Made by a program: the position numbers and the translations under genes. Positions 1 through 51,739 of a DNA stretch of 51,739 nucleotides are shown here, in pieces. Origin of the DNA: Halococcus salifodinae DSM 8989 (GTDB lineage: Archaea; Halobacteriota; Halobacteria; Halobacteriales; Halococcaceae); the NCBI RefSeq assembly GCF_000336935.1, contig NZ_AOME01000054.1, positions 229,659 through 281,397 on the forward strand. The letters run 5' to 3'. The notes under the pieces were generated by a model. The model did not search any database and was not told where the DNA came from. It saw nothing but the letters and a program-made list of their open reading frames with translations. Every line of letters starts with the position of its first letter. The first letter of the stretch is position 1.

Positions 1-91
1 TGGAGCGCCTTCTACGGTCTCACCGGGCTCCACGGTCTCCACGTCGCGCTCGGGACCGTTCTCCTGGGAATCCTCGTCGTTCGCGCGCATC
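1..91. repeat. 90-bp exact inverted copy of an internal segment of the oxidase subunit III gene
   Basis: Bases 2-91 are the perfect reverse complement of 3386-3475, which lies inside the minus-strand oxidase subunit III gene. Base 1 already mismatches, and from base 92 the two copies diverge completely. On the plus strand the segment therefore encodes the subunit III peptide (FYGLTGLHGLHVALG...). The exact match with sharp edges at the window border suggests a fold-back chimera at a contig end. A real inverted duplication or rearrangement breakpoint is also possible. The copy breaks the adjacent permease gene. Confidence 0.85.
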
Positions 92-513
92 GAGACCCCG
101 AGGAAGGCCGTGATCGTCGCGACGTAGTCCGCGGGCTCGCCCTTCCGGGTCGCGCTCACGATGCCGGCCGGGATGGCGATGCCGAGTCCGACGACGATGG
201 CGAACAGAGCGATCGAGATCGTCCGCGGTGCGGCCTGGCTCACGAGCGTCGCGACCGGCTGGCTGGTGCTCAAGCTCTGACCGAACTGGAGCGTCGCCAT
301 GTCGCCCAGCCACTCGACGTACTGGACGTACAGCGGCTGATTCAGGCCGAGTTCGGCACGTAGCGCGGCGACCGCCTGCGGGGTCGCCTCCTGGCCGAGC
401 ATGGACCGGACGGGACCGCCGGGGATCAGCCGGAGCCCGACGAACACCGTGGTGGCGACCATCCACATCACGAGGACGGCGTGGCCGACGCGCTTCGCGA
501 TATAGCGGCGCAT
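92..513 (-). CDS. Peptide/nickel-type ABC transporter permease (DppB family), 3' part missing
   Basis: This is the N-terminal 141 residues of an inner-membrane permease for an oligopeptide/dipeptide ABC importer. It starts at the ATG at 513 (MRRYIAKRVGHAVLVMW). The first membrane segment spans about residues 9-29, followed by the family's external loop (RLIPGGPVRSMLG, then LGLNQPLYVQYVEWL). A second membrane segment spans about 102-120, and the TITAFLGVS stretch begins the next conserved block. Full-length members have about 310-340 residues, so more than half is absent. The frame runs out of homology exactly at base 91, where the inverted oxidase fragment begins. The gene lies one base downstream of the solute-binding protein stop, so the two form an operon; the second permease and ATPases must lie outside the window. 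Confidence 0.88.
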
Positions 514-514
514 G

Positions 515-2233
515 CTACTCGTCGACCCACGTGGTGTGGAAGTTGCGCAGGTAGGGGATGTGGGTGAACCCCTTCACGCTCGACTGCTTCGCCGCGAGGT
601 CGTCCTGGTGCATCAGGTAGGCGTGTGGTGCTTGCTCGATGAGACGGTCTTCGAGGGTGTGGAGCACCTGCGCGCGCTGCTCGCGGTCGGTCGTCCGGCG
701 CTGTTTCGCGAGTAGCTCGTTGACCCGATCGTCGACGAAGTTGATCCAGTTCAGCGAGCCGCCATCGTCGGGTTTGCGGTAGAACTGGTAGAGCGACTGG
801 TCGGGGTCAGGGTCGCCGACGCTGCCGCTGACGGTCGTGTCGTAGTTGCCTTTCTCGTACCGCGACCAGTAGGTCGAGCTCGTGACCTGCTCGATGTTCA
901 CCGAGAAGCCGGCCTCGTTCAGCTGCCGGCGCACCTCCTTCGCCGAGCGCAGGTTGCTCTTGGTGGCGAGGATGCTGAACGAGGCTCCCATCGCCCCCGA
1001 CTCCTCGAGTAGCTGCTGGCCCCGCTCCGGATCGTAGTCCTGTGCGCTCGGTTTGTCCTCGCGCCACACCCACTCCGTCGCCTTGTTGATCGGGCCGACA
1101 TCGGGGAGGGCGTTGCCGAAGTACGCCGTCTGTACGAACTGCTCGTTGTTGATCGACTTGGCGATCCCGAGCCGGGTCTTCTTGGACCCGAACGGCTCGC
1201 GGCGCTCGTTCATCGCGAAGCCGTACCAGTTGACGCCCGGCGCGGAGAGCTTGCTCACGCCGCTCGCGCTCTCGACCTTGTCGACGTTCTGGAGCGGGAC
1301 GAGGTTCGAGAAATCCACGTCGCCGCTCCGGAGCGCGTTGACCAGCGTCGCGGGCTCCGGGATGGGCTGGATGTCCACGCCGTCGAGGTACGGCAGCGAG
1401 TTGCCCTCGGCGTCGGTCCCGAAGTAGTCGTCGTACGCATCGAGCGTGATTCCGGAGCCGACCTGGTGATCGGTCACCTCGAACGGGCCGGTGCCGACGG
1501 GCGTGACCCGGTACTGATCCTTGCCCATCTCCTCGATGGCCTGCTTGCTCACGATGGTCGCCGCGCGGCCCGGACCGCGGGTCAGGTAGATGAGCGCGGG
1601 GGCCAGCGGTTCTTCGAACCCGATCTCGACGGTGTAGTCGTCCTGCACCACGACGCCACCGTCGTCGATCGGCTTCAGCGTCGACAGCTTCGGGGCGGCG
1701 GGGGTCTCCTCGGAGATGGTGCGGTCGATGGTGTACTTCACGTCCTCGGCGGTGAACTCGGCCCCGTTGTGGAACGTCACACCCTCTCGGAGGTCGAACG
1801 TGAACGTACTGCCGCCGTCGGTGACCTCCCAGTCCTTCGCGAGATCGCCCCGGACGGTGAGGTCCTCCTTCAGCGTGACGAGACCGTTGAACACGTTGGA
1901 AGCCACCTGGAAGTACTGCCCGACAGTGATGTACGGCGGGTCGAGGATGTCGATGCTCCCGGTGTACCACGCGGCCGAGAGGCGACCGCCACGCTGGCTC
2001 GACGAGGGCGTCGCCCCGCTGGCGTTTCCGCCGTCACCGGAGCCGTTGCCGGAGCCACCGGAACCGCCGCTGCCGCCGGAACCGTTGCCCGAATCACCGC
2101 CACCGCCACTACCGCCGCCGGTACAGCCGGCGAGGGCTGTCATGCCGGCCGCGCCGAGTAGCTCGATCGTCGTCCGCCTGTCGACGACCGGCCCGCTCAG
2201 ATCCGCGTCGGTAATCGTGTCATCTGATCCCAT
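515..2233 (-). CDS. ABC transporter substrate-binding lipoprotein, peptide family (SBP_bac_5)
   Basis: A 572-residue extracellular solute-binding protein of the oligopeptide/dipeptide class, which captures the ligand for the permease immediately downstream. The N-terminus has a twin-arginine pair (RR19-20), a hydrophobic stretch and a haloarchaeal lipobox LAGC with the lipid-modified Cys at about residue 37. A glycine/serine-rich linker (about 38-75) follows and would space the protein off the membrane. The body has typical family phrases (DPPYITVGQYFQVASNVFNG, then the HNGAEFTAEDVKYT and GTGPFEVTDH blocks). It ends one base before the permease ATG. Substrate is not predictable from sequence; peptides, nickel-chelates or glycans are all seen in this family. 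Confidence 0.93.
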   Translation of the reverse strand: MGSDDTITDADLSGPVVDRRTTIELLGAAGMTALAGCTGGGSGGGGDSGNGSGGSGGSGGSGNGSGDGGNASGATPSSSQRGGRLSAAWYTGSIDILDPPYITVGQYFQVASNVFNGLVTLKEDLTVRGDLAKDWEVTDGGSTFTFDLREGVTFHNGAEFTAEDVKYTIDRTISEETPAAPKLSTLKPIDDGGVVVQDDYTVEIGFEEPLAPALIYLTRGPGRAATIVSKQAIEEMGKDQYRVTPVGTGPFEVTDHQVGSGITLDAYDDYFGTDAEGNSLPYLDGVDIQPIPEPATLVNALRSGDVDFSNLVPLQNVDKVESASGVSKLSAPGVNWYGFAMNERREPFGSKKTRLGIAKSINNEQFVQTAYFGNALPDVGPINKATEWVWREDKPSAQDYDPERGQQLLEESGAMGASFSILATKSNLRSAKEVRRQLNEAGFSVNIEQVTSSTYWSRYEKGNYDTTVSGSVGDPDPDQSLYQFYRKPDDGGSLNWINFVDDRVNELLAKQRRTTDREQRAQVLHTLEDRLIEQAPHAYLMHQDDLAAKQSSVKGFTHIPYLRNFHTTWVDE

Positions 2234-2261
2234 GAGACGATGGTACGGAGTGATCGACTTC

Positions 2262-2280
2262 GCTATACACCCGAATATAG
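2262..2280 (-). promoter_or_regulatory. Putative TATA element of the peptide-transport operon, inside a CTATA/TATAG inverted repeat
   Basis: The sequence contains CTATA (2263-2267) and TATAG (2276-2280) as an inverted pair. Read on the minus strand it gives TATA-like boxes about 30-45 bases before the ATG at 2233, the normal spacing for a leaderless haloarchaeal transcript. The dyad could also bind a regulator such as the divergent HTH_10 product at 2386. Confidence 0.45.
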
Positions 2281-2385
2281 CCGGGTCGGAGCAGGAACGA
2301 TGGTGACATGGCGTCCCATTCGATCCGAACCCGCCTCACAGCGCGTCGAGCAACGTTCAACTCCGTGGACACCGTAGGGTGTTCA

Positions 2386-3096
2386 ATGCGAGAAGTGACC
2401 CTCCGGGTGCGCCACCACGGCGAACCCGAGAGCGACGTCAGCGCCGACCATCCCGACCTCACCCTCAAATCGGTGTCGTCGATGACGGGGAGTGCCGCCG
2501 AACGAAAACGTATTATCGAAATTTCAGGGTCGGAGACATCGATCGAGGACTTTCTCGCGGATTTCAGGGCGGCCGATGCCGTGCTCGATGCGTCGCCGCT
2601 GACGCCGCTCGCCGTCCCACGGGTGCTGATCGACATCACGTACGACAGCTATCGGTGGGACAGCATCTCCCAGCGCCTCGCCGACATGGGTGTCCACTAC
2701 CGGACCGGGACGACGATCACCGCCGGCTGGGAGCGCTGGACGGTGTACCTCGACGAAGGCGACGATCTCCACGAGATCATCGACTCGCTCGAACACGCCG
2801 GCAACGAGACCGACCTCGTTCGGAGCGTCGAACTCGACGAGGTGAACGAGCGCGAGCAGCTCGAACTCTCCCCCGTCGTCGACGAGCTGACGCGCCGCCA
2901 GACCGAGGTTCTCGCCACTGCGATCGACCTCGGCTACTACCAACACAAGACCGACACCAGCATCGAGGACATCGCCGCCGCGGTCGACATCGCCTCCACG
3001 ACGGCGTGGGAACACCTCGCACGGGCCGAATCGAAGGTGATGGCCACGATCGGAGGCCACCTCGCCTCGGTCAGTCACGCGTCCTCTGATCGGTAG
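2386..3096 (+). CDS. HTH_10 (bacterio-opsin activator-type) transcription regulator
   Basis: A 236-residue DNA-binding protein. The C-terminal part (about 168-222) matches the haloarchaeal HTH_10 domain: LTRRQTEVLATAIDLGYY, then a helix-turn-helix with IEDIAAAVDIASTTAWEHL. The N-terminal about 160 residues form a ligand/effector-like domain of the type found in Bat-related proteins, with no recognisable cofactor motif. I chose the ATG at 2386; upstream in-frame starts add only low-complexity sequence. It is divergent from the peptide ABC operon across about 150 bases, so local regulation of that operon is plausible but not shown. It converges on the oxidase subunit III gene. Confidence 0.85.
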   Translation: MREVTLRVRHHGEPESDVSADHPDLTLKSVSSMTGSAAERKRIIEISGSETSIEDFLADFRAADAVLDASPLTPLAVPRVLIDITYDSYRWDSISQRLADMGVHYRTGTTITAGWERWTVYLDEGDDLHEIIDSLEHAGNETDLVRSVELDEVNEREQLELSPVVDELTRRQTEVLATAIDLGYYQHKTDTSIEDIAAAVDIASTTAWEHLARAESKVMATIGGHLASVSHASSDR

Positions 3097-3254
3097 GGTG
3101 ATCCCCAGCGCCGACGCGAGCGACGAGAACACCCACAAGCACGACCAACAACGCTACGGACGAGTCGTACAGGAGTACGACACCGTGGCGGCGGTACGAG
3201 CGCGCCGATTCGGGCAGGTGTCGAGCACGCCGGTTCAGACGGGTGCCGAGCGCG

Positions 3255-4121
3255 TCAGAAAATCGGTGTGACCGACGCGCCGACGTAGAGAACGGCGACG
3301 AGGAACACCCAGACGATGTCGACGAAGTGCCAGTACAGCGAGACCGTCGCGATCGAGGTGTCACGGCCAGCCTCGTACTGGCCGAGATGCGCGCGAACGA
3401 CGAGGATTCCCAGGAGAACGGTCCCGAGCGCGACGTGGAGACCGTGGAGCCCGGTGAGACCGTAGAAGGCGCTCCCGAAGATCCCCGACGCGATCGTGAA
3501 CCCCTCGCCGACGATGAGGTCGTGATACTCGTAGATCTGCCCCCCGACGAACAGCAGACCGAGCACGAACGTCGTCACGAGCAGGAACCCGAACCGTCGC
3601 CGGTTGCCCGTTTCGAGCGCCGAGTGGGCGAAATGCAGTGTGAAACTGCTTACCACCAGCAGTGCGGTGTTCACGACCAACACCGTGGTCAGCAACTCGG
3701 GGATCTCGCCGGGTGGCCAGCCGCCCGCCCGGATGAAGAAGTAGTAGATGAACCCGCCGGCGAACGTGAACACGTCGGTCGCGAGGAAGAGGTACATCGC
3801 GCCCCGGAGCGATCCCGGCTCGCGTTCGTCCGTCGCGCGCGTCCAGAAATCCGCGATGAACCCCTGATACAGCCAGCCGAACAGCCCAGCCAGGAAGACG
3901 AGCGCGCCGCCGCCGAACACTACCGGCCCGACGAACCCGGGAATGATCGCGACCTCGCCGTGGCCGAGAAAGTAGAGCCCGGCTCCGAGATACAGCCCGG
4001 TGGCCCCGATCGCACAGACGATCGGCCACCACGTCGCCTCGCTTCGCCCGAGCGGGAAATCCATCCCGACCGGTGGCTCGTGGGCGTCCGTGTCCTCGCC
4101 AGTGTCGGTCGCCGTTCCCAT
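3255..4121 (-). CDS. Heme-copper oxidase subunit III
   Basis: A 288-residue polytopic membrane protein of the cytochrome c/quinol oxidase subunit III family, which stabilises the catalytic subunit I in the respiratory oxidase. Visible family features are an acidic N-terminus, then about seven membrane segments including EPGSLRGAMYLFLATDVFTF and, near the C-terminus, FYGLTGLHGLHVALG followed by YWHFVDIVWVFLVAVLY. The His/Glu-bearing helices are typical. Start is the ATG at 4121; a longer frame upstream adds only nine residues. Subunits I and II are not in the window. Part of the gene (3386-3475) recurs inverted at the start of the window. Confidence 0.93.
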   Translation of the reverse strand: MGTATDTGEDTDAHEPPVGMDFPLGRSEATWWPIVCAIGATGLYLGAGLYFLGHGEVAIIPGFVGPVVFGGGALVFLAGLFGWLYQGFIADFWTRATDEREPGSLRGAMYLFLATDVFTFAGGFIYYFFIRAGGWPPGEIPELLTTVLVVNTALLVVSSFTLHFAHSALETGNRRRFGFLLVTTFVLGLLFVGGQIYEYHDLIVGEGFTIASGIFGSAFYGLTGLHGLHVALGTVLLGILVVRAHLGQYEAGRDTSIATVSLYWHFVDIVWVFLVAVLYVGASVTPIF

Positions 4122-4267
4122 GTACTCGGGTTGGACGCAGTCCGGCAAAAAGACCCTGGCTGCGCCCCGCCACTGTCCGCGATCGGTCAGCCGTGGTTCA
4201 CTGCTCTCCTCCCTCTTCGGACGGGCGATTTATCTCCCCGGCCGTCGGATTCGAAACGACGCCATCG

Positions 4268-4498
4268 ATGACGTCCACACCGAACACTCCCGTCGTCGCG
4301 TCGCCCTCGTGGCGGGTCGCGATCGGGCTGATCGCCGCCACGGTGGGCTACCTCGTCGTTCTCCTCGGCGTTGGGCTCGCCGCGTGGGGTGGGATCGACG
4401 CCGTGTATCGAATCCCGATTCTCGCCGTCCCTGCCGCGGGCCTCGTGCTCGCTGTCGCTGGCGGCGTGTTGATCCAGCGCGAGCGCTCGGCCGGCTGA
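4268..4498 (+). CDS. Small two-helix membrane protein
   Basis: A 76-residue protein with two clear membrane segments (about 15-40 and 46-68) and a short basic C-terminus (QRERSAG). Start is the ATG at 4268, preceded at 4227-4233 by a TTTATC-like box about 38 bases upstream. It sits between the divergent oxidase subunit III gene and the convergent DUF6684-type gene. Small membrane proteins commonly flank haloarchaeal oxidase genes, so a role in oxidase assembly or stability is a guess. No named family recognised. Confidence 0.7.
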   Translation: MTSTPNTPVVASPSWRVAIGLIAATVGYLVVLLGVGLAAWGGIDAVYRIPILAVPAAGLVLAVAGGVLIQRERSAG

Positions 4499-4522
4499 AC
4501 GGCTCCGCGACGCCTCGCTCGA

Positions 4523-4819
4523 TCACCCCTCGTCCTCGTCTGACTCCTCGCCAGTGACGAGGGCGGTGATCGCCCTGGCGGTCTCGGAGTGGCCCGTCCG
4601 CTCGCTCTCGGCGATGATCCGGCCGGTGATATACGTGATGCCCACGAGCGCGACGAACGGCACCACGAGCAGCGCCTGACTGACGAGCCGCGCGACCGGG
4701 GCCGGGCCGCCGACGGTGGTCCCGGCGAACAGGAGGATGAAAAACAGCAACATCCCGAGCGGGATGAAGTTGACCGTGAGATCGAGCAGCGTTTCGCGGT
4801 CGAAGACACGCTCTGCCAT
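4523..4819 (-). CDS. DUF6684-type small membrane protein, oxidase-associated
   Basis: A 98-residue protein beginning MAERVFDRETLLDLTVNFIP, the signature N-terminus of the haloarchaeal DUF6684 family found beside cytochrome oxidase genes. It has two membrane segments (about 17-36 and 47-66) and an acidic cytoplasmic tail (EESDEDEG). The function of the family is unknown. Proximity to the subunit III gene about 400 bases downstream on the same strand supports a link to the aerobic terminal oxidase. Confidence 0.8.
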   Translation of the reverse strand: MAERVFDRETLLDLTVNFIPLGMLLFFILLFAGTTVGGPAPVARLVSQALLVVPFVALVGITYITGRIIAESERTGHSETARAITALVTGEESDEDEG

Positions 4820-4954
4820 CGACGCGGTGTAGACGCCGGAGCGGTATGTAGCTACCGAGAGGCACGTCGAACTCGGACCGTCGGCCGACTCGGTTCTGGC
4901 CGTCGTATCTGATGCAAGGACGAGCTATTTGTGGCCCCTCCATCCACACGAGGC

Positions 4955-6820
4955 ATGGGATTCACGCCGATCGAGGACTACGGCGTCATCGGGAACCTCG
5001 AAACCTGCCCGCTGATCGGGAACGACGGTTCGATCGACTGGTGTTGTTTCCCCCACATCGAGTCGTCGAGCGTTTTCGCCGGGATCCTCGACGACGACGG
5101 CGGTGGCCACTTCGCCATTCAGCCCAGCGGGGCGTTCGAGTCGACACAGGAGTACGTCACCCGGACGAACGTGCTTCGGACGACCTTCGAGACCGACTCG
5201 GGAACGATGACGCTGACCGATTTCATGCCCGTGGTCGACGGGGTAGAGCTCGGCCACACCACGAGCGCGATCTACCGGAAAGTGACCTGTACCGAGGGCA
5301 CCGTCGAACTGGATGCCGAGTTCGATCCACGGTTCGACTATGAGCGCGTCGGCACCACGGTCGAGCAGACCCACGAGGGCGTCCTCGCCCGCGGCAACGG
5401 CGAACAGCTCTACCTCTGGAGTCCGGCGTCGTTCGAGTCCTCGGAGGGTGAGGAAGAACACGCCGAGGCGACCGAACGTCTCGGCACCGACGAGACGATG
5501 TGGTTCGTGCTCCAGTACAACGACCGCGAACCGGTCGATGCCGCCGACTGCGCGGCACTGCTGCGCGAGACCATCGATTACTGGCAGGACTGGACCCACC
5601 AGTGTCTCGATGCATCAGGCTGCCCATTCGAGGGTCCCTATCACGACGACGTGATCCGATCGGGGCTCGTGCTCCGGCTCCTGATGAACCCCCAGACCCA
5701 CGCCATCGCGGCCGCGCCCACCACCTCGCTGCCCGAGGAGGTCGGTGGCGTTCGCAACTGGGACTACCGCTACGCGTGGATTCGGGACGTCTCCTACACC
5801 ATCCAGGCACTCAACGAGCTCGGCCACGAGCGCGAGGCGCGCAACGGGTTCGACTGGTGTCTCACGATGTGTCACAAGGACGATCCGGGCGAGATCGCCC
5901 ACCCGCTGTACGGCCTCCACTACGAACCCGAGATGATCGAGGAGGAACTCGACCATCTTTCGGGGTACCGACACTCCAAACCCGTCCGGATCGGCAACGC
6001 AGCCGGCGACCAACAACAGCTCGACACCTACGGCGAACTCGTCACCGCGATCTACACCGCGACCGACTACGGCGAGGAGATCTTCGCGGGCGAGTGGGAG
6101 GTCATCGAGGAGGTGATCGATCACGTCTCCGGGGTCTGGACGAACAAGGACAAGGGCATCTGGGAGGTCCGAAACGAACCGAAACACGTCGTCCACTCGA
6201 AGGCGCTGTGCTGGGCGGCGCTCGACAGGGGGATCAAGATCGCGGAAGACAACGACTTCGACGCCCCCACCGACCGTTGGAAGGGCGAACGCGATGCGAT
6301 CCGCGAAGCCGTCCTCGAAGAGGGGTTCGACGAGGAACTCGGTTGCTTCACGCAGACGTTCGAGGGCGAAACCGTCGACGCGGCCGCGCTCAGACTCGGC
6401 AGCATCGGTTTGTTACCCTTCGATGACGACCGGATGCAGAGCACGATCGACGCCGTGATCGACCACCTCGTGACTGATGACGGCCTCGTGATGCGCTACG
6501 AGGGCGACGACGGCCTGCCTGGCGAAGAGGGTGCGTTCGTGCTGTGTTCGTACTGGCTGGTCGAGTGTCTCGCGCTCTCCGGCCGTGTCGAGGAGGCCCA
6601 CGACGTCTTCGAGAGCGTGACGGATCATCTGAGCCCGCTTGGACTGTTCGCCGAGGAGATCGATCCCGATACCGGCGAGCACCGCGGCAACTTCCCGCAG
6701 GCGTTCAGCCACATCGGACTGATCAACGCCGTGCTCTACCTCAACCGGGCCGAACCGGGCGAGGTCCTCGATCCGATCGGCAGGGGAGCGACCGAGATCA
6801 CCACCGATTCGAAAAAGTAG
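4955..6820 (+). CDS. Glycoside hydrolase family 15 protein (glucoamylase/trehalase-like)
   Basis: A 621-residue cytoplasmic enzyme (no signal peptide). It has the bacterial/archaeal GH15 architecture: an N-terminal beta-sandwich (about 1-230; opening FTPIEDYGVIGNLETCPLIG and GSIDWCCFPHIE) and a C-terminal (alpha/alpha)6 barrel carrying NWDYRYAWIRDVSY near residues 268-281. Inverting hydrolysis uses two barrel glutamates; candidates lie in the WEVRNEPKH and EGAFVLCSYWLVE regions. Family members hydrolyse alpha-linked glucosides, dextrins or trehalose, and which applies here cannot be told. Start at 4955 gives the conserved N-terminus and follows a CTATTT box (4924-4929), so the transcript is probably leaderless. 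It stands alone between convergent neighbours. Confidence 0.92.
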   Translation: MGFTPIEDYGVIGNLETCPLIGNDGSIDWCCFPHIESSSVFAGILDDDGGGHFAIQPSGAFESTQEYVTRTNVLRTTFETDSGTMTLTDFMPVVDGVELGHTTSAIYRKVTCTEGTVELDAEFDPRFDYERVGTTVEQTHEGVLARGNGEQLYLWSPASFESSEGEEEHAEATERLGTDETMWFVLQYNDREPVDAADCAALLRETIDYWQDWTHQCLDASGCPFEGPYHDDVIRSGLVLRLLMNPQTHAIAAAPTTSLPEEVGGVRNWDYRYAWIRDVSYTIQALNELGHEREARNGFDWCLTMCHKDDPGEIAHPLYGLHYEPEMIEEELDHLSGYRHSKPVRIGNAAGDQQQLDTYGELVTAIYTATDYGEEIFAGEWEVIEEVIDHVSGVWTNKDKGIWEVRNEPKHVVHSKALCWAALDRGIKIAEDNDFDAPTDRWKGERDAIREAVLEEGFDEELGCFTQTFEGETVDAAALRLGSIGLLPFDDDRMQSTIDAVIDHLVTDDGLVMRYEGDDGLPGEEGAFVLCSYWLVECLALSGRVEEAHDVFESVTDHLSPLGLFAEEIDPDTGEHRGNFPQAFSHIGLINAVLYLNRAEPGEVLDPIGRGATEITTDSKK

Positions 6821-6843
6821 CTCCGAAAGGTCAAAAATCGACG

Positions 6844-8193
6844 CTATCGTCCGTTTCGTCCGGCCAGGAGCACCGTTCCGGCGAGGAGTGCGATGGCCGC
6901 GACGACAGGCCCGAAGCCAGGACCGCTGCCCGAGCTGGTCGTCGTCGCGTTGCTGCTACCGCCGGTCGTGGCCACTTCGGCGTCGCCGTCGGCGGTCGCG
7001 GTGGTCGCTTCTTCGGTCGTCATCGATGCGTTGCCGGTTTCGGTCGACGTCGCGTTGCCGGTCGTTCCGTTGGCGGTCGCCCCAGCGGCCGTCTCGTTCT
7101 CGTCAGCCGTTCCGTTGCTGTCGGTCGTTTCGTTACCGTCGGCCGTCGCGTTTCCACCGTCGGTCGCGGCTGCGGTCGCGTTCGACGCCGTGAGGTTCGC
7201 GGGGCCGATGGCGGACTCGGTGAGGTTCGCCGCTTCGATCGCGTCCGGATGGAGCTGCTGGGCCATCTCGGTCAGCGGCAGCACAACCCGGGGTGCAGGC
7301 TGGCTGACGTAGCTGTTGTTCACGACGATCGTCTGGTTCTGCTGGACGGCGGTCGTGTCCGCCCACGGCGTGCCGTTCGGGATCATCGCCGGGCTGGTCG
7401 TCACGAGCCACTCGGGATCGCGCTGGGCGACGACCTCGTCGCTGATCTGCTTGTACCCCTCGATGCTGGCGTTCGCCGCGAGATTCGATCCGCCGGCAGT
7501 CTCGATCATCGAGCCGATGAACGTGTTGTTGCCCGCGACGTACCCGCCACTCAGCAGGTAGAGCGTCCGTGGCGTGGATTCGTTGGCGACCGCGTCGCGA
7601 ACCGACTCGACGCGGGAGTCCATCGTGTCCGCGATGCGGTTCGCGCCCTCACACGCACCGACGAGTTCGCCGGTGAGTCGCGTCTTCTCGGTGACGTCTT
7701 CGATTGAGCCGGCAAAGCCGAACTTGAACACGGTCAGCCCGGCGCTACGGAGGCTTTCGACCGTCTCGTTCGGGACCACGTTCGGCGCGAGCACGAGGTC
7801 GGGTTCGAGTCCCACGACTGACTCGACGTTGGCGTACTGCTGACCCGCGCCCGAGACGTTCGTCCGCGTCTCGGCTCCGTCGAGGTAGCTGGCGTACTTC
7901 GTGAGTCCAACGACTTTCTCGCGCGCGCCGATCTCCCACATCGTCTGGGCGGCGCTCGGCGAGAGCGTGACGACCGATTCGGGCTCGCCCTCGACGGTGA
8001 CTTCGGTGCCGGTCGCGTCGGTCGCCGTCGTCGGGAACGAGCAGTTCGCCTGTTGGACCGCCGGTGCCGTCGGACCACCGATCGTTTCGGTCGTCGTCTG
8101 TGCGGTCGCCGCGCCGGTCGCCGCCGCAGCCGGCCCGACTGCACCGAGCAGTACCACCGCAGCAAGAACCATCGAAAGAACGTTGCTTCGCAT
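6844..8193 (-). CDS. btuF: Corrinoid/siderophore-binding protein with PGF-CTERM anchor (BtuF-like)
   Basis: A 449-residue secreted binding protein for the divergent BtuC-BtuD importer. It has an N-terminal Sec signal (about 1-25), then a periplasmic-binding (TroA/BtuF) domain: [47 protein letters not shown] and [14 protein letters not shown] Ser/Thr/Asn-rich, N-glycosylation-rich stalk (about 345-420) follows. The C-terminus is a PGF-CTERM signal with PGF at 425-427, a membrane helix and terminal Arg residues, the substrate of archaeosortase A (gene at 28958). Start is the ATG at 8193. Ligand could be cobalamin/corrinoid or an Fe(III)-chelate; the family does not separate these by sequence, so the symbol is tentative. 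Confidence 0.88.
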
Positions 8194-8233
8194 AGCGGGA
8201 CGGTGCGACCGACACAATAAATATTTACCTAAA

Positions 8234-8247
8234 GCAACCCGGGTTGC
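8234..8247. promoter_or_regulatory. Perfect 14-bp palindrome in the btuF/btuC divergent promoter
   Basis: GCAACCCGGGTTGC is an exact self-complementary 14-mer that ends five bases before the btuC ATG. Just upstream, AATAAATATTTA (about 8215-8226) offers TATA boxes for both directions in the 58-base intergenic gap. The position fits a repressor operator controlling the importer. The regulator is not identified. Confidence 0.5.
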
Positions 8248-8251
8248 AGTC

Positions 8252-9361
8252 ATGGGTACGGGGACGCGAACCGGAGCCGAAACTGCCACAGCCACGGAGG
8301 CCGACGCCGACACGGACGCTGGCCCCGACACGGACGCGGCGGGATCGGGCGTGGTTCGACGCGCGGTCGCGTGGTCCGCCGGCCTCGCGATCGCGTTGAT
8401 CGCGGTGGTGCTCGCCGGCGCGACGGTCGGGCCGGTCGGGATCGAGTACGGCGTGGTCGCGAAGGCCGTACTCGACGCGCTCCCGTGGTTCTCGGTTCGC
8501 GTCCCCGAAACCGCAGCGACGATCGTGCTCGGCATTCGGCTGCCCCGGATCGCGCTCGCGGCGGTCGTGGGGTGTGCGCTCGGCGGTGCGGGCACCGTGA
8601 TGCAGGGCTTCTTCAGAAATCCGATGGCCGATCCCTCGATCATCGGGGTCTCGACCGGCGCGGCGGTCGGCGCGGTCGCGTCGATCGTCTTCCCGCTCGC
8701 GATCCCGTTCGGCCTCGGCCTCCAGGGTGCGGCGTTCGCCGGCGCGCTGATCGCGGCCTTTGCGGTCTACGCCATCGCCACCGAGGGCGGCCGGACGCCG
8801 GTGGCAACCCTCCTGCTCGCGGGCGTCGCGATCCAGACGTTTCTGGGAGCGGTGATCTCCTATATGCTGATCCAGTCGGGCGAGAGCCTCCGGCAGGTGA
8901 CTTACTGGCTGATGGGTCACCTCCACAACGCGGGCTGGGACGAGGTCGCGATCACCCTCCCGGTCGTCGTCCTCGCTCTCGCCGTCCTACTCGCGTACAG
9001 TCGCGATCTCAACGTCCTCCTGCTCGGCGAGAACGATGCCCACGCGCTCGGAATCGAGGTCGAACGCACCAAGCGCGTGCTGCTTGCGGTGTCGAGCGTG
9101 CTGACGGCGGCCGCGGTCGCGGTCACGGGCGTGATCGGGTTCGTGGGACTGATCGTCCCGCACGTGATGCGGCTGCTCGTCGGCCCCGATCACCGAATCT
9201 TGCTGCCGACCAGCACGCTCGCCGGCGGGGGATTCCTCGTCGCCGCCGACACCCTCGCTCGGTCGGGGTCTGCCGAACTCCCTGTCGGAATCGTGACCGC
9301 AGCGGTCGGCGCGCCCTTCTTCCTCTACTTGCTCCGCCGCCAGGAGGTCCACGCGCTGTGA
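8252..9361 (+). CDS. btuC: FecCD-family ABC transporter permease (BtuC-like)
   Basis: A 369-residue membrane permease of the vitamin B12/iron-siderophore ABC class. An acidic, Asp/Thr-rich N-tail of about 35 residues precedes roughly ten membrane segments. Family hallmarks are [40 protein letters not shown] (the RNP-A-P motif), the cytoplasmic coupling helix [20 protein letters not shown] and [20 protein letters not shown]. The ATG at 8252 directly follows the 14-bp palindrome, so the mRNA would carry almost no leader. The stop codon overlaps the GTG start of the ATPase gene, indicating translational coupling. Confidence 0.93.
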
Positions 9362-10599
9362 TCGACATCGAGGATCTCTCGATCGCGTTCGGGGACATCG
9401 AGGCAGTAAGCGACGCCAGTCTCGCCGTCGACCGTGGCGAGATCGTCGGGCTGGTCGGCCCGAACGGCGCGGGCAAGACCACTCTACTGAGCGCGATCAA
9501 CGGGCTGATCGACCCCACCGAAGGAAGTGTTCACATCGCCGGCGACGACGTCGGCGACCTCTCGGCGCGCGCGATCGCCCGCCGGGTCGCGACCGTGCCT
9601 CAGGAGACGAGCCTCTCCTTTGCGTTCCCGGTCCGCGAGGTGGTGGCGATGGGCCGGACGCCCTACCGCTCGCGGTTCGAGCGCGCTTCGGCGACCGACC
9701 GCGAGCACACCCGGCGCGCGATGGAGCGAACAGGGGTGAAGCGCTTCGCTGACCGCACCATCGACGAAGTCAGCGGCGGCGAGCGCCAGCGCGTGGTGCT
9801 CGCCCGAGCGCTCTGTCAGGATCCACAGGTATTGGTTCTCGACGAGCCGACCGCGAGCCTCGACATCAACCACCAGGTCCGCACGCTGTCGCTCGTCCGG
9901 GAGTTCGTCGCCGACGGCCGGGCGGCGCTGTGTGCGATCCACGATCTCTCGCTCGCCGCACGCTTCTGTGATCGGCTCGCCCTGATCGCTGAGGGGCGGA
10001 TCGTCGCCACCGGCCCGCCCGAGGCGGTGCTGACCGAGACACACGTCGAGCGTGCGTTCGACGCCGACGCTGCCGTGACCCGCCACCCCGTCACGGGAGC
10101 GGTCGACGTGACCGCGACGACGGATCGAGCGGAGCGCGACAGCCGGGTTCACGTTCTCGGTGGCGGACGGACGGCCGCACGAGCCATCGTCACGCTCGCC
10201 GAGGCCGGGTTTGCGATCTCGGCGGGCGTTCTCCCGAGCGGCGACGTTGCGACCGAGGCCGCCACCGCCCACGGAGCCGAGACCCTCACCGCGGAGCCGT
10301 TCGCACCGATCGACGAGCGCACCCGTGAACGGGCTGCGGGGGCGGTTCAGGAGGCCGATATCGTGGTGTTGGCTGGCCCCACGGACGAAACGAACCGTGC
10401 GCTCGCCGCCGAGGCCGGCCGGCTGGTCGTCGTCGAGAACGACACATCGGACACCGAAACGCGGGCGACCACGGGCGCGCTGGACGGTCGGCTCCGGCCC
10501 GCATGTGTCGTCGACATTGAGGAGCTCCCTGCCGGTGTCGAGACGTCACTCCAGACCACGACCGATCCAGAACGGCCCGAGGCGGCGGCCGACGACTGA
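9358..10599 (+). CDS. btuD: ABC transporter ATPase (BtuD-like) with about 160-residue C-terminal extension
   Basis: The ATPase subunit (413 residues) energises the BtuC permease. Walker A is GPNGAGKT (34-41), Q-loop PQET (about 81-84), signature SGGERQ (139-144), Walker B VLVLDE (158-163) and the switch His195 (AIHDLS). It starts at a GTG overlapping the btuC stop by two bases. A typical FecE/BtuD ATPase ends near residue 255. Here an extra domain follows (about 255-413) with a Rossmann-like opening ([22 protein letters not shown]) and an Asp/Glu-rich tail. Similar extensions occur in haloarchaeal BtuD proteins; the function is unknown, possibly nucleotide or cofactor sensing. Confidence 0.92.
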
Positions 10600-10601
10600 G
10601 G

Positions 10602-10862
10602 TCACTCGTCGATGTACCGCTCGTAGAGCAGGTCAGCGACCCGTATGGCGATCGCGAGTGGCGGGACGATCGAGAACGCCGCCAGCAACGCCAGTGTGAG
10701 CTCCCGGCTCGAAGGGACCCCAGTCGCAGTGAGAAGATCGACGTACGCGAACAGCGTCTCGTGGAACAACGCAACGAAGGGGACGAACACCACGACGACG
10801 GTGACGAGCCTGATCGCGGTCCGTGGATCGACGCCGTAGATCGATCGGGGCGGTCGTGACAC
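10602..10862 (-). CDS. Small two-helix membrane protein partnered with the bPH2 protein
   Basis: An 86-residue protein read from a GTG at 10862, two bases after the stop of the bPH2 gene upstream. It has two membrane segments (about 18-36 and 52-72) and an acidic C-terminus. No catalytic motif or named family is recognised. Its tight coupling to the PH-domain gene suggests that the two work together at the membrane. It ends two bases from the convergent btuD gene. Confidence 0.65.
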   Translation of the reverse strand: MSRPPRSIYGVDPRTAIRLVTVVVVFVPFVALFHETLFAYVDLLTATGVPSSRELTLALLAAFSIVPPLAIAIRVADLLYERYIDE

Positions 10863-10864
10863 GG

Positions 10865-11407
10865 CTACGTCGTCGGCTGGCCGGCCTCCGCCACCTCGCG
10901 GTCGGTCCCGCTGGCGGCCGACTCGCTGAGCTGTGTGGTCACCAGTCCGTTCACGTGCTCCGGATCGGGCACGTTGCTGAGCGCGAGGTTCACGCCGCCC
11001 GAGCCGGCAGTGTACACCGCGATATCGCCGTACGAGAGCGTGCGTTCGACCACCGACTGATCGAAGGCAGTGTTCTGGACTCGCCCGATCGGGATCCGTG
11101 TGACCGAACGCGAGAGCACGCCCGTCTTCTCGTAGATCGCCTTCGTCGTGAACACGTACCGGGTGCTCCACCGCGTGAGATACGCCCACGCGACGATCGC
11201 GAGCCCGATCGGGACGAGGACGAGTGCGACCCACTCGGGCACTCTCGGAACCTCGATCTCGCGCGAGAGCCACACACCGACCATGCTCAGCCCGAACCCG
11301 ATCGCCATCGGGAGCGTCGCCGGGGCGAGGCTCGGCGTCCCGGCCCAGAGCACCTCCTCCCCGGCGGTGAGGGGGAGCCAGTCGGTCGATTCGACGCCCG
11401 AGGTCAT
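10865..11407 (-). CDS. Membrane-flanked bacterial PH (bPH2) domain protein
   Basis: A 180-residue protein with an N-terminal cytoplasmic stretch (GEEVLWAGTPSL), two membrane helices (about 31-49 and 58-78), then a bPH2/YdbT-like domain (about 82-155: WSTRYVFTTKAIYEKTGVLS, RIPIGRVQNTAFDQSV, YGDIAVYTAG). Such proteins are membrane-associated with unknown function. The domain normally follows a TM pair as here. It starts at the ATG at 11407 and is the first gene of a two-gene unit with the small membrane protein downstream. Confidence 0.85.
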   Translation of the reverse strand: MTSGVESTDWLPLTAGEEVLWAGTPSLAPATLPMAIGFGLSMVGVWLSREIEVPRVPEWVALVLVPIGLAIVAWAYLTRWSTRYVFTTKAIYEKTGVLSRSVTRIPIGRVQNTAFDQSVVERTLSYGDIAVYTAGSGGVNLALSNVPDPEHVNGLVTTQLSESAASGTDREVAEAGQPTT

Positions 11408-11501
11408 CCCTCGAAACCATGGCGAGCACGGACTTACGCGTTTTCGTCCGTCGTGCGGGGTGGGGACATCGGTCGGCGTCGTTTCCGATCCGAGGACGAG
11501 C

Positions 11502-11509
11502 GGTTTTTA
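11502..11509 (+). promoter_or_regulatory. TATA box of the GT2 transcript
   Basis: TTTTTATC (about 11502-11509) in an otherwise GC-rich gap places a transcription start near 11532-11540. That is just before the ATG of the short ORF at 11541 and about 110 bases before the glycosyltransferase GTG. Confidence 0.45.
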
Positions 11510-11540
11510 TCCCTCGGCGCGGGAGGGTCGCTACGATCGA

Positions 11541-11648
11541 ATGCAACGCATAGCGCCCGGTGGTGTGTCGACGACGCGAACCCCGAGCAGGAGCCCGGAC
11601 GAGGGAGCCACAGCCGCCGGCTGGATGGGGGTGGCCGAGGAACCGTGA
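11541..11648 (+). CDS. Short upstream ORF (35 aa) coupled to the GT2 gene
   Basis: An ATG at 11541, at the expected leaderless start position, opens 35 codons (MQRIAPGGVSTTRTPSRSP...). They stop with TGA at 11646-11648, overlapping the GTG (11645-11647) of the glycosyltransferase as GTGA. The peptide has no similarity that I recognise. Geometry suggests a leader ORF whose translation delivers ribosomes to the GT2 start. It could also be chance. Confidence 0.4.
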   Translation: MQRIAPGGVSTTRTPSRSPDEGATAAGWMGVAEEP

Positions 11649-12397
11649 CGGGGTCGGACGCGCGGTCGGTTTCGATCATCATCCCGACCTACAACGAGCG
11701 CGAGAACATCGAGCGCGTCGTCGATCGATGCCGGGCAGCGCTCGAAGACTACCGCTTCGAGATCGTGGTCGTCGACGACGACTCGCCCGACAAGACGTGG
11801 CAGCTCGTCGCCGACGCGTACGAGGGGGCGGAGACGGTGCGAATCGTCCGCCGGACCGAGGAGTCCGGTTTGGCGACCGCGGTTTCGCGCGGATTCGACG
11901 AGGCGACCGCCGAGCTGTGTGCGGTCATCGACGCCGACCTCCAGCATCCGCCCGAGAAGCTCCCCGCGTTCATCGAGGCGTTCGACACCGGCGCGGACAT
12001 CGTGATCGGGAGTCGCCACGTCGCCGGCGGCGGTGTCGAGAACTGGTCGCTGCTCCGTCGGATCGTCAGCCGCGGCGCGATGGCGATCGCCAAGCTCGCA
12101 CTGCCGCCGACGCGCGGCATCTCGGACCCGATGAGCGGGTTTTTCGCCATCCGCCGCGAGATCATCGACGGCGTCGCGCTCGCGCCCACCGGCTACAAGA
12201 TCCTGCTCGAAGTCCTGATGAAATGTGAGTACGACCGGATCGCGGAGGTGCCGTACGTGTTCACCGAGCGCGAACGCGGCGAGTCGAAGCTGACTGCCGA
12301 CGAGTATCTCGGCTTCCTCACGCATATCTACGACCTCCGACGTAACGGCTACGGCGGACGCGAGCAGGATATCCCGGTTTCAGTTGAGGGTCCGTAG
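11645..12397 (+). CDS. Dolichol-phosphate mannosyltransferase-like GT2 enzyme
   Basis: A 250-residue GT-A glycosyltransferase of the Dpm1/dolichyl-phosphate hexose synthase group, which transfers a sugar from a nucleotide donor to dolichol phosphate at the cytoplasmic membrane face. Motifs are SIIIPTYNERENI at the N-terminus, VVVDDDSPDKT, DADLQHPPEKLP (the DXD-like metal site), ISDPMSGFFAIRR and ERERGESKL. No C-terminal membrane domain is present, so it is the soluble Dpm1 type. The GTG at 11645 gives the standard N-terminus. It opens the glycan-related region; its product could be the donor for the membrane DUF2079 proteins at 17338-21425. Confidence 0.9.
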   Translation: MTGSDARSVSIIIPTYNERENIERVVDRCRAALEDYRFEIVVVDDDSPDKTWQLVADAYEGAETVRIVRRTEESGLATAVSRGFDEATAELCAVIDADLQHPPEKLPAFIEAFDTGADIVIGSRHVAGGGVENWSLLRRIVSRGAMAIAKLALPPTRGISDPMSGFFAIRREIIDGVALAPTGYKILLEVLMKCEYDRIAEVPYVFTERERGESKLTADEYLGFLTHIYDLRRNGYGGREQDIPVSVEGP

Positions 12398-12463
12398 TCG
12401 CTCGAACACTCGATCGACGAACCAATAGCACTAAATCGGATCCCGACCTTCGATTCGTGTATC

Positions 12464-13789
12464 ATGCGTTCGCTCTCCCGCCAGCGACTCGGGGCGGTAC
12501 TGATCCTTCTTGCCGTCGTGGGCGTCGTCGGATCGTTCGCGGTGAGTGCGGCGACCACACCCGGTGCCGGGGCGGGATCGGCGAACGACTCGACGGATCG
12601 TGGCCGGACGCTCGTCGGGATGCAGGCCGAGGGACGAGTCGCGATGCTCGATGCGAACGGCGACCCGCTCTGGCGGATCGGGAGCGACAACGTCGATTAC
12701 TTCGACGTCACGATGCTCGACAACGGTAGCGTTCTCGCGGGGTTCGTTGCCGAGGGCCAGCAGTCCTGTGGCCCGTACGAGTCGCCGTGTTCCCGGACGG
12801 GCTTTCGGCTGATCGAACCCGGTCCGGAGCCCACCGTCGCGAACGAGTGGTCGTTCCCGGTACGGACGAAACTCAACAGTGAGGTTCACGACGTCGAGAA
12901 GCTGCCCTCGGGCGAGTACCTCCTGACCGACATGGAGTACGAGCGCATCTTCACTGTCGCCGAAAACGGATCGATCACCTGGCAGTGGAACGCCAGCCAG
13001 CACTACGACGCGCCGCCTGACGTGACGACCACCGACTGGCTTCACATCAACGACGTCGACCGGATCGGCGACGGCCGGTACATGGTGTCGGTCCGGAACG
13101 CGAATCAGCTACTGGTCGTCGAGCGCGGTGAGGGCGTGGTCGACGTGATCAACGAGGACCGCGAGCAGGGCAACGACGCGAACTGCAAACGGAACAACGG
13201 GCTCGCGGACTACAGCAACGACAGCGGTGGCGACGTGCTGTGTGGCGATCCCGAGGTCATGGACCACCAGCACAACCCGCAGTCGCTCGACGACGGCGCG
13301 GTTCTCGTCGCCGACAGCGAGAACGACCGCGTGATCGAACTTCACGAGAACGAGGGCGAGTGGGACGTTTCGTGGGGGGTCGACACCTCGAACGGCGTGC
13401 GGTACGACTGGCCGCGCGACGCCGACCGCCTGCCGAACGGCAACACGCTGATCACCGACTCGCGGAACAACCGTGTCGTCGAGGTCACGCCGAACGGCAC
13501 CACGGTGTGGAGCGCCGACACCGGGATCTGGCCCTACGAGGCCGAGCGACTCCCCTACGGCGAACTCCTTGACGACAACCGAACCTCGCGGCTCAACGGG
13601 AGCGGCGACACCCCCGGTCGATCGACCGGGTCGGCGCTTCCGCTCGTCGATCAGGCCTACGCCGGACTCTCGTTCGTGGTTTCGCTCCCCACGTGGTTCC
13701 AGCCGTGGCACATCGGTGTGATCGCGGGTGCGGTCGTCCTCACGCTCGTCGGGGGCGTGTTGATCGTGAGTGGTCGGTGGAACCGATAG
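12464..13789 (+). CDS. Membrane-tethered arylsulfotransferase-like (ASST) beta-propeller protein
   Basis: A 441-residue protein with an N-terminal membrane/signal segment (about 8-28), an extracellular domain of propeller repeats (such as DVEKLPSGEYLLTDMEYERI, HINDVDRIGDGRYMVSV and DADRLPNGNTLITDSRNNRV), and a C-terminal helix (about 415-437) followed by a short basic tail. The repeats fit the archaeal arylsulfotransferase family (Arylsulfotran_2). Enzymes of this fold move sulfate between phenolic or sugar acceptors without PAPS using an active-site His; HINDVD and DHQHNPQ are candidate His sites. Its position next to glycosyltransferases and a sulfatase-fold hydrolase suggests it acts on surface glycans. 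The acceptor is unknown. Confidence 0.82.
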   Translation: MRSLSRQRLGAVLILLAVVGVVGSFAVSAATTPGAGAGSANDSTDRGRTLVGMQAEGRVAMLDANGDPLWRIGSDNVDYFDVTMLDNGSVLAGFVAEGQQSCGPYESPCSRTGFRLIEPGPEPTVANEWSFPVRTKLNSEVHDVEKLPSGEYLLTDMEYERIFTVAENGSITWQWNASQHYDAPPDVTTTDWLHINDVDRIGDGRYMVSVRNANQLLVVERGEGVVDVINEDREQGNDANCKRNNGLADYSNDSGGDVLCGDPEVMDHQHNPQSLDDGAVLVADSENDRVIELHENEGEWDVSWGVDTSNGVRYDWPRDADRLPNGNTLITDSRNNRVVEVTPNGTTVWSADTGIWPYEAERLPYGELLDDNRTSRLNGSGDTPGRSTGSALPLVDQAYAGLSFVVSLPTWFQPWHIGVIAGAVVLTLVGGVLIVSGRWNR

Positions 13790-13916
13790 CTCCTGTCCGC
13801 CAAGCAGCGTCAGGGATGCCGTAGTCAGTCACCGAACGGGGTGCTATCGGCGGGGTAATATACGCCGAGCACACGCAGGCCGCGAGGACTTTCTCGACCT
13901 GCTCGATAACGGGTGT

Positions 13917-14105
13917 ATGGGGAGTGGAACGTACCCGACGAACGAGAGTGGGACGCCGGTGTGCGCCCGTCCTGGGGAGGACGAACAACCGTGTTTGCAG
14001 GAGGTCTCGGTTCCGGGAGCGCCCTGCGAGGAGCACCGCGGCCGGAGCCCGATGTTCGACGAACGGGTGATCTGGCGGCCACGCGATCCGCAGTGGACGC
14101 TCTGA
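13917..14105 (+). CDS. Small Cys/His-rich putative zinc protein
   Basis: A 62-residue ORF from the ATG at 13917 with spaced cysteines and histidine (VCARPGEDEQPCLQEV, then APCEEHRG) that could form one zinc site. The basic C-terminus has two tryptophans (VIWRPRDPQW). Codon use is GC-rich like real genes. It lies in the otherwise empty gap between the ASST gene and the convergent sulfatase gene, with a TAATATA box at about 13855-13861. I do not recognise the family. Confidence 0.55.
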   Translation: MGSGTYPTNESGTPVCARPGEDEQPCLQEVSVPGAPCEEHRGRSPMFDERVIWRPRDPQWTL

Positions 14106-14151
14106 GAACGCCAGCGACTCGACCGCACGAGCGGAAAACTCCGGACGGTGC

Positions 14152-15504
14152 TTATTCGAGGTAGCCGAGGTCTTGAAGTCGTTTCTGGACGTCTTCGTCC
14201 CGTTCGACCCCGTCGGTATCGGCGATCTCTATCGCGGCGAGGCGGTCCTCGAGTGCGGCGCGGAGCGCGTCCCAGCCTTCGCCGGTCGGGTCCGCGAGCG
14301 GATCACGCTCGTTGGGGTCGTCGCGGCGGTCGAACCCCTCGATCCCGTCGTTCGTGTAGATCAGTTTGCGCTCCGGCGTCCGGACCGCGACCTGGAGCGC
14401 GTCGGGTGCGAGCCGGCCGGGCTCGGTCGGCGTCGAGGCGACCTCGCTGATCGCGAGTTCGTCGTCGAGGTCGTCGCCCTCGATCGCCGGTCTGAGTGAT
14501 CGGCCGCGGTAGCTCGTCGGCGCGTCGACGCCGGCGTAATCGAGGATCGTCGGTGCGATGTCGATGTGGCGCGCCTGCGTGTCGACGGTCTCGGTGTTCG
14601 TCTCCACGTCAGCGGGTGGTCGGATCAGGAACGGGACGTGAACAAGCTCGTCGTGGAGGTTCGGTTCGTGGCCGACCTGGCCGTGCTCGAACAGCGCCTC
14701 GCCGTGGTCGGCGGTCACGATCACGAGCGTGTCGTCGTCCACACTTCGGAGAAGTTTGCCCGCCTTCTCGTCGGCGTGGCGGACCGACGCGGCGTACAGC
14801 CCCCGGACGACCTCGCGCTCGCGTTCGGTGAACGATTCGGGCTCGTGCTGGGCGCGCGTCACGAGCTGTGCAGGGCTGTCCTCGATCTCGGGCACGCCGA
14901 CCGCCTCGCGGTGGCGCTTCGGCGGCGTGTAGGGGGCGTGGGGTTCGAGGAGGTGGGTCCAGACGAACGTGTCGTCGTCGGCGTCTTCGAGCGCCTCGCG
15001 GGCGACCTCGATCTCGGCGGCGTCGCCCGTCACTGCCCGAAGTGGTTTCTGGGCGTAGCGGTAGAGCTGCTGTGCGGCCCGATAGACGGGATGATCGAGC
15101 GAGAAGTTGTTGAGCAGGAACTGCCGGCCGCGTTCGAGTCCCGGGAGGCCAAACTCGCCGACGTCGCGGTAGTCGGTGTACCCTCGGGCGTAGCCGTACT
15201 TCTCGCCGAGCCACGGGTTGGCGTGGACGCCGACCGACCGCCAGCCCGCCTGGTCGAGTGCCTCGCTCACGAGGGTCCGGTCCTCACTCAGACGCTCGTA
15301 CCCGCCGTGATCGAGCGGGAGCGTCGAGGTGAACACGGAGGGGAAGGCGTACGGCGTCGCGGGGCCGTGACTCACGCCTTCGGTGAACACGCTCCCCTCG
15401 TCGGCGAGCCGTGCGAGGTTCGGCGTGTGATCGCCCGCCGGATCGGGCATGAACGAAGCGTGCGAGGCGCGCCACGCGTCGATGGTGAGCAGCAGCGTCT
15501 TCAT
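14152..15504 (-). CDS. Sulfatase-fold hydrolase with Thr in the nucleophile position
   Basis: A 450-residue cytoplasmic-looking enzyme of the alkaline phosphatase/sulfatase superfamily. The N-terminal metal motif is TIDAWRASH (Asp9). The nucleophile region is HGPATPYAFPSVFTS, followed by LPLDHGGYERL. The second metal site is VIVTADHGEALFEHGQVGHE, and the C-terminus (AIEIADTDGVERDEDVQ...LGYLE) is typical of haloarchaeal members. Classical sulfatases carry C/S-x-P-x-R, with Cys/Ser converted to formylglycine. Here Thr50 sits at that position and no arginine follows, so phosphodiester, phosphoglycerol or atypical sulfate-ester chemistry is possible. It starts at the ATG at 15504. Its location between the ASST and GT4 genes points to surface glycans. 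Confidence 0.85.
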   Translation of the reverse strand: MKTLLLTIDAWRASHASFMPDPAGDHTPNLARLADEGSVFTEGVSHGPATPYAFPSVFTSTLPLDHGGYERLSEDRTLVSEALDQAGWRSVGVHANPWLGEKYGYARGYTDYRDVGEFGLPGLERGRQFLLNNFSLDHPVYRAAQQLYRYAQKPLRAVTGDAAEIEVAREALEDADDDTFVWTHLLEPHAPYTPPKRHREAVGVPEIEDSPAQLVTRAQHEPESFTEREREVVRGLYAASVRHADEKAGKLLRSVDDDTLVIVTADHGEALFEHGQVGHEPNLHDELVHVPFLIRPPADVETNTETVDTQARHIDIAPTILDYAGVDAPTSYRGRSLRPAIEGDDLDDELAISEVASTPTEPGRLAPDALQVAVRTPERKLIYTNDGIEGFDRRDDPNERDPLADPTGEGWDALRAALEDRLAAIEIADTDGVERDEDVQKRLQDLGYLE

Positions 15505-15810
15505 TGTCGGACCGAACCGCTCGGGCGGGGATTTATCTTACTATACATCGGAGCGCCGTCGCCACCGGACGCGAAACCGCGACCGAAGCGACTGACGGAA
15601 GTAGCGGCCGTTCGGGCGTCGACTGGCCGTTCGGACGGAGTTCGTCCCGGATGGCGGCCCGAGCGAGCAACGATAGGTATGTTTAATTGGCTTCGGCCAA
15701 TCGGTTCGGTCAATGACTGTTCCTCCACGCGACACCGGCTTCTCCGTTCGCTCTTCGTCACCGACACCGCCTGAATCGACCGCAAACGACGATCGCGCCA
15801 CTGCATAGTC
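15505..15810. promoter_or_regulatory. Divergent promoter region with a TTCG-loop hairpin (15686-15701)
   Basis: This is a 306-base gap between the sulfatase-fold gene (minus) and the GT4 operon (plus). The minus-strand promoter is probably TATAG/AAGATAAAT at 15531-15546. On the plus side, TATGTTTAATTGG (about 15678-15690) leads into an exact hairpin ATTGGC-TTCG-GCCAAT (15686-15701), followed by a half repeat TTCGGTCAAT (15705-15714). The hairpin could be an operator or an RNA stem in a leader. No convincing ORF is seen in the gap. Confidence 0.45.
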
Positions 15811-16854
15811 ATGACCGGGACGCGCATCGCTCTGTGCCCCCATCTCTCGGTCGAGCACTACCGCGGCGGCGAGAAATGGGTCACCGCGCTCGCGAACCGA
15901 CTCGCAGCCGACGGGGTCGACGTTGCGATCCGCGCGCTGCCGTACGCCCCCGGCGGCGAGCGCCGCGTCGACGTTCGTGACGTCCTCCACCCGGAGGTCC
16001 CCTACCGCGAGGCGTGGCACCACGATCTCTCCGGGTTCGACACCGCGTACGTCTTCTACAACCCGCTCTCGGAGGTGTTCTTCTCCGGCGGCGGGACCCG
16101 CATCGCTGGCGTCCACTCGTGGGCGTTCGTCTCACGAAAACTGTTCGAGTCGCACTACGGGGTCGTTCCTACCGCGACAAAGCTCCTCTACCGCGCGATC
16201 GGCGAGCGCGATCTCGGTCGGTTCGACGCGGTCCACACGGTGACGCCGGCCTACGATTCGCCCCATCCGAACACGATCCACATCCCGAACTTCGTCGATG
16301 TCGAACGGTTCCGCCCCGACAGACAGGACTGCGCCGAGGAGTTCACCGTCCTGACGACCGCCGCCCACATCCAGGAGAAAGGATGGGACACGATCCAGAA
16401 AGTGGCCGAACGCCTCGCACCCGATATCCAAGTCCTGACGACCGGCGACGGTGCTGGAGCAGTAGAAGGGCTCGGCTTCCTTGACGAGGACGAGCTCGCC
16501 GACGCCTACGCCCGCGCCCACGTCGTCCTCCATCCGGCGCGAGTCGACACCGACAGCATGGTGATCAACGAGGCCTGCGCGTCGGGCACCCCCGTGGTGA
16601 CGACACCGCTCGCGACCCACGTCCGTGAGAACGACGCCATCCTCCAGGCCGAGACGCCCCGCGGGATGGCTCACGCGATCGAACTCCTCCACGCTGGGTG
16701 GCGGCACGACGACGGCTACGACGAGCGCTGTCAACGCGCGCGTGAGGAGGGGGAGGCACACGGTTTCGACGAGATCTATCCGCGGCTCAAGGACCTGCTC
16801 ACGTCGCCGCCGACCGCCCAGGCCGGCACGAGCCGGACGGAGGTCCACGTATGA
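15811..16854 (+). CDS. GT4-family glycosyltransferase
   Basis: A 347-residue GT-B enzyme. The N-terminal acceptor domain begins IALCPHLSVEHYRGGEKWV. The linker/donor domain contains NTIHIPNFVDVERFRPD, AAHIQEKGWDTIQKVAERL and the donor-binding segment DSMVINEACASGTPVVTTP with the conserved Glu. Such enzymes retain anomeric configuration and build lipid-linked or surface polysaccharides at the cytoplasmic membrane face. Sugar and acceptor are not predictable. It is the first gene of a four-gene run in which every junction overlaps; its stop overlaps the GtrA start as ATGA. Confidence 0.9.
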   Translation: MTGTRIALCPHLSVEHYRGGEKWVTALANRLAADGVDVAIRALPYAPGGERRVDVRDVLHPEVPYREAWHHDLSGFDTAYVFYNPLSEVFFSGGGTRIAGVHSWAFVSRKLFESHYGVVPTATKLLYRAIGERDLGRFDAVHTVTPAYDSPHPNTIHIPNFVDVERFRPDRQDCAEEFTVLTTAAHIQEKGWDTIQKVAERLAPDIQVLTTGDGAGAVEGLGFLDEDELADAYARAHVVLHPARVDTDSMVINEACASGTPVVTTPLATHVRENDAILQAETPRGMAHAIELLHAGWRHDDGYDERCQRAREEGEAHGFDEIYPRLKDLLTSPPTAQAGTSRTEVHV

Positions 16855-17345
16855 GCGTTCTCGATTCCGTTCGCGAGCGGTCGCTGTTCGATCCACAGAA
16901 CAAGCGACTGGTGAAGTATCTCCTCGTCGGGGTCGTCGGTATCGCCATCAATCAGGCCGTGTTCGAACTCACGATCGGGAGTGTTCCGTACGTCATTGCC
17001 GGACTCTTCGGTAGCGCTGTGAGCATCTTCGCCAACTATATCATGAACGATAGCTGGACGTGGCGTGAGAACGGCGCAGCTGGATTCGGCCAGTGGCTCT
17101 GGCGCGGGGTGAAGTACGGCGCAACGCGCGTTGTCGGGGTCGGTATCGGCCTCGTTTCGCTGTTCGTTTTCGTCGATCTCCTCGCCATCGACCCGTCACT
17201 CTCGAACATTCTCCGGATCGGCGTCGGTGTAGTGTGGGGGTTCGGTGCGAGCGAGAAATGGGTCTGGGCCTCGGAGGACTCCTCGCTGTCGTTCGAGAAA
17301 GTCAAGCGGATGCTCTCACCATCGGGCGAGGGCAAGCGTGAGTAG
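16851..17345 (+). CDS. GtrA-family membrane protein (putative lipid-linked sugar flippase)
   Basis: A 164-residue protein with four membrane helices (about 21-38, 47-66, 84-105, 118-137) and the GtrA signature: LVKYLLVGVVGIAINQAVFE, then FANYIMNDSWTWRE. The basic C-terminus is cytoplasmic. GtrA proteins are thought to move undecaprenyl/dolichyl-phosphate sugars across the membrane or to bind them. Here it lies between a glycosyltransferase and two polytopic DUF2079 proteins, overlapping both neighbours (4 and 8 bases). That fits delivery of a lipid-linked sugar to the outer face. Confidence 0.9.
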   Translation: MSVLDSVRERSLFDPQNKRLVKYLLVGVVGIAINQAVFELTIGSVPYVIAGLFGSAVSIFANYIMNDSWTWRENGAAGFGQWLWRGVKYGATRVVGVGIGLVSLFVFVDLLAIDPSLSNILRIGVGVVWGFGASEKWVWASEDSSLSFEKVKRMLSPSGEGKRE

Positions 17346-19410
17346 GCTCAGCGACGCCGTCGGTACGGCCGAGTCGTCCGACTCCGCGACCGACAGAGTG
17401 CTCGACGTACTTCCCGATCGCGGCGATCCGACGTGGTACGTGGTGGGCCTCGCGTTCGTGCTGTTCGTCGGCTTTTCGATCTACACTTCGATCGTTCACG
17501 CGCGCTTCGGCTCGACCGGGGCCGATCTCGGTGCGTACACCCACATGTTCGCGAGCACGCTCGACGGCGAGGGCTGGCTTCTTCATGGTAAGTACCGCGT
17601 GAGCCAGCCGACCGGCTCGTACTGGGGAGCACACTTCTCGCTCACCCTCCTCCTGTTCATGCCGCTGTTCGCGCTCGTCCCCTCCGTCTACACGCTGCTG
17701 GTCGCCAAATCGTTCGTGCTCGCGTCGAGCGTCGTCCTCTGCTGGCTGCTCGCGCGTGAGGTTCTCGACTCCGATCGACTCGCGGGCGTCGTGACGCTCT
17801 CGTACGCGTTCAACCCGTTTCTCTGGTCGGCGTGGTCGTTCGATTTCCAAGAACAGATACTGATCCCACCGTTGCTGTTCGCTGCCTACTACGCCTACCG
17901 GAAGGAACACCATCTCGTCTTCCTCGGTCTCCTCGCCGCCGTGCTGTTCACCAACGAGTTCGTGATCTTCGTCACGGTGGGGTTCGTCGGCGGCCTGGTC
18001 GTCGCGGCGGCCCGGGCGGGGCGGCTGCGCGAGCGCGCACCCGCACTCGTGGGAGGGTTCGTGCTCGTGGGAATCGCACGCTTCGTCTCGACGAGGGTCA
18101 TGAGCTACTACAGCGAGTTCGGTGGACTGCCATCGTACGTTGTGGCGGAACCCCTCCAGCCGTTCATCGAGTCCGCACGGGTCTCGCTGGTCGATCTCCT
18201 CGGTGTCGTCCTCGCGAACCCGGTTCTACTGATCGACTCGACGACGTTCGCGGTCGAACAGAAGGCGGTCTTTTTCGCTGCGTTCATGCTGCCGGTCGCG
18301 TTTCTCGCACTGTTCGACGAGCGGTCGCTGTTCGCGCTCCTCCCGTTTCTGGGCTTCGCGTGGGTGTTCACGGGTGAGGCGAAGGCGGTCTACTACCAGT
18401 TCGGCGCGCACTACCCGCTGTATCTCCTGCCGTTCGTCTACGTCGGCGCGATGTGCGCACTCGATCGGCTGTCGGCTCGGTTCGGATCGATCGAAACCCC
18501 GTCGCGAGCAGTGTTCTCCGGGCTCGTCGCGTTCGTGCTCGTCGCGAGCCTCGTGGCCGGCGTGGCCTCGGGTGGCGGTCATCTCGCCCGCCCGCCCGAC
18601 GCACAGCCGGACCACAGCGAAACCCTCGACGCGGCGATCGATTCGATCCCACCGAACGCCTCGCTGATCGCCCAAAACGACATCTACCCGCACGTCGCCA
18701 CCCGCGAGAACGCGGGGTTCATCGTGAGTCAGGGCACTTTCAGCGCGTACGAGCGCGAGTACGGCCCTGTCACGCCCGAGTATATCCTGATCGACAGCCA
18801 GCTCAACCAGAACGCACCGTGGGCACGCACCGTCCAGCGGACCTACGCCGATCGTCTCGGCTCGGAGTACGGACTCTACCGCTACGAGGACGGCATCCAG
18901 GTCTTCAGACAGGGCTACGACGGGCCGGTGCGCGGCATCACGAGCAAAGAGCCCGGCGCACGTCGCTACGCCCCCGCGGACTTCGCCACGGGCACCGGGA
19001 CGGAGCGCAACGGCCAGATCGTCAGCACCAACGGCTCATCGGGTGATTACATCTGGTTCGGCCCGTACGATATCCTGACACCGGGGACCTACACGGCGAC
19101 CTTCCGGATCAACGCCACCGACGACGACGCCGACCCGGTACTGCGAGCCGACGTCGCGGCCGGGAGCGATCACGAGATCGTCGCGAGCGAGGACGTGACG
19201 CCACAGCCGGGCCAACAGAACGTCACGATGCAGTTCACGATCGACGAGACCGTGACCGACGTCGAGTTCCGCGGTATCCGTCAGGGCGAGGGCCAGATTG
19301 CCTTTGACGGTGTCCGGGTGAACTACGGATCGCCGGACGCCGGCGCGAACGCCAGTCGGCTCGCTGCCGACACGACGGCGACCACGATTCCGGCGGAGGG
19401 TGACGGATGA
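17338..19410 (+). CDS. DUF2079 polytopic membrane protein, copy 1 (putative GT-C glycosyltransferase)
   Basis: A 690-residue protein from a GTG at 17338, overlapping the GtrA stop by 8 bases. The N-terminal about 430 residues form some ten membrane helices. The first outer loop carries an acidic motif (STGADLGAYTHMF), followed by NPFLWSAWSFDFQEQIL, as in DUF2079 proteins. The C-terminal about 260 residues are extracellular: SLIAQNDIYPHVATRENAGF, then a beta-rich jelly-roll-like end (PGTYTATFRINATDDDADPV). The acidic first-loop motif and topology resemble GT-C transferases that use lipid-phosphate sugars, but this role is inferred. It is paralogous to the next gene. Confidence 0.82.
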   Translation: MSRLSDAVGTAESSDSATDRVLDVLPDRGDPTWYVVGLAFVLFVGFSIYTSIVHARFGSTGADLGAYTHMFASTLDGEGWLLHGKYRVSQPTGSYWGAHFSLTLLLFMPLFALVPSVYTLLVAKSFVLASSVVLCWLLAREVLDSDRLAGVVTLSYAFNPFLWSAWSFDFQEQILIPPLLFAAYYAYRKEHHLVFLGLLAAVLFTNEFVIFVTVGFVGGLVVAAARAGRLRERAPALVGGFVLVGIARFVSTRVMSYYSEFGGLPSYVVAEPLQPFIESARVSLVDLLGVVLANPVLLIDSTTFAVEQKAVFFAAFMLPVAFLALFDERSLFALLPFLGFAWVFTGEAKAVYYQFGAHYPLYLLPFVYVGAMCALDRLSARFGSIETPSRAVFSGLVAFVLVASLVAGVASGGGHLARPPDAQPDHSETLDAAIDSIPPNASLIAQNDIYPHVATRENAGFIVSQGTFSAYEREYGPVTPEYILIDSQLNQNAPWARTVQRTYADRLGSEYGLYRYEDGIQVFRQGYDGPVRGITSKEPGARRYAPADFATGTGTERNGQIVSTNGSSGDYIWFGPYDILTPGTYTATFRINATDDDADPVLRADVAAGSDHEIVASEDVTPQPGQQNVTMQFTIDETVTDVEFRGIRQGEGQIAFDGVRVNYGSPDAGANASRLAADTTATTIPAEGDG

Positions 19411-21425
19411 GCACTGCCGACCGGCTCGGCGAGACCGCACGTGCGTACCTCCCCGAGCGTGGCGATCCGACGTGGTACGTGCTCGGCCTCGCGCTCGTGC
19501 TGTTCGTCGGCTTCTCGGTCTACCTGTCGCTGCTCTACCGGAGCTTCTGGCTGACTGGCGCGGACTTCGGCAGCTACGTCCACATGTTCGAGACCACGCT
19601 CGGCGGTAGCGGCTTCCTCGAACAGGGGAAGTACACCGTCCGCGGCCCCGACAGCTCCTACTGGGGTGGGCACTTCACCGCGACGCTGCTCGCCTTCCTC
19701 CCGATCTACGCCCTCGTCCCGTCGCCGTACACGCTGCTCGTCATCAAATCCGCGCTACTCGCGGCGAGCATTCCGATGCTCTGGGTGCTCGCACGCGAAC
19801 ACATCGACTCCGACCGGATCGCGGGGCTGTTGACCGCCTCGTACGCGCTCAACCCGTTCCTCTGGTCGGCGTGGCTGTTCGATTTTCAGGAGCAGATCCT
19901 GCTGCCACTCCTGCTGTTCGCGGCGTACTACACCTACGCCCAGCGGCGTTACGTCGCCTTCCTCGCCTTTCTCACGCTGTCGCTGTTCACCAACGAGTTC
20001 GTGACGCTGCTGGCCGGGGGCTTTCTCGTGGGTCTCGCGGTCGCGTCCTATCGCGGCGGTCGACTCCGGGCGGAAGCGTGGGTGTTCGGTGCGGCGGGCG
20101 GCATCCTCGTCGCCGCCCGTGCGATCGCGGGCTGGGCGATCGGCCAGTACAGCGAGACTTCCGGGCTGCCGACCGACGTCATCGCGGCCCCATTACAGGC
20201 GTACGTCGAGGGGTCGCGGGTCGGTCTCGGCCGACTGATCGAGATCGTGCTCGCCAACCCGACGCTCATCGTCGACTCGATCGCGGTCGACGTCCTCGAC
20301 AAGGCGACGTTCCTCGTCCTCCTACTGATCCCCGTGCTCTTCGTCGCGGCGGTCGACGAGGTCTCGCTCGGCGCACTCGTCCCCTTCTTCGGGTTCGCGT
20401 GGGTGTTCGCGGGACGGGACGTCTACTACACCTTCGGCGCGCATTATCCACTGTATCTCCTGCCCTTTGTCTACATCGGCGCAGTGCGCGTCCTCGCGTG
20501 GCTCGACCTCGACGCCACGATCGAACGAGAGGACGTCCGGGCGTCGGCGCGGACGGTTCTCTCCGGCTTGCTCGTGCTCGTCCTCGTCGCCAACCTCGTG
20601 GTCGGCGTGGGGATGGCTGCCCAGAAGGACGCGGTACCGACGACCAACGACCACACCGAGACCCTCCACGAAGGGATCGGGGCGATTCCCGCGAACGCCT
20701 CCGTGCTCACCCAAAACGACGTCTTCCCTCACGTCGCCGACCGCGAGAACGCGACGTTCACCGCGAACCGGACGCTGTTCTATCGGTACCAGCGTGCGAA
20801 CGAGCGACCGGAGCCCGAGTACATCCTGCTCGACACCCGGCTCGAAACCCAGCGGGTCGAGTGGGCACAACCGATCCGCCAGATCTATCTCGACCAGTTC
20901 GGCGACACCTACGGCCTCCGGCACTACGAGGACGAAGTCTGGGTGTTCCAACGGGGCTACAACGGCTCACCGTCGGGACTCTCCGGCTCGTACGCCGTCG
21001 AGCCACGCACCTACGAGCCGAACGACTTCATTCCGAACGACGCGCTGACCATCGACGGCCAGCTGGTCGGGTCGGGCGGTGCGGAGGGCATCTACTACTG
21101 GTACGGACCGGGGACGATGCTCCCGCCCGGTGAGTACACCGCGACGTTCCGGGTCAACGCGACCAGCGAGACCTCACAGCCCGTCGCGAACCTCGAAGTC
21201 GCTGCGGGCGTCACGCCCCGCCGGGTCGCCAACGAGACCGTGACGAACACCGACGGAACCGAGAACGTGACGGTCGAGTTCTCGCTCGATCGGATGGAGT
21301 CGAACGTCGAGTTCCGCGCGGTCCGGGCCGGCGGCGAGGGACGGCTCGCGCTCGAAAACGTCACCGTCGCGTCGAGAGAAGCAGTCGGCGACACCAACGG
21401 CACCACCGCGAACGGATCGGCCTGA
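19407..21425 (+). CDS. DUF2079 polytopic membrane protein, copy 2 (tandem paralog)
   Basis: A 672-residue protein beginning at an ATG that overlaps the stop of copy 1 (ATGA). Colinear with copy 1: ERGDPTWYVLGLALVLFVGF, LTGADFGSYVHMF, NPFLWSAWLFDFQEQIL, GAHYPLYLLPFVYIG, SVLTQNDVFPHVADRENATF, and a C-terminal beta-sandwich with PPGEYTATFRVNATSETSQ. The copies have diverged clearly, so the duplication is not recent. Conservation is greatest in the first outer loop and around QND..PHVA.REN, marking probable active or binding sites. The likely role is transfer or assembly of surface sugars with GtrA and the GT4 enzyme. It is the last gene of the operon and converges on the copper/PQQ protein gene. 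Confidence 0.82.
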   Translation: MSTADRLGETARAYLPERGDPTWYVLGLALVLFVGFSVYLSLLYRSFWLTGADFGSYVHMFETTLGGSGFLEQGKYTVRGPDSSYWGGHFTATLLAFLPIYALVPSPYTLLVIKSALLAASIPMLWVLAREHIDSDRIAGLLTASYALNPFLWSAWLFDFQEQILLPLLLFAAYYTYAQRRYVAFLAFLTLSLFTNEFVTLLAGGFLVGLAVASYRGGRLRAEAWVFGAAGGILVAARAIAGWAIGQYSETSGLPTDVIAAPLQAYVEGSRVGLGRLIEIVLANPTLIVDSIAVDVLDKATFLVLLLIPVLFVAAVDEVSLGALVPFFGFAWVFAGRDVYYTFGAHYPLYLLPFVYIGAVRVLAWLDLDATIEREDVRASARTVLSGLLVLVLVANLVVGVGMAAQKDAVPTTNDHTETLHEGIGAIPANASVLTQNDVFPHVADRENATFTANRTLFYRYQRANERPEPEYILLDTRLETQRVEWAQPIRQIYLDQFGDTYGLRHYEDEVWVFQRGYNGSPSGLSGSYAVEPRTYEPNDFIPNDALTIDGQLVGSGGAEGIYYWYGPGTMLPPGEYTATFRVNATSETSQPVANLEVAAGVTPRRVANETVTNTDGTENVTVEFSLDRMESNVEFRAVRAGGEGRLALENVTVASREAVGDTNGTTANGSA

Positions 21426-21434
21426 ACGGGTCCC

Positions 21435-21479
21435 TTACTCGCGTTTCGAAAACAGTGTTACTACTCGCGCTTCGAAAGC
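21435..21479. repeat. Duplicated 3' end of the copper/PQQ gene (two 19-bp copies)
   Basis: TTACTCGCGTTTCGAAAAC (21435-21453) and CTACTCGCGCTTCGAAAGC (21461-21479) differ at only three positions. The second copy is the true C-terminal codons of the minus-strand gene (SKRE-stop). The first, in the 35-base intergenic gap, spells the same SKRE-stop with synonymous codons. It looks like a small tandem duplication or a remnant of a second PGF-CTERM tail. Confidence 0.6.
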
Positions 21480-23533
21480 AGCCGAGCAGCGACGCCGCCG
21501 AGGGCGGCGAGGGCCGCGACCACGCCGAATCCCGGGCCGTCGACGCGACTGACCCATCCCTCGCTCTCACCGGTGTTGGTGGCTCCCGTCGTCCCGTCGT
21601 CCGTCGTTGCGGTGGATCGATCGGTCGTGGTCGTCGCGTCGTTCGTCGGTGTCGGTGACGCCGTTGGCGTCGGAGTGGGTGTGGGCGTCGGGGTCGGCGT
21701 GGGCGTTGGTGTCGGCGTTGGCGTCGCGGTCGGTGGTTGGTCGGGCGTTGCGGTGGCAGTCGACGTCGCCGGTTCGGGACTCGGCGGGTTGATCTTGTGG
21801 ACCGCACCGGTCTCACCACGAACCCCGAGGTTGTCGGTCGTCAGGACGTAGAGCTCGCCGCGTGCATCGGGGTAGACACCGAGCACGTACGAACCGAGCG
21901 TCCCGTTCTCGTTTCCTTCGAACGTGACCTCCTCCAGCGACCACTGCCCCTCTCTCGGGGGTGTTGCGGCGAACACCGAACCGTTCGGACTGCCGGAGCC
22001 CGCGCTGTAATCGCCGAAGACGAACTTCCCGCGGAGTGCGGGGATCGTCGCGTTCTGGTAGATCGTTCCGCCGGTGACTGCGCTCCCGACCGGGTTGCCC
22101 TCGTAGGTGTGGGGGTACTCGATGACCGGGTCGATGAGGGGTTCGCCACCGCGAACGCTCTCGGGGGTCCGGTCCGGACAGTCCTCGACCTCCTCGACGC
22201 CCCCGCTGGCGAAGCAGTGTGTGCCCTCCTTCACGTTCCAGCCGTAGTTGCCGCCCTTCACGACGATGTTGACTTCCTCGTATTTGAACTGGCCGACGTC
22301 ACAGACGAACAGGTTACCATTGTTGAAGCTCATCCGCCAGGGGTTGCGAAAGCCCCACGCGAACTGCTCGTCGAGGCCCTCCTCGCCGACGAGGGGGTTG
22401 TCGTCAGGAATGGTGTAGGGGTTACCGTCCTCCTGGCTGTCGACGTCGATCCGGAGGATCGATCCCAGCAGGTTCTCGGTGACGTCCTGGCCGTTGCCGC
22501 CACGATTTTTGTACCAGTCGTCGACGTTCCCGGGTATCCGGAGATCGCCGCCGCCGTTGCCCATCCCCATGTAGAGGTAGCCGTCGTCGGGACCGAACAG
22601 GACGTCTCCGGCGTTGTGGGTGTAGTACGGCGACGGGATTTCGAGGATGGTGCGTTCGGAGTCGGGATCACCGGCCGAGAAGTCCTCGGTTGCCTGAAAC
22701 TCAGAGAGCACCTGGGTGTGCGTGTATCCGTCGGGCGTTCCCGACCGTGGTGGCGCGCTGTAGTGGAGGTAGAACTTCCGGTTGTCGCGAAAATCGGGAT
22801 GGAAGGCGAGCCCGACCAGCCCGCGTTCGTCGATCACCTTGTCGTCGGGGAGGTTGTCGAAGTTCACGAGCTGGTCACCGATATCGATGAACGGCTCGAT
22901 GCCACCCTCACCGAGCGTGTAGACCTGCCCGACCTGATCCACCACGAACCGGCGATCGTCGTCACCGGATGGGACTTCGAGCGCCGTCGGTGCGGTCATC
23001 CCGCCCTCAGCGATGGTTTCGATTCCGACCGTCGCACCCGTCGGCATATATCCATCTGTCTGGTCGTCGGGCGTCTCGGTCGTGGTCTGTGTTGTGGCTG
23101 ATTCCCCGCTAAAGCGGACGCTCCCGCGCATCGAGCTCGGGTGCCGACTACAGTAATACTCCGCCATCTCTTCGGTTGCGGTGAAGGCGACCGAAAGGGT
23201 CGTCCCCTCGTTAGTCGTGATATCGGTCCCCGTGATCCGGTTCCCGTCGGCGTCGAGGATCACGAAGTCGTGTGGTGCCCCGTCGACGTTCGTCCACCTG
23301 ATCTCGTAGCGTTCTCCCGGCGTGAGAACGAGATCGGGGTTGGTCTGGCCCGCGATCGAGTCGGGACTGCGGCCAACCCACCCCGATATCTTTCCGTCGA
23401 ACGTGAACGCGGTCGTCGACTGTGCGCTGGCGACGCCACTCGCTCCGAGTGCGGTTATCGCCGTGGCGGCCTTCAGGAACCGCCGCCGGGACGATGCCGG
23501 AAGGATGGAGGGCGTAGGCGGTCCTCTCGTCAC
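21461..23533 (-). CDS. Blue-copper (plastocyanin-like) / PQQ sugar dehydrogenase fusion with PGF-CTERM anchor
   Basis: A 690-residue secreted protein from a GTG at 23533 (a TTG at 23551 would add six residues; TCTTAATC at about 23558-23565 fits a leaderless GTG start). The Tat signal has RRRFLK (about 16-21). The type-1 copper domain (about 40-145) shows ligands His88, Cys128, His131 and Met135 (HDFVILD; YYCSRHPSSM). A glucose/sorbosone dehydrogenase propeller (about 165-570) follows, with DERGLVGLAFHPDF, THNAGDVLFGPDDGYLYMGM and FVFGDYSAGSG. Then comes a Pro-Thr repeat wall-spanning linker (about 585-625) and a PGF-CTERM signal (from about 667). Electrons from sugar oxidation could pass straight to the fused cupredoxin. 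The substrate is unknown; neighbouring glycan genes are suggestive. Confidence 0.88.
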   Translation of the reverse strand: MTRGPPTPSILPASSRRRFLKAATAITALGASGVASAQSTTAFTFDGKISGWVGRSPDSIAGQTNPDLVLTPGERYEIRWTNVDGAPHDFVILDADGNRITGTDITTNEGTTLSVAFTATEEMAEYYCSRHPSSMRGSVRFSGESATTQTTTETPDDQTDGYMPTGATVGIETIAEGGMTAPTALEVPSGDDDRRFVVDQVGQVYTLGEGGIEPFIDIGDQLVNFDNLPDDKVIDERGLVGLAFHPDFRDNRKFYLHYSAPPRSGTPDGYTHTQVLSEFQATEDFSAGDPDSERTILEIPSPYYTHNAGDVLFGPDDGYLYMGMGNGGGDLRIPGNVDDWYKNRGGNGQDVTENLLGSILRIDVDSQEDGNPYTIPDDNPLVGEEGLDEQFAWGFRNPWRMSFNNGNLFVCDVGQFKYEEVNIVVKGGNYGWNVKEGTHCFASGGVEEVEDCPDRTPESVRGGEPLIDPVIEYPHTYEGNPVGSAVTGGTIYQNATIPALRGKFVFGDYSAGSGSPNGSVFAATPPREGQWSLEEVTFEGNENGTLGSYVLGVYPDARGELYVLTTDNLGVRGETGAVHKINPPSPEPATSTATATPDQPPTATPTPTPTPTPTPTPTPTPTPTASPTPTNDATTTTDRSTATTDDGTTGATNTGESEGWVSRVDGPGFGVVAALAALGGVAARLLSKRE
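21660..21735 (-). repeat. Pro-Thr (TPTPTP) coding repeat
   Basis: About 75 bases of alternating Thr and Pro codons (ACN-CCN) inside the copper/PQQ gene encode about twelve TP units. On the plus strand they read as GTSGGN repeats. Such linkers are often O-glycosylated and extend surface proteins through the cell envelope. The repeat is prone to length variation. Confidence 0.85.
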
Positions 23534-23650
23534 GGTTGTATCTGTACGCAAAGCGGATTAAGACTAACGGCTCCAGCTTGTGTGGGTAGCTGACACCTAA
23601 CAACGGTATCGAGCGGGAATGTGGTTTGACGGACTGTGCTGTCCGCGGAT

Positions 23651-24367
23651 TCACTCGGTCATCGAGTCGTGACCGTCGACGACCGCGCCACCGACGATCT
23701 GGCCGTAGGCTCGGCGGAACCGCTCGGAGAGCGCCTGGTGGGAGATGTCGAGGTCGTCGGCGAGATCGGCCGCTGTGACCGCGCGGGGCACTTCGTAGTA
23801 GCCCGCCTCGTACGCCGCGACCAGTGCCTCGCGCTGCTCGTCGGTGAGGTCGAACCGGCCACCACGACTGCCGCCGTACGTGCCGATCCGTTCGAGTTCG
23901 GTCCCACACTCACAGTCCACGATCGCCTCGTACGCCCGGGCGAGGGCGTCACGATCGGGAAACAACAGCTGGAGTGTCCACCCGCCGGCCCGACCCCGTG
24001 CCGACAGGATCGTGGCGTCCTCATCGCGCACGCGTTCGACGAACCGGTCTGGATGCTCGCCCCACGCGACGCGGAACACCCAGCCGTCGCCCCGATCGGC
24101 GAGATACTCGATCGCCGTCACCGACGGGTCCGCGCGGAGCGCGGCGGCGATGTCGTCCCGGGTGACCGCGTCACTCCGGATCACGAGCAGTACCCGGCTG
24201 TCCGGGCCGGCGACGGCGGGTTCGAGTTCGACCCGCACGCCCGGAGTGCGCTCGAACAGGGTTTCGAGCGCGAACCCCTCGGCTGTGACCGCGATTCGGG
24301 CCGTCGTCGCGTCGGATTCCGTGGATGCGTTCGGGTGTGGCTCGGGCGTCGACACCTGCTCACCCAT
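23651..24367 (-). CDS. HTH_10 (Bat-like) transcription regulator
   Basis: A 238-residue regulator. The N-terminal about 170 residues form the Bat-type sensory domain (GFALETLFERTPGVRVELEP, then AGGWTLQLLFPDRDALARAY). The C-terminal HTH_10 domain (about 178-232) contains LTDEQREALVAAYEAGYYEV and LADDLDISHQALSERFRRAY. The ATG at 24367 lies within the last codons of the zinc-protein gene upstream (8-base overlap, ATGGGTGA), so the two are co-translated. The target is unknown. Confidence 0.9.
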   Translation of the reverse strand: MGEQVSTPEPHPNASTESDATTARIAVTAEGFALETLFERTPGVRVELEPAVAGPDSRVLLVIRSDAVTRDDIAAALRADPSVTAIEYLADRGDGWVFRVAWGEHPDRFVERVRDEDATILSARGRAGGWTLQLLFPDRDALARAYEAIVDCECGTELERIGTYGGSRGGRFDLTDEQREALVAAYEAGYYEVPRAVTAADLADDLDISHQALSERFRRAYGQIVGGAVVDGHDSMTE

Positions 24368-24524
24368 CGGCGTGGCGTGGCGAGCGTGCGCTCCGGACCC
24401 CGTTGCCGTCGCGCAGCTTGTCCTCGCAGTTCGGACAGACGCGTGCGTTCTCCATTTCGTCCGGAGCGAACACGCGCACGTACTGTGCGGTCACGAACCC
24501 TCCGCAGTTCTTGCACTCCGGCAT
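24360..24524 (-). CDS. Small zinc-ribbon protein coupled to the HTH_10 regulator (DUF7563-like)
   Basis: A 54-residue protein starting MPECKNCGGFVTAQYVRVF. It carries two CxxC knuckles (CKNC at 4-7, CPNC at about 30-33) that form a single zinc ribbon, then a basic tail. It resembles the haloarchaeal DUF7563 small proteins commonly placed beside HTH_10 genes. Its TGA lies inside the start of the regulator, so both products are probably made in fixed ratio and may interact. A TAATAAGG box (about 24564-24571, minus strand) sits about 40 bases before the ATG. Confidence 0.82.
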   Translation of the reverse strand: MPECKNCGGFVTAQYVRVFAPDEMENARVCPNCEDKLRDGNGVRSARSPRHADG

Positions 24525-24645
24525 ACATCAGAACGCCAGCGCCCAGTGAAATACGTGTACGCCCTTATTACGCACCCCACTTATCAGCAGGCGACGAGCT
24601 ATCCGAGAGGGAAACCCACTTCTACGCCGCCAGGCAACAGCCGGT

Positions 24646-26127
24646 ATGCTAGACGGGGTGCGTGGGACTCTCGCCGCGCTGTGCTCGCGCGCCAGACGGC
24701 TCGAACGACGCGAGATCCACGAGTTCCGGCGCTGGATCGAGAACACCAGAAACCTCGTCCACCTCTCTGTGCTCCTGTTCGTCCCATTGGTGATCGCCGG
24801 CGTCACGGCGATCTCGAACCTCTCGGCCGAACTCTCCTTCCTGCTCTTTCCGCCACTCGCCTCCGGGGCGTACCTGCTGTTCGCCCACCCGACGGGACAG
24901 TACGCGTCGCCGGGCCGGTTCGTCGCCGGGCTGACTCTCGGTGCGCTGTGTGGCTGGCTCGCGCTCCGCCTCTCGGCGGCGCTGTTGTACCACGCCCCGC
25001 CGAGTCAGCACCGGGTTCACGCCGCCGGCACGGCGCTTGCGATGTTCCTCACCGGCGCGACGACGTGGGGGTTCGATATCGAGGAACCCGCGGCGTACTC
25101 GACCGCGCTGCTCGCGCTCGTCGGCGACGCCACCGACGTCTCCTACGTGATCTCGATCGCCGCGTCGAGCGCGCTGGTCGCGGGCGTGTTCGTCCTCTGG
25201 CATCGCGCGGTCTACGCCGACCGCGCACGCTATCTCTATCGCTCCACTAAGGGTGACGACCACGTTCTCGTACCGATGCGCGGCGAGCATTCCGACACGA
25301 CCGCCATGCTCGGTGCCCGCCTCGCCGCCGCCCACGACGCCGGCAAGGTCGTGCTTCTCGACATCGTGGACGAGAGTGAAGCTGATGACACCGAGGCGGC
25401 CCAGCGGACGGCCACCGACGGCGGCGATCACCTCGCGACCGACGGCGGTACGACCGAGGCGATGGAGGGCGAATCCTCCGCTGCAGCCGTCGCCACGGGG
25501 CTCGAAGACCGCGCCACCGCGATCGAGACGACCGTCGGCGTGCCCTGTGAGGTCGCGGTCGTCGACAGCGGGGCGGAGTCCCTCGCCGCTGCGGTGCTCC
25601 GGACTGCCCGCGAGAGCAACTGCGACCTGATCGCGACGCCCTACGAGGAATCGGACGGGGCCGCCGCACCGTACATCCGGTCGCTGTTCCGGACCGACAT
25701 GGACGTGCTCGTCCACCGCTCGGCCGACGGTCGGACCGACTGGGAGCGATCGCTGGTTCCGGTCCGGAGCGTGAGCGACGTGGCCCACAGCATGCTCGGA
25801 TTCGCCTGCCGGCTCGCGGGCTCCGCGGGGGAGGTCGCGGTCTGTCACTGCATCGACTCCTCGGCCGACCGCCGACACGCCGAGGAGATGCTCGCCGATC
25901 TCGTCGAACCGTTCACCAACCGGATCGAAACCCGCATCCCGCAGACCTCGATCGAATCGTTCCTCGAAACCGTCGCGCCGCAGTACGACCTCGTCCTCGT
26001 CGGCGCGAGCACCGATCGGAGCAACGTCTCGCGACTCCTCTCGCCCGCCACGTTCGAACGCCTGCCAGAGATCGACTGTGACCTCGCCATCGTCGATCGA
26101 CGGTCTCGACCGCTGTCGCGCGAGTGA
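24646..26127 (+). CDS. HPP-domain membrane protein fused to two UspA-like domains
   Basis: A 493-residue protein. Residues about 35-190 form an HPP-family domain of four or more helices (LLFPPLASGAYLLFAHPTGQ, with HPT in place of HPP). Two cytoplasmic universal-stress-type domains follow: about 205-345 (DDHVLVPMRGEHSD...SNCDLIATPYEES) and about 365-485 (RSLVPVRSVSDVAHS...YDLVLVGASTDRSN). A variable acidic insert lies in the first UspA domain. HPP proteins are linked to nitrite or anion transport in other organisms. The fused UspA domains suggest nucleotide- or stress-controlled gating. The gene stands alone. Confidence 0.85.
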   Translation: MLDGVRGTLAALCSRARRLERREIHEFRRWIENTRNLVHLSVLLFVPLVIAGVTAISNLSAELSFLLFPPLASGAYLLFAHPTGQYASPGRFVAGLTLGALCGWLALRLSAALLYHAPPSQHRVHAAGTALAMFLTGATTWGFDIEEPAAYSTALLALVGDATDVSYVISIAASSALVAGVFVLWHRAVYADRARYLYRSTKGDDHVLVPMRGEHSDTTAMLGARLAAAHDAGKVVLLDIVDESEADDTEAAQRTATDGGDHLATDGGTTEAMEGESSAAAVATGLEDRATAIETTVGVPCEVAVVDSGAESLAAAVLRTARESNCDLIATPYEESDGAAAPYIRSLFRTDMDVLVHRSADGRTDWERSLVPVRSVSDVAHSMLGFACRLAGSAGEVAVCHCIDSSADRRHAEEMLADLVEPFTNRIETRIPQTSIESFLETVAPQYDLVLVGASTDRSNVSRLLSPATFERLPEIDCDLAIVDRRSRPLSRE

Positions 26128-26205
26128 TCGATCAGCTGTCGCCGCCACTCTCTATGCAGCACCGCTGCTACTATTGCGTGTGGGTTTGTAGAGAAGCGAG
26201 CGCAA

Positions 26206-26279
26206 GCCGGTGGGGGGATTTGAACCCTCGGCCTAATCCTTACGAAGGATTCGCTCTAGCCAGTCTGAGCTACACCGGC
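26206..26279 (-). tRNA. tRNA-Thr (anticodon CGT)
   Basis: A 74-base cloverleaf on the minus strand. The acceptor stem is GCCGGTG/CACCGGC, D-stem GCTC/GAGC, and anticodon stem AATCC/GGATT around the loop TTCGTAA, giving anticodon CGT, which reads ACG (Thr). The T-arm is GAGGG-TTCAAAT-CCCCC with one A-C mismatch at its second pair. The base after the acceptor stem is T, the archaeal Thr discriminator. CCA is not encoded and no intron is seen. It lies about 85 bases downstream of trm5 on the same strand; position 37 is A, so this tRNA is not a Trm5 m1G37 substrate. Confidence 0.93.
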
Positions 26280-26363
26280 GCGCGGATGAAACACCGTTCA
26301 CGACGGGTATAATCGTTGCGAATCGCCGCCGGCTCGTCGCCGGGAGAGCGGTCCCGATTCGTC

Positions 26364-27341
26364 TCACGCCCGAAGCCGCACGTCGAGACAGACGTTCAGT
26401 TCGTGAGGCGCGTACGATCGGACCGTGTGCCGTGTTTCGACCGTCACTTCGTACTCCTCGGCCGCCGCCCGGATCGCGCGCTCGCCCGGCCCGTAGGGAT
26501 CGTTCTCGTGCTGGATGTCGTAGTAGTGGAGGACACAGTCCTCGCCGGCGAGGTCGATCGCCGTATCGAGGAATTGGTCGGCGCTGTGGGGGAGGTTCAT
26601 CACGAGCCGGTCGACTCCATCCTCGATTTCGGTGGCGACCTCCCGGACGTCGCCTTCGATCGCCTCGACCCGCTCGTCGACGTCGTTCCGCCGGACGTTC
26701 TCGCGGAGATACTCGATCGCCACCGGGTTGCGATCGACCGCGATCACCGCCGCGCCGCGTCCCGCAAACGGGATCGCGAAGGGGCCGACACCGGCGAACA
26801 TGTCGACGATCCGCTCGTCGGCCGCCGCCTGCTGGACCACGCGGTGGCGTTCGGTCGCGAGCCGGGGCGAGAAGTACACCGTAGCGACGTCGAGCGCGAA
26901 CGCGTAGCCGTACTCGCGGTGGACGGTTTCGGTGCTCTCGCCCGCGAGCACGTCCCACTCGCGCGTTCGAAACTCCCCCTCGACCTTCGAGGCGCGATTC
27001 AACACTGTCTTCGTCGGGATCGAGGAGTCCATCACTGCGTTGGCAACCTGCCGTGCGCGTTCCGTGTCATCTTCACGGAGCAACACGATGTCGCCGAGTC
27101 GCTCGTAGCTCGGATCGAAGCCGAGCAGGTCGGCGGGCATCGTCTGTGTCTCGCGGTCGGGCACGTCGCGCTCCTCGATCGTGTATTCCTCAGGTATTGC
27201 GTCGGGATCGACGATCGGGGCGTAGAGCCAGCCCTCGGCGACGGTGATCTCGTGATCGTGATCGAGGAGATCCCGTTCGGCGAGCGCCTCGCGCGTCCGC
27301 TCGCCGTCCTCGCGCGCGACGCGGACGCACGGCACTTTCAT
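26364..27341 (-). CDS. trm5: tRNA (guanine-37-N1)-methyltransferase Trm5
   Basis: A 325-residue SAM-dependent methyltransferase of the archaeal/eukaryal Trm5 family, which makes m1G37 (and in archaea starts wyosine synthesis) and prevents frameshifting. The N-terminal region recognises the tRNA. The Rossmann domain carries DMFAGVGPFAIPFAG (180-194), AVDRNP (201-206) and the family motif NLPHSA (249-254). FSPRLATER (157-165) supplies the conserved Arg region. The C-terminus (SYAPHELNVCLDV) is typical. ATG at 27341; monocistronic, followed by tRNA-Thr. Confidence 0.93.
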   Translation of the reverse strand: MKVPCVRVAREDGERTREALAERDLLDHDHEITVAEGWLYAPIVDPDAIPEEYTIEERDVPDRETQTMPADLLGFDPSYERLGDIVLLREDDTERARQVANAVMDSSIPTKTVLNRASKVEGEFRTREWDVLAGESTETVHREYGYAFALDVATVYFSPRLATERHRVVQQAAADERIVDMFAGVGPFAIPFAGRGAAVIAVDRNPVAIEYLRENVRRNDVDERVEAIEGDVREVATEIEDGVDRLVMNLPHSADQFLDTAIDLAGEDCVLHYYDIQHENDPYGPGERAIRAAAEEYEVTVETRHTVRSYAPHELNVCLDVRLRA

Positions 27342-27470
27342 ATCCGTACTCGCCGGCAGTCGGGCCTAAGGCTGACGCTTCGCGGAGCGACCGTCCGCAG
27401 CGGACCCGACTACTCGACAATCGCGGTCGTTCGGCACAACGGCTATCTCCGGTCGCCGCGTCCATCGCCC

Positions 27471-27977
27471 ATGACACCACCGAACGAACCGGCGAACGCG
27501 ACCCACGAACGACCACACACGGAATCGAGTTACGGGATCCCCGACGACGAGGAGGGCTTGTTGCCGTGGGCGTTCGTCGCCGACCGACTCCGCGAGAACC
27601 GCAATTTCTGGGTCTCGACGACACTTCCCGACGGCGGTCCACACGCCAGGCCCGTCTGGGGTGTCTACGTCGAGAGAACGTTCTACTGCGGTGGCGGCGA
27701 GCGGACACGGTGGGTGCGGAACCTCGAAGCGGATCCGCGCGTCGTCGTTCACTCCGAAAGCGGTGACGAGGTGGTCATCCTCGAAGGCCAGGTGGAACGC
27801 GTCGACGAAGGGACCGCTACTCAGGAACGAATCGAGCGGGTGAATGCCGCCTACGAGCGGAAGTACGGTGTCGAACACGGAACGCCCCTCTTCGCCGTCC
27901 GTCCCGAACGCGTCCTAGCGTGGAACGAGTACCCGACCGACGCGACCCGCTGGACGTTCGCAGAGCGCGGTGTTTAA
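27471..27977 (+). CDS. Pyridoxamine 5'-phosphate oxidase-fold (FMN/F420-binding) protein
   Basis: A 168-residue split-barrel protein. Typical features are LRENRNFWVSTTLPDGGPHA followed by RPVWGVYVERTFYCGG, then TRWVRNLEADPRVVVHSESG and VVILEGQVERV, ending with RVLAWNEYP. The family includes FMN- and F420-dependent reductases and general stress proteins; the exact reaction is not predictable. It starts at the ATG at 27471. Its 3' end contains the TATA box of the downstream dphB gene. Confidence 0.85.
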   Translation: MTPPNEPANATHERPHTESSYGIPDDEEGLLPWAFVADRLRENRNFWVSTTLPDGGPHARPVWGVYVERTFYCGGGERTRWVRNLEADPRVVVHSESGDEVVILEGQVERVDEGTATQERIERVNAAYERKYGVEHGTPLFAVRPERVLAWNEYPTDATRWTFAERGV

Positions 27978-27979
27978 TC
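27971..27979 (+). promoter_or_regulatory. TATA box of dphB, overlapping the upstream stop codon
   Basis: TGTTTAATC spans the stop of the preceding gene and lies about 27 bases before the dphB ATG at 28002, the spacing for a leaderless transcript. Confidence 0.5.
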
Positions 27980-28001
27980 CGGCTCCCGCCCGAACCACGC
28001 C

Positions 28002-28760
28002 ATGCTCACTTTCGTCGGTCTCGGGCTCTACGACGAGCGCTCGATCACGGTCGAGGGCCAGGACGCACTCGCCGACGCCGACCGCGTCTTCGCTGAGTTC
28101 TACACCAGCAAACTCGCCGGAGCCTCAATCGGGGACCTCGAAGCGTACCATGACCACGAGATCGAGATCCGCGACCGAGCGGGCGTCGAGCAGGAGCCCG
28201 CACCGATCCTCGACGCTGCCGAGGGCGGCGAGGTAGCGTTCGTGGTCGCCGGTGATCCCATGATCTCGACGACGCACACCGACCTCCGCCTCCGTGCGCA
28301 CGAGCGCAACATCGATACCCGCGTGATCCACGGCACGACCGCCCAGGCCGCCGCGAGCTCGCTGACGGGACTCCAGAACTACCGCTTCGGGAAGGCGACC
28401 ACGATCCCGTTCGCCTACGGTGACGGGGATATCCCCCAAAGCGTCCTCGACACCATCGACGCGAACCGTGAACGCGGCCTCCACACCCTCTGCTATCTCG
28501 ACATCAAGGCCGCCGAGGATCGCTACATGACCGCAAGCACCGCCGCCGAGCGACTCGCGCCGGGCCTCGACGATCCGCTCGGCGTCGTCGTCGCCCGCGC
28601 GGGAAGTCCCGATCCGGTCGTGGCCGGGGACCGGCTCTCGGCGCTCGCCCAGCAGGATTTCGGCGATCCCCTTCACCTGCTCGTGATCCCCGGCGATCTC
28701 CACCACGTCGAACGCGACGCGCTCGTCGGCCTCTGCGATGTGCCGGAAGACCTCGTCTAG
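28002..28760 (+). CDS. dphB: Diphthine synthase (diphthamide biosynthesis methyltransferase)
   Basis: A 252-residue SAM methyltransferase of the tetrapyrrole-methylase fold. It methylates the modified histidine of translation elongation factor 2 during diphthamide synthesis. Visible signatures are MLTFVGLGLYDERSITVEGQ, FAEFYTSKLAG, GGEVAFVVAGDPMISTTH (the SAM-binding GDP loop), QNYRFGKATTIPF and VVARAGSPDPVVAGDRLSAL. Length and order match archaeal DphB. It has its own leaderless promoter and ends before a hairpin-rich spacer. Confidence 0.96.
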   Translation: MLTFVGLGLYDERSITVEGQDALADADRVFAEFYTSKLAGASIGDLEAYHDHEIEIRDRAGVEQEPAPILDAAEGGEVAFVVAGDPMISTTHTDLRLRAHERNIDTRVIHGTTAQAAASSLTGLQNYRFGKATTIPFAYGDGDIPQSVLDTIDANRERGLHTLCYLDIKAAEDRYMTASTAAERLAPGLDDPLGVVVARAGSPDPVVAGDRLSALAQQDFGDPLHLLVIPGDLHHVERDALVGLCDVPEDLV

Positions 28761-28957
28761 ACTACATTTCACTCGTCGGGTGCGCCCGTTCGCGGTAGAA
28801 ATGGTGATGCCCTCCGCCCTCGCAACCGCACAGCACCGCCGAAGCCCTCGGGCGCTCACTCACTTCGTTCGCTCGCACCCTCGCCCTTCATCCACCGAGG
28901 ACCGCACCGCAGCCGCACCGTCTACTCGCCGCCGGAACCGCTGCCGTCGGCGCGCAC
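28761..28957. other. GC-rich convergent spacer between dphB and artA
   Basis: A 197-base gap. It contains repetitive haloarchaeal-type stretches (CACTCACTTCGTTCGCTCGC near 28857-28877) and no convincing ORF. No poly-T terminator is evident near the dphB end except a weak CATTTC run. Confidence 0.5.
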
Positions 28958-29938
28958 TCACGGGCTTCGCCCGCTCGTGCCATCCGAGACGCTTCGCGTC
29001 TCGCGCATCCCAACGCCAAGCGCGCGCTGGAGATCGTACTCGGTGCCGGTCGCCATGTAAAGCACGTCCTCGATCACGACCATGATCTCCGGGAGCTCGT
29101 GGATCACGACCCACGTGATCGCCACCATCGCCACCACCGAGAGGCTCTGGGCGAGCATGCGGTCGGCGATGAAGTAGGAGACCTTGTACGGATCCGAGGA
29201 ACCGAACAGCGACATGACGGTATCGGGGAAGAAGTGAAAGCGCTGAGTGCCGAACCCGACCGCGATGAAGACGTTCCGCACGAGGTTCAGCCCGTAGATC
29301 ACCGGGAGCGAGACGGCGAGCGCGCGGAGCTTTCTACCAAGTGGCGCGTCGGTCGCGGCGATCAGCCCACCGAAGATCGCCATGCTCCCGATACCGGTGC
29401 AGGCGATCAGGATGGTGTACGTGATCGTGTGATCGCCATCGACGAACCAGAACGTGCTCTGATAGTCGGGGTACGTCCCGGTCGGGACCTGCGTTCCCGA
29501 AACCACCGTCGGATCGACACCGACGAGATCGATCAGGAACGCGGTCTGTCGGGTGACGGTCTCGATCAGGGGCTCCTTGAGGAGTGGGAGCGTCTCGAAC
29601 GGGAAGAAGATCAGTCCCATCGCGGCGATCGCCCGCGAGAGCACGAACAGTGAGTCGCGCCCGCGGGCGAGCAACAGGCCCGCATAGAGGCTCGCGGGCA
29701 CCGCCACCAGCGTCCCGATCCCTTCGATGAAGCTCTTCTGGACGAACGCGAAGTGATGGAACACCGAGAGCCAGAACACCCCGAAGAGGACCCACGCCGT
29801 GACCGTGAGGGGGCGCGCAAAGCGGCTCTCGCGCCACGAGAGGGCCGCACCGGCGGTGAAGGTGGCGACCACGAGCCACGCGAGCGGGTCGGAGAATCGA
29901 CCGAACCACGCGAGCGCGGCGAGCACTCCGTCGAGCAT
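28958..29938 (-). CDS. artA: Archaeosortase A (PGF-CTERM processing enzyme)
   Basis: A 326-residue polytopic membrane transpeptidase that removes the PGF-CTERM helix from surface proteins and enables their lipid anchoring. The catalytic residues are visible: Cys180 (ILIACTGIGSMAIF), Arg221 (LNLVRNVFIAVGFG) and Arg260 (FIADRMLAQS). Their spacing (41 and 39) equals that of the Haloferax ArtA triad Cys173/Arg214/Arg253. About eight membrane helices. Likely substrates in this window are the proteins at 6844, 21461 and 30040. The C-terminal about 20 residues are encoded by hairpin-rich DNA and look unconserved. It lies downstream of one of its own probable substrates on the same strand. Confidence 0.95.
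   Translation of the reverse strand: MLDGVLAALAWFGRFSDPLAWLVVATFTAGAALSWRESRFARPLTVTAWVLFGVFWLSVFHHFAFVQKSFIEGIGTLVAVPASLYAGLLLARGRDSLFVLSRAIAAMGLIFFPFETLPLLKEPLIETVTRQTAFLIDLVGVDPTVVSGTQVPTGTYPDYQSTFWFVDGDHTITYTILIACTGIGSMAIFGGLIAATDAPLGRKLRALAVSLPVIYGLNLVRNVFIAVGFGTQRFHFFPDTVMSLFGSSDPYKVSYFIADRMLAQSLSVVAMVAITWVVIHELPEIMVVIEDVLYMATGTEYDLQRALGVGMRETRSVSDGTSGRSP
28985..29003. repeat. Perfect hairpin (8-bp stem, TTC loop) inside the 3' end of artA
   Basis: CGAGACGC-TTC-GCGTCTCG pairs exactly. A second short hairpin, CGGGC-TTC-GCCCG (28961-28973), covers the artA stop region. Both use a TTC loop and both fall in the last codons of artA, so that gene's poorly conserved C-terminal tail is encoded by hairpin DNA. 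They may act as a transcription-termination or mRNA-end structure, or be inserted small repeats. Confidence 0.6.
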
Positions 29939-30039
29939 TCATCGACGCTACGACGATGGCGGTGATAGGTCTTACCGTCGCGGGCCGGGTCGCCGGCGTG
30001 TGGATCGGAGCCGCTTCCGCTCCCGCTCCGCCGAGGACC

Positions 30040-32028
30040 TCACTCTCGGCGTGTTCGGCGGGCGGCGACAGCCACGGCGGCCGCGACAGCCGCGACGACC
30101 GCGGCGGTGATCCCGAACCCGGGACCGTTCTCGCTCGTCGTCTGTCCCGACGCGTCGGTGCCGTTCGCACTTCCAACCGCTGTGGTGTCGCTTCCTTCAC
30201 CTGTCGTGGTAGTGTTGTTGACGGTCACGCTGACGGTCGTGGCGACCGGCTCGCCATCGTTCGCCGCAGCACCGGTGACGGTCGCCGCTTCCGCGCTGGT
30301 TTCGGCTCCGGCGGCGGTCGATCCCGCCGACGTGTAGGGACCGTCCTCGCTCCCGTTCGAACTCACGAAGTCGAACACACCGTTGTCGTTGGTGTCGCGG
30401 TGGGCCATCACCACCACGTCGGTGCTCTCGGTGAGCGGTTGGCCGAGCGTCACGGTGACGTTCTCGGTGGTGCCGTTCTCGAGATAGCTCGACGTGCCGA
30501 GAACGCTCCCGACGGGTGATTCGGAGGCGTTCGGCGCGTGGACCACGACGTAGCCACCGTCGGCGAGCGTGGCGTTTCGGATCCGAACGGTCTCTCCGGT
30601 CGTCGTCTGGTCGGCGGCGGTGAGCCGGGCACCCCCGGCCATCGGCTCGGACTCTTGGCTCGGTCTGACGGGTACCGTGATGTCGTCGCTGGTGTTGAGC
30701 GGCCCGACCGCGCGCACGTCGACCGTGGTGTTCGGCGAGGTCTCAGAGAGGTTGAACGTGGTGGCGAAGGTGCCGTTCGGCGAGACCGTGGTGGTGTTGG
30801 TCTTGACGAACGACCCGGTGCCGTTGGCCGTGAGACTGATCGTCACCTCGCTTTTGGGCGCGACGCTCGTCGTTCCGGTGACGGTCTGGCCGTCGCCGGC
30901 AGCGAGCGAGACGTCACTGAGCCCGAGCTCGGCCCCGATGGCCGTGACGTTCGCACCGATCGACTGGTTGCTCGTGGCGAGGCTGCTCTCCTCGCGTACG
31001 GTGAGTTCGGTCTCGAACTCGTCGCCGGGTCGTGGCGGGCCGCGTTCGAAGACCGCCGCCTCGGTGTCGATGTTGACGTAGAGGATGTCCGTGTCCGGGT
31101 CGGGGATCACCCGTATCGAGTCGTTCGCGAGGCTCCGGTCGAGATCGAGCTGCTTCGGCCGACGGTTCGTGCCGGGATTGGTCTGGCGCACTGTCAGGTT
31201 GAACATCCCGCGCTCGACCAGTTCGGTGAAGTTCGCGGCCGCGAACGCGCCGTAGACGCCGGAGAGCTTGGACTGGAGCACCAGCACGTCGCCGACGGCG
31301 ACGCTATCGGTGGTGGTGATCCGGTCGTTTTCGATGGCGGCGGCGACCTCGCTCGCGTTCGTCACGTTGTCGAAGCTCTCGGCCGGGGCGGTCCACGTCA
31401 CGAGTTCGTTGGACGTTCGCTCGGCCAGCCTGAGCGTCGCGGTGTCGGTTTCGCGCCCGTCGACCGTGGCCGAGAGGTTGTACGTGCTGGTGTCGAGCGG
31501 GGCGTCGAGTCGTTCGGTCGTCCGGTTCGTCCGGACGATCGAATCCTCGTCGGCCAGCGTGTCGTACGCCTGGCTCTCGTTTTCGGTGGTGCCCGCGAGA
31601 TACGAGTTCATCAGGAGCGTGACCTGCCCGTCGCCGCCGTCCGCGACGGTGACGTTGGTCTCGTAGTTGACGGCGGGGCTACCGACCGTGACGGTGGTCT
31701 CGTTCGTCCCGGAGATATTGAGCCCGATGGCGGCGATGTCACCACGGTCCTCGGCCACGGTCGAGCGGTTGAACGTCGCGACGCTCGCGTTGGTTTCGTT
31801 GGTTTCGTTGGTCTCACCGCGCTGAAATTGGGTTTCGTTGATCGACGATTGGCTGTCGTTGGTGGGAGCGGCCGTCCCGTTGGCCGCCACATCGGTCCCT
31901 TGGGCGCTCGCCGGCCCGAGAAAAGCCGCCCCACCGAACGCCGCAAGGATCACGAGCACCGCCAGCCAGCAGCCGGCGGCCCGCTCGCGGTGGTCGCTCG
32001 TCACGGTTCGGTATCGACGTGTCTGCAT
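30040..32028 (-). CDS. Large PGF-CTERM surface glycoprotein
   Basis: A 662-residue secreted protein. The signal peptide (about 15-42) is followed by an Asn/Thr/Glu-rich region with NET repeats and dozens of NxS/T sites. Central beta-rich domains (about 90-450) resemble haloarchaeal BGTF-type surface proteins: EFETELTVREESSLATSNQS and VTISLTANGTGSF. A DUF7282-like domain (about 469-565) has GGYVVVHAPNASESPVGSVL and AHRDTNDNGVFDF. A Ser/Thr stalk and a PGF-CTERM tail (PGF at 636-638, helix, RRTRRE) end it. I chose the ATG at 32028 over a GTG at 32070 because it gives a normal signal peptide. It probably forms part of the cell-surface layer and is processed by the adjacent ArtA. Confidence 0.85.
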   Translation of the reverse strand: MQTRRYRTVTSDHRERAAGCWLAVLVILAAFGGAAFLGPASAQGTDVAANGTAAPTNDSQSSINETQFQRGETNETNETNASVATFNRSTVAEDRGDIAAIGLNISGTNETTVTVGSPAVNYETNVTVADGGDGQVTLLMNSYLAGTTENESQAYDTLADEDSIVRTNRTTERLDAPLDTSTYNLSATVDGRETDTATLRLAERTSNELVTWTAPAESFDNVTNASEVAAAIENDRITTTDSVAVGDVLVLQSKLSGVYGAFAAANFTELVERGMFNLTVRQTNPGTNRRPKQLDLDRSLANDSIRVIPDPDTDILYVNIDTEAAVFERGPPRPGDEFETELTVREESSLATSNQSIGANVTAIGAELGLSDVSLAAGDGQTVTGTTSVAPKSEVTISLTANGTGSFVKTNTTTVSPNGTFATTFNLSETSPNTTVDVRAVGPLNTSDDITVPVRPSQESEPMAGGARLTAADQTTTGETVRIRNATLADGGYVVVHAPNASESPVGSVLGTSSYLENGTTENVTVTLGQPLTESTDVVVMAHRDTNDNGVFDFVSSNGSEDGPYTSAGSTAAGAETSAEAATVTGAAANDGEPVATTVSVTVNNTTTTGEGSDTTAVGSANGTDASGQTTSENGPGFGITAAVVAAVAAAVAVAARRTRRE

Positions 32029-32131
32029 ATCGCCGCTCCAGCCGACACCGCGTCCGTGGAGGGCGAACACGAGGACTCGGGGAGGGCGTTCGATCCTGGC
32101 ATCATCGGTCGAATACGCATTGAGGGAACTC

Positions 32132-32150
32132 CTTCATTAATAAAGGTTTT
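32132..32150 (-). promoter_or_regulatory. AT-rich promoter of the surface glycoprotein gene
   Basis: On the minus strand the sequence reads AAAACCTTTATTAATGAAGG, a clear TATA box in GC-rich surroundings. It lies just after the flpA stop and about 110 bases before the ATG at 32028, implying a leader of about 80 bases. Confidence 0.5.
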
Positions 32151-32177
32151 GTGGTGGACCCCGTCGCTGGCGGGGAG

Positions 32178-32807
32178 TTAGCGCGGTCGAGCGACCACCG
32201 CAAGGTGGTCGGCGTGGTGGGGGTCGAGTCGGCGGGTGTCGAGGATCTCGTAGGTCGTCTCGAGTTCGTCGAGCGCCGCGTCGAACACGGTCTCGGGATC
32301 GGCGGTCGCGTCCTCGCTCCGGGCCTTGATCGCAGCCAGGAGCCGGCCGTCCGCGGCGAGGAACTGCCGGTTCGCACACGCCACCCGTGCCTGCCCTCGG
32401 GTGGCGACGTCCTGAACGATCGCATCGAGATCGGCCTCGACCACGTGGGCGTACGTCTCGGGCTGGTGGGCGTCCTTGAGCAGTGGGAAGAGCGTGGTCC
32501 GCGACTCCGCAACGTCGACGAGATCGCCCATCGGCCGTGACGCGAACTCGACGGCGTAGACGACACGCGCGAAGTCCGCGACGTGGCTCGCGGTGGTGCC
32601 GTTCGCCGCACCGAGATATAGCACCTCGTCGTCGCCCGCGAGGCCGGTGTCCATTCCGGCGTCGATCATCGCGCCGAGTTTCGATCGCCGAACGTCCCAC
32701 GCGCGCCACCCGCCCTCCGTGGGTTCGCCGTAGACCGTCGCTCCCTGGGTCGCGAGGCGCTCCTCGCCGTCGATCTCGCGATAGACGACCCCCTCAGGCA
32801 GCGCCAT
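32178..32807 (-). CDS. flpA: Fibrillarin-like rRNA/tRNA 2'-O-methyltransferase
   Basis: The 209-residue catalytic subunit of box C/D RNPs. It places 2'-O-methyl groups on rRNA and tRNA guided by C/D RNAs. Fibrillarin features are RAWDVRRSKLGAMI, the SAM loop VLYLGAANGTTASHVAD (62-78), VVYAVEFASRPMGDL, then VVEADLDAIVQDVA and RLLAAIKARSED. It starts at the ATG at 32807 inside the end of nop5 (14-base overlap). The Nop5-fibrillarin pairing is the universal archaeal arrangement; Nop5 scaffolds this enzyme. Confidence 0.96.
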   Translation of the reverse strand: MALPEGVVYREIDGEERLATQGATVYGEPTEGGWRAWDVRRSKLGAMIDAGMDTGLAGDDEVLYLGAANGTTASHVADFARVVYAVEFASRPMGDLVDVAESRTTLFPLLKDAHQPETYAHVVEADLDAIVQDVATRGQARVACANRQFLAADGRLLAAIKARSEDATADPETVFDAALDELETTYEILDTRRLDPHHADHLAVVARPR

Positions 32808-33681
32808 CGTCACCTCGATCATCGATATCCTCGTCGTCGTGCCGCGCCCGGATCCGTGCGATGCGTTCGTCGAGTTCACGTTCGAGGTCGGGACGGCGGT
32901 CGCCGGCGTAGTGATCGATCCGCGCCGCGATGGTGAGTTTGCCAGCGAGCGCCCGGGCTGCCGATCCCCGCTCATCGGGATGGGTGTGGCGGACGTACTC
33001 GTGGGTGTAGATCACGCCGTGTTTCGGCGACGGGGCCGACCCTCGGAGGTGGGCGAACAGCGCGTCCTCGGCTCCGAGGACTTGTACTGTCGAACTCGAC
33101 GTCCGCGCCAGCGACTCCAGCCCGCCCGCGAGCGCGAGCAGCCGCGCCGCGAGCGTGGGTCCCGCGAGCGCAGCGAGATTTGGGACCACCGTTCGAACTG
33201 TACGCTCGACGTACGCTTCGAGTTCCGCCGCCTCGTTATCGAGATCGACGACGCGTTCGGCGAGCGCCGCCAGGCGGTCGTCGGCCGGGTCGGGGTTTTG
33301 GTCCTCTCGGTCGACGAGTTCACGACAGTATTCGATACCGGTTCCGGCGTCTTCTGTCCGGCTCGCGGCCCACTCCGCGACTCGTTCGGCGAGTTCGTTC
33401 GCCATCCGTTCGGTGTCGTCCATCGCGCGGACCGCGTGGATCACCTGGCGGTCGTCGGCGCGCTCGCGCTCGGCGGCCGCCTCGCCCGCAGCCGTGATCG
33501 TCGCCTCGCGGAGCGCCGCGTAGTACTCTTCTTCAGTGTCGGCGAAGCCAGCCTCGACGGCCCGTGCGGGCCAGTCAGCGGCCTCCTCGGCGCTCCCGGT
33601 CTCGATCGCGTCGCGCGCACCGTCGGGATCACCCCGCTCCAACCCTTCGAACCATCCTGTCACCGGCGCTCCCTCGCTCAT
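32794..33681 (-). CDS. nop5: Nop5 (Nop56/58) box C/D RNP scaffold protein
   Basis: A 295-residue core protein of the C/D RNP that bridges fibrillarin and L7Ae on the guide RNA. It has the fibrillarin-binding N-terminal domain, a coiled-coil region (about 85-145) and the Nop domain: VVPNLAALAGPTLAARLLAL, LARTSSSTVQVLGAEDALFA, HGVIYTHEYV, then ALAGKLTIAARIDHYAG. The tail is strongly acidic, as in haloarchaea, in place of the basic KKE tails of other lineages. It is coupled to flpA and follows the AlaX gene after 27 bases. Confidence 0.96.
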   Translation of the reverse strand: MSEGAPVTGWFEGLERGDPDGARDAIETGSAEEAADWPARAVEAGFADTEEEYYAALREATITAAGEAAAERERADDRQVIHAVRAMDDTERMANELAERVAEWAASRTEDAGTGIEYCRELVDREDQNPDPADDRLAALAERVVDLDNEAAELEAYVERTVRTVVPNLAALAGPTLAARLLALAGGLESLARTSSSTVQVLGAEDALFAHLRGSAPSPKHGVIYTHEYVRHTHPDERGSAARALAGKLTIAARIDHYAGDRRPDLERELDERIARIRARHDDEDIDDRGDDGAA

Positions 33682-33708
33682 GACTCGGATCGTGGCCGGG
33701 CCGACAAA

Positions 33709-34914
33709 TCAGTTCGTGGTTTCGACGCTGCCGGTGCGCAGGAACGCGACGAGCTCCTCGGGATCGGTATCAAACCCACCGGCCTGGGCCACCGTCTCGC
33801 TCCCGCCGCCACCGCCGCCGAACTCGGCCGTGAGATCGGCGACGACCGCGTTCGCATCGATCTCACCCGTCGTGGCGACGGCGATGCCCCCGCCGTCGGC
33901 AGCGACGAGCGCGACGGCGTCGGCGGCCGAGCCAGAGAGGTCGTTCGCTCGCTCCGCGAGTCCGTTGGTGTCGAGGTGATCGACTGTCCCGGCGAGCCAC
34001 GTCCGGCCATCCCGCTCGACCACGGTCTCGCGGAGGTCGCCGAGCCGCGAATCGACGAGTCGCTCCTGTAATCCCGTCCGTTCATCCGCGAGCGCGTCGC
34101 GTTCGTTCCGGAGCCGCGCGACCGCGTCGGGAAGGTCGGTCACGCGCGTTTCGAGCGCGGCGGCCGCGTCGAGCGCCGCGGTCTTCTCGGTACTTCGATG
34201 CTGGATCGCCGCCGGCCCGACCGCGAACTCGATTCTCGTCACGCCTTTGCCGGGGTTCGATCGGTCGAGCACCGCCACTGGCCCGATCTCGCGGGTGTTC
34301 CGGACGTGGGTTCCGCCGCAGGCAGCGACGTCCCAGCCGTCGACGTCGACCAGGCGAACCTCCTCGCCGCCGATTCCCTCCTCGGTCTTGGTGTTGAACG
34401 CCACGTCGTCGCGGGCGAGCGCCGCCTCGCGGGGCGCGGTCTCCCACGTCACGTCCTTCGAGTCCCAGACCGCGCGGTTAACGAGGCGTTCGAGGGTCAC
34501 GAGCGACCCGTCGTCGATCGCCGTCGGGGTGGCGAAGTCGACTCTGACCTTGTGCTCGTCGATGTCGAATCCGCCGTACCCGAGATCGTCGAACAGTCGG
34601 CGTCCGGCCCCGTAGAGGACGTGGCTGGCGGTATGAGAACGCATGCAGTACGTCCGAAAGGCGGGATCGATCCGGCCGGCGACCGTCTCGCCAGCCTCGA
34701 CTGTCGGTGCGTCCGCGAGCGTGTGGACGATCTCGCCGTCGCGCTCCTGAACGTCCACGATCCGTTCGCCAGCGAGCGTGCCCCGATCGGGCGGCTGGCC
34801 CCCGCTCTCGGCATAGAAGTACGTCTCGCCGAGCAGGAGTTCGTCGTCGTCCCGCGATTCGACGACCGCCTCGAACTCGGTCGTGTACGGCTCGGCGGGC
34901 GCGAGCGTCTGCAT
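33709..34914 (-). CDS. AlaX-type alanyl-tRNA editing hydrolase with DHHA1 domain
   Basis: A 401-residue trans-editing protein that hydrolyses Ser- (or Gly-) mischarged tRNA-Ala. The N-terminal beta-barrel is like the AlaRS C-terminal segment (TYFYAESGGQPPDRG). The editing site has HTASH (His94, His98) and CGGTH (Cys199, His203), the complete HxxxH...CxxxH zinc site. A coiled-coil linker (about 245-285) and a C-terminal DHHA1-like domain follow, with the glycine-rich EFGGGGGGSETVAQAGG typical of tRNA-binding C-Ala. The long form matches AlaX-L. It is probably the first gene of an operon with nop5 and flpA. Confidence 0.93.
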   Translation of the reverse strand: MQTLAPAEPYTTEFEAVVESRDDDELLLGETYFYAESGGQPPDRGTLAGERIVDVQERDGEIVHTLADAPTVEAGETVAGRIDPAFRTYCMRSHTASHVLYGAGRRLFDDLGYGGFDIDEHKVRVDFATPTAIDDGSLVTLERLVNRAVWDSKDVTWETAPREAALARDDVAFNTKTEEGIGGEEVRLVDVDGWDVAACGGTHVRNTREIGPVAVLDRSNPGKGVTRIEFAVGPAAIQHRSTEKTAALDAAAALETRVTDLPDAVARLRNERDALADERTGLQERLVDSRLGDLRETVVERDGRTWLAGTVDHLDTNGLAERANDLSGSAADAVALVAADGGGIAVATTGEIDANAVVADLTAEFGGGGGGSETVAQAGGFDTDPEELVAFLRTGSVETTN

Positions 34915-35022
34915 ACCGTGGGGACTCGACGAGCCGGCAAAACCCTTCGGTGGGTTGAGCGCTGCCGGCGGATGGGGGCTCGTGGGGACTCGCGAGGACT
35001 CGTTCCGCCCGATCAGTCGCGT

Positions 35023-36927
35023 TCAGTCGTCCTCCCGAAGCACCTCGCTCGGGCCCGCAATGCCGCGGTCGCGAACGGCGGCGCGGAGTCTGGCAAGCGG
35101 CGAGCGGTGGCCGCGCTCGTGGCGGCGGAAGGTCAGCGTCAGCCCGACCAGCGCCACCACCACCAGCACCGCGAACGGGCCGCCCGTCAGCACCGCGAGC
35201 GCCTGTAACGCCTCGCCGCCGCCGACGAGCAACACCGCCACCGCGACGCCGCCCTGGAGCAGCCCCCAAAAGACGATGCTCCCGGTCGTTGGCGCGCGAT
35301 TTCGCTTCGTCGCGAGGATCGCGACCACCAGCGTCGAGGTGTCCGCGGAGGTGACGATGAACACGATGATGAGCGCGAGAAACAGGAACATCAGGAGCTG
35401 GCCGAGCGGGAGCGCCGCGAATATCGGGAAGCCGGCGACCGCCTCGGGCGTGGCGTACGAATCGATGGCAGCGAGGATGTCGGTCGTCCCGGAGCGCTGG
35501 AGAGCCAACGATGTGCCGCCCAGCAGGACGAACCACACGGCGGTCGCAGCCGACGTTGCGACTGCACCCGTGAGAACCACAGTCCGAACCCGCCGGCCCT
35601 TCGAGAGCGCCGCGAGGAAGAGTCCGGCGAAGGGGGCCCACGAAAACCACCACGACCAGTTCCAGACTGTCCAGTTCGCCACCCACTCGTTTGCGACCAG
35701 CTCCCCGCCGAGATACAGGCTCATCGGCACGAAATCCACGACATAGCCGCCGACGGCGGCAGAACCGATGTCGAGAACGGCCGATCGCGGGCCGACGGCG
35801 ATCAGCAGCGCCGCGAAAAGTATGAATAGGACGATAGCGATCCCGGCGATCCGACGGATACCACGGTGGACGCCGCTCTGGGCGGAGACGACGTAGATGA
35901 GCGTCAATCCGGCGACGACGAGGACGGGGGCTACGCTGCCGTAGCTCACGCCCCACTGGTAGCTGACGCCGGCGAGGAACTGCTGGCCGACGAGCGCGAC
36001 GGAGGTGGCGATCCCGCCGATGGTGGCGAACACCGCGAGCACGTCGACGAGCGTCGCCCAGCGGCTGTCGAGACCGTCGATTCCCAGAAACGGTGTCAGG
36101 ATCGACGAGACCCGCAGCGGCGCGCCTCGCTGGTAGGTGAAGTAGGCGATCGGCACGCCGATGACGACGTAGGCGCTCCACGCCGAGAGCCCATAATGAA
36201 AGATCGCGTAGGTGAGCGCGCCGGCGACGACACCGCTCGATCGCGGCTGGGCGTCGAGAAACGGCGGCGGCGTCTCGTAGTGAAAGAGCGCCTCGGCAGG
36301 GCCCCAGAAGACGATACCCGCGGCGATGCCGGCCGTAAAGAACATCGCGAAGTACGTCGGATAGGTGTAGGTCGGTTCGACGTCGGGGCCGCCGAGTTTG
36401 ATCTCCCCCCACGGCCCGACCAGCAGGAACAGACAGTAACACACCGCGAGGAACATCGCGCCCAAAAACAGCCAGCCGAACTCGAAGAGCAGCACGCTCT
36501 CGACGGTACCGACGACCGACTGGGTGTCCGACGGCGCGAGGGAGTACGCCGCGAAGAAGAGAACGAAGGCCGCCACCGGGACGCCGAACGTGAGTGGGTC
36601 CTGGCGAGCGAGAAAGTCCGTGAGCCGCGCCACGCCGCCCTTGAGCGTGCCGATCCATCCGAGGCGACGGATCCGCAGCAGATACGGGGCGTCGCGCCGA
36701 GCCTTTTCGGCGTCCGTGTCGACCGTGATCGGCAACAGCGCAACGTACGCCAGCCCCGAACCGAAGAACAACAGCGAAACGATGAGAATGGCCCGTCCGG
36801 TCAGCAGCGAGCCGACGACCTTCGGGAAGAAAAAAACCGAGACGACGGCCGCGCCTGCGATCACACAGACCGGCACGAGGACGCTCCGGAGGACCGTTTC
36901 CACGGGACCGGCCCCCTGGGAACTCAT
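35023..36927 (-). CDS. BCCT-family transporter (betaine/carnitine/choline type), copy 1
   Basis: A 634-residue transporter with twelve membrane helices and a cytoplasmic C-tail. The BCCT signature helix is WNWSWWFSWAPFAGLF followed by SKGRRVR. TM3 reads FFTAGIAAGIVFWGPAEALF rather than the GMGIG of the second copy (41226), and an N-terminal extension includes two extra helices (about 10-60). The ATG at 36927 was chosen since upstream in-frame sequence is low-complexity. BCCT proteins import trimethylammonium osmolytes, usually Na+- or H+-coupled. The altered TM3 motif suggests a different substrate or coupling ion from copy 2. Divergent from the K+ channel gene. Confidence 0.9.
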   Translation of the reverse strand: MSSQGAGPVETVLRSVLVPVCVIAGAAVVSVFFFPKVVGSLLTGRAILIVSLLFFGSGLAYVALLPITVDTDAEKARRDAPYLLRIRRLGWIGTLKGGVARLTDFLARQDPLTFGVPVAAFVLFFAAYSLAPSDTQSVVGTVESVLLFEFGWLFLGAMFLAVCYCLFLLVGPWGEIKLGGPDVEPTYTYPTYFAMFFTAGIAAGIVFWGPAEALFHYETPPPFLDAQPRSSGVVAGALTYAIFHYGLSAWSAYVVIGVPIAYFTYQRGAPLRVSSILTPFLGIDGLDSRWATLVDVLAVFATIGGIATSVALVGQQFLAGVSYQWGVSYGSVAPVLVVAGLTLIYVVSAQSGVHRGIRRIAGIAIVLFILFAALLIAVGPRSAVLDIGSAAVGGYVVDFVPMSLYLGGELVANEWVANWTVWNWSWWFSWAPFAGLFLAALSKGRRVRTVVLTGAVATSAATAVWFVLLGGTSLALQRSGTTDILAAIDSYATPEAVAGFPIFAALPLGQLLMFLFLALIIVFIVTSADTSTLVVAILATKRNRAPTTGSIVFWGLLQGGVAVAVLLVGGGEALQALAVLTGGPFAVLVVVALVGLTLTFRRHERGHRSPLARLRAAVRDRGIAGPSEVLREDD

Positions 36928-37137
36928 AGCACGAATATGCGACACACTCCCATAGTCCTGTCGTTGACGCGATCGATGGCTCGAACCGTGTCCTCGTTCG
37001 TCGTTCGTCCCGTGGACCACGACGGCCCCGGCGACGGGTGATCCGTAGCCGTGGCCTGCGATCGCGGCGGTCGCGTCCGTCAACGGCGGTCACACTGGCG
37101 ACGACCCTTTATGATCGTACGGGTGATACGTTACGGG

Positions 37138-38400
37138 GTGGCGAACGATCCCCCCGAAACGTCGATGGACGCCGCTCTCCAGGAGCTGTTCCACCACGAC
37201 GACAGGGTGCCGTTCGTCTACTGGCGGGAGTACACGGGAACGGATACTACGGTACTGCTGACTGCGGCGGTCGCGGTCCTCGCGTTCGTCACCGGCCTCT
37301 CGCATTTCAGTCAGCGCGACCTCGCGTTCGATGGTCCGCTCGCATCGCACCTCCCGACCGAATGGGCGACCCTCGTCCCGTTCGGAGCCGTACTCCTCGC
37401 GTTCGTGCTCGGGGGGCTCGCGGTGGGGCTCCGCCGTCGCCTCCGGGTCGCGTGGTACGGCACGGCCCTCGTGCTCCCGCTGGTGGTGTTGTTACCGCTC
37501 GTGACGGCGGAGCCGACCGACGTCCTGCTGTTCGTGCTGTCGCTCGGCACGTTCCCGCTCGTCGTGCGGAACCGGACCGCGTTCGATCAGTCGCTCGATC
37601 TCTCGCCGTTCCAGACCGCCGCCATCGTGGCGTTCGTCGCGGGTCAGGTGTACGGCACCGTCGGGGCGTACAGCCTCCGCGCGAACTACACCGGTATCGA
37701 GACGTGGACCGACGCCCTCTACTACATCGTCGTCACCGGAACCACCGTCGGCTACGGCGACGCGACGCCGACCAGCCAGGGGGCCAAACTGTTTACGCTC
37801 TCGGCGATCATCATCGGTACCGGTACGTTCGCCGTCGCCTCGGGATCGCTCATCGTCCCGGCGATCGAATCCCGGGTGTCGGCCGCGTTCGGCACCATGA
37901 CAGCCTCGGAACTCGCACTCATGGAGGATCACGTCGTGGTTCTCGGCTACGGCGATCTCACGGAACCGCTGGTCGACGAGCTGGTGGCCACGACCGACGT
38001 GGTTGTCGTGACACCCGACGCCGACACGGCGTCGGCGCTCGACGAGGAGGACGTGAACGTGCTTACTGCGGACCCGACCGACGAGGAGGCACTGCTCGAT
38101 GCGCGGATCGACGCCGCGAGCGGGGTGGTGGCCGCGACCAGCGACGACGCCCAGGACACCCTCGCGGTGCTCGCCGGACGGGAGGTAAACCCCGACGTCC
38201 GAATCGTCGCGGCGGCGACCGACCACGGCCACGTCGGCAAACTCGAACGCGTGGGTGCCGACGAGGTCATCAGCCCGTCGGTCATCGTCGGCCGTCGCCT
38301 CGGCCGCTCCGTCCTCGGCGATACCGACGCGTCGGACGACGAGACGGACACGAACACGACGAACGACCCCGAGAACGGTGGGAACGGAAACGCGACGTGA
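37138..38400 (+). CDS. Two-domain K+ channel: pore with TrkA-N regulatory domain
   Basis: A 420-residue channel. Four N-terminal helices (about 30-140) precede a pore unit (TM, then the selectivity filter TTVGYGD within YYIVVTGTTVGYGDATP, then TM about 225-250). A cytoplasmic TrkA-N/RCK domain follows: HVVVLGYGDLTEPLVDEL (GxGxxx nucleotide loop), then TSDDAQDTLAVLAGR and RVGADEVISPSVIVGRRLG. The tail is acidic and Asn/Thr-rich. I prefer the GTG at 37138 because CTTTATGATC (37103-37112) makes a well-placed TATA box; an ATG at 37111 inside that box would add nine residues. Haloarchaea hold molar K+, so gated K+ flux fits osmotic control with the flanking BCCT genes. Confidence 0.87.
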   Translation: MANDPPETSMDAALQELFHHDDRVPFVYWREYTGTDTTVLLTAAVAVLAFVTGLSHFSQRDLAFDGPLASHLPTEWATLVPFGAVLLAFVLGGLAVGLRRRLRVAWYGTALVLPLVVLLPLVTAEPTDVLLFVLSLGTFPLVVRNRTAFDQSLDLSPFQTAAIVAFVAGQVYGTVGAYSLRANYTGIETWTDALYYIVVTGTTVGYGDATPTSQGAKLFTLSAIIIGTGTFAVASGSLIVPAIESRVSAAFGTMTASELALMEDHVVVLGYGDLTEPLVDELVATTDVVVVTPDADTASALDEEDVNVLTADPTDEEALLDARIDAASGVVAATSDDAQDTLAVLAGREVNPDVRIVAAATDHGHVGKLERVGADEVISPSVIVGRRLGRSVLGDTDASDDETDTNTTNDPENGGNGNAT

Positions 38401-38495
38401 GTCCCGCGATCGGTAGCGAGCTACCGCTACTCACCACACGGTCGGCTGTGGCCATCACACGGACGAATAAAGGGGTGCACCAGCACGACCACGAA

Positions 38496-38501
38496 TTTAT
38501 A
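38496..38501 (+). promoter_or_regulatory. TATA box of the UspA gene
   Basis: TTTATA at 38496-38501 lies 34 bases before the ATG at 38535, giving a leader of about ten bases that includes GGATAAACA. Confidence 0.55.
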
Positions 38502-38534
38502 CTGCTGCGTGGCCGTGTTCTTTGTGGATAAACA

Positions 38535-38999
38535 ATGTATGATACGGTTCTCATTCCGACCGACGGGAGCGACGAGGCGCGGAAGGCGGCCCAGCACGGG
38601 ATCGAGCTCGCGGGGACGCTCGGCGCGACCGTCCACACGCTGTACGTGATGGATCTGCCGGGTGTGCCTCGGGCGCTCTCGATCAGGGACGACGAAGAGC
38701 AGGTCCGCAGGGAGTATCAGGAGTACGGTGAGCGCGTCACCGGAGAGGTGGACGAGATGGCAAGCGATGCCGGCGTCGAGTGTATCACCGCGATCAAAAG
38801 CGGCACGATCCACGAGGAGATCGTCAAATACGCCGACGACGAGGGCGTCGATGCGATCGTGATGGGGACCGGCTATCAGGGCCGATTCGGCGCGCTGCTC
38901 GGCACTATCGCCGAGAAAGTCGTGCGACTGTCGACCGTTCCGGTGATCTCGACCAAACTAAGCGAGAGCGAAGCACGCAGTCGATTCGTCGACTCCTGA
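38535..38999 (+). CDS. Universal stress protein (UspA family)
   Basis: A 154-residue cytoplasmic single-domain UspA. It opens MYDTVLIPTDGSDEARKAAQ (beta1 and the Asp of the nucleotide pocket) and has GVDAIVMGTGYQGRFGALLG, a glycine-rich loop that is one residue shorter than the canonical G-x2-G-x9-G-S/T, then TIAEKVVRLSTVPVIS. ATP binding is likely but slightly atypical. It usually dimerises. Its position after the K+ channel and near the BCCT genes suggests an osmotic-stress setting. It has its own promoter at 38496. Confidence 0.93.
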   Translation: MYDTVLIPTDGSDEARKAAQHGIELAGTLGATVHTLYVMDLPGVPRALSIRDDEEQVRREYQEYGERVTGEVDEMASDAGVECITAIKSGTIHEEIVKYADDEGVDAIVMGTGYQGRFGALLGTIAEKVVRLSTVPVISTKLSESEARSRFVDS

Positions 39000-39332
39000 C
39001 GGCGGATGGGCAGTCGGGTGGAGCGGAGCCGACGGTCCGATCTCAGGACAGCGCTGTATCGACTGCGGCCTTGTCGTCCCCGCGCCACACGCTGCGGAGA
39101 CACGACGATGAGCAGCCAGAGACCGGCGAGACCGAGCGTCGCTGCTGTCGCGATGCCAAGCGTGAACGCTTCCACCGCGGTGGGACGATGGAGCGACGAA
39201 CGACGGCAATCGTCCGGCGCTACCGCAGCGGTCGTGATTGATCTCACGATACCCGTCCCGTGAATCCACAAGGAGAGGTGGTGCTGCGGTGTGGTGTGGT
39301 GTAGTGTAGTCGTCCGGAAACGACGACGTGAG
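39000..39332. other. 333-base gap without a convincing gene
   Basis: The minus strand shows one membrane-like stretch (TAVEAFTLGIATAATLGLAG LWLLIVV at about 39099-39180), but the frame continues far into the UspA gene and has no clear start or family, so it is not called. Bases about 39278-39312 are a GT-rich simple sequence (TGGTGCTGCGGTGTGGTGTG...). Both may be remnants. Confidence 0.5.
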
Positions 39333-39566
39333 CTACACCCGCCGCTCCCGGAGGTAGATGACGATGCTTGCGGCCAGGAACAGCGCCCCGGCGACGCCGA
39401 AGTTCCCCGACGTCATCACCAGTGCGCCACCCACCATCAGCACGGTCGCCACGATCGCCAGCGCCAGCGCGACGGTGTTCACGACCGCCACTCCATGAGC
39501 GTGCGTGTCGGCGATCGGATCGACGGAGTACGGATCGCCGGTCGAGTACCGATCATCGTTAGAAAT
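39333..39566 (-). CDS. Small membrane protein, probable ATT start coupled to the zinc-ribbon gene
   Basis: The open frame encodes two membrane helices (ALALAIVATVLMVGGALVM and NFGVAGALFLAASIVIYL) and ends with LRERRV. The frame stays protein-like upstream (SNDDRYSTGDPYSVDPIAD) but contains no ATG, GTG or TTG before 39491. An ATT at 39566-39564 sits in ATTTCTAA, overlapping the TAA of the upstream zinc-ribbon gene by 8 bases, the same geometry as the ATGGGTGA junction at 24360. Reading from that ATT gives 77 residues. The safe fallback is the GTG at 39491 (52 residues). No named family recognised. Confidence 0.6.
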   Translation of the reverse strand: MSNDDRYSTGDPYSVDPIADTHAHGVAVVNTVALALAIVATVLMVGGALVMTSGNFGVAGALFLAASIVIYLRERRV

Positions 39567-39951
39567 CCTCGAACTCCCAGTGGTAATGACAGTTTCGACA
39601 CGTAGCCCACTCGGGGACGTCGTACGCGTTCGGATGCCGCCGTCCGTGTCGCATGTGATCGTTGCAGACGGGGCAGTGAAGCGTGAGCAGTTCGAGGTTC
39701 GGAAACGCGTGGCGGGTGAACTCGGCGACACATCGGGGGCAGTCGATCGGGTCCATGCCCCCCGCTTGGTAGATCTCGTTCTCACACCGCGGACACTGGA
39801 GGGTGGCTGGCGGGCGCTCGTGCCATCCAACGGCCCCCTCGACCGTCGTGGTCTGGGCCTCCGGGATCGACAGCCGGAAGTTTTCGAGGTCGTCGTCGGT
39901 CCGGAGGGGTGCAATCAGCCGGTCTGCGAGCCACTTGAGACGTCCGAGAAT
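39559..39951 (-). CDS. Double zinc-ribbon protein, probable ATT start
   Basis: A 130-residue protein if read from ATT at 39951-39949. An N-terminal amphipathic region (LGRLKWLADRLIAPL, then DDDLENFRLSIPEAQ) precedes two CPRC knuckles (CPRCENEIYQ and DCPRCVAEF), a third (HCPVCNDHM) and a fourth (CRNCHYHWEF), making two zinc ribbons. The first ATG in frame (39756) would delete the first CxxC and about half the protein, although the frame upstream is clearly coding. No ATG/GTG/TTG exists between 39756 and the upstream stop; a CTG at 39978 is another option. Promoter GCCTTATTACC is at about 39998-40008. Possible nucleic-acid or protein-binding role; family not recognised. Confidence 0.68.
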   Translation of the reverse strand: MLGRLKWLADRLIAPLRTDDDLENFRLSIPEAQTTTVEGAVGWHERPPATLQCPRCENEIYQAGGMDPIDCPRCVAEFTRHAFPNLELLTLHCPVCNDHMRHGRRHPNAYDVPEWATCRNCHYHWEFEDF

Positions 39952-40179
39952 GGTGTCTCTTGAACGATCGTTTCTCAGCGACTGCTACGCGAACCCTGGT
40001 AATAAGGCACACGCCCATTCGCCGAACGTGGGCGGCCGAACGGACGGCGAGACCATCGCCGATTTCGAGCGGTTCCCGCCGGCTCACGGCTCGCATCTGC
40101 GCCGACGGAAGGACAGCGGAGACCGTCGACCGCACGACCGCCGATAGGATCTTCCGGCCGGAGCAGGTACCGAACCACC

Positions 40180-40764
40180 ATGGACCCCGATCGCAGGGCG
40201 AGTGTGGTGGACGCGGTCGGTTCCGGTGCGAGCAGTGTCCAGGCCATCGATCCGACCGCGGTGGTCGACGCACCACCCGCCCGAGCGATCGGTGCGTTCG
40301 TGTTCGTGATGCTGTTCGGCGGCTTCCTGCTGTGGCGGTTCGACGGATTCGTCGACCAGTCCGTCGATTCCTCGATGGAACGCCCCGCGGTGTCGACGGT
40401 TTACGGCGTGACGGCACACGCGTGCGTGCTGTTCTTCGGCGTGTATTTCTTCGGTCAGGTGACCCGACTCAGCGCCAACAGGCTCGTCGCCGCCGGAGCG
40501 GGCGCAGCGGTCGCCGTCGGGGTAGTTGGTCTCGCGGGGCTCGGACTGACGGTTGTCGGCGCGCGTCTCACCGAACTCGTCGGCGAACGCCGCCCGTGGT
40601 ACGGGCTCGTCGTGGGGGCAGTGCTCGGCGCGAGCGCGTGGCTCCTGCCGGCGGCTGCCGCGAGCCTGGCTGTTTGGGTTCTCCTCGTCTCGATCGGGAT
40701 CGGCGGGCCGACACGGGAGTGGATCCACGCTTCGCGAGCGCCCGCTACCGAGGACGACACCTGA
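40180..40764 (+). CDS. Polytopic membrane protein of unknown function
   Basis: A 194-residue protein with about five membrane helices (about 35-53, 70-92, 99-122, 140-160 and 158-178). A cytoplasmic N-tail contains SGASSVQAIDPTAVVDAPPA, and the C-tail is acidic. The helices carry few charges. Start is the ATG at 40180. It is divergent from the zinc-ribbon gene across about 230 bases. No recognised family; GC-rich codon use supports a real gene. Confidence 0.7.
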   Translation: MDPDRRASVVDAVGSGASSVQAIDPTAVVDAPPARAIGAFVFVMLFGGFLLWRFDGFVDQSVDSSMERPAVSTVYGVTAHACVLFFGVYFFGQVTRLSANRLVAAGAGAAVAVGVVGLAGLGLTVVGARLTELVGERRPWYGLVVGAVLGASAWLLPAAAASLAVWVLLVSIGIGGPTREWIHASRAPATEDDT

Positions 40765-40863
40765 ACAGTCACCGAGAGAACAGCGAGTGGACGTGGTCAG
40801 TCGCACTCGCGTGGTAAGTTGACATGTGACAATGTTCATATCGATGGCTGTACTCGTTTTCAC

Positions 40864-41106
40864 ATGGTACACATCGTGATGCAGGTGTTCTCTGTCGCGG
40901 TTACGGTCGCGGTCCTCGGACAGGCCACGTGGGCTGTGACGGCCGCCGCAACGCTCGTGTTGGTCCTCCTGCTGGTCGCGTTCGGGGGGGTCGTCTATCA
41001 GAGCGTGACCGGTGATGGCATCTCGTGGCCGGACGAGGCAAGTGACGACATGGACGACGAGGACGTGGAGCGGGGCCGTGGCGACGACGAGTGGGACTAC
41101 TACTGA
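40864..41106 (+). CDS. Small membrane protein with acidic C-terminal tail
   Basis: An 80-residue protein with one or two helices (about 5-20 and 22-46) and a strongly acidic, aromatic-ended tail (DDMDDEDVERGRGDDEWDYY). Start is the ATG at 40864; a frame from 40819 would add an unlikely 15 residues. The upstream spacer (40765-40863) is relatively AT-rich, with GACATGTGACAATGTTCATATC as a probable promoter/operator. Family not recognised. Confidence 0.65.
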   Translation: MVHIVMQVFSVAVTVAVLGQATWAVTAAATLVLVLLLVAFGGVVYQSVTGDGISWPDEASDDMDDEDVERGRGDDEWDYY

Positions 41107-41225
41107 GCGATCGCTGCACCAGCCGTTCGATGGGACATCGCGTGAGTCGTGGACCGTCCCGCCGAATCGTAGCAGGACAGTCGAACGAACGGAACCGAAA
41201 GAGAACGAATGGATCGGGTCGAGAA

Positions 41226-43016
41226 TCAGTCGTCCGACGTGGTGTCACCCCCGTCGGAGACGCCGGTCACCACGTCCCCGCCAGTGCGATCCACGGCCAC
41301 GTCTTCCTGATCGCTGATCTGGTCGATCTGCTCGCGGAACGCCTCGGATTCGAGGATCGTGTACTCGTTATCGAGTCCCAGATAGACCGTATAGCACATC
41401 ACGAGGAGGATGACGGCGAACGGCAGGCCGGTCGAGATGGCCGCCGCCTGAAGGCCAGTGAGGCCGCCGCCCCAGAGCAACACCGCCGCGACGATCCCCT
41501 CGGTGGTCGCCCAGAAGACCCGCTGGGCGCGCGGCACGTCGTGCTTGCCGCCCGAGGTCAGGTGGTCGATGACCAGCGATCCCGAGTCCGACGACGTGAC
41601 GAAGAAGGTGACCACGAGCAGCGTCGCGAGAATGCCCGAGATGGCACCGAGCGGATACTGCTCGAGCATGATGAACATCCCGAGCGTCTCGAACGTGGCG
41701 TATTCCATCGAGCTGTACGCGCTCATGATTGCCCCGCCCCCGCTCCCTTGCAGCGCCGTCGCCAGGGCGCTCCCGCCGAACGTCGAGAGCCAGACGACCG
41801 AGAACAGCGTCGGCAGGACCAACACACCGAGCACGAACTCTCGCACCGTACGGCCCTTCGAGATGCGCGCGATGAACATCCCGACGAACGGCGACCACGC
41901 GATCCACCAGCCCCAGTAGAAGACGGTCCACCCCGAGACGGTCGAATCGAGCGTGTTTCCAGCTGTCGCACCGAGGGTGCCGGTGAAGAGACTCAGCGAG
42001 AGGAAGTTACCGATGTACGCCCCGAGCCCCTCCGCCATCGAACCGACGATGAACAGCGTCGGGCCGACGATGAACAGGAACCCGAGCAGGAGGAGCATCA
42101 GGTAGAGGTTGACCGTGCTCAGCCGCTTGACGCCACCGTCGAGGCCGGCTGCGACCGACATCACCGCGATGAGGGTGATGCCCGCGATGAGCACGATCTG
42201 TATTGCCGTGGTGATCGGGATGTCGATGATCCCGAGCATATCGCCGCCCACGTAGGAGATGCCGGAGTTCACCTGCGCGACCCCGAGGCCGAGCGAGGTA
42301 CACAGGCCGAACAGGGTGGCGAACACCGACACGAGGTCGATGATGTGGCCCGGCCAGCCGTAGATGCGGTCGCCGAGCAGCGGCCAGAAGATCGATCGGA
42401 ACGTCAGCGGTAGGCCGCGATTGAACGAAAAGAAGGCCAACCCGAGGCCGACCAACCCATAAATAGCCCACGGGGAGAGTCCCCAGTGGAAGAACGTCTG
42501 TGCCAGCGCCGCCGTGCCCGCCGCCGCTGTCCCGGCTTCGGCACCGAAGAAGGCCGGCGGACTGTTGAAGTACACCACCGGTTCGGTCACGCTGAAGAAC
42601 ATGAGTCCGATCCCCATGCCGGCGCTGAACAGCATCGCCATCCACGCGAACGTGCTGAACTCTTTTTCGGCCTCCACGCCGCCGATCCTGATCGACCCGT
42701 ACTTGCTAACCGCGAAGTACACGATCGTGATCAGGAAAACGTTCACCGCCAGCAGATAGAACCAGCCGAACGTCGACTCGATGAACGACTTGGTCGCGGC
42801 GAACGCGCCCGCGGCTTGGTCGCCCAGTATGACGGTGACCGCGATGAACAGCACGATCAGCAGTAGCGCGCCGGGGAAGACGATAGGATGGATGTCGAAC
42901 CGCCCGCCGAGCAGCTCCTTGTTGGTGTCTCCTACCTCCCGGTCGGAGTCCGGGTGGAACAGCTCTACTTGCAATCCATCAGACATTTCGCCGGTAGTGT
43001 CGTCGGAGCTAGCCAT
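41226..43016 (-). CDS. BCCT-family glycine betaine/choline transporter, copy 2
   Basis: A 596-residue twelve-helix transporter with the canonical BetP-like TM3 (FSAGMGIGLMFFSVTEPVVY) and the signature helix (FYWGWWIAWSPFVGMFIARI followed by SKGRTVREF). QTFFHWGLSPWAIYGLVGLG precedes TM5, and TSSDSGSLVIDHLTSGG lies in a later loop. The cytoplasmic tails are acidic. It likely imports glycine betaine or a related trimethylammonium compound with Na+. The next gene upstream on the same strand region is the dimethylglycine-dehydrogenase-like unit, so the import could feed catabolism as well as osmoprotection. A 274-base 5' region precedes it. Confidence 0.94.
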   Translation of the reverse strand: MASSDDTTGEMSDGLQVELFHPDSDREVGDTNKELLGGRFDIHPIVFPGALLLIVLFIAVTVILGDQAAGAFAATKSFIESTFGWFYLLAVNVFLITIVYFAVSKYGSIRIGGVEAEKEFSTFAWMAMLFSAGMGIGLMFFSVTEPVVYFNSPPAFFGAEAGTAAAGTAALAQTFFHWGLSPWAIYGLVGLGLAFFSFNRGLPLTFRSIFWPLLGDRIYGWPGHIIDLVSVFATLFGLCTSLGLGVAQVNSGISYVGGDMLGIIDIPITTAIQIVLIAGITLIAVMSVAAGLDGGVKRLSTVNLYLMLLLLGFLFIVGPTLFIVGSMAEGLGAYIGNFLSLSLFTGTLGATAGNTLDSTVSGWTVFYWGWWIAWSPFVGMFIARISKGRTVREFVLGVLVLPTLFSVVWLSTFGGSALATALQGSGGGAIMSAYSSMEYATFETLGMFIMLEQYPLGAISGILATLLVVTFFVTSSDSGSLVIDHLTSGGKHDVPRAQRVFWATTEGIVAAVLLWGGGLTGLQAAAISTGLPFAVILLVMCYTVYLGLDNEYTILESEAFREQIDQISDQEDVAVDRTGGDVVTGVSDGGDTTSDD

Positions 43017-43290
43017 GGGTCTGCCTTTCGCTGAACGCGTCGCCGGTCTCGTACAGTTCTCTCATGATTGGTATCACTGTGTTGGTGGTTTTGTTGGGCG
43101 TGGTCGAGTCAGCTACTTTCGTGCCCGCCTACGTTCACACCGTCAACCACGCCGTGAGCCATCATACCACGAAAGTCCGTGTCATGCTATCACAGAGACT
43201 GGGTTAAGGCTTCGTAATGAACTATGGGGATGTTTTTAACCGGTACGCCGTCCTCGTCCATGATCGCGTGTGCGCTGAGAGTCGCCTGGC
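43017..43290 (-). promoter_or_regulatory. Upstream region of the BCCT gene
   Basis: A 274-base gap between the ilvA stop and the BCCT ATG, without an ORF. It holds GGTTAA (43202-43207) and TTAACC (43236-43241) as an inverted pair. On the minus strand it reads GGTTAAAAACATCCCC, a probable TATA box; if used, the transport mRNA would carry a leader of about 190 bases, unusually long for haloarchaea. Confidence 0.4.
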
Positions 43291-44529
43291 TCAGGCATTG
43301 ACGTGTCTGACCTCGTACCCGTGATCGCGGATCGTCCGGATGATGGTGCGAGCGTGGCTCGCGCCGCTGGTCTCGACCTCGAAGACGAGGTGGGCCTCGC
43401 CCACGTCGAGTTCGGGGGCCGAGCGGTCGTGGCGGACCGTTTGAATGTTGGCGTCGTGGTCGGCGATCACCCCGGAAACCTCACGCATCTTGCCCGGCTG
43501 GTCGTCGATCCGCACGCGCAGTCGGAGCAGCTGTTCGCGATCGGTGAGCGCGTGGACCAGCACAGTCTGAAGCATCGTCATGTCGAGGTTTCCGCCACAC
43601 AGCAGCGCGAGGACGCGCTCGTCCTCGACGTCGAGATCGTCGCTGAGGACGGCGGCGACCGACGCTGCACCCGCACCCTCGACGACCTGTTTCGCCCGCT
43701 CCAAGAGGAGCAAGATCGCCCGCGCGATTTCCCCGTCGGTGACGGTAACGATCTCGTCGACGTGTTCCTCGACGAGCGAGAGCGTCAGTTCGGAGATTCC
43801 TCCGGTGGCGATCCCGTCGGCGATGGTGTCGACGGAGTCGAGGGTCTGTGGAATTCCTTTATCGAGACTATCCGGAACGGTCGCGGCTCCCTCCGCCTGG
43901 ACGCCCACGACGCGCGTTTCGGGCGAGAGTTCGCTGTACGCCGTCGCGATCCCCGAAATGAGTCCGCCGCCGCCGATCGGCACCACCACGGTGTCCACGT
44001 CGGGGCAGTCCTCGACCATCTCGATCCCGAGCGTGCCCTGTCCGGCGACGATCGCGGGATCGTCGTAGGCGTGGACGAACGCCGTTTCGTCGTCTGCAAC
44101 GAGACCCTCGGCGTGGCTCATCGCCGCCTGGAAGTCCTGGCCGACGAGCTCGACCGTCGCACCGTACTCGCGAGTCGCGTCGACCTTCGCCTGCGGGGCG
44201 GCCTTCGGCATCACGATCGTCGAATCCATCCCGAGTTTCGTCGCCGCGAGCGCGACTCCCTGGGCGTGGTTGCCGGCGCTCGCGGCGACGACGCGCTCCG
44301 TCCCACCCTCGGCGACGAGCTGTGAAACCTTGTTGTACGCGCCGCGAGGCTTGAACGACCCCGTCCACTGGAGGTGTTCCATCTTGAGATGGACCTCGCC
44401 ACCGGTGACATCGTCGAGTGAGGTGCTTCGCTCGACCGGCGTCGATTTCACGACCGACTCGTCGTCGAGCCGATCGCGGGCCGCTTCGATCTCGGCGAAC
44501 GTGACGGTGGGCTCGGCGTTTCGACTCAT
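43291..44529 (-). CDS. ilvA: Threonine ammonia-lyase (threonine/serine dehydratase) with ACT domain
   Basis: A 412-residue PLP enzyme that deaminates L-threonine to 2-oxobutanoate (and often L-serine to pyruvate). The PLP lysine is Lys60 in WTGSFKPRGAYNKV. ASAGNHAQGVAL (83-94) and the phosphate-binding glycine loop GGGGLISG (186-193) follow. The C-terminal about 80 residues form an ACT regulatory domain (LRLRVRIDDQPGKMREVSGV). The length fits the short TdcB/IlvA form. The ATG at 44529 lies one base after the stop of the DMGDH-like gene, so the two are cotranscribed. That context suggests it may act on serine made from glycine in the same pathway. Confidence 0.94.
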   Translation of the reverse strand: MSRNAEPTVTFAEIEAARDRLDDESVVKSTPVERSTSLDDVTGGEVHLKMEHLQWTGSFKPRGAYNKVSQLVAEGGTERVVAASAGNHAQGVALAATKLGMDSTIVMPKAAPQAKVDATREYGATVELVGQDFQAAMSHAEGLVADDETAFVHAYDDPAIVAGQGTLGIEMVEDCPDVDTVVVPIGGGGLISGIATAYSELSPETRVVGVQAEGAATVPDSLDKGIPQTLDSVDTIADGIATGGISELTLSLVEEHVDEIVTVTDGEIARAILLLLERAKQVVEGAGAASVAAVLSDDLDVEDERVLALLCGGNLDMTMLQTVLVHALTDREQLLRLRVRIDDQPGKMREVSGVIADHDANIQTVRHDRSAPELDVGEAHLVFEVETSGASHARTIIRTIRDHGYEVRHVNA

Positions 44530-44530
44530 C

Positions 44531-47038
44531 TCAACGGAGCATCCGGTCCATGTCGGGATCGAACAGTGGTTCTTGGCGCACGGTTGCTGCATACCGTTCG
44601 TCCTCGTAGCTGATAGTTACGTCGGTCCCCGGCTCGGCGTAGCTCGTCGGAAGGTACGCGTAGACGATCCCGGCGTCGATCGTGTAGCCGTAGTCAGCCC
44701 GACAGCCGTAGCCGATCACGTCGTCGCCATCGAGAACCGGATGACCCGCGTCGACGATCTCACCGGTGTCGTCGAGCGTGATCGGCACGAGCTTCTCGTC
44801 GATGCCGTCCTCGCGCGCCGCCACGATCGCGTCTTTCCCCACGAACTCGGTGTCGAGATCGACCGCGAACCCGATCCCCGCCTCGTAGGGGTTGTACTCC
44901 GGCGTGACGTCGGTCCCCCACAACCGGTAGCCCTTTTCTAAACTGGTGGAGTCGAGCGCTTCCCACCCCATCGGCACGACATCGTACTCCTGACCTGCCT
45001 CCCAGATCGTGTCCCAGAGCTGCGCGCCGTACTCGGTGGGCGTGTAGAGCTCCCAGCCGAGTTCACCGGCGTAGGAAAGCCGGAGCATCGTCACCGGCAG
45101 GCTCCCCAGGTAGGTTTCCTCGACGGAGTAGAAGGGGAAGGCGTCGTCCGAGAGGTCGACCTCGACCAGCGGCTGGAGCAGGTTCCGGGATTCCGGACCG
45201 AACACGCCGATCCCCGACCGACTCGAATCGTGGATCGTGATCGATACCGAATCGGGCGCGTGCTCTTTGATCCACCGGGAGTGCAGCGTCGCGGAGTTGC
45301 CGCCACCCGTGGTCAACAGATAGCGTTCGTCCCCGAGCCGCGCGACGGTCAGATCCGCGAGGATCCCGCCGTCCTCGTTCAACATCGTGGCGTAGCGCAT
45401 CCGTCCCACCGAGCAGTCCATGTCGTTCGTCAGCAGGCCCTGAAGGAACTCCTGAGTGCCCTCTCCGTCGACCTCGATCCCGGTGAAGGTGGTCATGTCG
45501 AACATCGCGACCCGGTCCCGGACGGCCTGATGTTCGACGCCCTGGGCCTTCGACCAGTTGCGCGCGAGCCAGTCGGAGCGGTCGGGAACGTCGTACTCGC
45601 TCAGGAGGGATTCGTTCGATTCGTACCACTGGGGGACCTCCCACCCATCCGTATCGTAGAACTCCGCGCCGAGGTCGGCCTGCCGGTCGTAGAACGGGCT
45701 CCGCCGGAGCGCGCGCTGGTCCTCGGGCTGCTCGCGCGGGTGGATGAGCTGGTAGACCTCCTGGTACTGCTGAGCCCCGCGGCCGTAGGTGTACTCCCGA
45801 CTACCGGCGTGCGATTGGAACCGGCTGATGTGGGCCGGACCGGCGTTCACGCGCTCGCCGTCGAGGCGCGGCGTACCCTCGTCCATCCACGCGGCGACGA
45901 TGTCGCCCGCGCCGCCCGACTGGGTGACCCAGATCGCGAGCGACCACCAGAGGCCATCCGTGTCCTCGTCGGGCCCGAGGATCGGCATGCCGTCGGGCGT
46001 GAAACAGAACATTCCGTTCATCTCGGTCTCCCACGAGTCGTCGTCGAACGCCGGCACGAGTTCGCGGGCGGCGTCGTACGCGCTCTTGTCGTGGTCGGGA
46101 TGGGTGTTCTCGTAGAAGTGGGTGGCGGTGAACTCCCGCAGGGAGGGGTACTCCAGCCCGAGGTCGTCGAGTTTCTCGGGACCGTAGATGTCCTCGGGGT
46201 CGACGAGCAGCGGTTCGTGGTTGTACGACCCCACGCCATAGGAGTCGCCGTGCTGGCGGAAGTAGAGCGAGTAATCCTGGTGGCGAAGCATCGGCTGTTC
46301 GATCTCCTCCTCCGCACCCGCGAGTTCGTCGATCGAGTCGCTCACGAGATACTGGTGCGAGCAGGGCACGAGCGGAATATCCCTGTCGACCATATCGCCG
46401 AAGAGCGGGCCCCAGATGTTGGTCGCGACGAGGAGGTCGTCGCACTCGATCCGCCCCTGATCGGTGACGACCGCCTGCACCGCGCCCTCGGCCGTTTCGA
46501 TGTCCGTGACGAGAGTGTTCCCGTAGAACTCGTGGCCGGCGAGTTCGCTTGCGCGCTCGGCCATCGCCCGCGAGGCGTCGACGGCGTGGGCCTTCCCGTC
46601 GGACGAAAGGTAGTACCCGCCGTGGATCACACTCGAATCGATCTGAGGAACGTGCTCGGCGACCGACTCCGGCGAGAGGAGGTCGCCGCCTTCGAGGCCG
46701 TATGACTGGCCCCACTCGCGCTTTCGCTTCAGGAAGTTCCATCGATCCTCGGTGTACGCGACCTCGATCCCGCCCGACATCCGGTAGCTGTCGAGATCGG
46801 TGTAGAGCTCTCGGGTGTACGCCGCCATCTCGGTCATCATTTTCCCGCCGGCGGTCTGGAACACCAGTCCGGGGGCGTGCGACGTGGAGCCGCCGGTCTC
46901 GAACAGCGGTCCGCGATCGAGAACGACGACGTCCTCGCGACCGCGTTCGGCGAGATGATACGCCGCCGAGCAGCCGACACAGCCCGCACCCACGACGACG
47001 GTCCCGGCGCTCTCCGGCAGTGTACTCTCTGTGCTCAT
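44531..47038 (-). CDS. Dimethylglycine/sarcosine dehydrogenase-like flavoprotein (DAO + GcvT domains)
   Basis: An 835-residue FAD enzyme with the DMGDH/SARDH architecture. The N-terminal DAO domain (about 12-375) has the dinucleotide loop VVVGAGCVGCSAAYHLAERG and the covalent-flavin-type region GGSTSHAPGLVFQTAGGKMM. A middle FAO_M domain (about 380-435) precedes the folate-binding GcvT (about 440-720: VAMFDMTTFTGIEVDGEGTQ and LLTNDMDCSVGRMRYATM) and GcvT-C (about 735-830). It oxidatively demethylates N-methylglycines and transfers the methyl carbon to tetrahydrofolate as 5,10-methylene-THF. It is coupled to ilvA and divergent from folD. The exact substrate (dimethylglycine versus sarcosine) is not certain. 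Confidence 0.9.
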   Translation of the reverse strand: MSTESTLPESAGTVVVGAGCVGCSAAYHLAERGREDVVVLDRGPLFETGGSTSHAPGLVFQTAGGKMMTEMAAYTRELYTDLDSYRMSGGIEVAYTEDRWNFLKRKREWGQSYGLEGGDLLSPESVAEHVPQIDSSVIHGGYYLSSDGKAHAVDASRAMAERASELAGHEFYGNTLVTDIETAEGAVQAVVTDQGRIECDDLLVATNIWGPLFGDMVDRDIPLVPCSHQYLVSDSIDELAGAEEEIEQPMLRHQDYSLYFRQHGDSYGVGSYNHEPLLVDPEDIYGPEKLDDLGLEYPSLREFTATHFYENTHPDHDKSAYDAARELVPAFDDDSWETEMNGMFCFTPDGMPILGPDEDTDGLWWSLAIWVTQSGGAGDIVAAWMDEGTPRLDGERVNAGPAHISRFQSHAGSREYTYGRGAQQYQEVYQLIHPREQPEDQRALRRSPFYDRQADLGAEFYDTDGWEVPQWYESNESLLSEYDVPDRSDWLARNWSKAQGVEHQAVRDRVAMFDMTTFTGIEVDGEGTQEFLQGLLTNDMDCSVGRMRYATMLNEDGGILADLTVARLGDERYLLTTGGGNSATLHSRWIKEHAPDSVSITIHDSSRSGIGVFGPESRNLLQPLVEVDLSDDAFPFYSVEETYLGSLPVTMLRLSYAGELGWELYTPTEYGAQLWDTIWEAGQEYDVVPMGWEALDSTSLEKGYRLWGTDVTPEYNPYEAGIGFAVDLDTEFVGKDAIVAAREDGIDEKLVPITLDDTGEIVDAGHPVLDGDDVIGYGCRADYGYTIDAGIVYAYLPTSYAEPGTDVTISYEDERYAATVRQEPLFDPDMDRMLR

Positions 47039-47293
47039 AGTGATACTCGCCGTTCCCGCCGGATTAAACGACGGGGTGGACTACCACACCCGTTTATACT
47101 GCCGAAGCCACAGTCATGAAATCGCCCGTCGAATTCCGGTTTCCTCTGTCGGTTTCGGCCACTCATTCGGAGGAAATCCCGCCGACAGAGTGTCACGCCG
47201 ATCGGTCGAGATCTGGTCTGCTGGATCGATCGCACTTAGTGGGCGCAACTACCGATCCCGAACGCTTTTGCCGTGACTCGTCGACCTCGATTC
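47039..47293. promoter_or_regulatory. Divergent promoter region of the DMGDH-like and folD genes
   Basis: A 255-base gap. For the minus-strand operon, GTTTAATCC (about 47060-47068) lies 25-30 bases before the ATG at 47038, with a second box AGTATAAACG at about 47091-47100. For folD no strong TATA is evident; TACCGATCCCGAACGCTTTT (about 47250-47269) is the best guess. Shared control of both C1 units is plausible. Confidence 0.45.
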
Positions 47294-48184
47294 ATGACCG
47301 AGATCATCGACGGCGAGGCGGTCGCGAGCGAGATCCGGGACGGCGTCGCCGAGTGTGTGGACACTCTCGACGAGGCTGGCGTCCAGCCGGGGCTTGCGAC
47401 CGTGCTGATGAGCGACGACGACGCGAGCAAGACGTACGTCTCGATGAAACAGCAAGACTGCGAGGAAGTCGGGATCGCAGCCCACGACATCGAAATCGAT
47501 CCCGACGCGCCCGCCGCAGAGCTCTACGACACCGTCGACGAGCTGAACGCCGAGGACGCGATCAACGGCATCCTCGTCCAGATGCCGGTGCCCGACCACG
47601 TCGACGACCGCGAAGTCCTCCGTCGAACCCGCCCCGCGAAGGACGTCGACGGGTTCCACCCCGAGAACGTCGGCCGACTCGTCGCCGGCGACGCCCGATT
47701 CAAACCCTGCACGCCCCACGGCATCCAGAAGCTCCTCGAAGCGTACGACATCGAGACCGAGGGGGCCGACGCGGTGGTGGTCGGTCGGTCGGACATCGTC
47801 GGCAAGCCGATGGCGAACCTCCTGATCCAGAAAGCACCGTTCGGGAACGCCACCACGACCGTCTGTCACTCCCGGACCCAGGATCTCGCCGCGAAGCTCG
47901 GCGACGCCGACATCGTCGTCGCCGCTGTGGGCGTCCCGGAGTTCATCGATGGCTCGATGTTGAAGGAAGGTGCGACCGTGATCGACGTCGGTGTCAACCA
48001 CGTGGAGACGGACGAGGGGGACTCCGAACTCGTCGGCGACGTCGACTTCGAGAGCGCGCGAGAGGTCGCGGGAGCGATCACGCCCGTCCCGGGTGGCGTC
48101 GGTCCGATGACCCGTGCGATGCTCCTGTACAACACCGTGAAGGCAGCGAGCCAGCAACACGACATCGAGATCGAACTCCCCTGA
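47294..48184 (+). CDS. folD: Methylene-THF dehydrogenase / methenyl-THF cyclohydrolase FolD
   Basis: A 296-residue bifunctional enzyme converting 5,10-methylene-THF to 10-formyl-THF with NADP+. Catalytic motifs are SKTYVSMKQQ (Tyr48, Lys52), GILVQMPVPDHVD and KDVDGFHPENVGRL. The Rossmann signature is VVVGRSDIVGKPMANLLIQ, and the C-terminal motif is TPVPGGVGPMTRAML. The ATG at 47294 gives the standard start (MTEIIDGEAVA); a GTG at 47273 adds seven residues. It takes up the methylene-THF that the divergent DMGDH-like enzyme would produce. Confidence 0.96.
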   Translation: MTEIIDGEAVASEIRDGVAECVDTLDEAGVQPGLATVLMSDDDASKTYVSMKQQDCEEVGIAAHDIEIDPDAPAAELYDTVDELNAEDAINGILVQMPVPDHVDDREVLRRTRPAKDVDGFHPENVGRLVAGDARFKPCTPHGIQKLLEAYDIETEGADAVVVGRSDIVGKPMANLLIQKAPFGNATTTVCHSRTQDLAAKLGDADIVVAAVGVPEFIDGSMLKEGATVIDVGVNHVETDEGDSELVGDVDFESAREVAGAITPVPGGVGPMTRAMLLYNTVKAASQQHDIEIELP

Positions 48185-48223
48185 GCGGACCTCGGTTGGG
48201 TGGCGCTGATGAACGTATTGCTG

Positions 48224-48239
48224 TCGAACAAACGTTCGA
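48224..48239. repeat. Inverted repeat TCGAAC-AAAC-GTTCGA
   Basis: An exact six-base dyad with a four-base spacer. It lies about 40 bases after the folD stop and before two TATA-like runs (ACAATATCG at 48241-48249; ACTTATGTATTTG at 48279-48291). It may be the operator of the following small gene, or a folD mRNA end structure. Confidence 0.4.
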
Positions 48240-48312
48240 TACAATATCGTCGATGAACGGTGTGAAGCTCGGTGCCCCGGCACTTATGTATTTGTGCAGC
48301 GGAGACACCAGT

Positions 48313-48639
48313 ATGAGTGTCGAGATCGAGGGGTTCGAAGAACTGGCAGACAGACTCGACCAGCTCGGGGAGAACGCGGCGTCAGTCGATGGAGAGAACA
48401 CGGTTTCGTTCGATGAGTTATTCACGAGCGACTTCATGCGGACGCACACCGAGTACGACTCGATAGAGACGTTCTTTGAACGGAGTCCGTGGACGGTCGA
48501 GACGCAGGACGATTTCGAACACATTCCCGAAGACGAGTTCGATCGGTACATAGACGACCACACCGGTTTCAATTCGTGGGACGCTATGCTGTCCGCTGCT
48601 GCCAGAGAATGGCTCGGTCGACAAGTCACCCTCGAGTAG
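48313..48639 (+). CDS. Small acidic protein of phage-associated type
   Basis: A 108-residue acidic protein from the ATG at 48313 with a leaderless promoter (ACTTATGTATTT about 25 bases upstream). It starts SVEIEGFEELADRLDQLGEN, which resembles the N-terminus of phage HK97-gp10-type and related small proteins, followed by VSFDELFTSDFMRTHTEYDS and FNSWDAMLSAAAREWL. Homologous short proteins are scattered in bacteria and archaea near mobile elements; function unknown. It is less GC-rich than its neighbours, consistent with transfer. The 3' end overlaps the convergent gene by 14 bases. Confidence 0.7.
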   Translation: MSVEIEGFEELADRLDQLGENAASVDGENTVSFDELFTSDFMRTHTEYDSIETFFERSPWTVETQDDFEHIPEDEFDRYIDDHTGFNSWDAMLSAAAREWLGRQVTLE

Positions 48640-49078
48640 TGTCTGTCTGCTCCTCGCCTTCCGCGTCCGTTCCTGCGTCTCCTTTTTCGCCGGGATGTGA
48701 ACTGTCGTCGTCAGATTCTTCTTGGACTGGCTCACTCTCCCCACCGACGCGCTCTCGTCGCTCTCTCGACCAGTGTAGATGGACATCGACATCGTGCCCC
48801 TCCCCTTCGATTTTGAACCCCGTCGACGGTCCGCTGTCGCCGTTGCCATCGGTGGTGAGATTGTAGATGCCGATCGCAAACGAACCGACCGTCGTGATGC
48901 CGAGTATGACACGCCAAAGAGTTCTCACTCCGGCAGTTACGTCGCCGTAGTTGGGGTTTTCGACGATGATGCGAACATCAACCAGATAGCTTGCGCTGAA
49001 GAGCACCAAGGCTACCACACCGACGAACAGCACCGCCCGGGAGGAATATCGTCGGAGATCGAGATAATCCAGCGGCAT
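48626..49078 (-). CDS. Two-helix membrane protein with long acidic cytoplasmic tail
   Basis: A 150-residue protein. Two membrane helices (about 12-33 and 50-68) are followed by a hydrophilic region (FKIEGEGHDVDVHLHWSRER) and a disordered acidic tail rich in Asp/Glu/Ser. Start is the ATG at 49078, about 35 bases from the strong TATA sequence AGTATATAAAAAC (49105-49117, minus-strand reading TTTTTATATACT). The frame runs upstream to 49681, but that part is not protein-like. Family not recognised; it pairs tail to tail with the small acidic gene. Confidence 0.65.
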   Translation of the reverse strand: MPLDYLDLRRYSSRAVLFVGVVALVLFSASYLVDVRIIVENPNYGDVTAGVRTLWRVILGITTVGSFAIGIYNLTTDGNGDSGPSTGFKIEGEGHDVDVHLHWSRERRERVGGESEPVQEESDDDSSHPGEKGDAGTDAEGEEQTDTTRG

Positions 49079-49183
49079 CTGTTCTGCTACCGATATCTTA
49101 TCCGTAGTATATAAAAACCCGGAGTCGATGACAGCGAATCTTCGGCGACTGTTTATTCGGCTCCGTAACGTAAGCCCACGCAG

Positions 49184-49447
49184 ATGGTCGCGCCGAAACA
49201 CTCGCCCGGACCAGCCGCCGAGTACGCCTTCAGGACAGGAATGATAGCTGCGGCGCTGGTCGGGCTCACGGGGATCGGATTCCTCTACTGGACGGGGACG
49301 ATCGCGCTGCTCCTGGCAGGCTACTCGTTGGTACTCCTGTTCCCGCTGTATCTCGTGGCCGCGGCGGTGGTGCTCAGCGTGTGGCTCGGCTACAACACGG
49401 ACGCAACGGATCTTCGGCCGGTGTATCGGAACGACCGGCGGTCGTAA
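49184..49447 (+). CDS. Small two-helix membrane protein
   Basis: An 87-residue protein with two hydrophobic segments (about 14-34 and 36-66, the second long enough for two turns of membrane) and a basic, polar C-terminus (VYRNDRRS). Start is the ATG at 49184, with TGTTTATTCG at 49150-49159 as TATA box. It is divergent from the membrane protein at 49078. Function unknown. Confidence 0.65.
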   Translation: MVAPKHSPGPAAEYAFRTGMIAAALVGLTGIGFLYWTGTIALLLAGYSLVLLFPLYLVAAAVVLSVWLGYNTDATDLRPVYRNDRRS

Positions 49448-49671
49448 GCGAACAGCATCCAACGTGCCGACAGCACGACTGGTTCCGAGAGCTACTGTGT
49501 GGTCGATATCGCCGTTCGCGATGCTGGATCGCCTTCGTCCGGATAACTCCGGTATCGAGATCGTGTTCCAAGACTGCTTAAGTCGAGAATCCACTCGTGG
49601 AGACTCGGTGAAACTGTTCGTCGGATCCAGAGTCTGCCCCGTGCTGTGAGAGGTGTGAAACGACACGCGGA

Positions 49672-49678
49672 TTTTTAT
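49672..49678 (+). promoter_or_regulatory. TATA box of the MFS efflux gene
   Basis: TTTTTAT at 49672-49678 is 24-30 bases before the ATG at 49702, which fits a leaderless transcript. The rest of the gap (49448-49671) has no ORF that I can support. Confidence 0.55.
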
Positions 49679-49701
49679 CACTCGCTAGAAATTGTAGACG
49701 G

Positions 49702-51336
49702 ATGACCGAGACCGGTTCGGTGAAACGGGAGTCCGGCTCCGGGTTCGAATTTTGGGCTCCAGCGATCGTCGCCGGCACGGCCCTGTTCCTCGGTGTCCTC
49801 GATATGTCGATGATGAACGTCGCCGTCCCATCGATCGTACAGGACCTGAACACCACGGTGAGTGCGATGCACGGCGCGATCGCGGTGTACTCGATGGTGA
49901 TGGCCGCACTCATCATCCCGGGTGGAGCGCTCAGATCGGTCGTCGATACGAAACGGCTGCTCGTGATCGCGCTCGTGATTTACAGCATCGGGACGCTGCT
50001 CGCAGGGGCCAGCCCGAACATGCTCACGCTCTTCGTCGGCTGGTCGATAATCGAGGGGATCGCCGCTGCGCTCCTCCTCCCGATCACCTACTCCATCATC
50101 GTCGAGAACTACGCGGACAGCGCCCGAACCAAAGCCTTCGGTGCGATCGGCGGCGTGACGGCGGTCGGCATCGCCATCGGACCGATGATCGGCGGGATCC
50201 TCACGACGTTCGCCACGTGGCGATGGGGGATGTTCGGCGAATTCGGCATCGTGCTCGTGGTGCTCGCGTTGACTCGCTATCTCGACTCTCAGCCGAGCGA
50301 TCGTCGTGTGGCGATCGACGTCGGCGGCACAGTGCTGTCGATCCTCGGTGCGGTCACGATCATCGGTGGGACCCTGCTCGCCGGTCGGTACGGCTGGGTG
50401 CGCCCGTTGCGCCCGGTCGTCGTGAGCGGGGTACGGATCGAACCATTGGGGTTCTCGCCCGCGATCTGGTCGATCGCGATCGGGGTGGCGTTGCTCGCCG
50501 TGTTCGTCCAGTGGGAGCAGCGCCAAGCGCGTACCGGTCGCCCGCTGCTGATCCCGCCGGACGTGCTCCGCAATCGGACGTTCGCCGCCGGGATCGCCAC
50601 CTTCGCCGCCGAGTCACTCTTTCTCTCGGGGTTCCTGTTCTCGATGCCGGTCTTTCTCCAGTCGGCGCTCGGCTACTCGGCGTTCGAGACCGGGCTCGCG
50701 CTCCTCCCGTTCTCGGTCGTGACGCTGCTCGTGACGACGATTTCGACTGGCTGGCGCGCGTACGTCGCGCCGAAGCACATCGTCCAGGGCGGGATCGTGC
50801 TGATGGGCGGCGGACTGTTGCTCCTCGTTTCGCTGACGGACCTCGATCTCACGCTCCTCGAGATGGCACTGCCGATGGCGGTGATCGGCGTCGGTCTCGG
50901 GCTGTTCACGGGCCAGCTCGTCGATCTCACCATGTCGGCGGTGCCGTCCTCTGAGGCCTCGGTCGCGTCGGGCGTCATCAACTCGCTGAGCCAGCTCGGG
51001 TACGCGTTCGGGACGGCCGTCGCCGGCTCGTTCCTGCTCGCCGGATTTTACGGAAGCGTCGTCGACGGCGTGACGCGATTCGCGACGGGATCGTCGGTCT
51101 CCGGCGACGAGCGACGACAGCTGGTCGTGGCGCTCGAGGATCGGCTCGATGCGACGACACAGGCTCAGCAAGAGGCGTTCGTCAACCAGCTCCCACCAGC
51201 GACGCGCGAGCAACTGCTCGATGTCGTCCGGACGGCGATGGAGACCGCCCAGCGGAGCGTGCTGTTGCTCATCGTGATGTTCGTCCTTCTCACTCTCGTC
51301 GCAGCGAGTCTCCTCCCTGCAGTACGGCCACGGTGA
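49702..51336 (+). CDS. MFS transporter, DHA2 (14-helix drug:H+ antiporter) family
   Basis: A 544-residue polytopic protein with about fourteen helices. DHA2/EmrB-QacA hallmarks are LGVLDMSMMNVAVPSIVQDL in TM1, an internal helix pair after TM6, GVTAVGIAIGPMIGGIL (antiporter motif C-like) and LGYAFGTAVAGSFLLA near the end. A large loop before the last helix (about 440-515) contains an Ala/Gln-rich helical stretch. It probably exports drugs or other amphiphiles using the proton or sodium gradient. The substrate is unknown, and no local regulator gene is visible. Confidence 0.93.
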   Translation: MTETGSVKRESGSGFEFWAPAIVAGTALFLGVLDMSMMNVAVPSIVQDLNTTVSAMHGAIAVYSMVMAALIIPGGALRSVVDTKRLLVIALVIYSIGTLLAGASPNMLTLFVGWSIIEGIAAALLLPITYSIIVENYADSARTKAFGAIGGVTAVGIAIGPMIGGILTTFATWRWGMFGEFGIVLVVLALTRYLDSQPSDRRVAIDVGGTVLSILGAVTIIGGTLLAGRYGWVRPLRPVVVSGVRIEPLGFSPAIWSIAIGVALLAVFVQWEQRQARTGRPLLIPPDVLRNRTFAAGIATFAAESLFLSGFLFSMPVFLQSALGYSAFETGLALLPFSVVTLLVTTISTGWRAYVAPKHIVQGGIVLMGGGLLLLVSLTDLDLTLLEMALPMAVIGVGLGLFTGQLVDLTMSAVPSSEASVASGVINSLSQLGYAFGTAVAGSFLLAGFYGSVVDGVTRFATGSSVSGDERRQLVVALEDRLDATTQAQQEAFVNQLPPATREQLLDVVRTAMETAQRSVLLLIVMFVLLTLVAASLLPAVRPR

Positions 51337-51378
51337 GGACGGGGCGGCGCTCCCGCCAATGGCGTGCCGTGGCGGCGT

Positions 51379-51739
51379 CTACACCAGCGTCAGGGCGAAC
51401 GTCAGGAGGAACCCGACGGCGGTGGCGATCGCGACCGCCGGGCCGCCCTCCTCGAACGCCTCGGGCATCGTGGCGTCGGCGAGCGTGGCGAGGACGGCAC
51501 CGCCGGCGAACGACCGGACCACCGCGAGCGCTGCCGGCGACGCTTCGCGGAGGAAGACGCTGCCGGCGACGACGGTGAGCGAGAGCACGATCCCCGTTGT
51601 GGTCCAGAGAACGAGGATCGCGGTGGTCGAGAAGCCACCCGAGCGCATGTCCGAGGCCCCGCCGATCCCCTCGGGAACGTTGTTGATCACGATGGCCGCG
51701 AACAGCGGGAGCGTGCCGGCGTCGCCGACGAAGGTTATC
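51379..51739 (-). CDS. ZIP-family-like metal transporter, C-terminal part
   Basis: The window edge cuts off the N-terminus; about 119 C-terminal residues remain, read open to 51739. They hold the ZIP TM4 block FAAIVINNVPEGIGGASDM, then helices LWTTTGIVLSLTVVAGSVFL, AVVRSFAGGAVLATLADATM and a last helix AIATAVGFLLTFALTLV. Canonical ZIPs have HNxPEG and, in TM5, an HE metal motif. Here Asn replaces the His of TM4, and the TM5 region visible lacks the His-Glu pair. It may carry a different ion or have lost metal transport. Confidence 0.8.
   Translation of the reverse strand, partial: ITFVGDAGTLPLFAAIVINNVPEGIGGASDMRSGGFSTTAILVLWTTTGIVLSLTVVAGSVFLREASPAALAVVRSFAGGAVLATLADATMPEAFEEGGPAVAIATAVGFLLTFALTLV

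Follow-up and report, generated by a model that had tools for sequence, protein, structure and literature searches.

An accessory double zinc-ribbon gene of Halococcus salifodinae DSM 8989 carries ATT where its close full-length orthologs carry ATG. Judged from the aligned orthologs, this ATT (position 39951) is a lineage-specific ATG-to-ATT change, and the same comparison indicates that one gene, not two neighbouring ones, has changed its start codon. We hold it somewhat probable that the change is recent and leaves the gene with weak or no expression, which would make it a loss or near-loss and not a regulated start. A control survey of start codons also identified a family of BAT/HTH_10 regulators which, as its aligned sequences suggest, probably has a conserved AUU/AUC start.

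The zinc-ribbon gene and its start codon

The window, i.e., the whole stretch of 51,739 nucleotides analysed here, belongs to contig C54 of the draft genome G000 (4.2 Mb in 109 contigs, 99% complete) and has a GC content of 58–69%. The features discussed below are the following, in positions of the window, with G008 and G002 denoting two close relatives:

39559–39951, minus strand: double zinc-ribbon gene with 130 codons and a stop when counted from the ATT (open frame, ortholog alignment)
39949–39951, minus strand: ATT aligned with the start codon of the orthologs, which is ATG in G008 and G002 (ortholog alignment)
39976–39978, minus strand: in-frame CTG, which is TTG in G008; G002 has a 1-base indel and lacks a start codon here
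39985–39987, minus strand: in-frame TAG closing the frame upstream
39754–39756, minus strand: earliest ATG of the frame, at codon 66 when the ATT is codon 1; G008 and G002 conserve it
40000–40006, minus strand: TATA-like CTTATTA (CTTATTACCAG at 40006–39996), conserved in G000, G008 and G002 (alignment)
39333–39482, minus strand: small membrane protein gene, 49 codons, start GTG at 39482 (ortholog start position)
39564–39566, minus strand: ATT once proposed as the membrane-gene start, really within the last codons of the zinc-ribbon gene

The zinc-ribbon frame is open from 39984 to the TAA at 39561–39559 (minus strand) and includes both CTG 39978 and ATT 39951. Between the TAG at 39985 and ATG 39756 it holds no in-frame ATG, GTG or TTG, as a preliminary description of this DNA had reported. 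That description had also regarded the gene as coding well upstream of ATG 39756, and the distribution of substitutions over the three codon positions agrees: from ATT 39951 to ATG 39756, the counts are 5/2/15 against G002 and 4/4/13 against G008, and the region is therefore coding. The protein contains eight cysteines arranged in four CxxC pairs, all of which are invariant in a 13-row ortholog alignment. Since C53 and C56 precede codon 66 in this alignment, initiation at ATG 39756 would drop the N-terminus together with half of the first zinc ribbon. The protein stays below the cut-off of every Pfam zinc-ribbon family (best PF02150, 20.4 bits against a cut-off of 25.2), nothing in NCBIfam scores above cut-off, and a search against PDB folds gave no match at E 0.001 or better. 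Its AlphaFold model has a mean pLDDT of 73, with residues 8–36 under 50.

Matches to the gene are found in 14 of the 60 genomes searched and in 12 of the 18 genomes of the family (own genome included in both counts), which characterizes it as an accessory gene. The closest orthologs are those of G008 (92% identity), G002 (88%) and G006 (87%); the last is unusable for the start codon as a contig end cuts the gene before its start. The preliminary description had proposed to compare the ortholog codons, and both close full-length orthologs (G008 and G002) carry ATG aligned with ATT 39951, followed by LGRLKWLA in all. It is because these two carry ATG that the ATT is read as a change specific to the lineage of G000; among the three close genomes readable at this position it occurs in G000 only, and the non-canonical codon is thus not conserved between species. 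Furthermore, the first codons and the leader of the gene are closely conserved between G000 and G008. For more distant relatives, the alignment begins a few codons inside the gene; they apparently start upstream at an ATG or GTG of their own and are uninformative on the exact codon. A scan of a genome collection for further orthologs returned two loci, of which the real one lies in the MAG Halobacteriales archaeon SW_9_67_24; the other, a match in Prevotella, was taken as chance.

With the spacing typical of haloarchaea, the RNA start is placed by eye near 39976, leaving a leader of roughly 20–25 bases before the ATT. No Shine-Dalgarno (SD) sequence precedes ATT 39951: within the last 20 bases, the longest match to AGGAGGTGATCC is GATC, 4 bases long and 14 bases away. 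The leader also contains a perfect 10-base palindrome, AACGATCGTT (39963–39972, minus strand), which is identical in G008 and altered in G002 and may mean nothing.

With G002 as the outgroup and the start codon excluded, 7 of the 16 changes on the G000 branch are nonsynonymous, as opposed to 74% expected without selection (P 0.009; one of the seven is an intermediate step in a double change that is silent overall). The G008 branch is similar (6 of 16). For codons 2–65 on the G000 branch alone, the count is small (three nonsynonymous and two synonymous changes). These patterns suggest that the gene has been constrained for most of the G000 branch, which fits either a recent loss or a continued use of the ATT.

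The neighbouring membrane gene starts at GTG

According to the preliminary description, the downstream membrane gene likewise lacks a normal start and begins at an ATT in an octamer overlapping the upstream stop codon. In fact, its frame has GTG at both 39491 and 39482. Orthologs are present in 14 of the 18 family genomes, own included, and the equivalent of 39482 is GTG in all four close members (own included) and ATG in G003, G009 and G004, while G010, G011, G013, G015 and G017 have an ATG one codon before the lined-up start. For G005 and G007, the alignment resolves neither ATG nor GTG among the 30 codons listed, and a TTG lies one codon before the lined-up start in both. These ortholog starts exclude ATT 39566 as the start of the membrane gene. 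The octamer itself, ATTTCTAA at 39566–39559, exists as described, but it is the tail of the zinc-ribbon gene (Asp-Phe-stop), the ATT being contained in its GAG GAT TTC TAA.

Two relatives carry ACTTCTGA in place of ATTTCTAA, followed by indels before the real membrane-gene start. Between the zinc-ribbon stop and the membrane-gene GTG, G002 and G006 show a 1-base and a 10-base indel, and because of these the stretch before the GTG is not conserved as coding. The sequence cited for comparison at 24360 is present in the window (ATGGGTGA at 24367–24360). As the orthologs of the membrane gene start at the equivalent of GTG 39482, the idea that two adjacent genes share an oddity no longer holds, and deliberate regulation thereby loses its main argument.

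Rarity of start-codon changes

The control survey set 1.22 Mb of G000 against 1.12 Mb of G008 and 0.21 Mb of G002. It retained frames of at least 75% identity whose substitutions follow a coding pattern, resulting in 398 pairs with G008 and 98 pairs with G002, two sets that overlap on C54. The first shared start was ATG/ATG or GTG/GTG in the great majority of pairs. After sorting by eye, the zinc-ribbon gene and a BAT/HTH_10 regulator were the two genes in the 398 and 98 pairs judged to have a coding stretch but no canonical start in at least one genome. Frames dropped by eye included apparently non-coding or antisense ones (e.g., C54:212093, C78:74338 and C70:147589) and those with short extensions before an ordinary start. 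Further frames were dropped as contig ends (C78:2 and C78:87388), as a partial match of related but different genes (C15:114776), for an upstream ATG in one genome only (C15:81444) or as a broken gene (C79:32767). In the last case, an aldehyde dehydrogenase-like gene by its look (G000, C79:32767–33553), about 300 N-terminal codons are missing in frame relative to G008; the gene is possibly broken, or the assembly is at fault. In the excerpted text of a study of genome triplets, a single AUG-to-AUU switch is counted among 61,358 ancestral AUG starts (PMC5622118).

A regulator family with a probable AUU/AUC start

The second gene lies outside the window (G000, C70:165463–166158; locus L222 of the family loci L222–L269) and encodes a protein that passes the Pfam cut-offs for both PF04967 (65.3 bits, cut-off 23.1) and PF15915 (28.7 bits, cut-off 25.8). 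In G008, its start region reads TAG GAG GGG CCT ACC ATC CTC ACG, with no ATG, GTG or TTG before the conserved N-terminus; the corresponding regions are TGA TCA TCG ATT CTT in G001, TGA TCA GCG ATC CTT in G003 and ATG CTC in G005. A search across the order detected the family in 38 of 243 genomes and provided 30 loci, including those found earlier, with ATT (16), ATC (11) or ATG (3) as the aligned first codon. Adding five of 11 plasmid loci and five of seven further loci (the other two being repeats) gives 40 loci with 18 ATT, 18 ATC and four ATG; GTG or TTG occurs at the aligned first codon in none of the 40. By their coordinates, five omitted plasmid loci come from strains already represented by genome loci. 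L253 from a plasmid of Halobacterium hubeiense (ATT, 7-base SD) stands outside this count, to which it would add one ATT.

Several features suggest that the protein starts at this codon. In 21 of the 36 ATT/ATC loci, a stop closes the frame no more than about four codons upstream, and in 26 of the 36 there is no ATG, GTG or TTG between the in-frame stop and the codon. The other 10 have one; in G000 and some other loci, this is a GTG inside the SD itself. Residues 2–8 form the first strand of the folded domain in the AlphaFold model of the regulator (mean pLDDT 87, as compared to 67–75 for the other four models), so the N-terminus belongs to the protein. In the 30-locus set, ATT makes up 16 of the 27 ATT and ATC codons at the start position versus 30% of those inside the same genes (P 0.0015, from loci that are not independent). 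On a tree of 35 rows, in which several inner branches are weak, ATT and ATC replace one another (9 and 8 changes), three changes account for ATG, and GTG or TTG never appears.

Database starts of these proteins vary. The plasmid records annotate the start at codon 14 in Natrinema zhouii, N. salinisoli, Haladaptatus caseinilyticus and Halostagnicola larsenii, codon 18 in Halobaculum roseum, codon 24 in Halorussus halophilus and codon 110 in Halobacterium hubeiense; it lies upstream in Halarchaeum and Halobaculum halobium, and coincides with codon 1 in the two ATG members. At L252–L258, L260 and L261, loci on plasmids of named haloarchaea, the database starts fall on internal or upstream canonical codons, leaving proteins up to 109 codons short (Halobacterium hubeiense). 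Such misplacement would be the expected behaviour of gene finders when the true start is not an allowed one.

With a criterion of at least five matching bases located 3–9 bases from the codon, an SD precedes 30 of the 36 ATT/ATC loci as opposed to 59 of 387 ordinary ATG genes of G000. Because related loci are not independent, this enrichment is overstated by its P value of 4e-17. One of the four ATG members of the family has an SD. The ATG loci L229 and L246 show a TATA-like match at −30 to −32, as if leaderless, and in most ATT/ATC loci with such a match it lies at about −38 to −54, the leader being short in many loci. Start codon and leader type may therefore change together in this family. 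The gene downstream of the regulator encodes an ABC-transporter substrate-binding protein in all 11 plasmid records. The gene on the upstream side varies, leaving no shared upstream open reading frame from which to shift frame. Frameshifting or read-through is thus an unlikely origin of the regulator's N-terminus, given the different upstream genes in the 11 records and the short leader.

Taken together, we consider it likely that Haloarchaea truly initiate at AUU and AUC, in a regulator kept across several families behind a short leader with an SD, as a counterpart of infC and sigR with deliberately weak initiation. The general idea of ATT as a start codon in haloarchaea, brought up in the preliminary description, is thereby strengthened. 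Excerpts from related experimental work report that the SD in the Haloferax volcanii sod leader, a different leader, is dispensable for an AUG start and that an 8-base SD even lowered translation (PMC3986360), and that aIF1 of Sulfolobus promotes discrimination against non-canonical starts (PMC6237735). Conserved AUU/AUC starts in haloarchaea were not found reported by title or abstract in the open literature, which most subscription-journal papers lie outside.

What the ATT of the zinc-ribbon gene means

The codon change, the intact zinc-ribbon frame and the normal membrane-gene neighbour are direct observations. The course of events that we favour would begin with one base change, G to T, in the genuine ATG start of the accessory gene after the split from G008. 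The TATA-like box, the short leader and the reading frame are intact, with neither an SD nor another usable start nearby. AUU initiates only weakly, and expression of the gene would accordingly be very low or absent, a loss or near-loss of function that appears to be recent, with the downstream membrane gene unaffected through its own GTG start. In the excerpted Haloferax volcanii experiments, a UUG start yielded no detectable product and GUG 5–37 times less than AUG; the UUG failure came from a reporter with a leader of 0–4 bases, unlike the leaders considered here (PMC4574771).

Alternatively, AUU 39951 might be a working low-level start from which a protein is still made and useful. This possibility, to which we give appreciably less weight, draws on the intact frame with all its cysteines, the constraint on the G000 branch and the regulator family, which has a member in G000 and appears to start at AUC/AUU. 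The regulator loci nevertheless differ from the zinc-ribbon gene in the SD, which is absent at 39951 and present at 30 of the 36 ATT/ATC loci, and even UUG fails in the haloarchaeal reporter as excerpted (PMC4574771). Where initiation at AUU and AUC in Haloarchaea is accepted, the ATT of the window would be a young outlier lacking an SD, and it is doubtful that it works as a start. For the same gene, the infC-like regulated reading of the preliminary description is weakened, because the ATT lacks both conservation and an SD.

An assembly or sequencing error, or a minor population variant, with G as the real base is improbable: the genome is a draft in 109 contigs and C54 contains 12 N, but the rest of the gene bears no signs of poor sequence, its frame being unbroken and its other changes following a coding pattern. 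Even less can be said for initiation upstream at CTG 39978, which is in frame and close to the predicted RNA start but not conserved (TTG in G008; neither a start codon nor the same frame in G002). UUG gave no product in the excerpted Haloferax volcanii work (PMC4574771). That two neighbouring genes start at ATT for regulation is hardly credible, since both triplets exist in the sequence but the zinc-ribbon ATT is not conserved, the orthologs of the membrane gene start at GTG 39482 and the region upstream of it is not conserved as coding.

Implications and comparison with known systems

Taken alone, the window gene is a small curiosity, an instance of a type of change counted about once in sixty thousand, and the regulator family from the control survey is the more valuable result. 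If the regulator starts at AUU/AUC, archaea would use near-cognate starts in a conserved way, the SD may do real work in a group where it was found dispensable for an AUG start (PMC3986360, as excerpted), and the database starts of the regulator proteins would be wrong by up to 109 codons. Through this family, near-cognate initiation in archaea becomes testable with reporters.

In its paired CxxC motifs, the zinc-ribbon protein resembles double zinc ribbons such as the RPB9 type (PF02150, PF12773), but its matches to them are weak and all below the Pfam cut-offs, and no PDB fold matches at E 0.001 or better. Its start-codon change is the same type of event as the AUG-to-AUU switch counted once for genome triplets in the excerpt of PMC5622118, which takes up no individual example. 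In infC, with AUU in E. coli and ATC in Streptomyces, the excerpted account describes a conserved start that is self-regulated through IF3 (PMC5472188). In contrast, the ATT of the window is confined to one lineage, has no SD and belongs to a gene that is not an initiation factor. The closest match to the regulator family is Streptomyces sigR, which in the same excerpt starts at GTC behind the ribosome-binding site AGGAGGTG (PMC5472188). Both are transcriptional regulators that begin at a non-canonical codon behind a long SD and whose starts are misplaced in databases, whereas sigR differs in being bacterial, in using GTC and in being repressed by IF3 (PMC5472188). The zinc-ribbon gene of the window has the odd codon in common with sigR, but not the SD.
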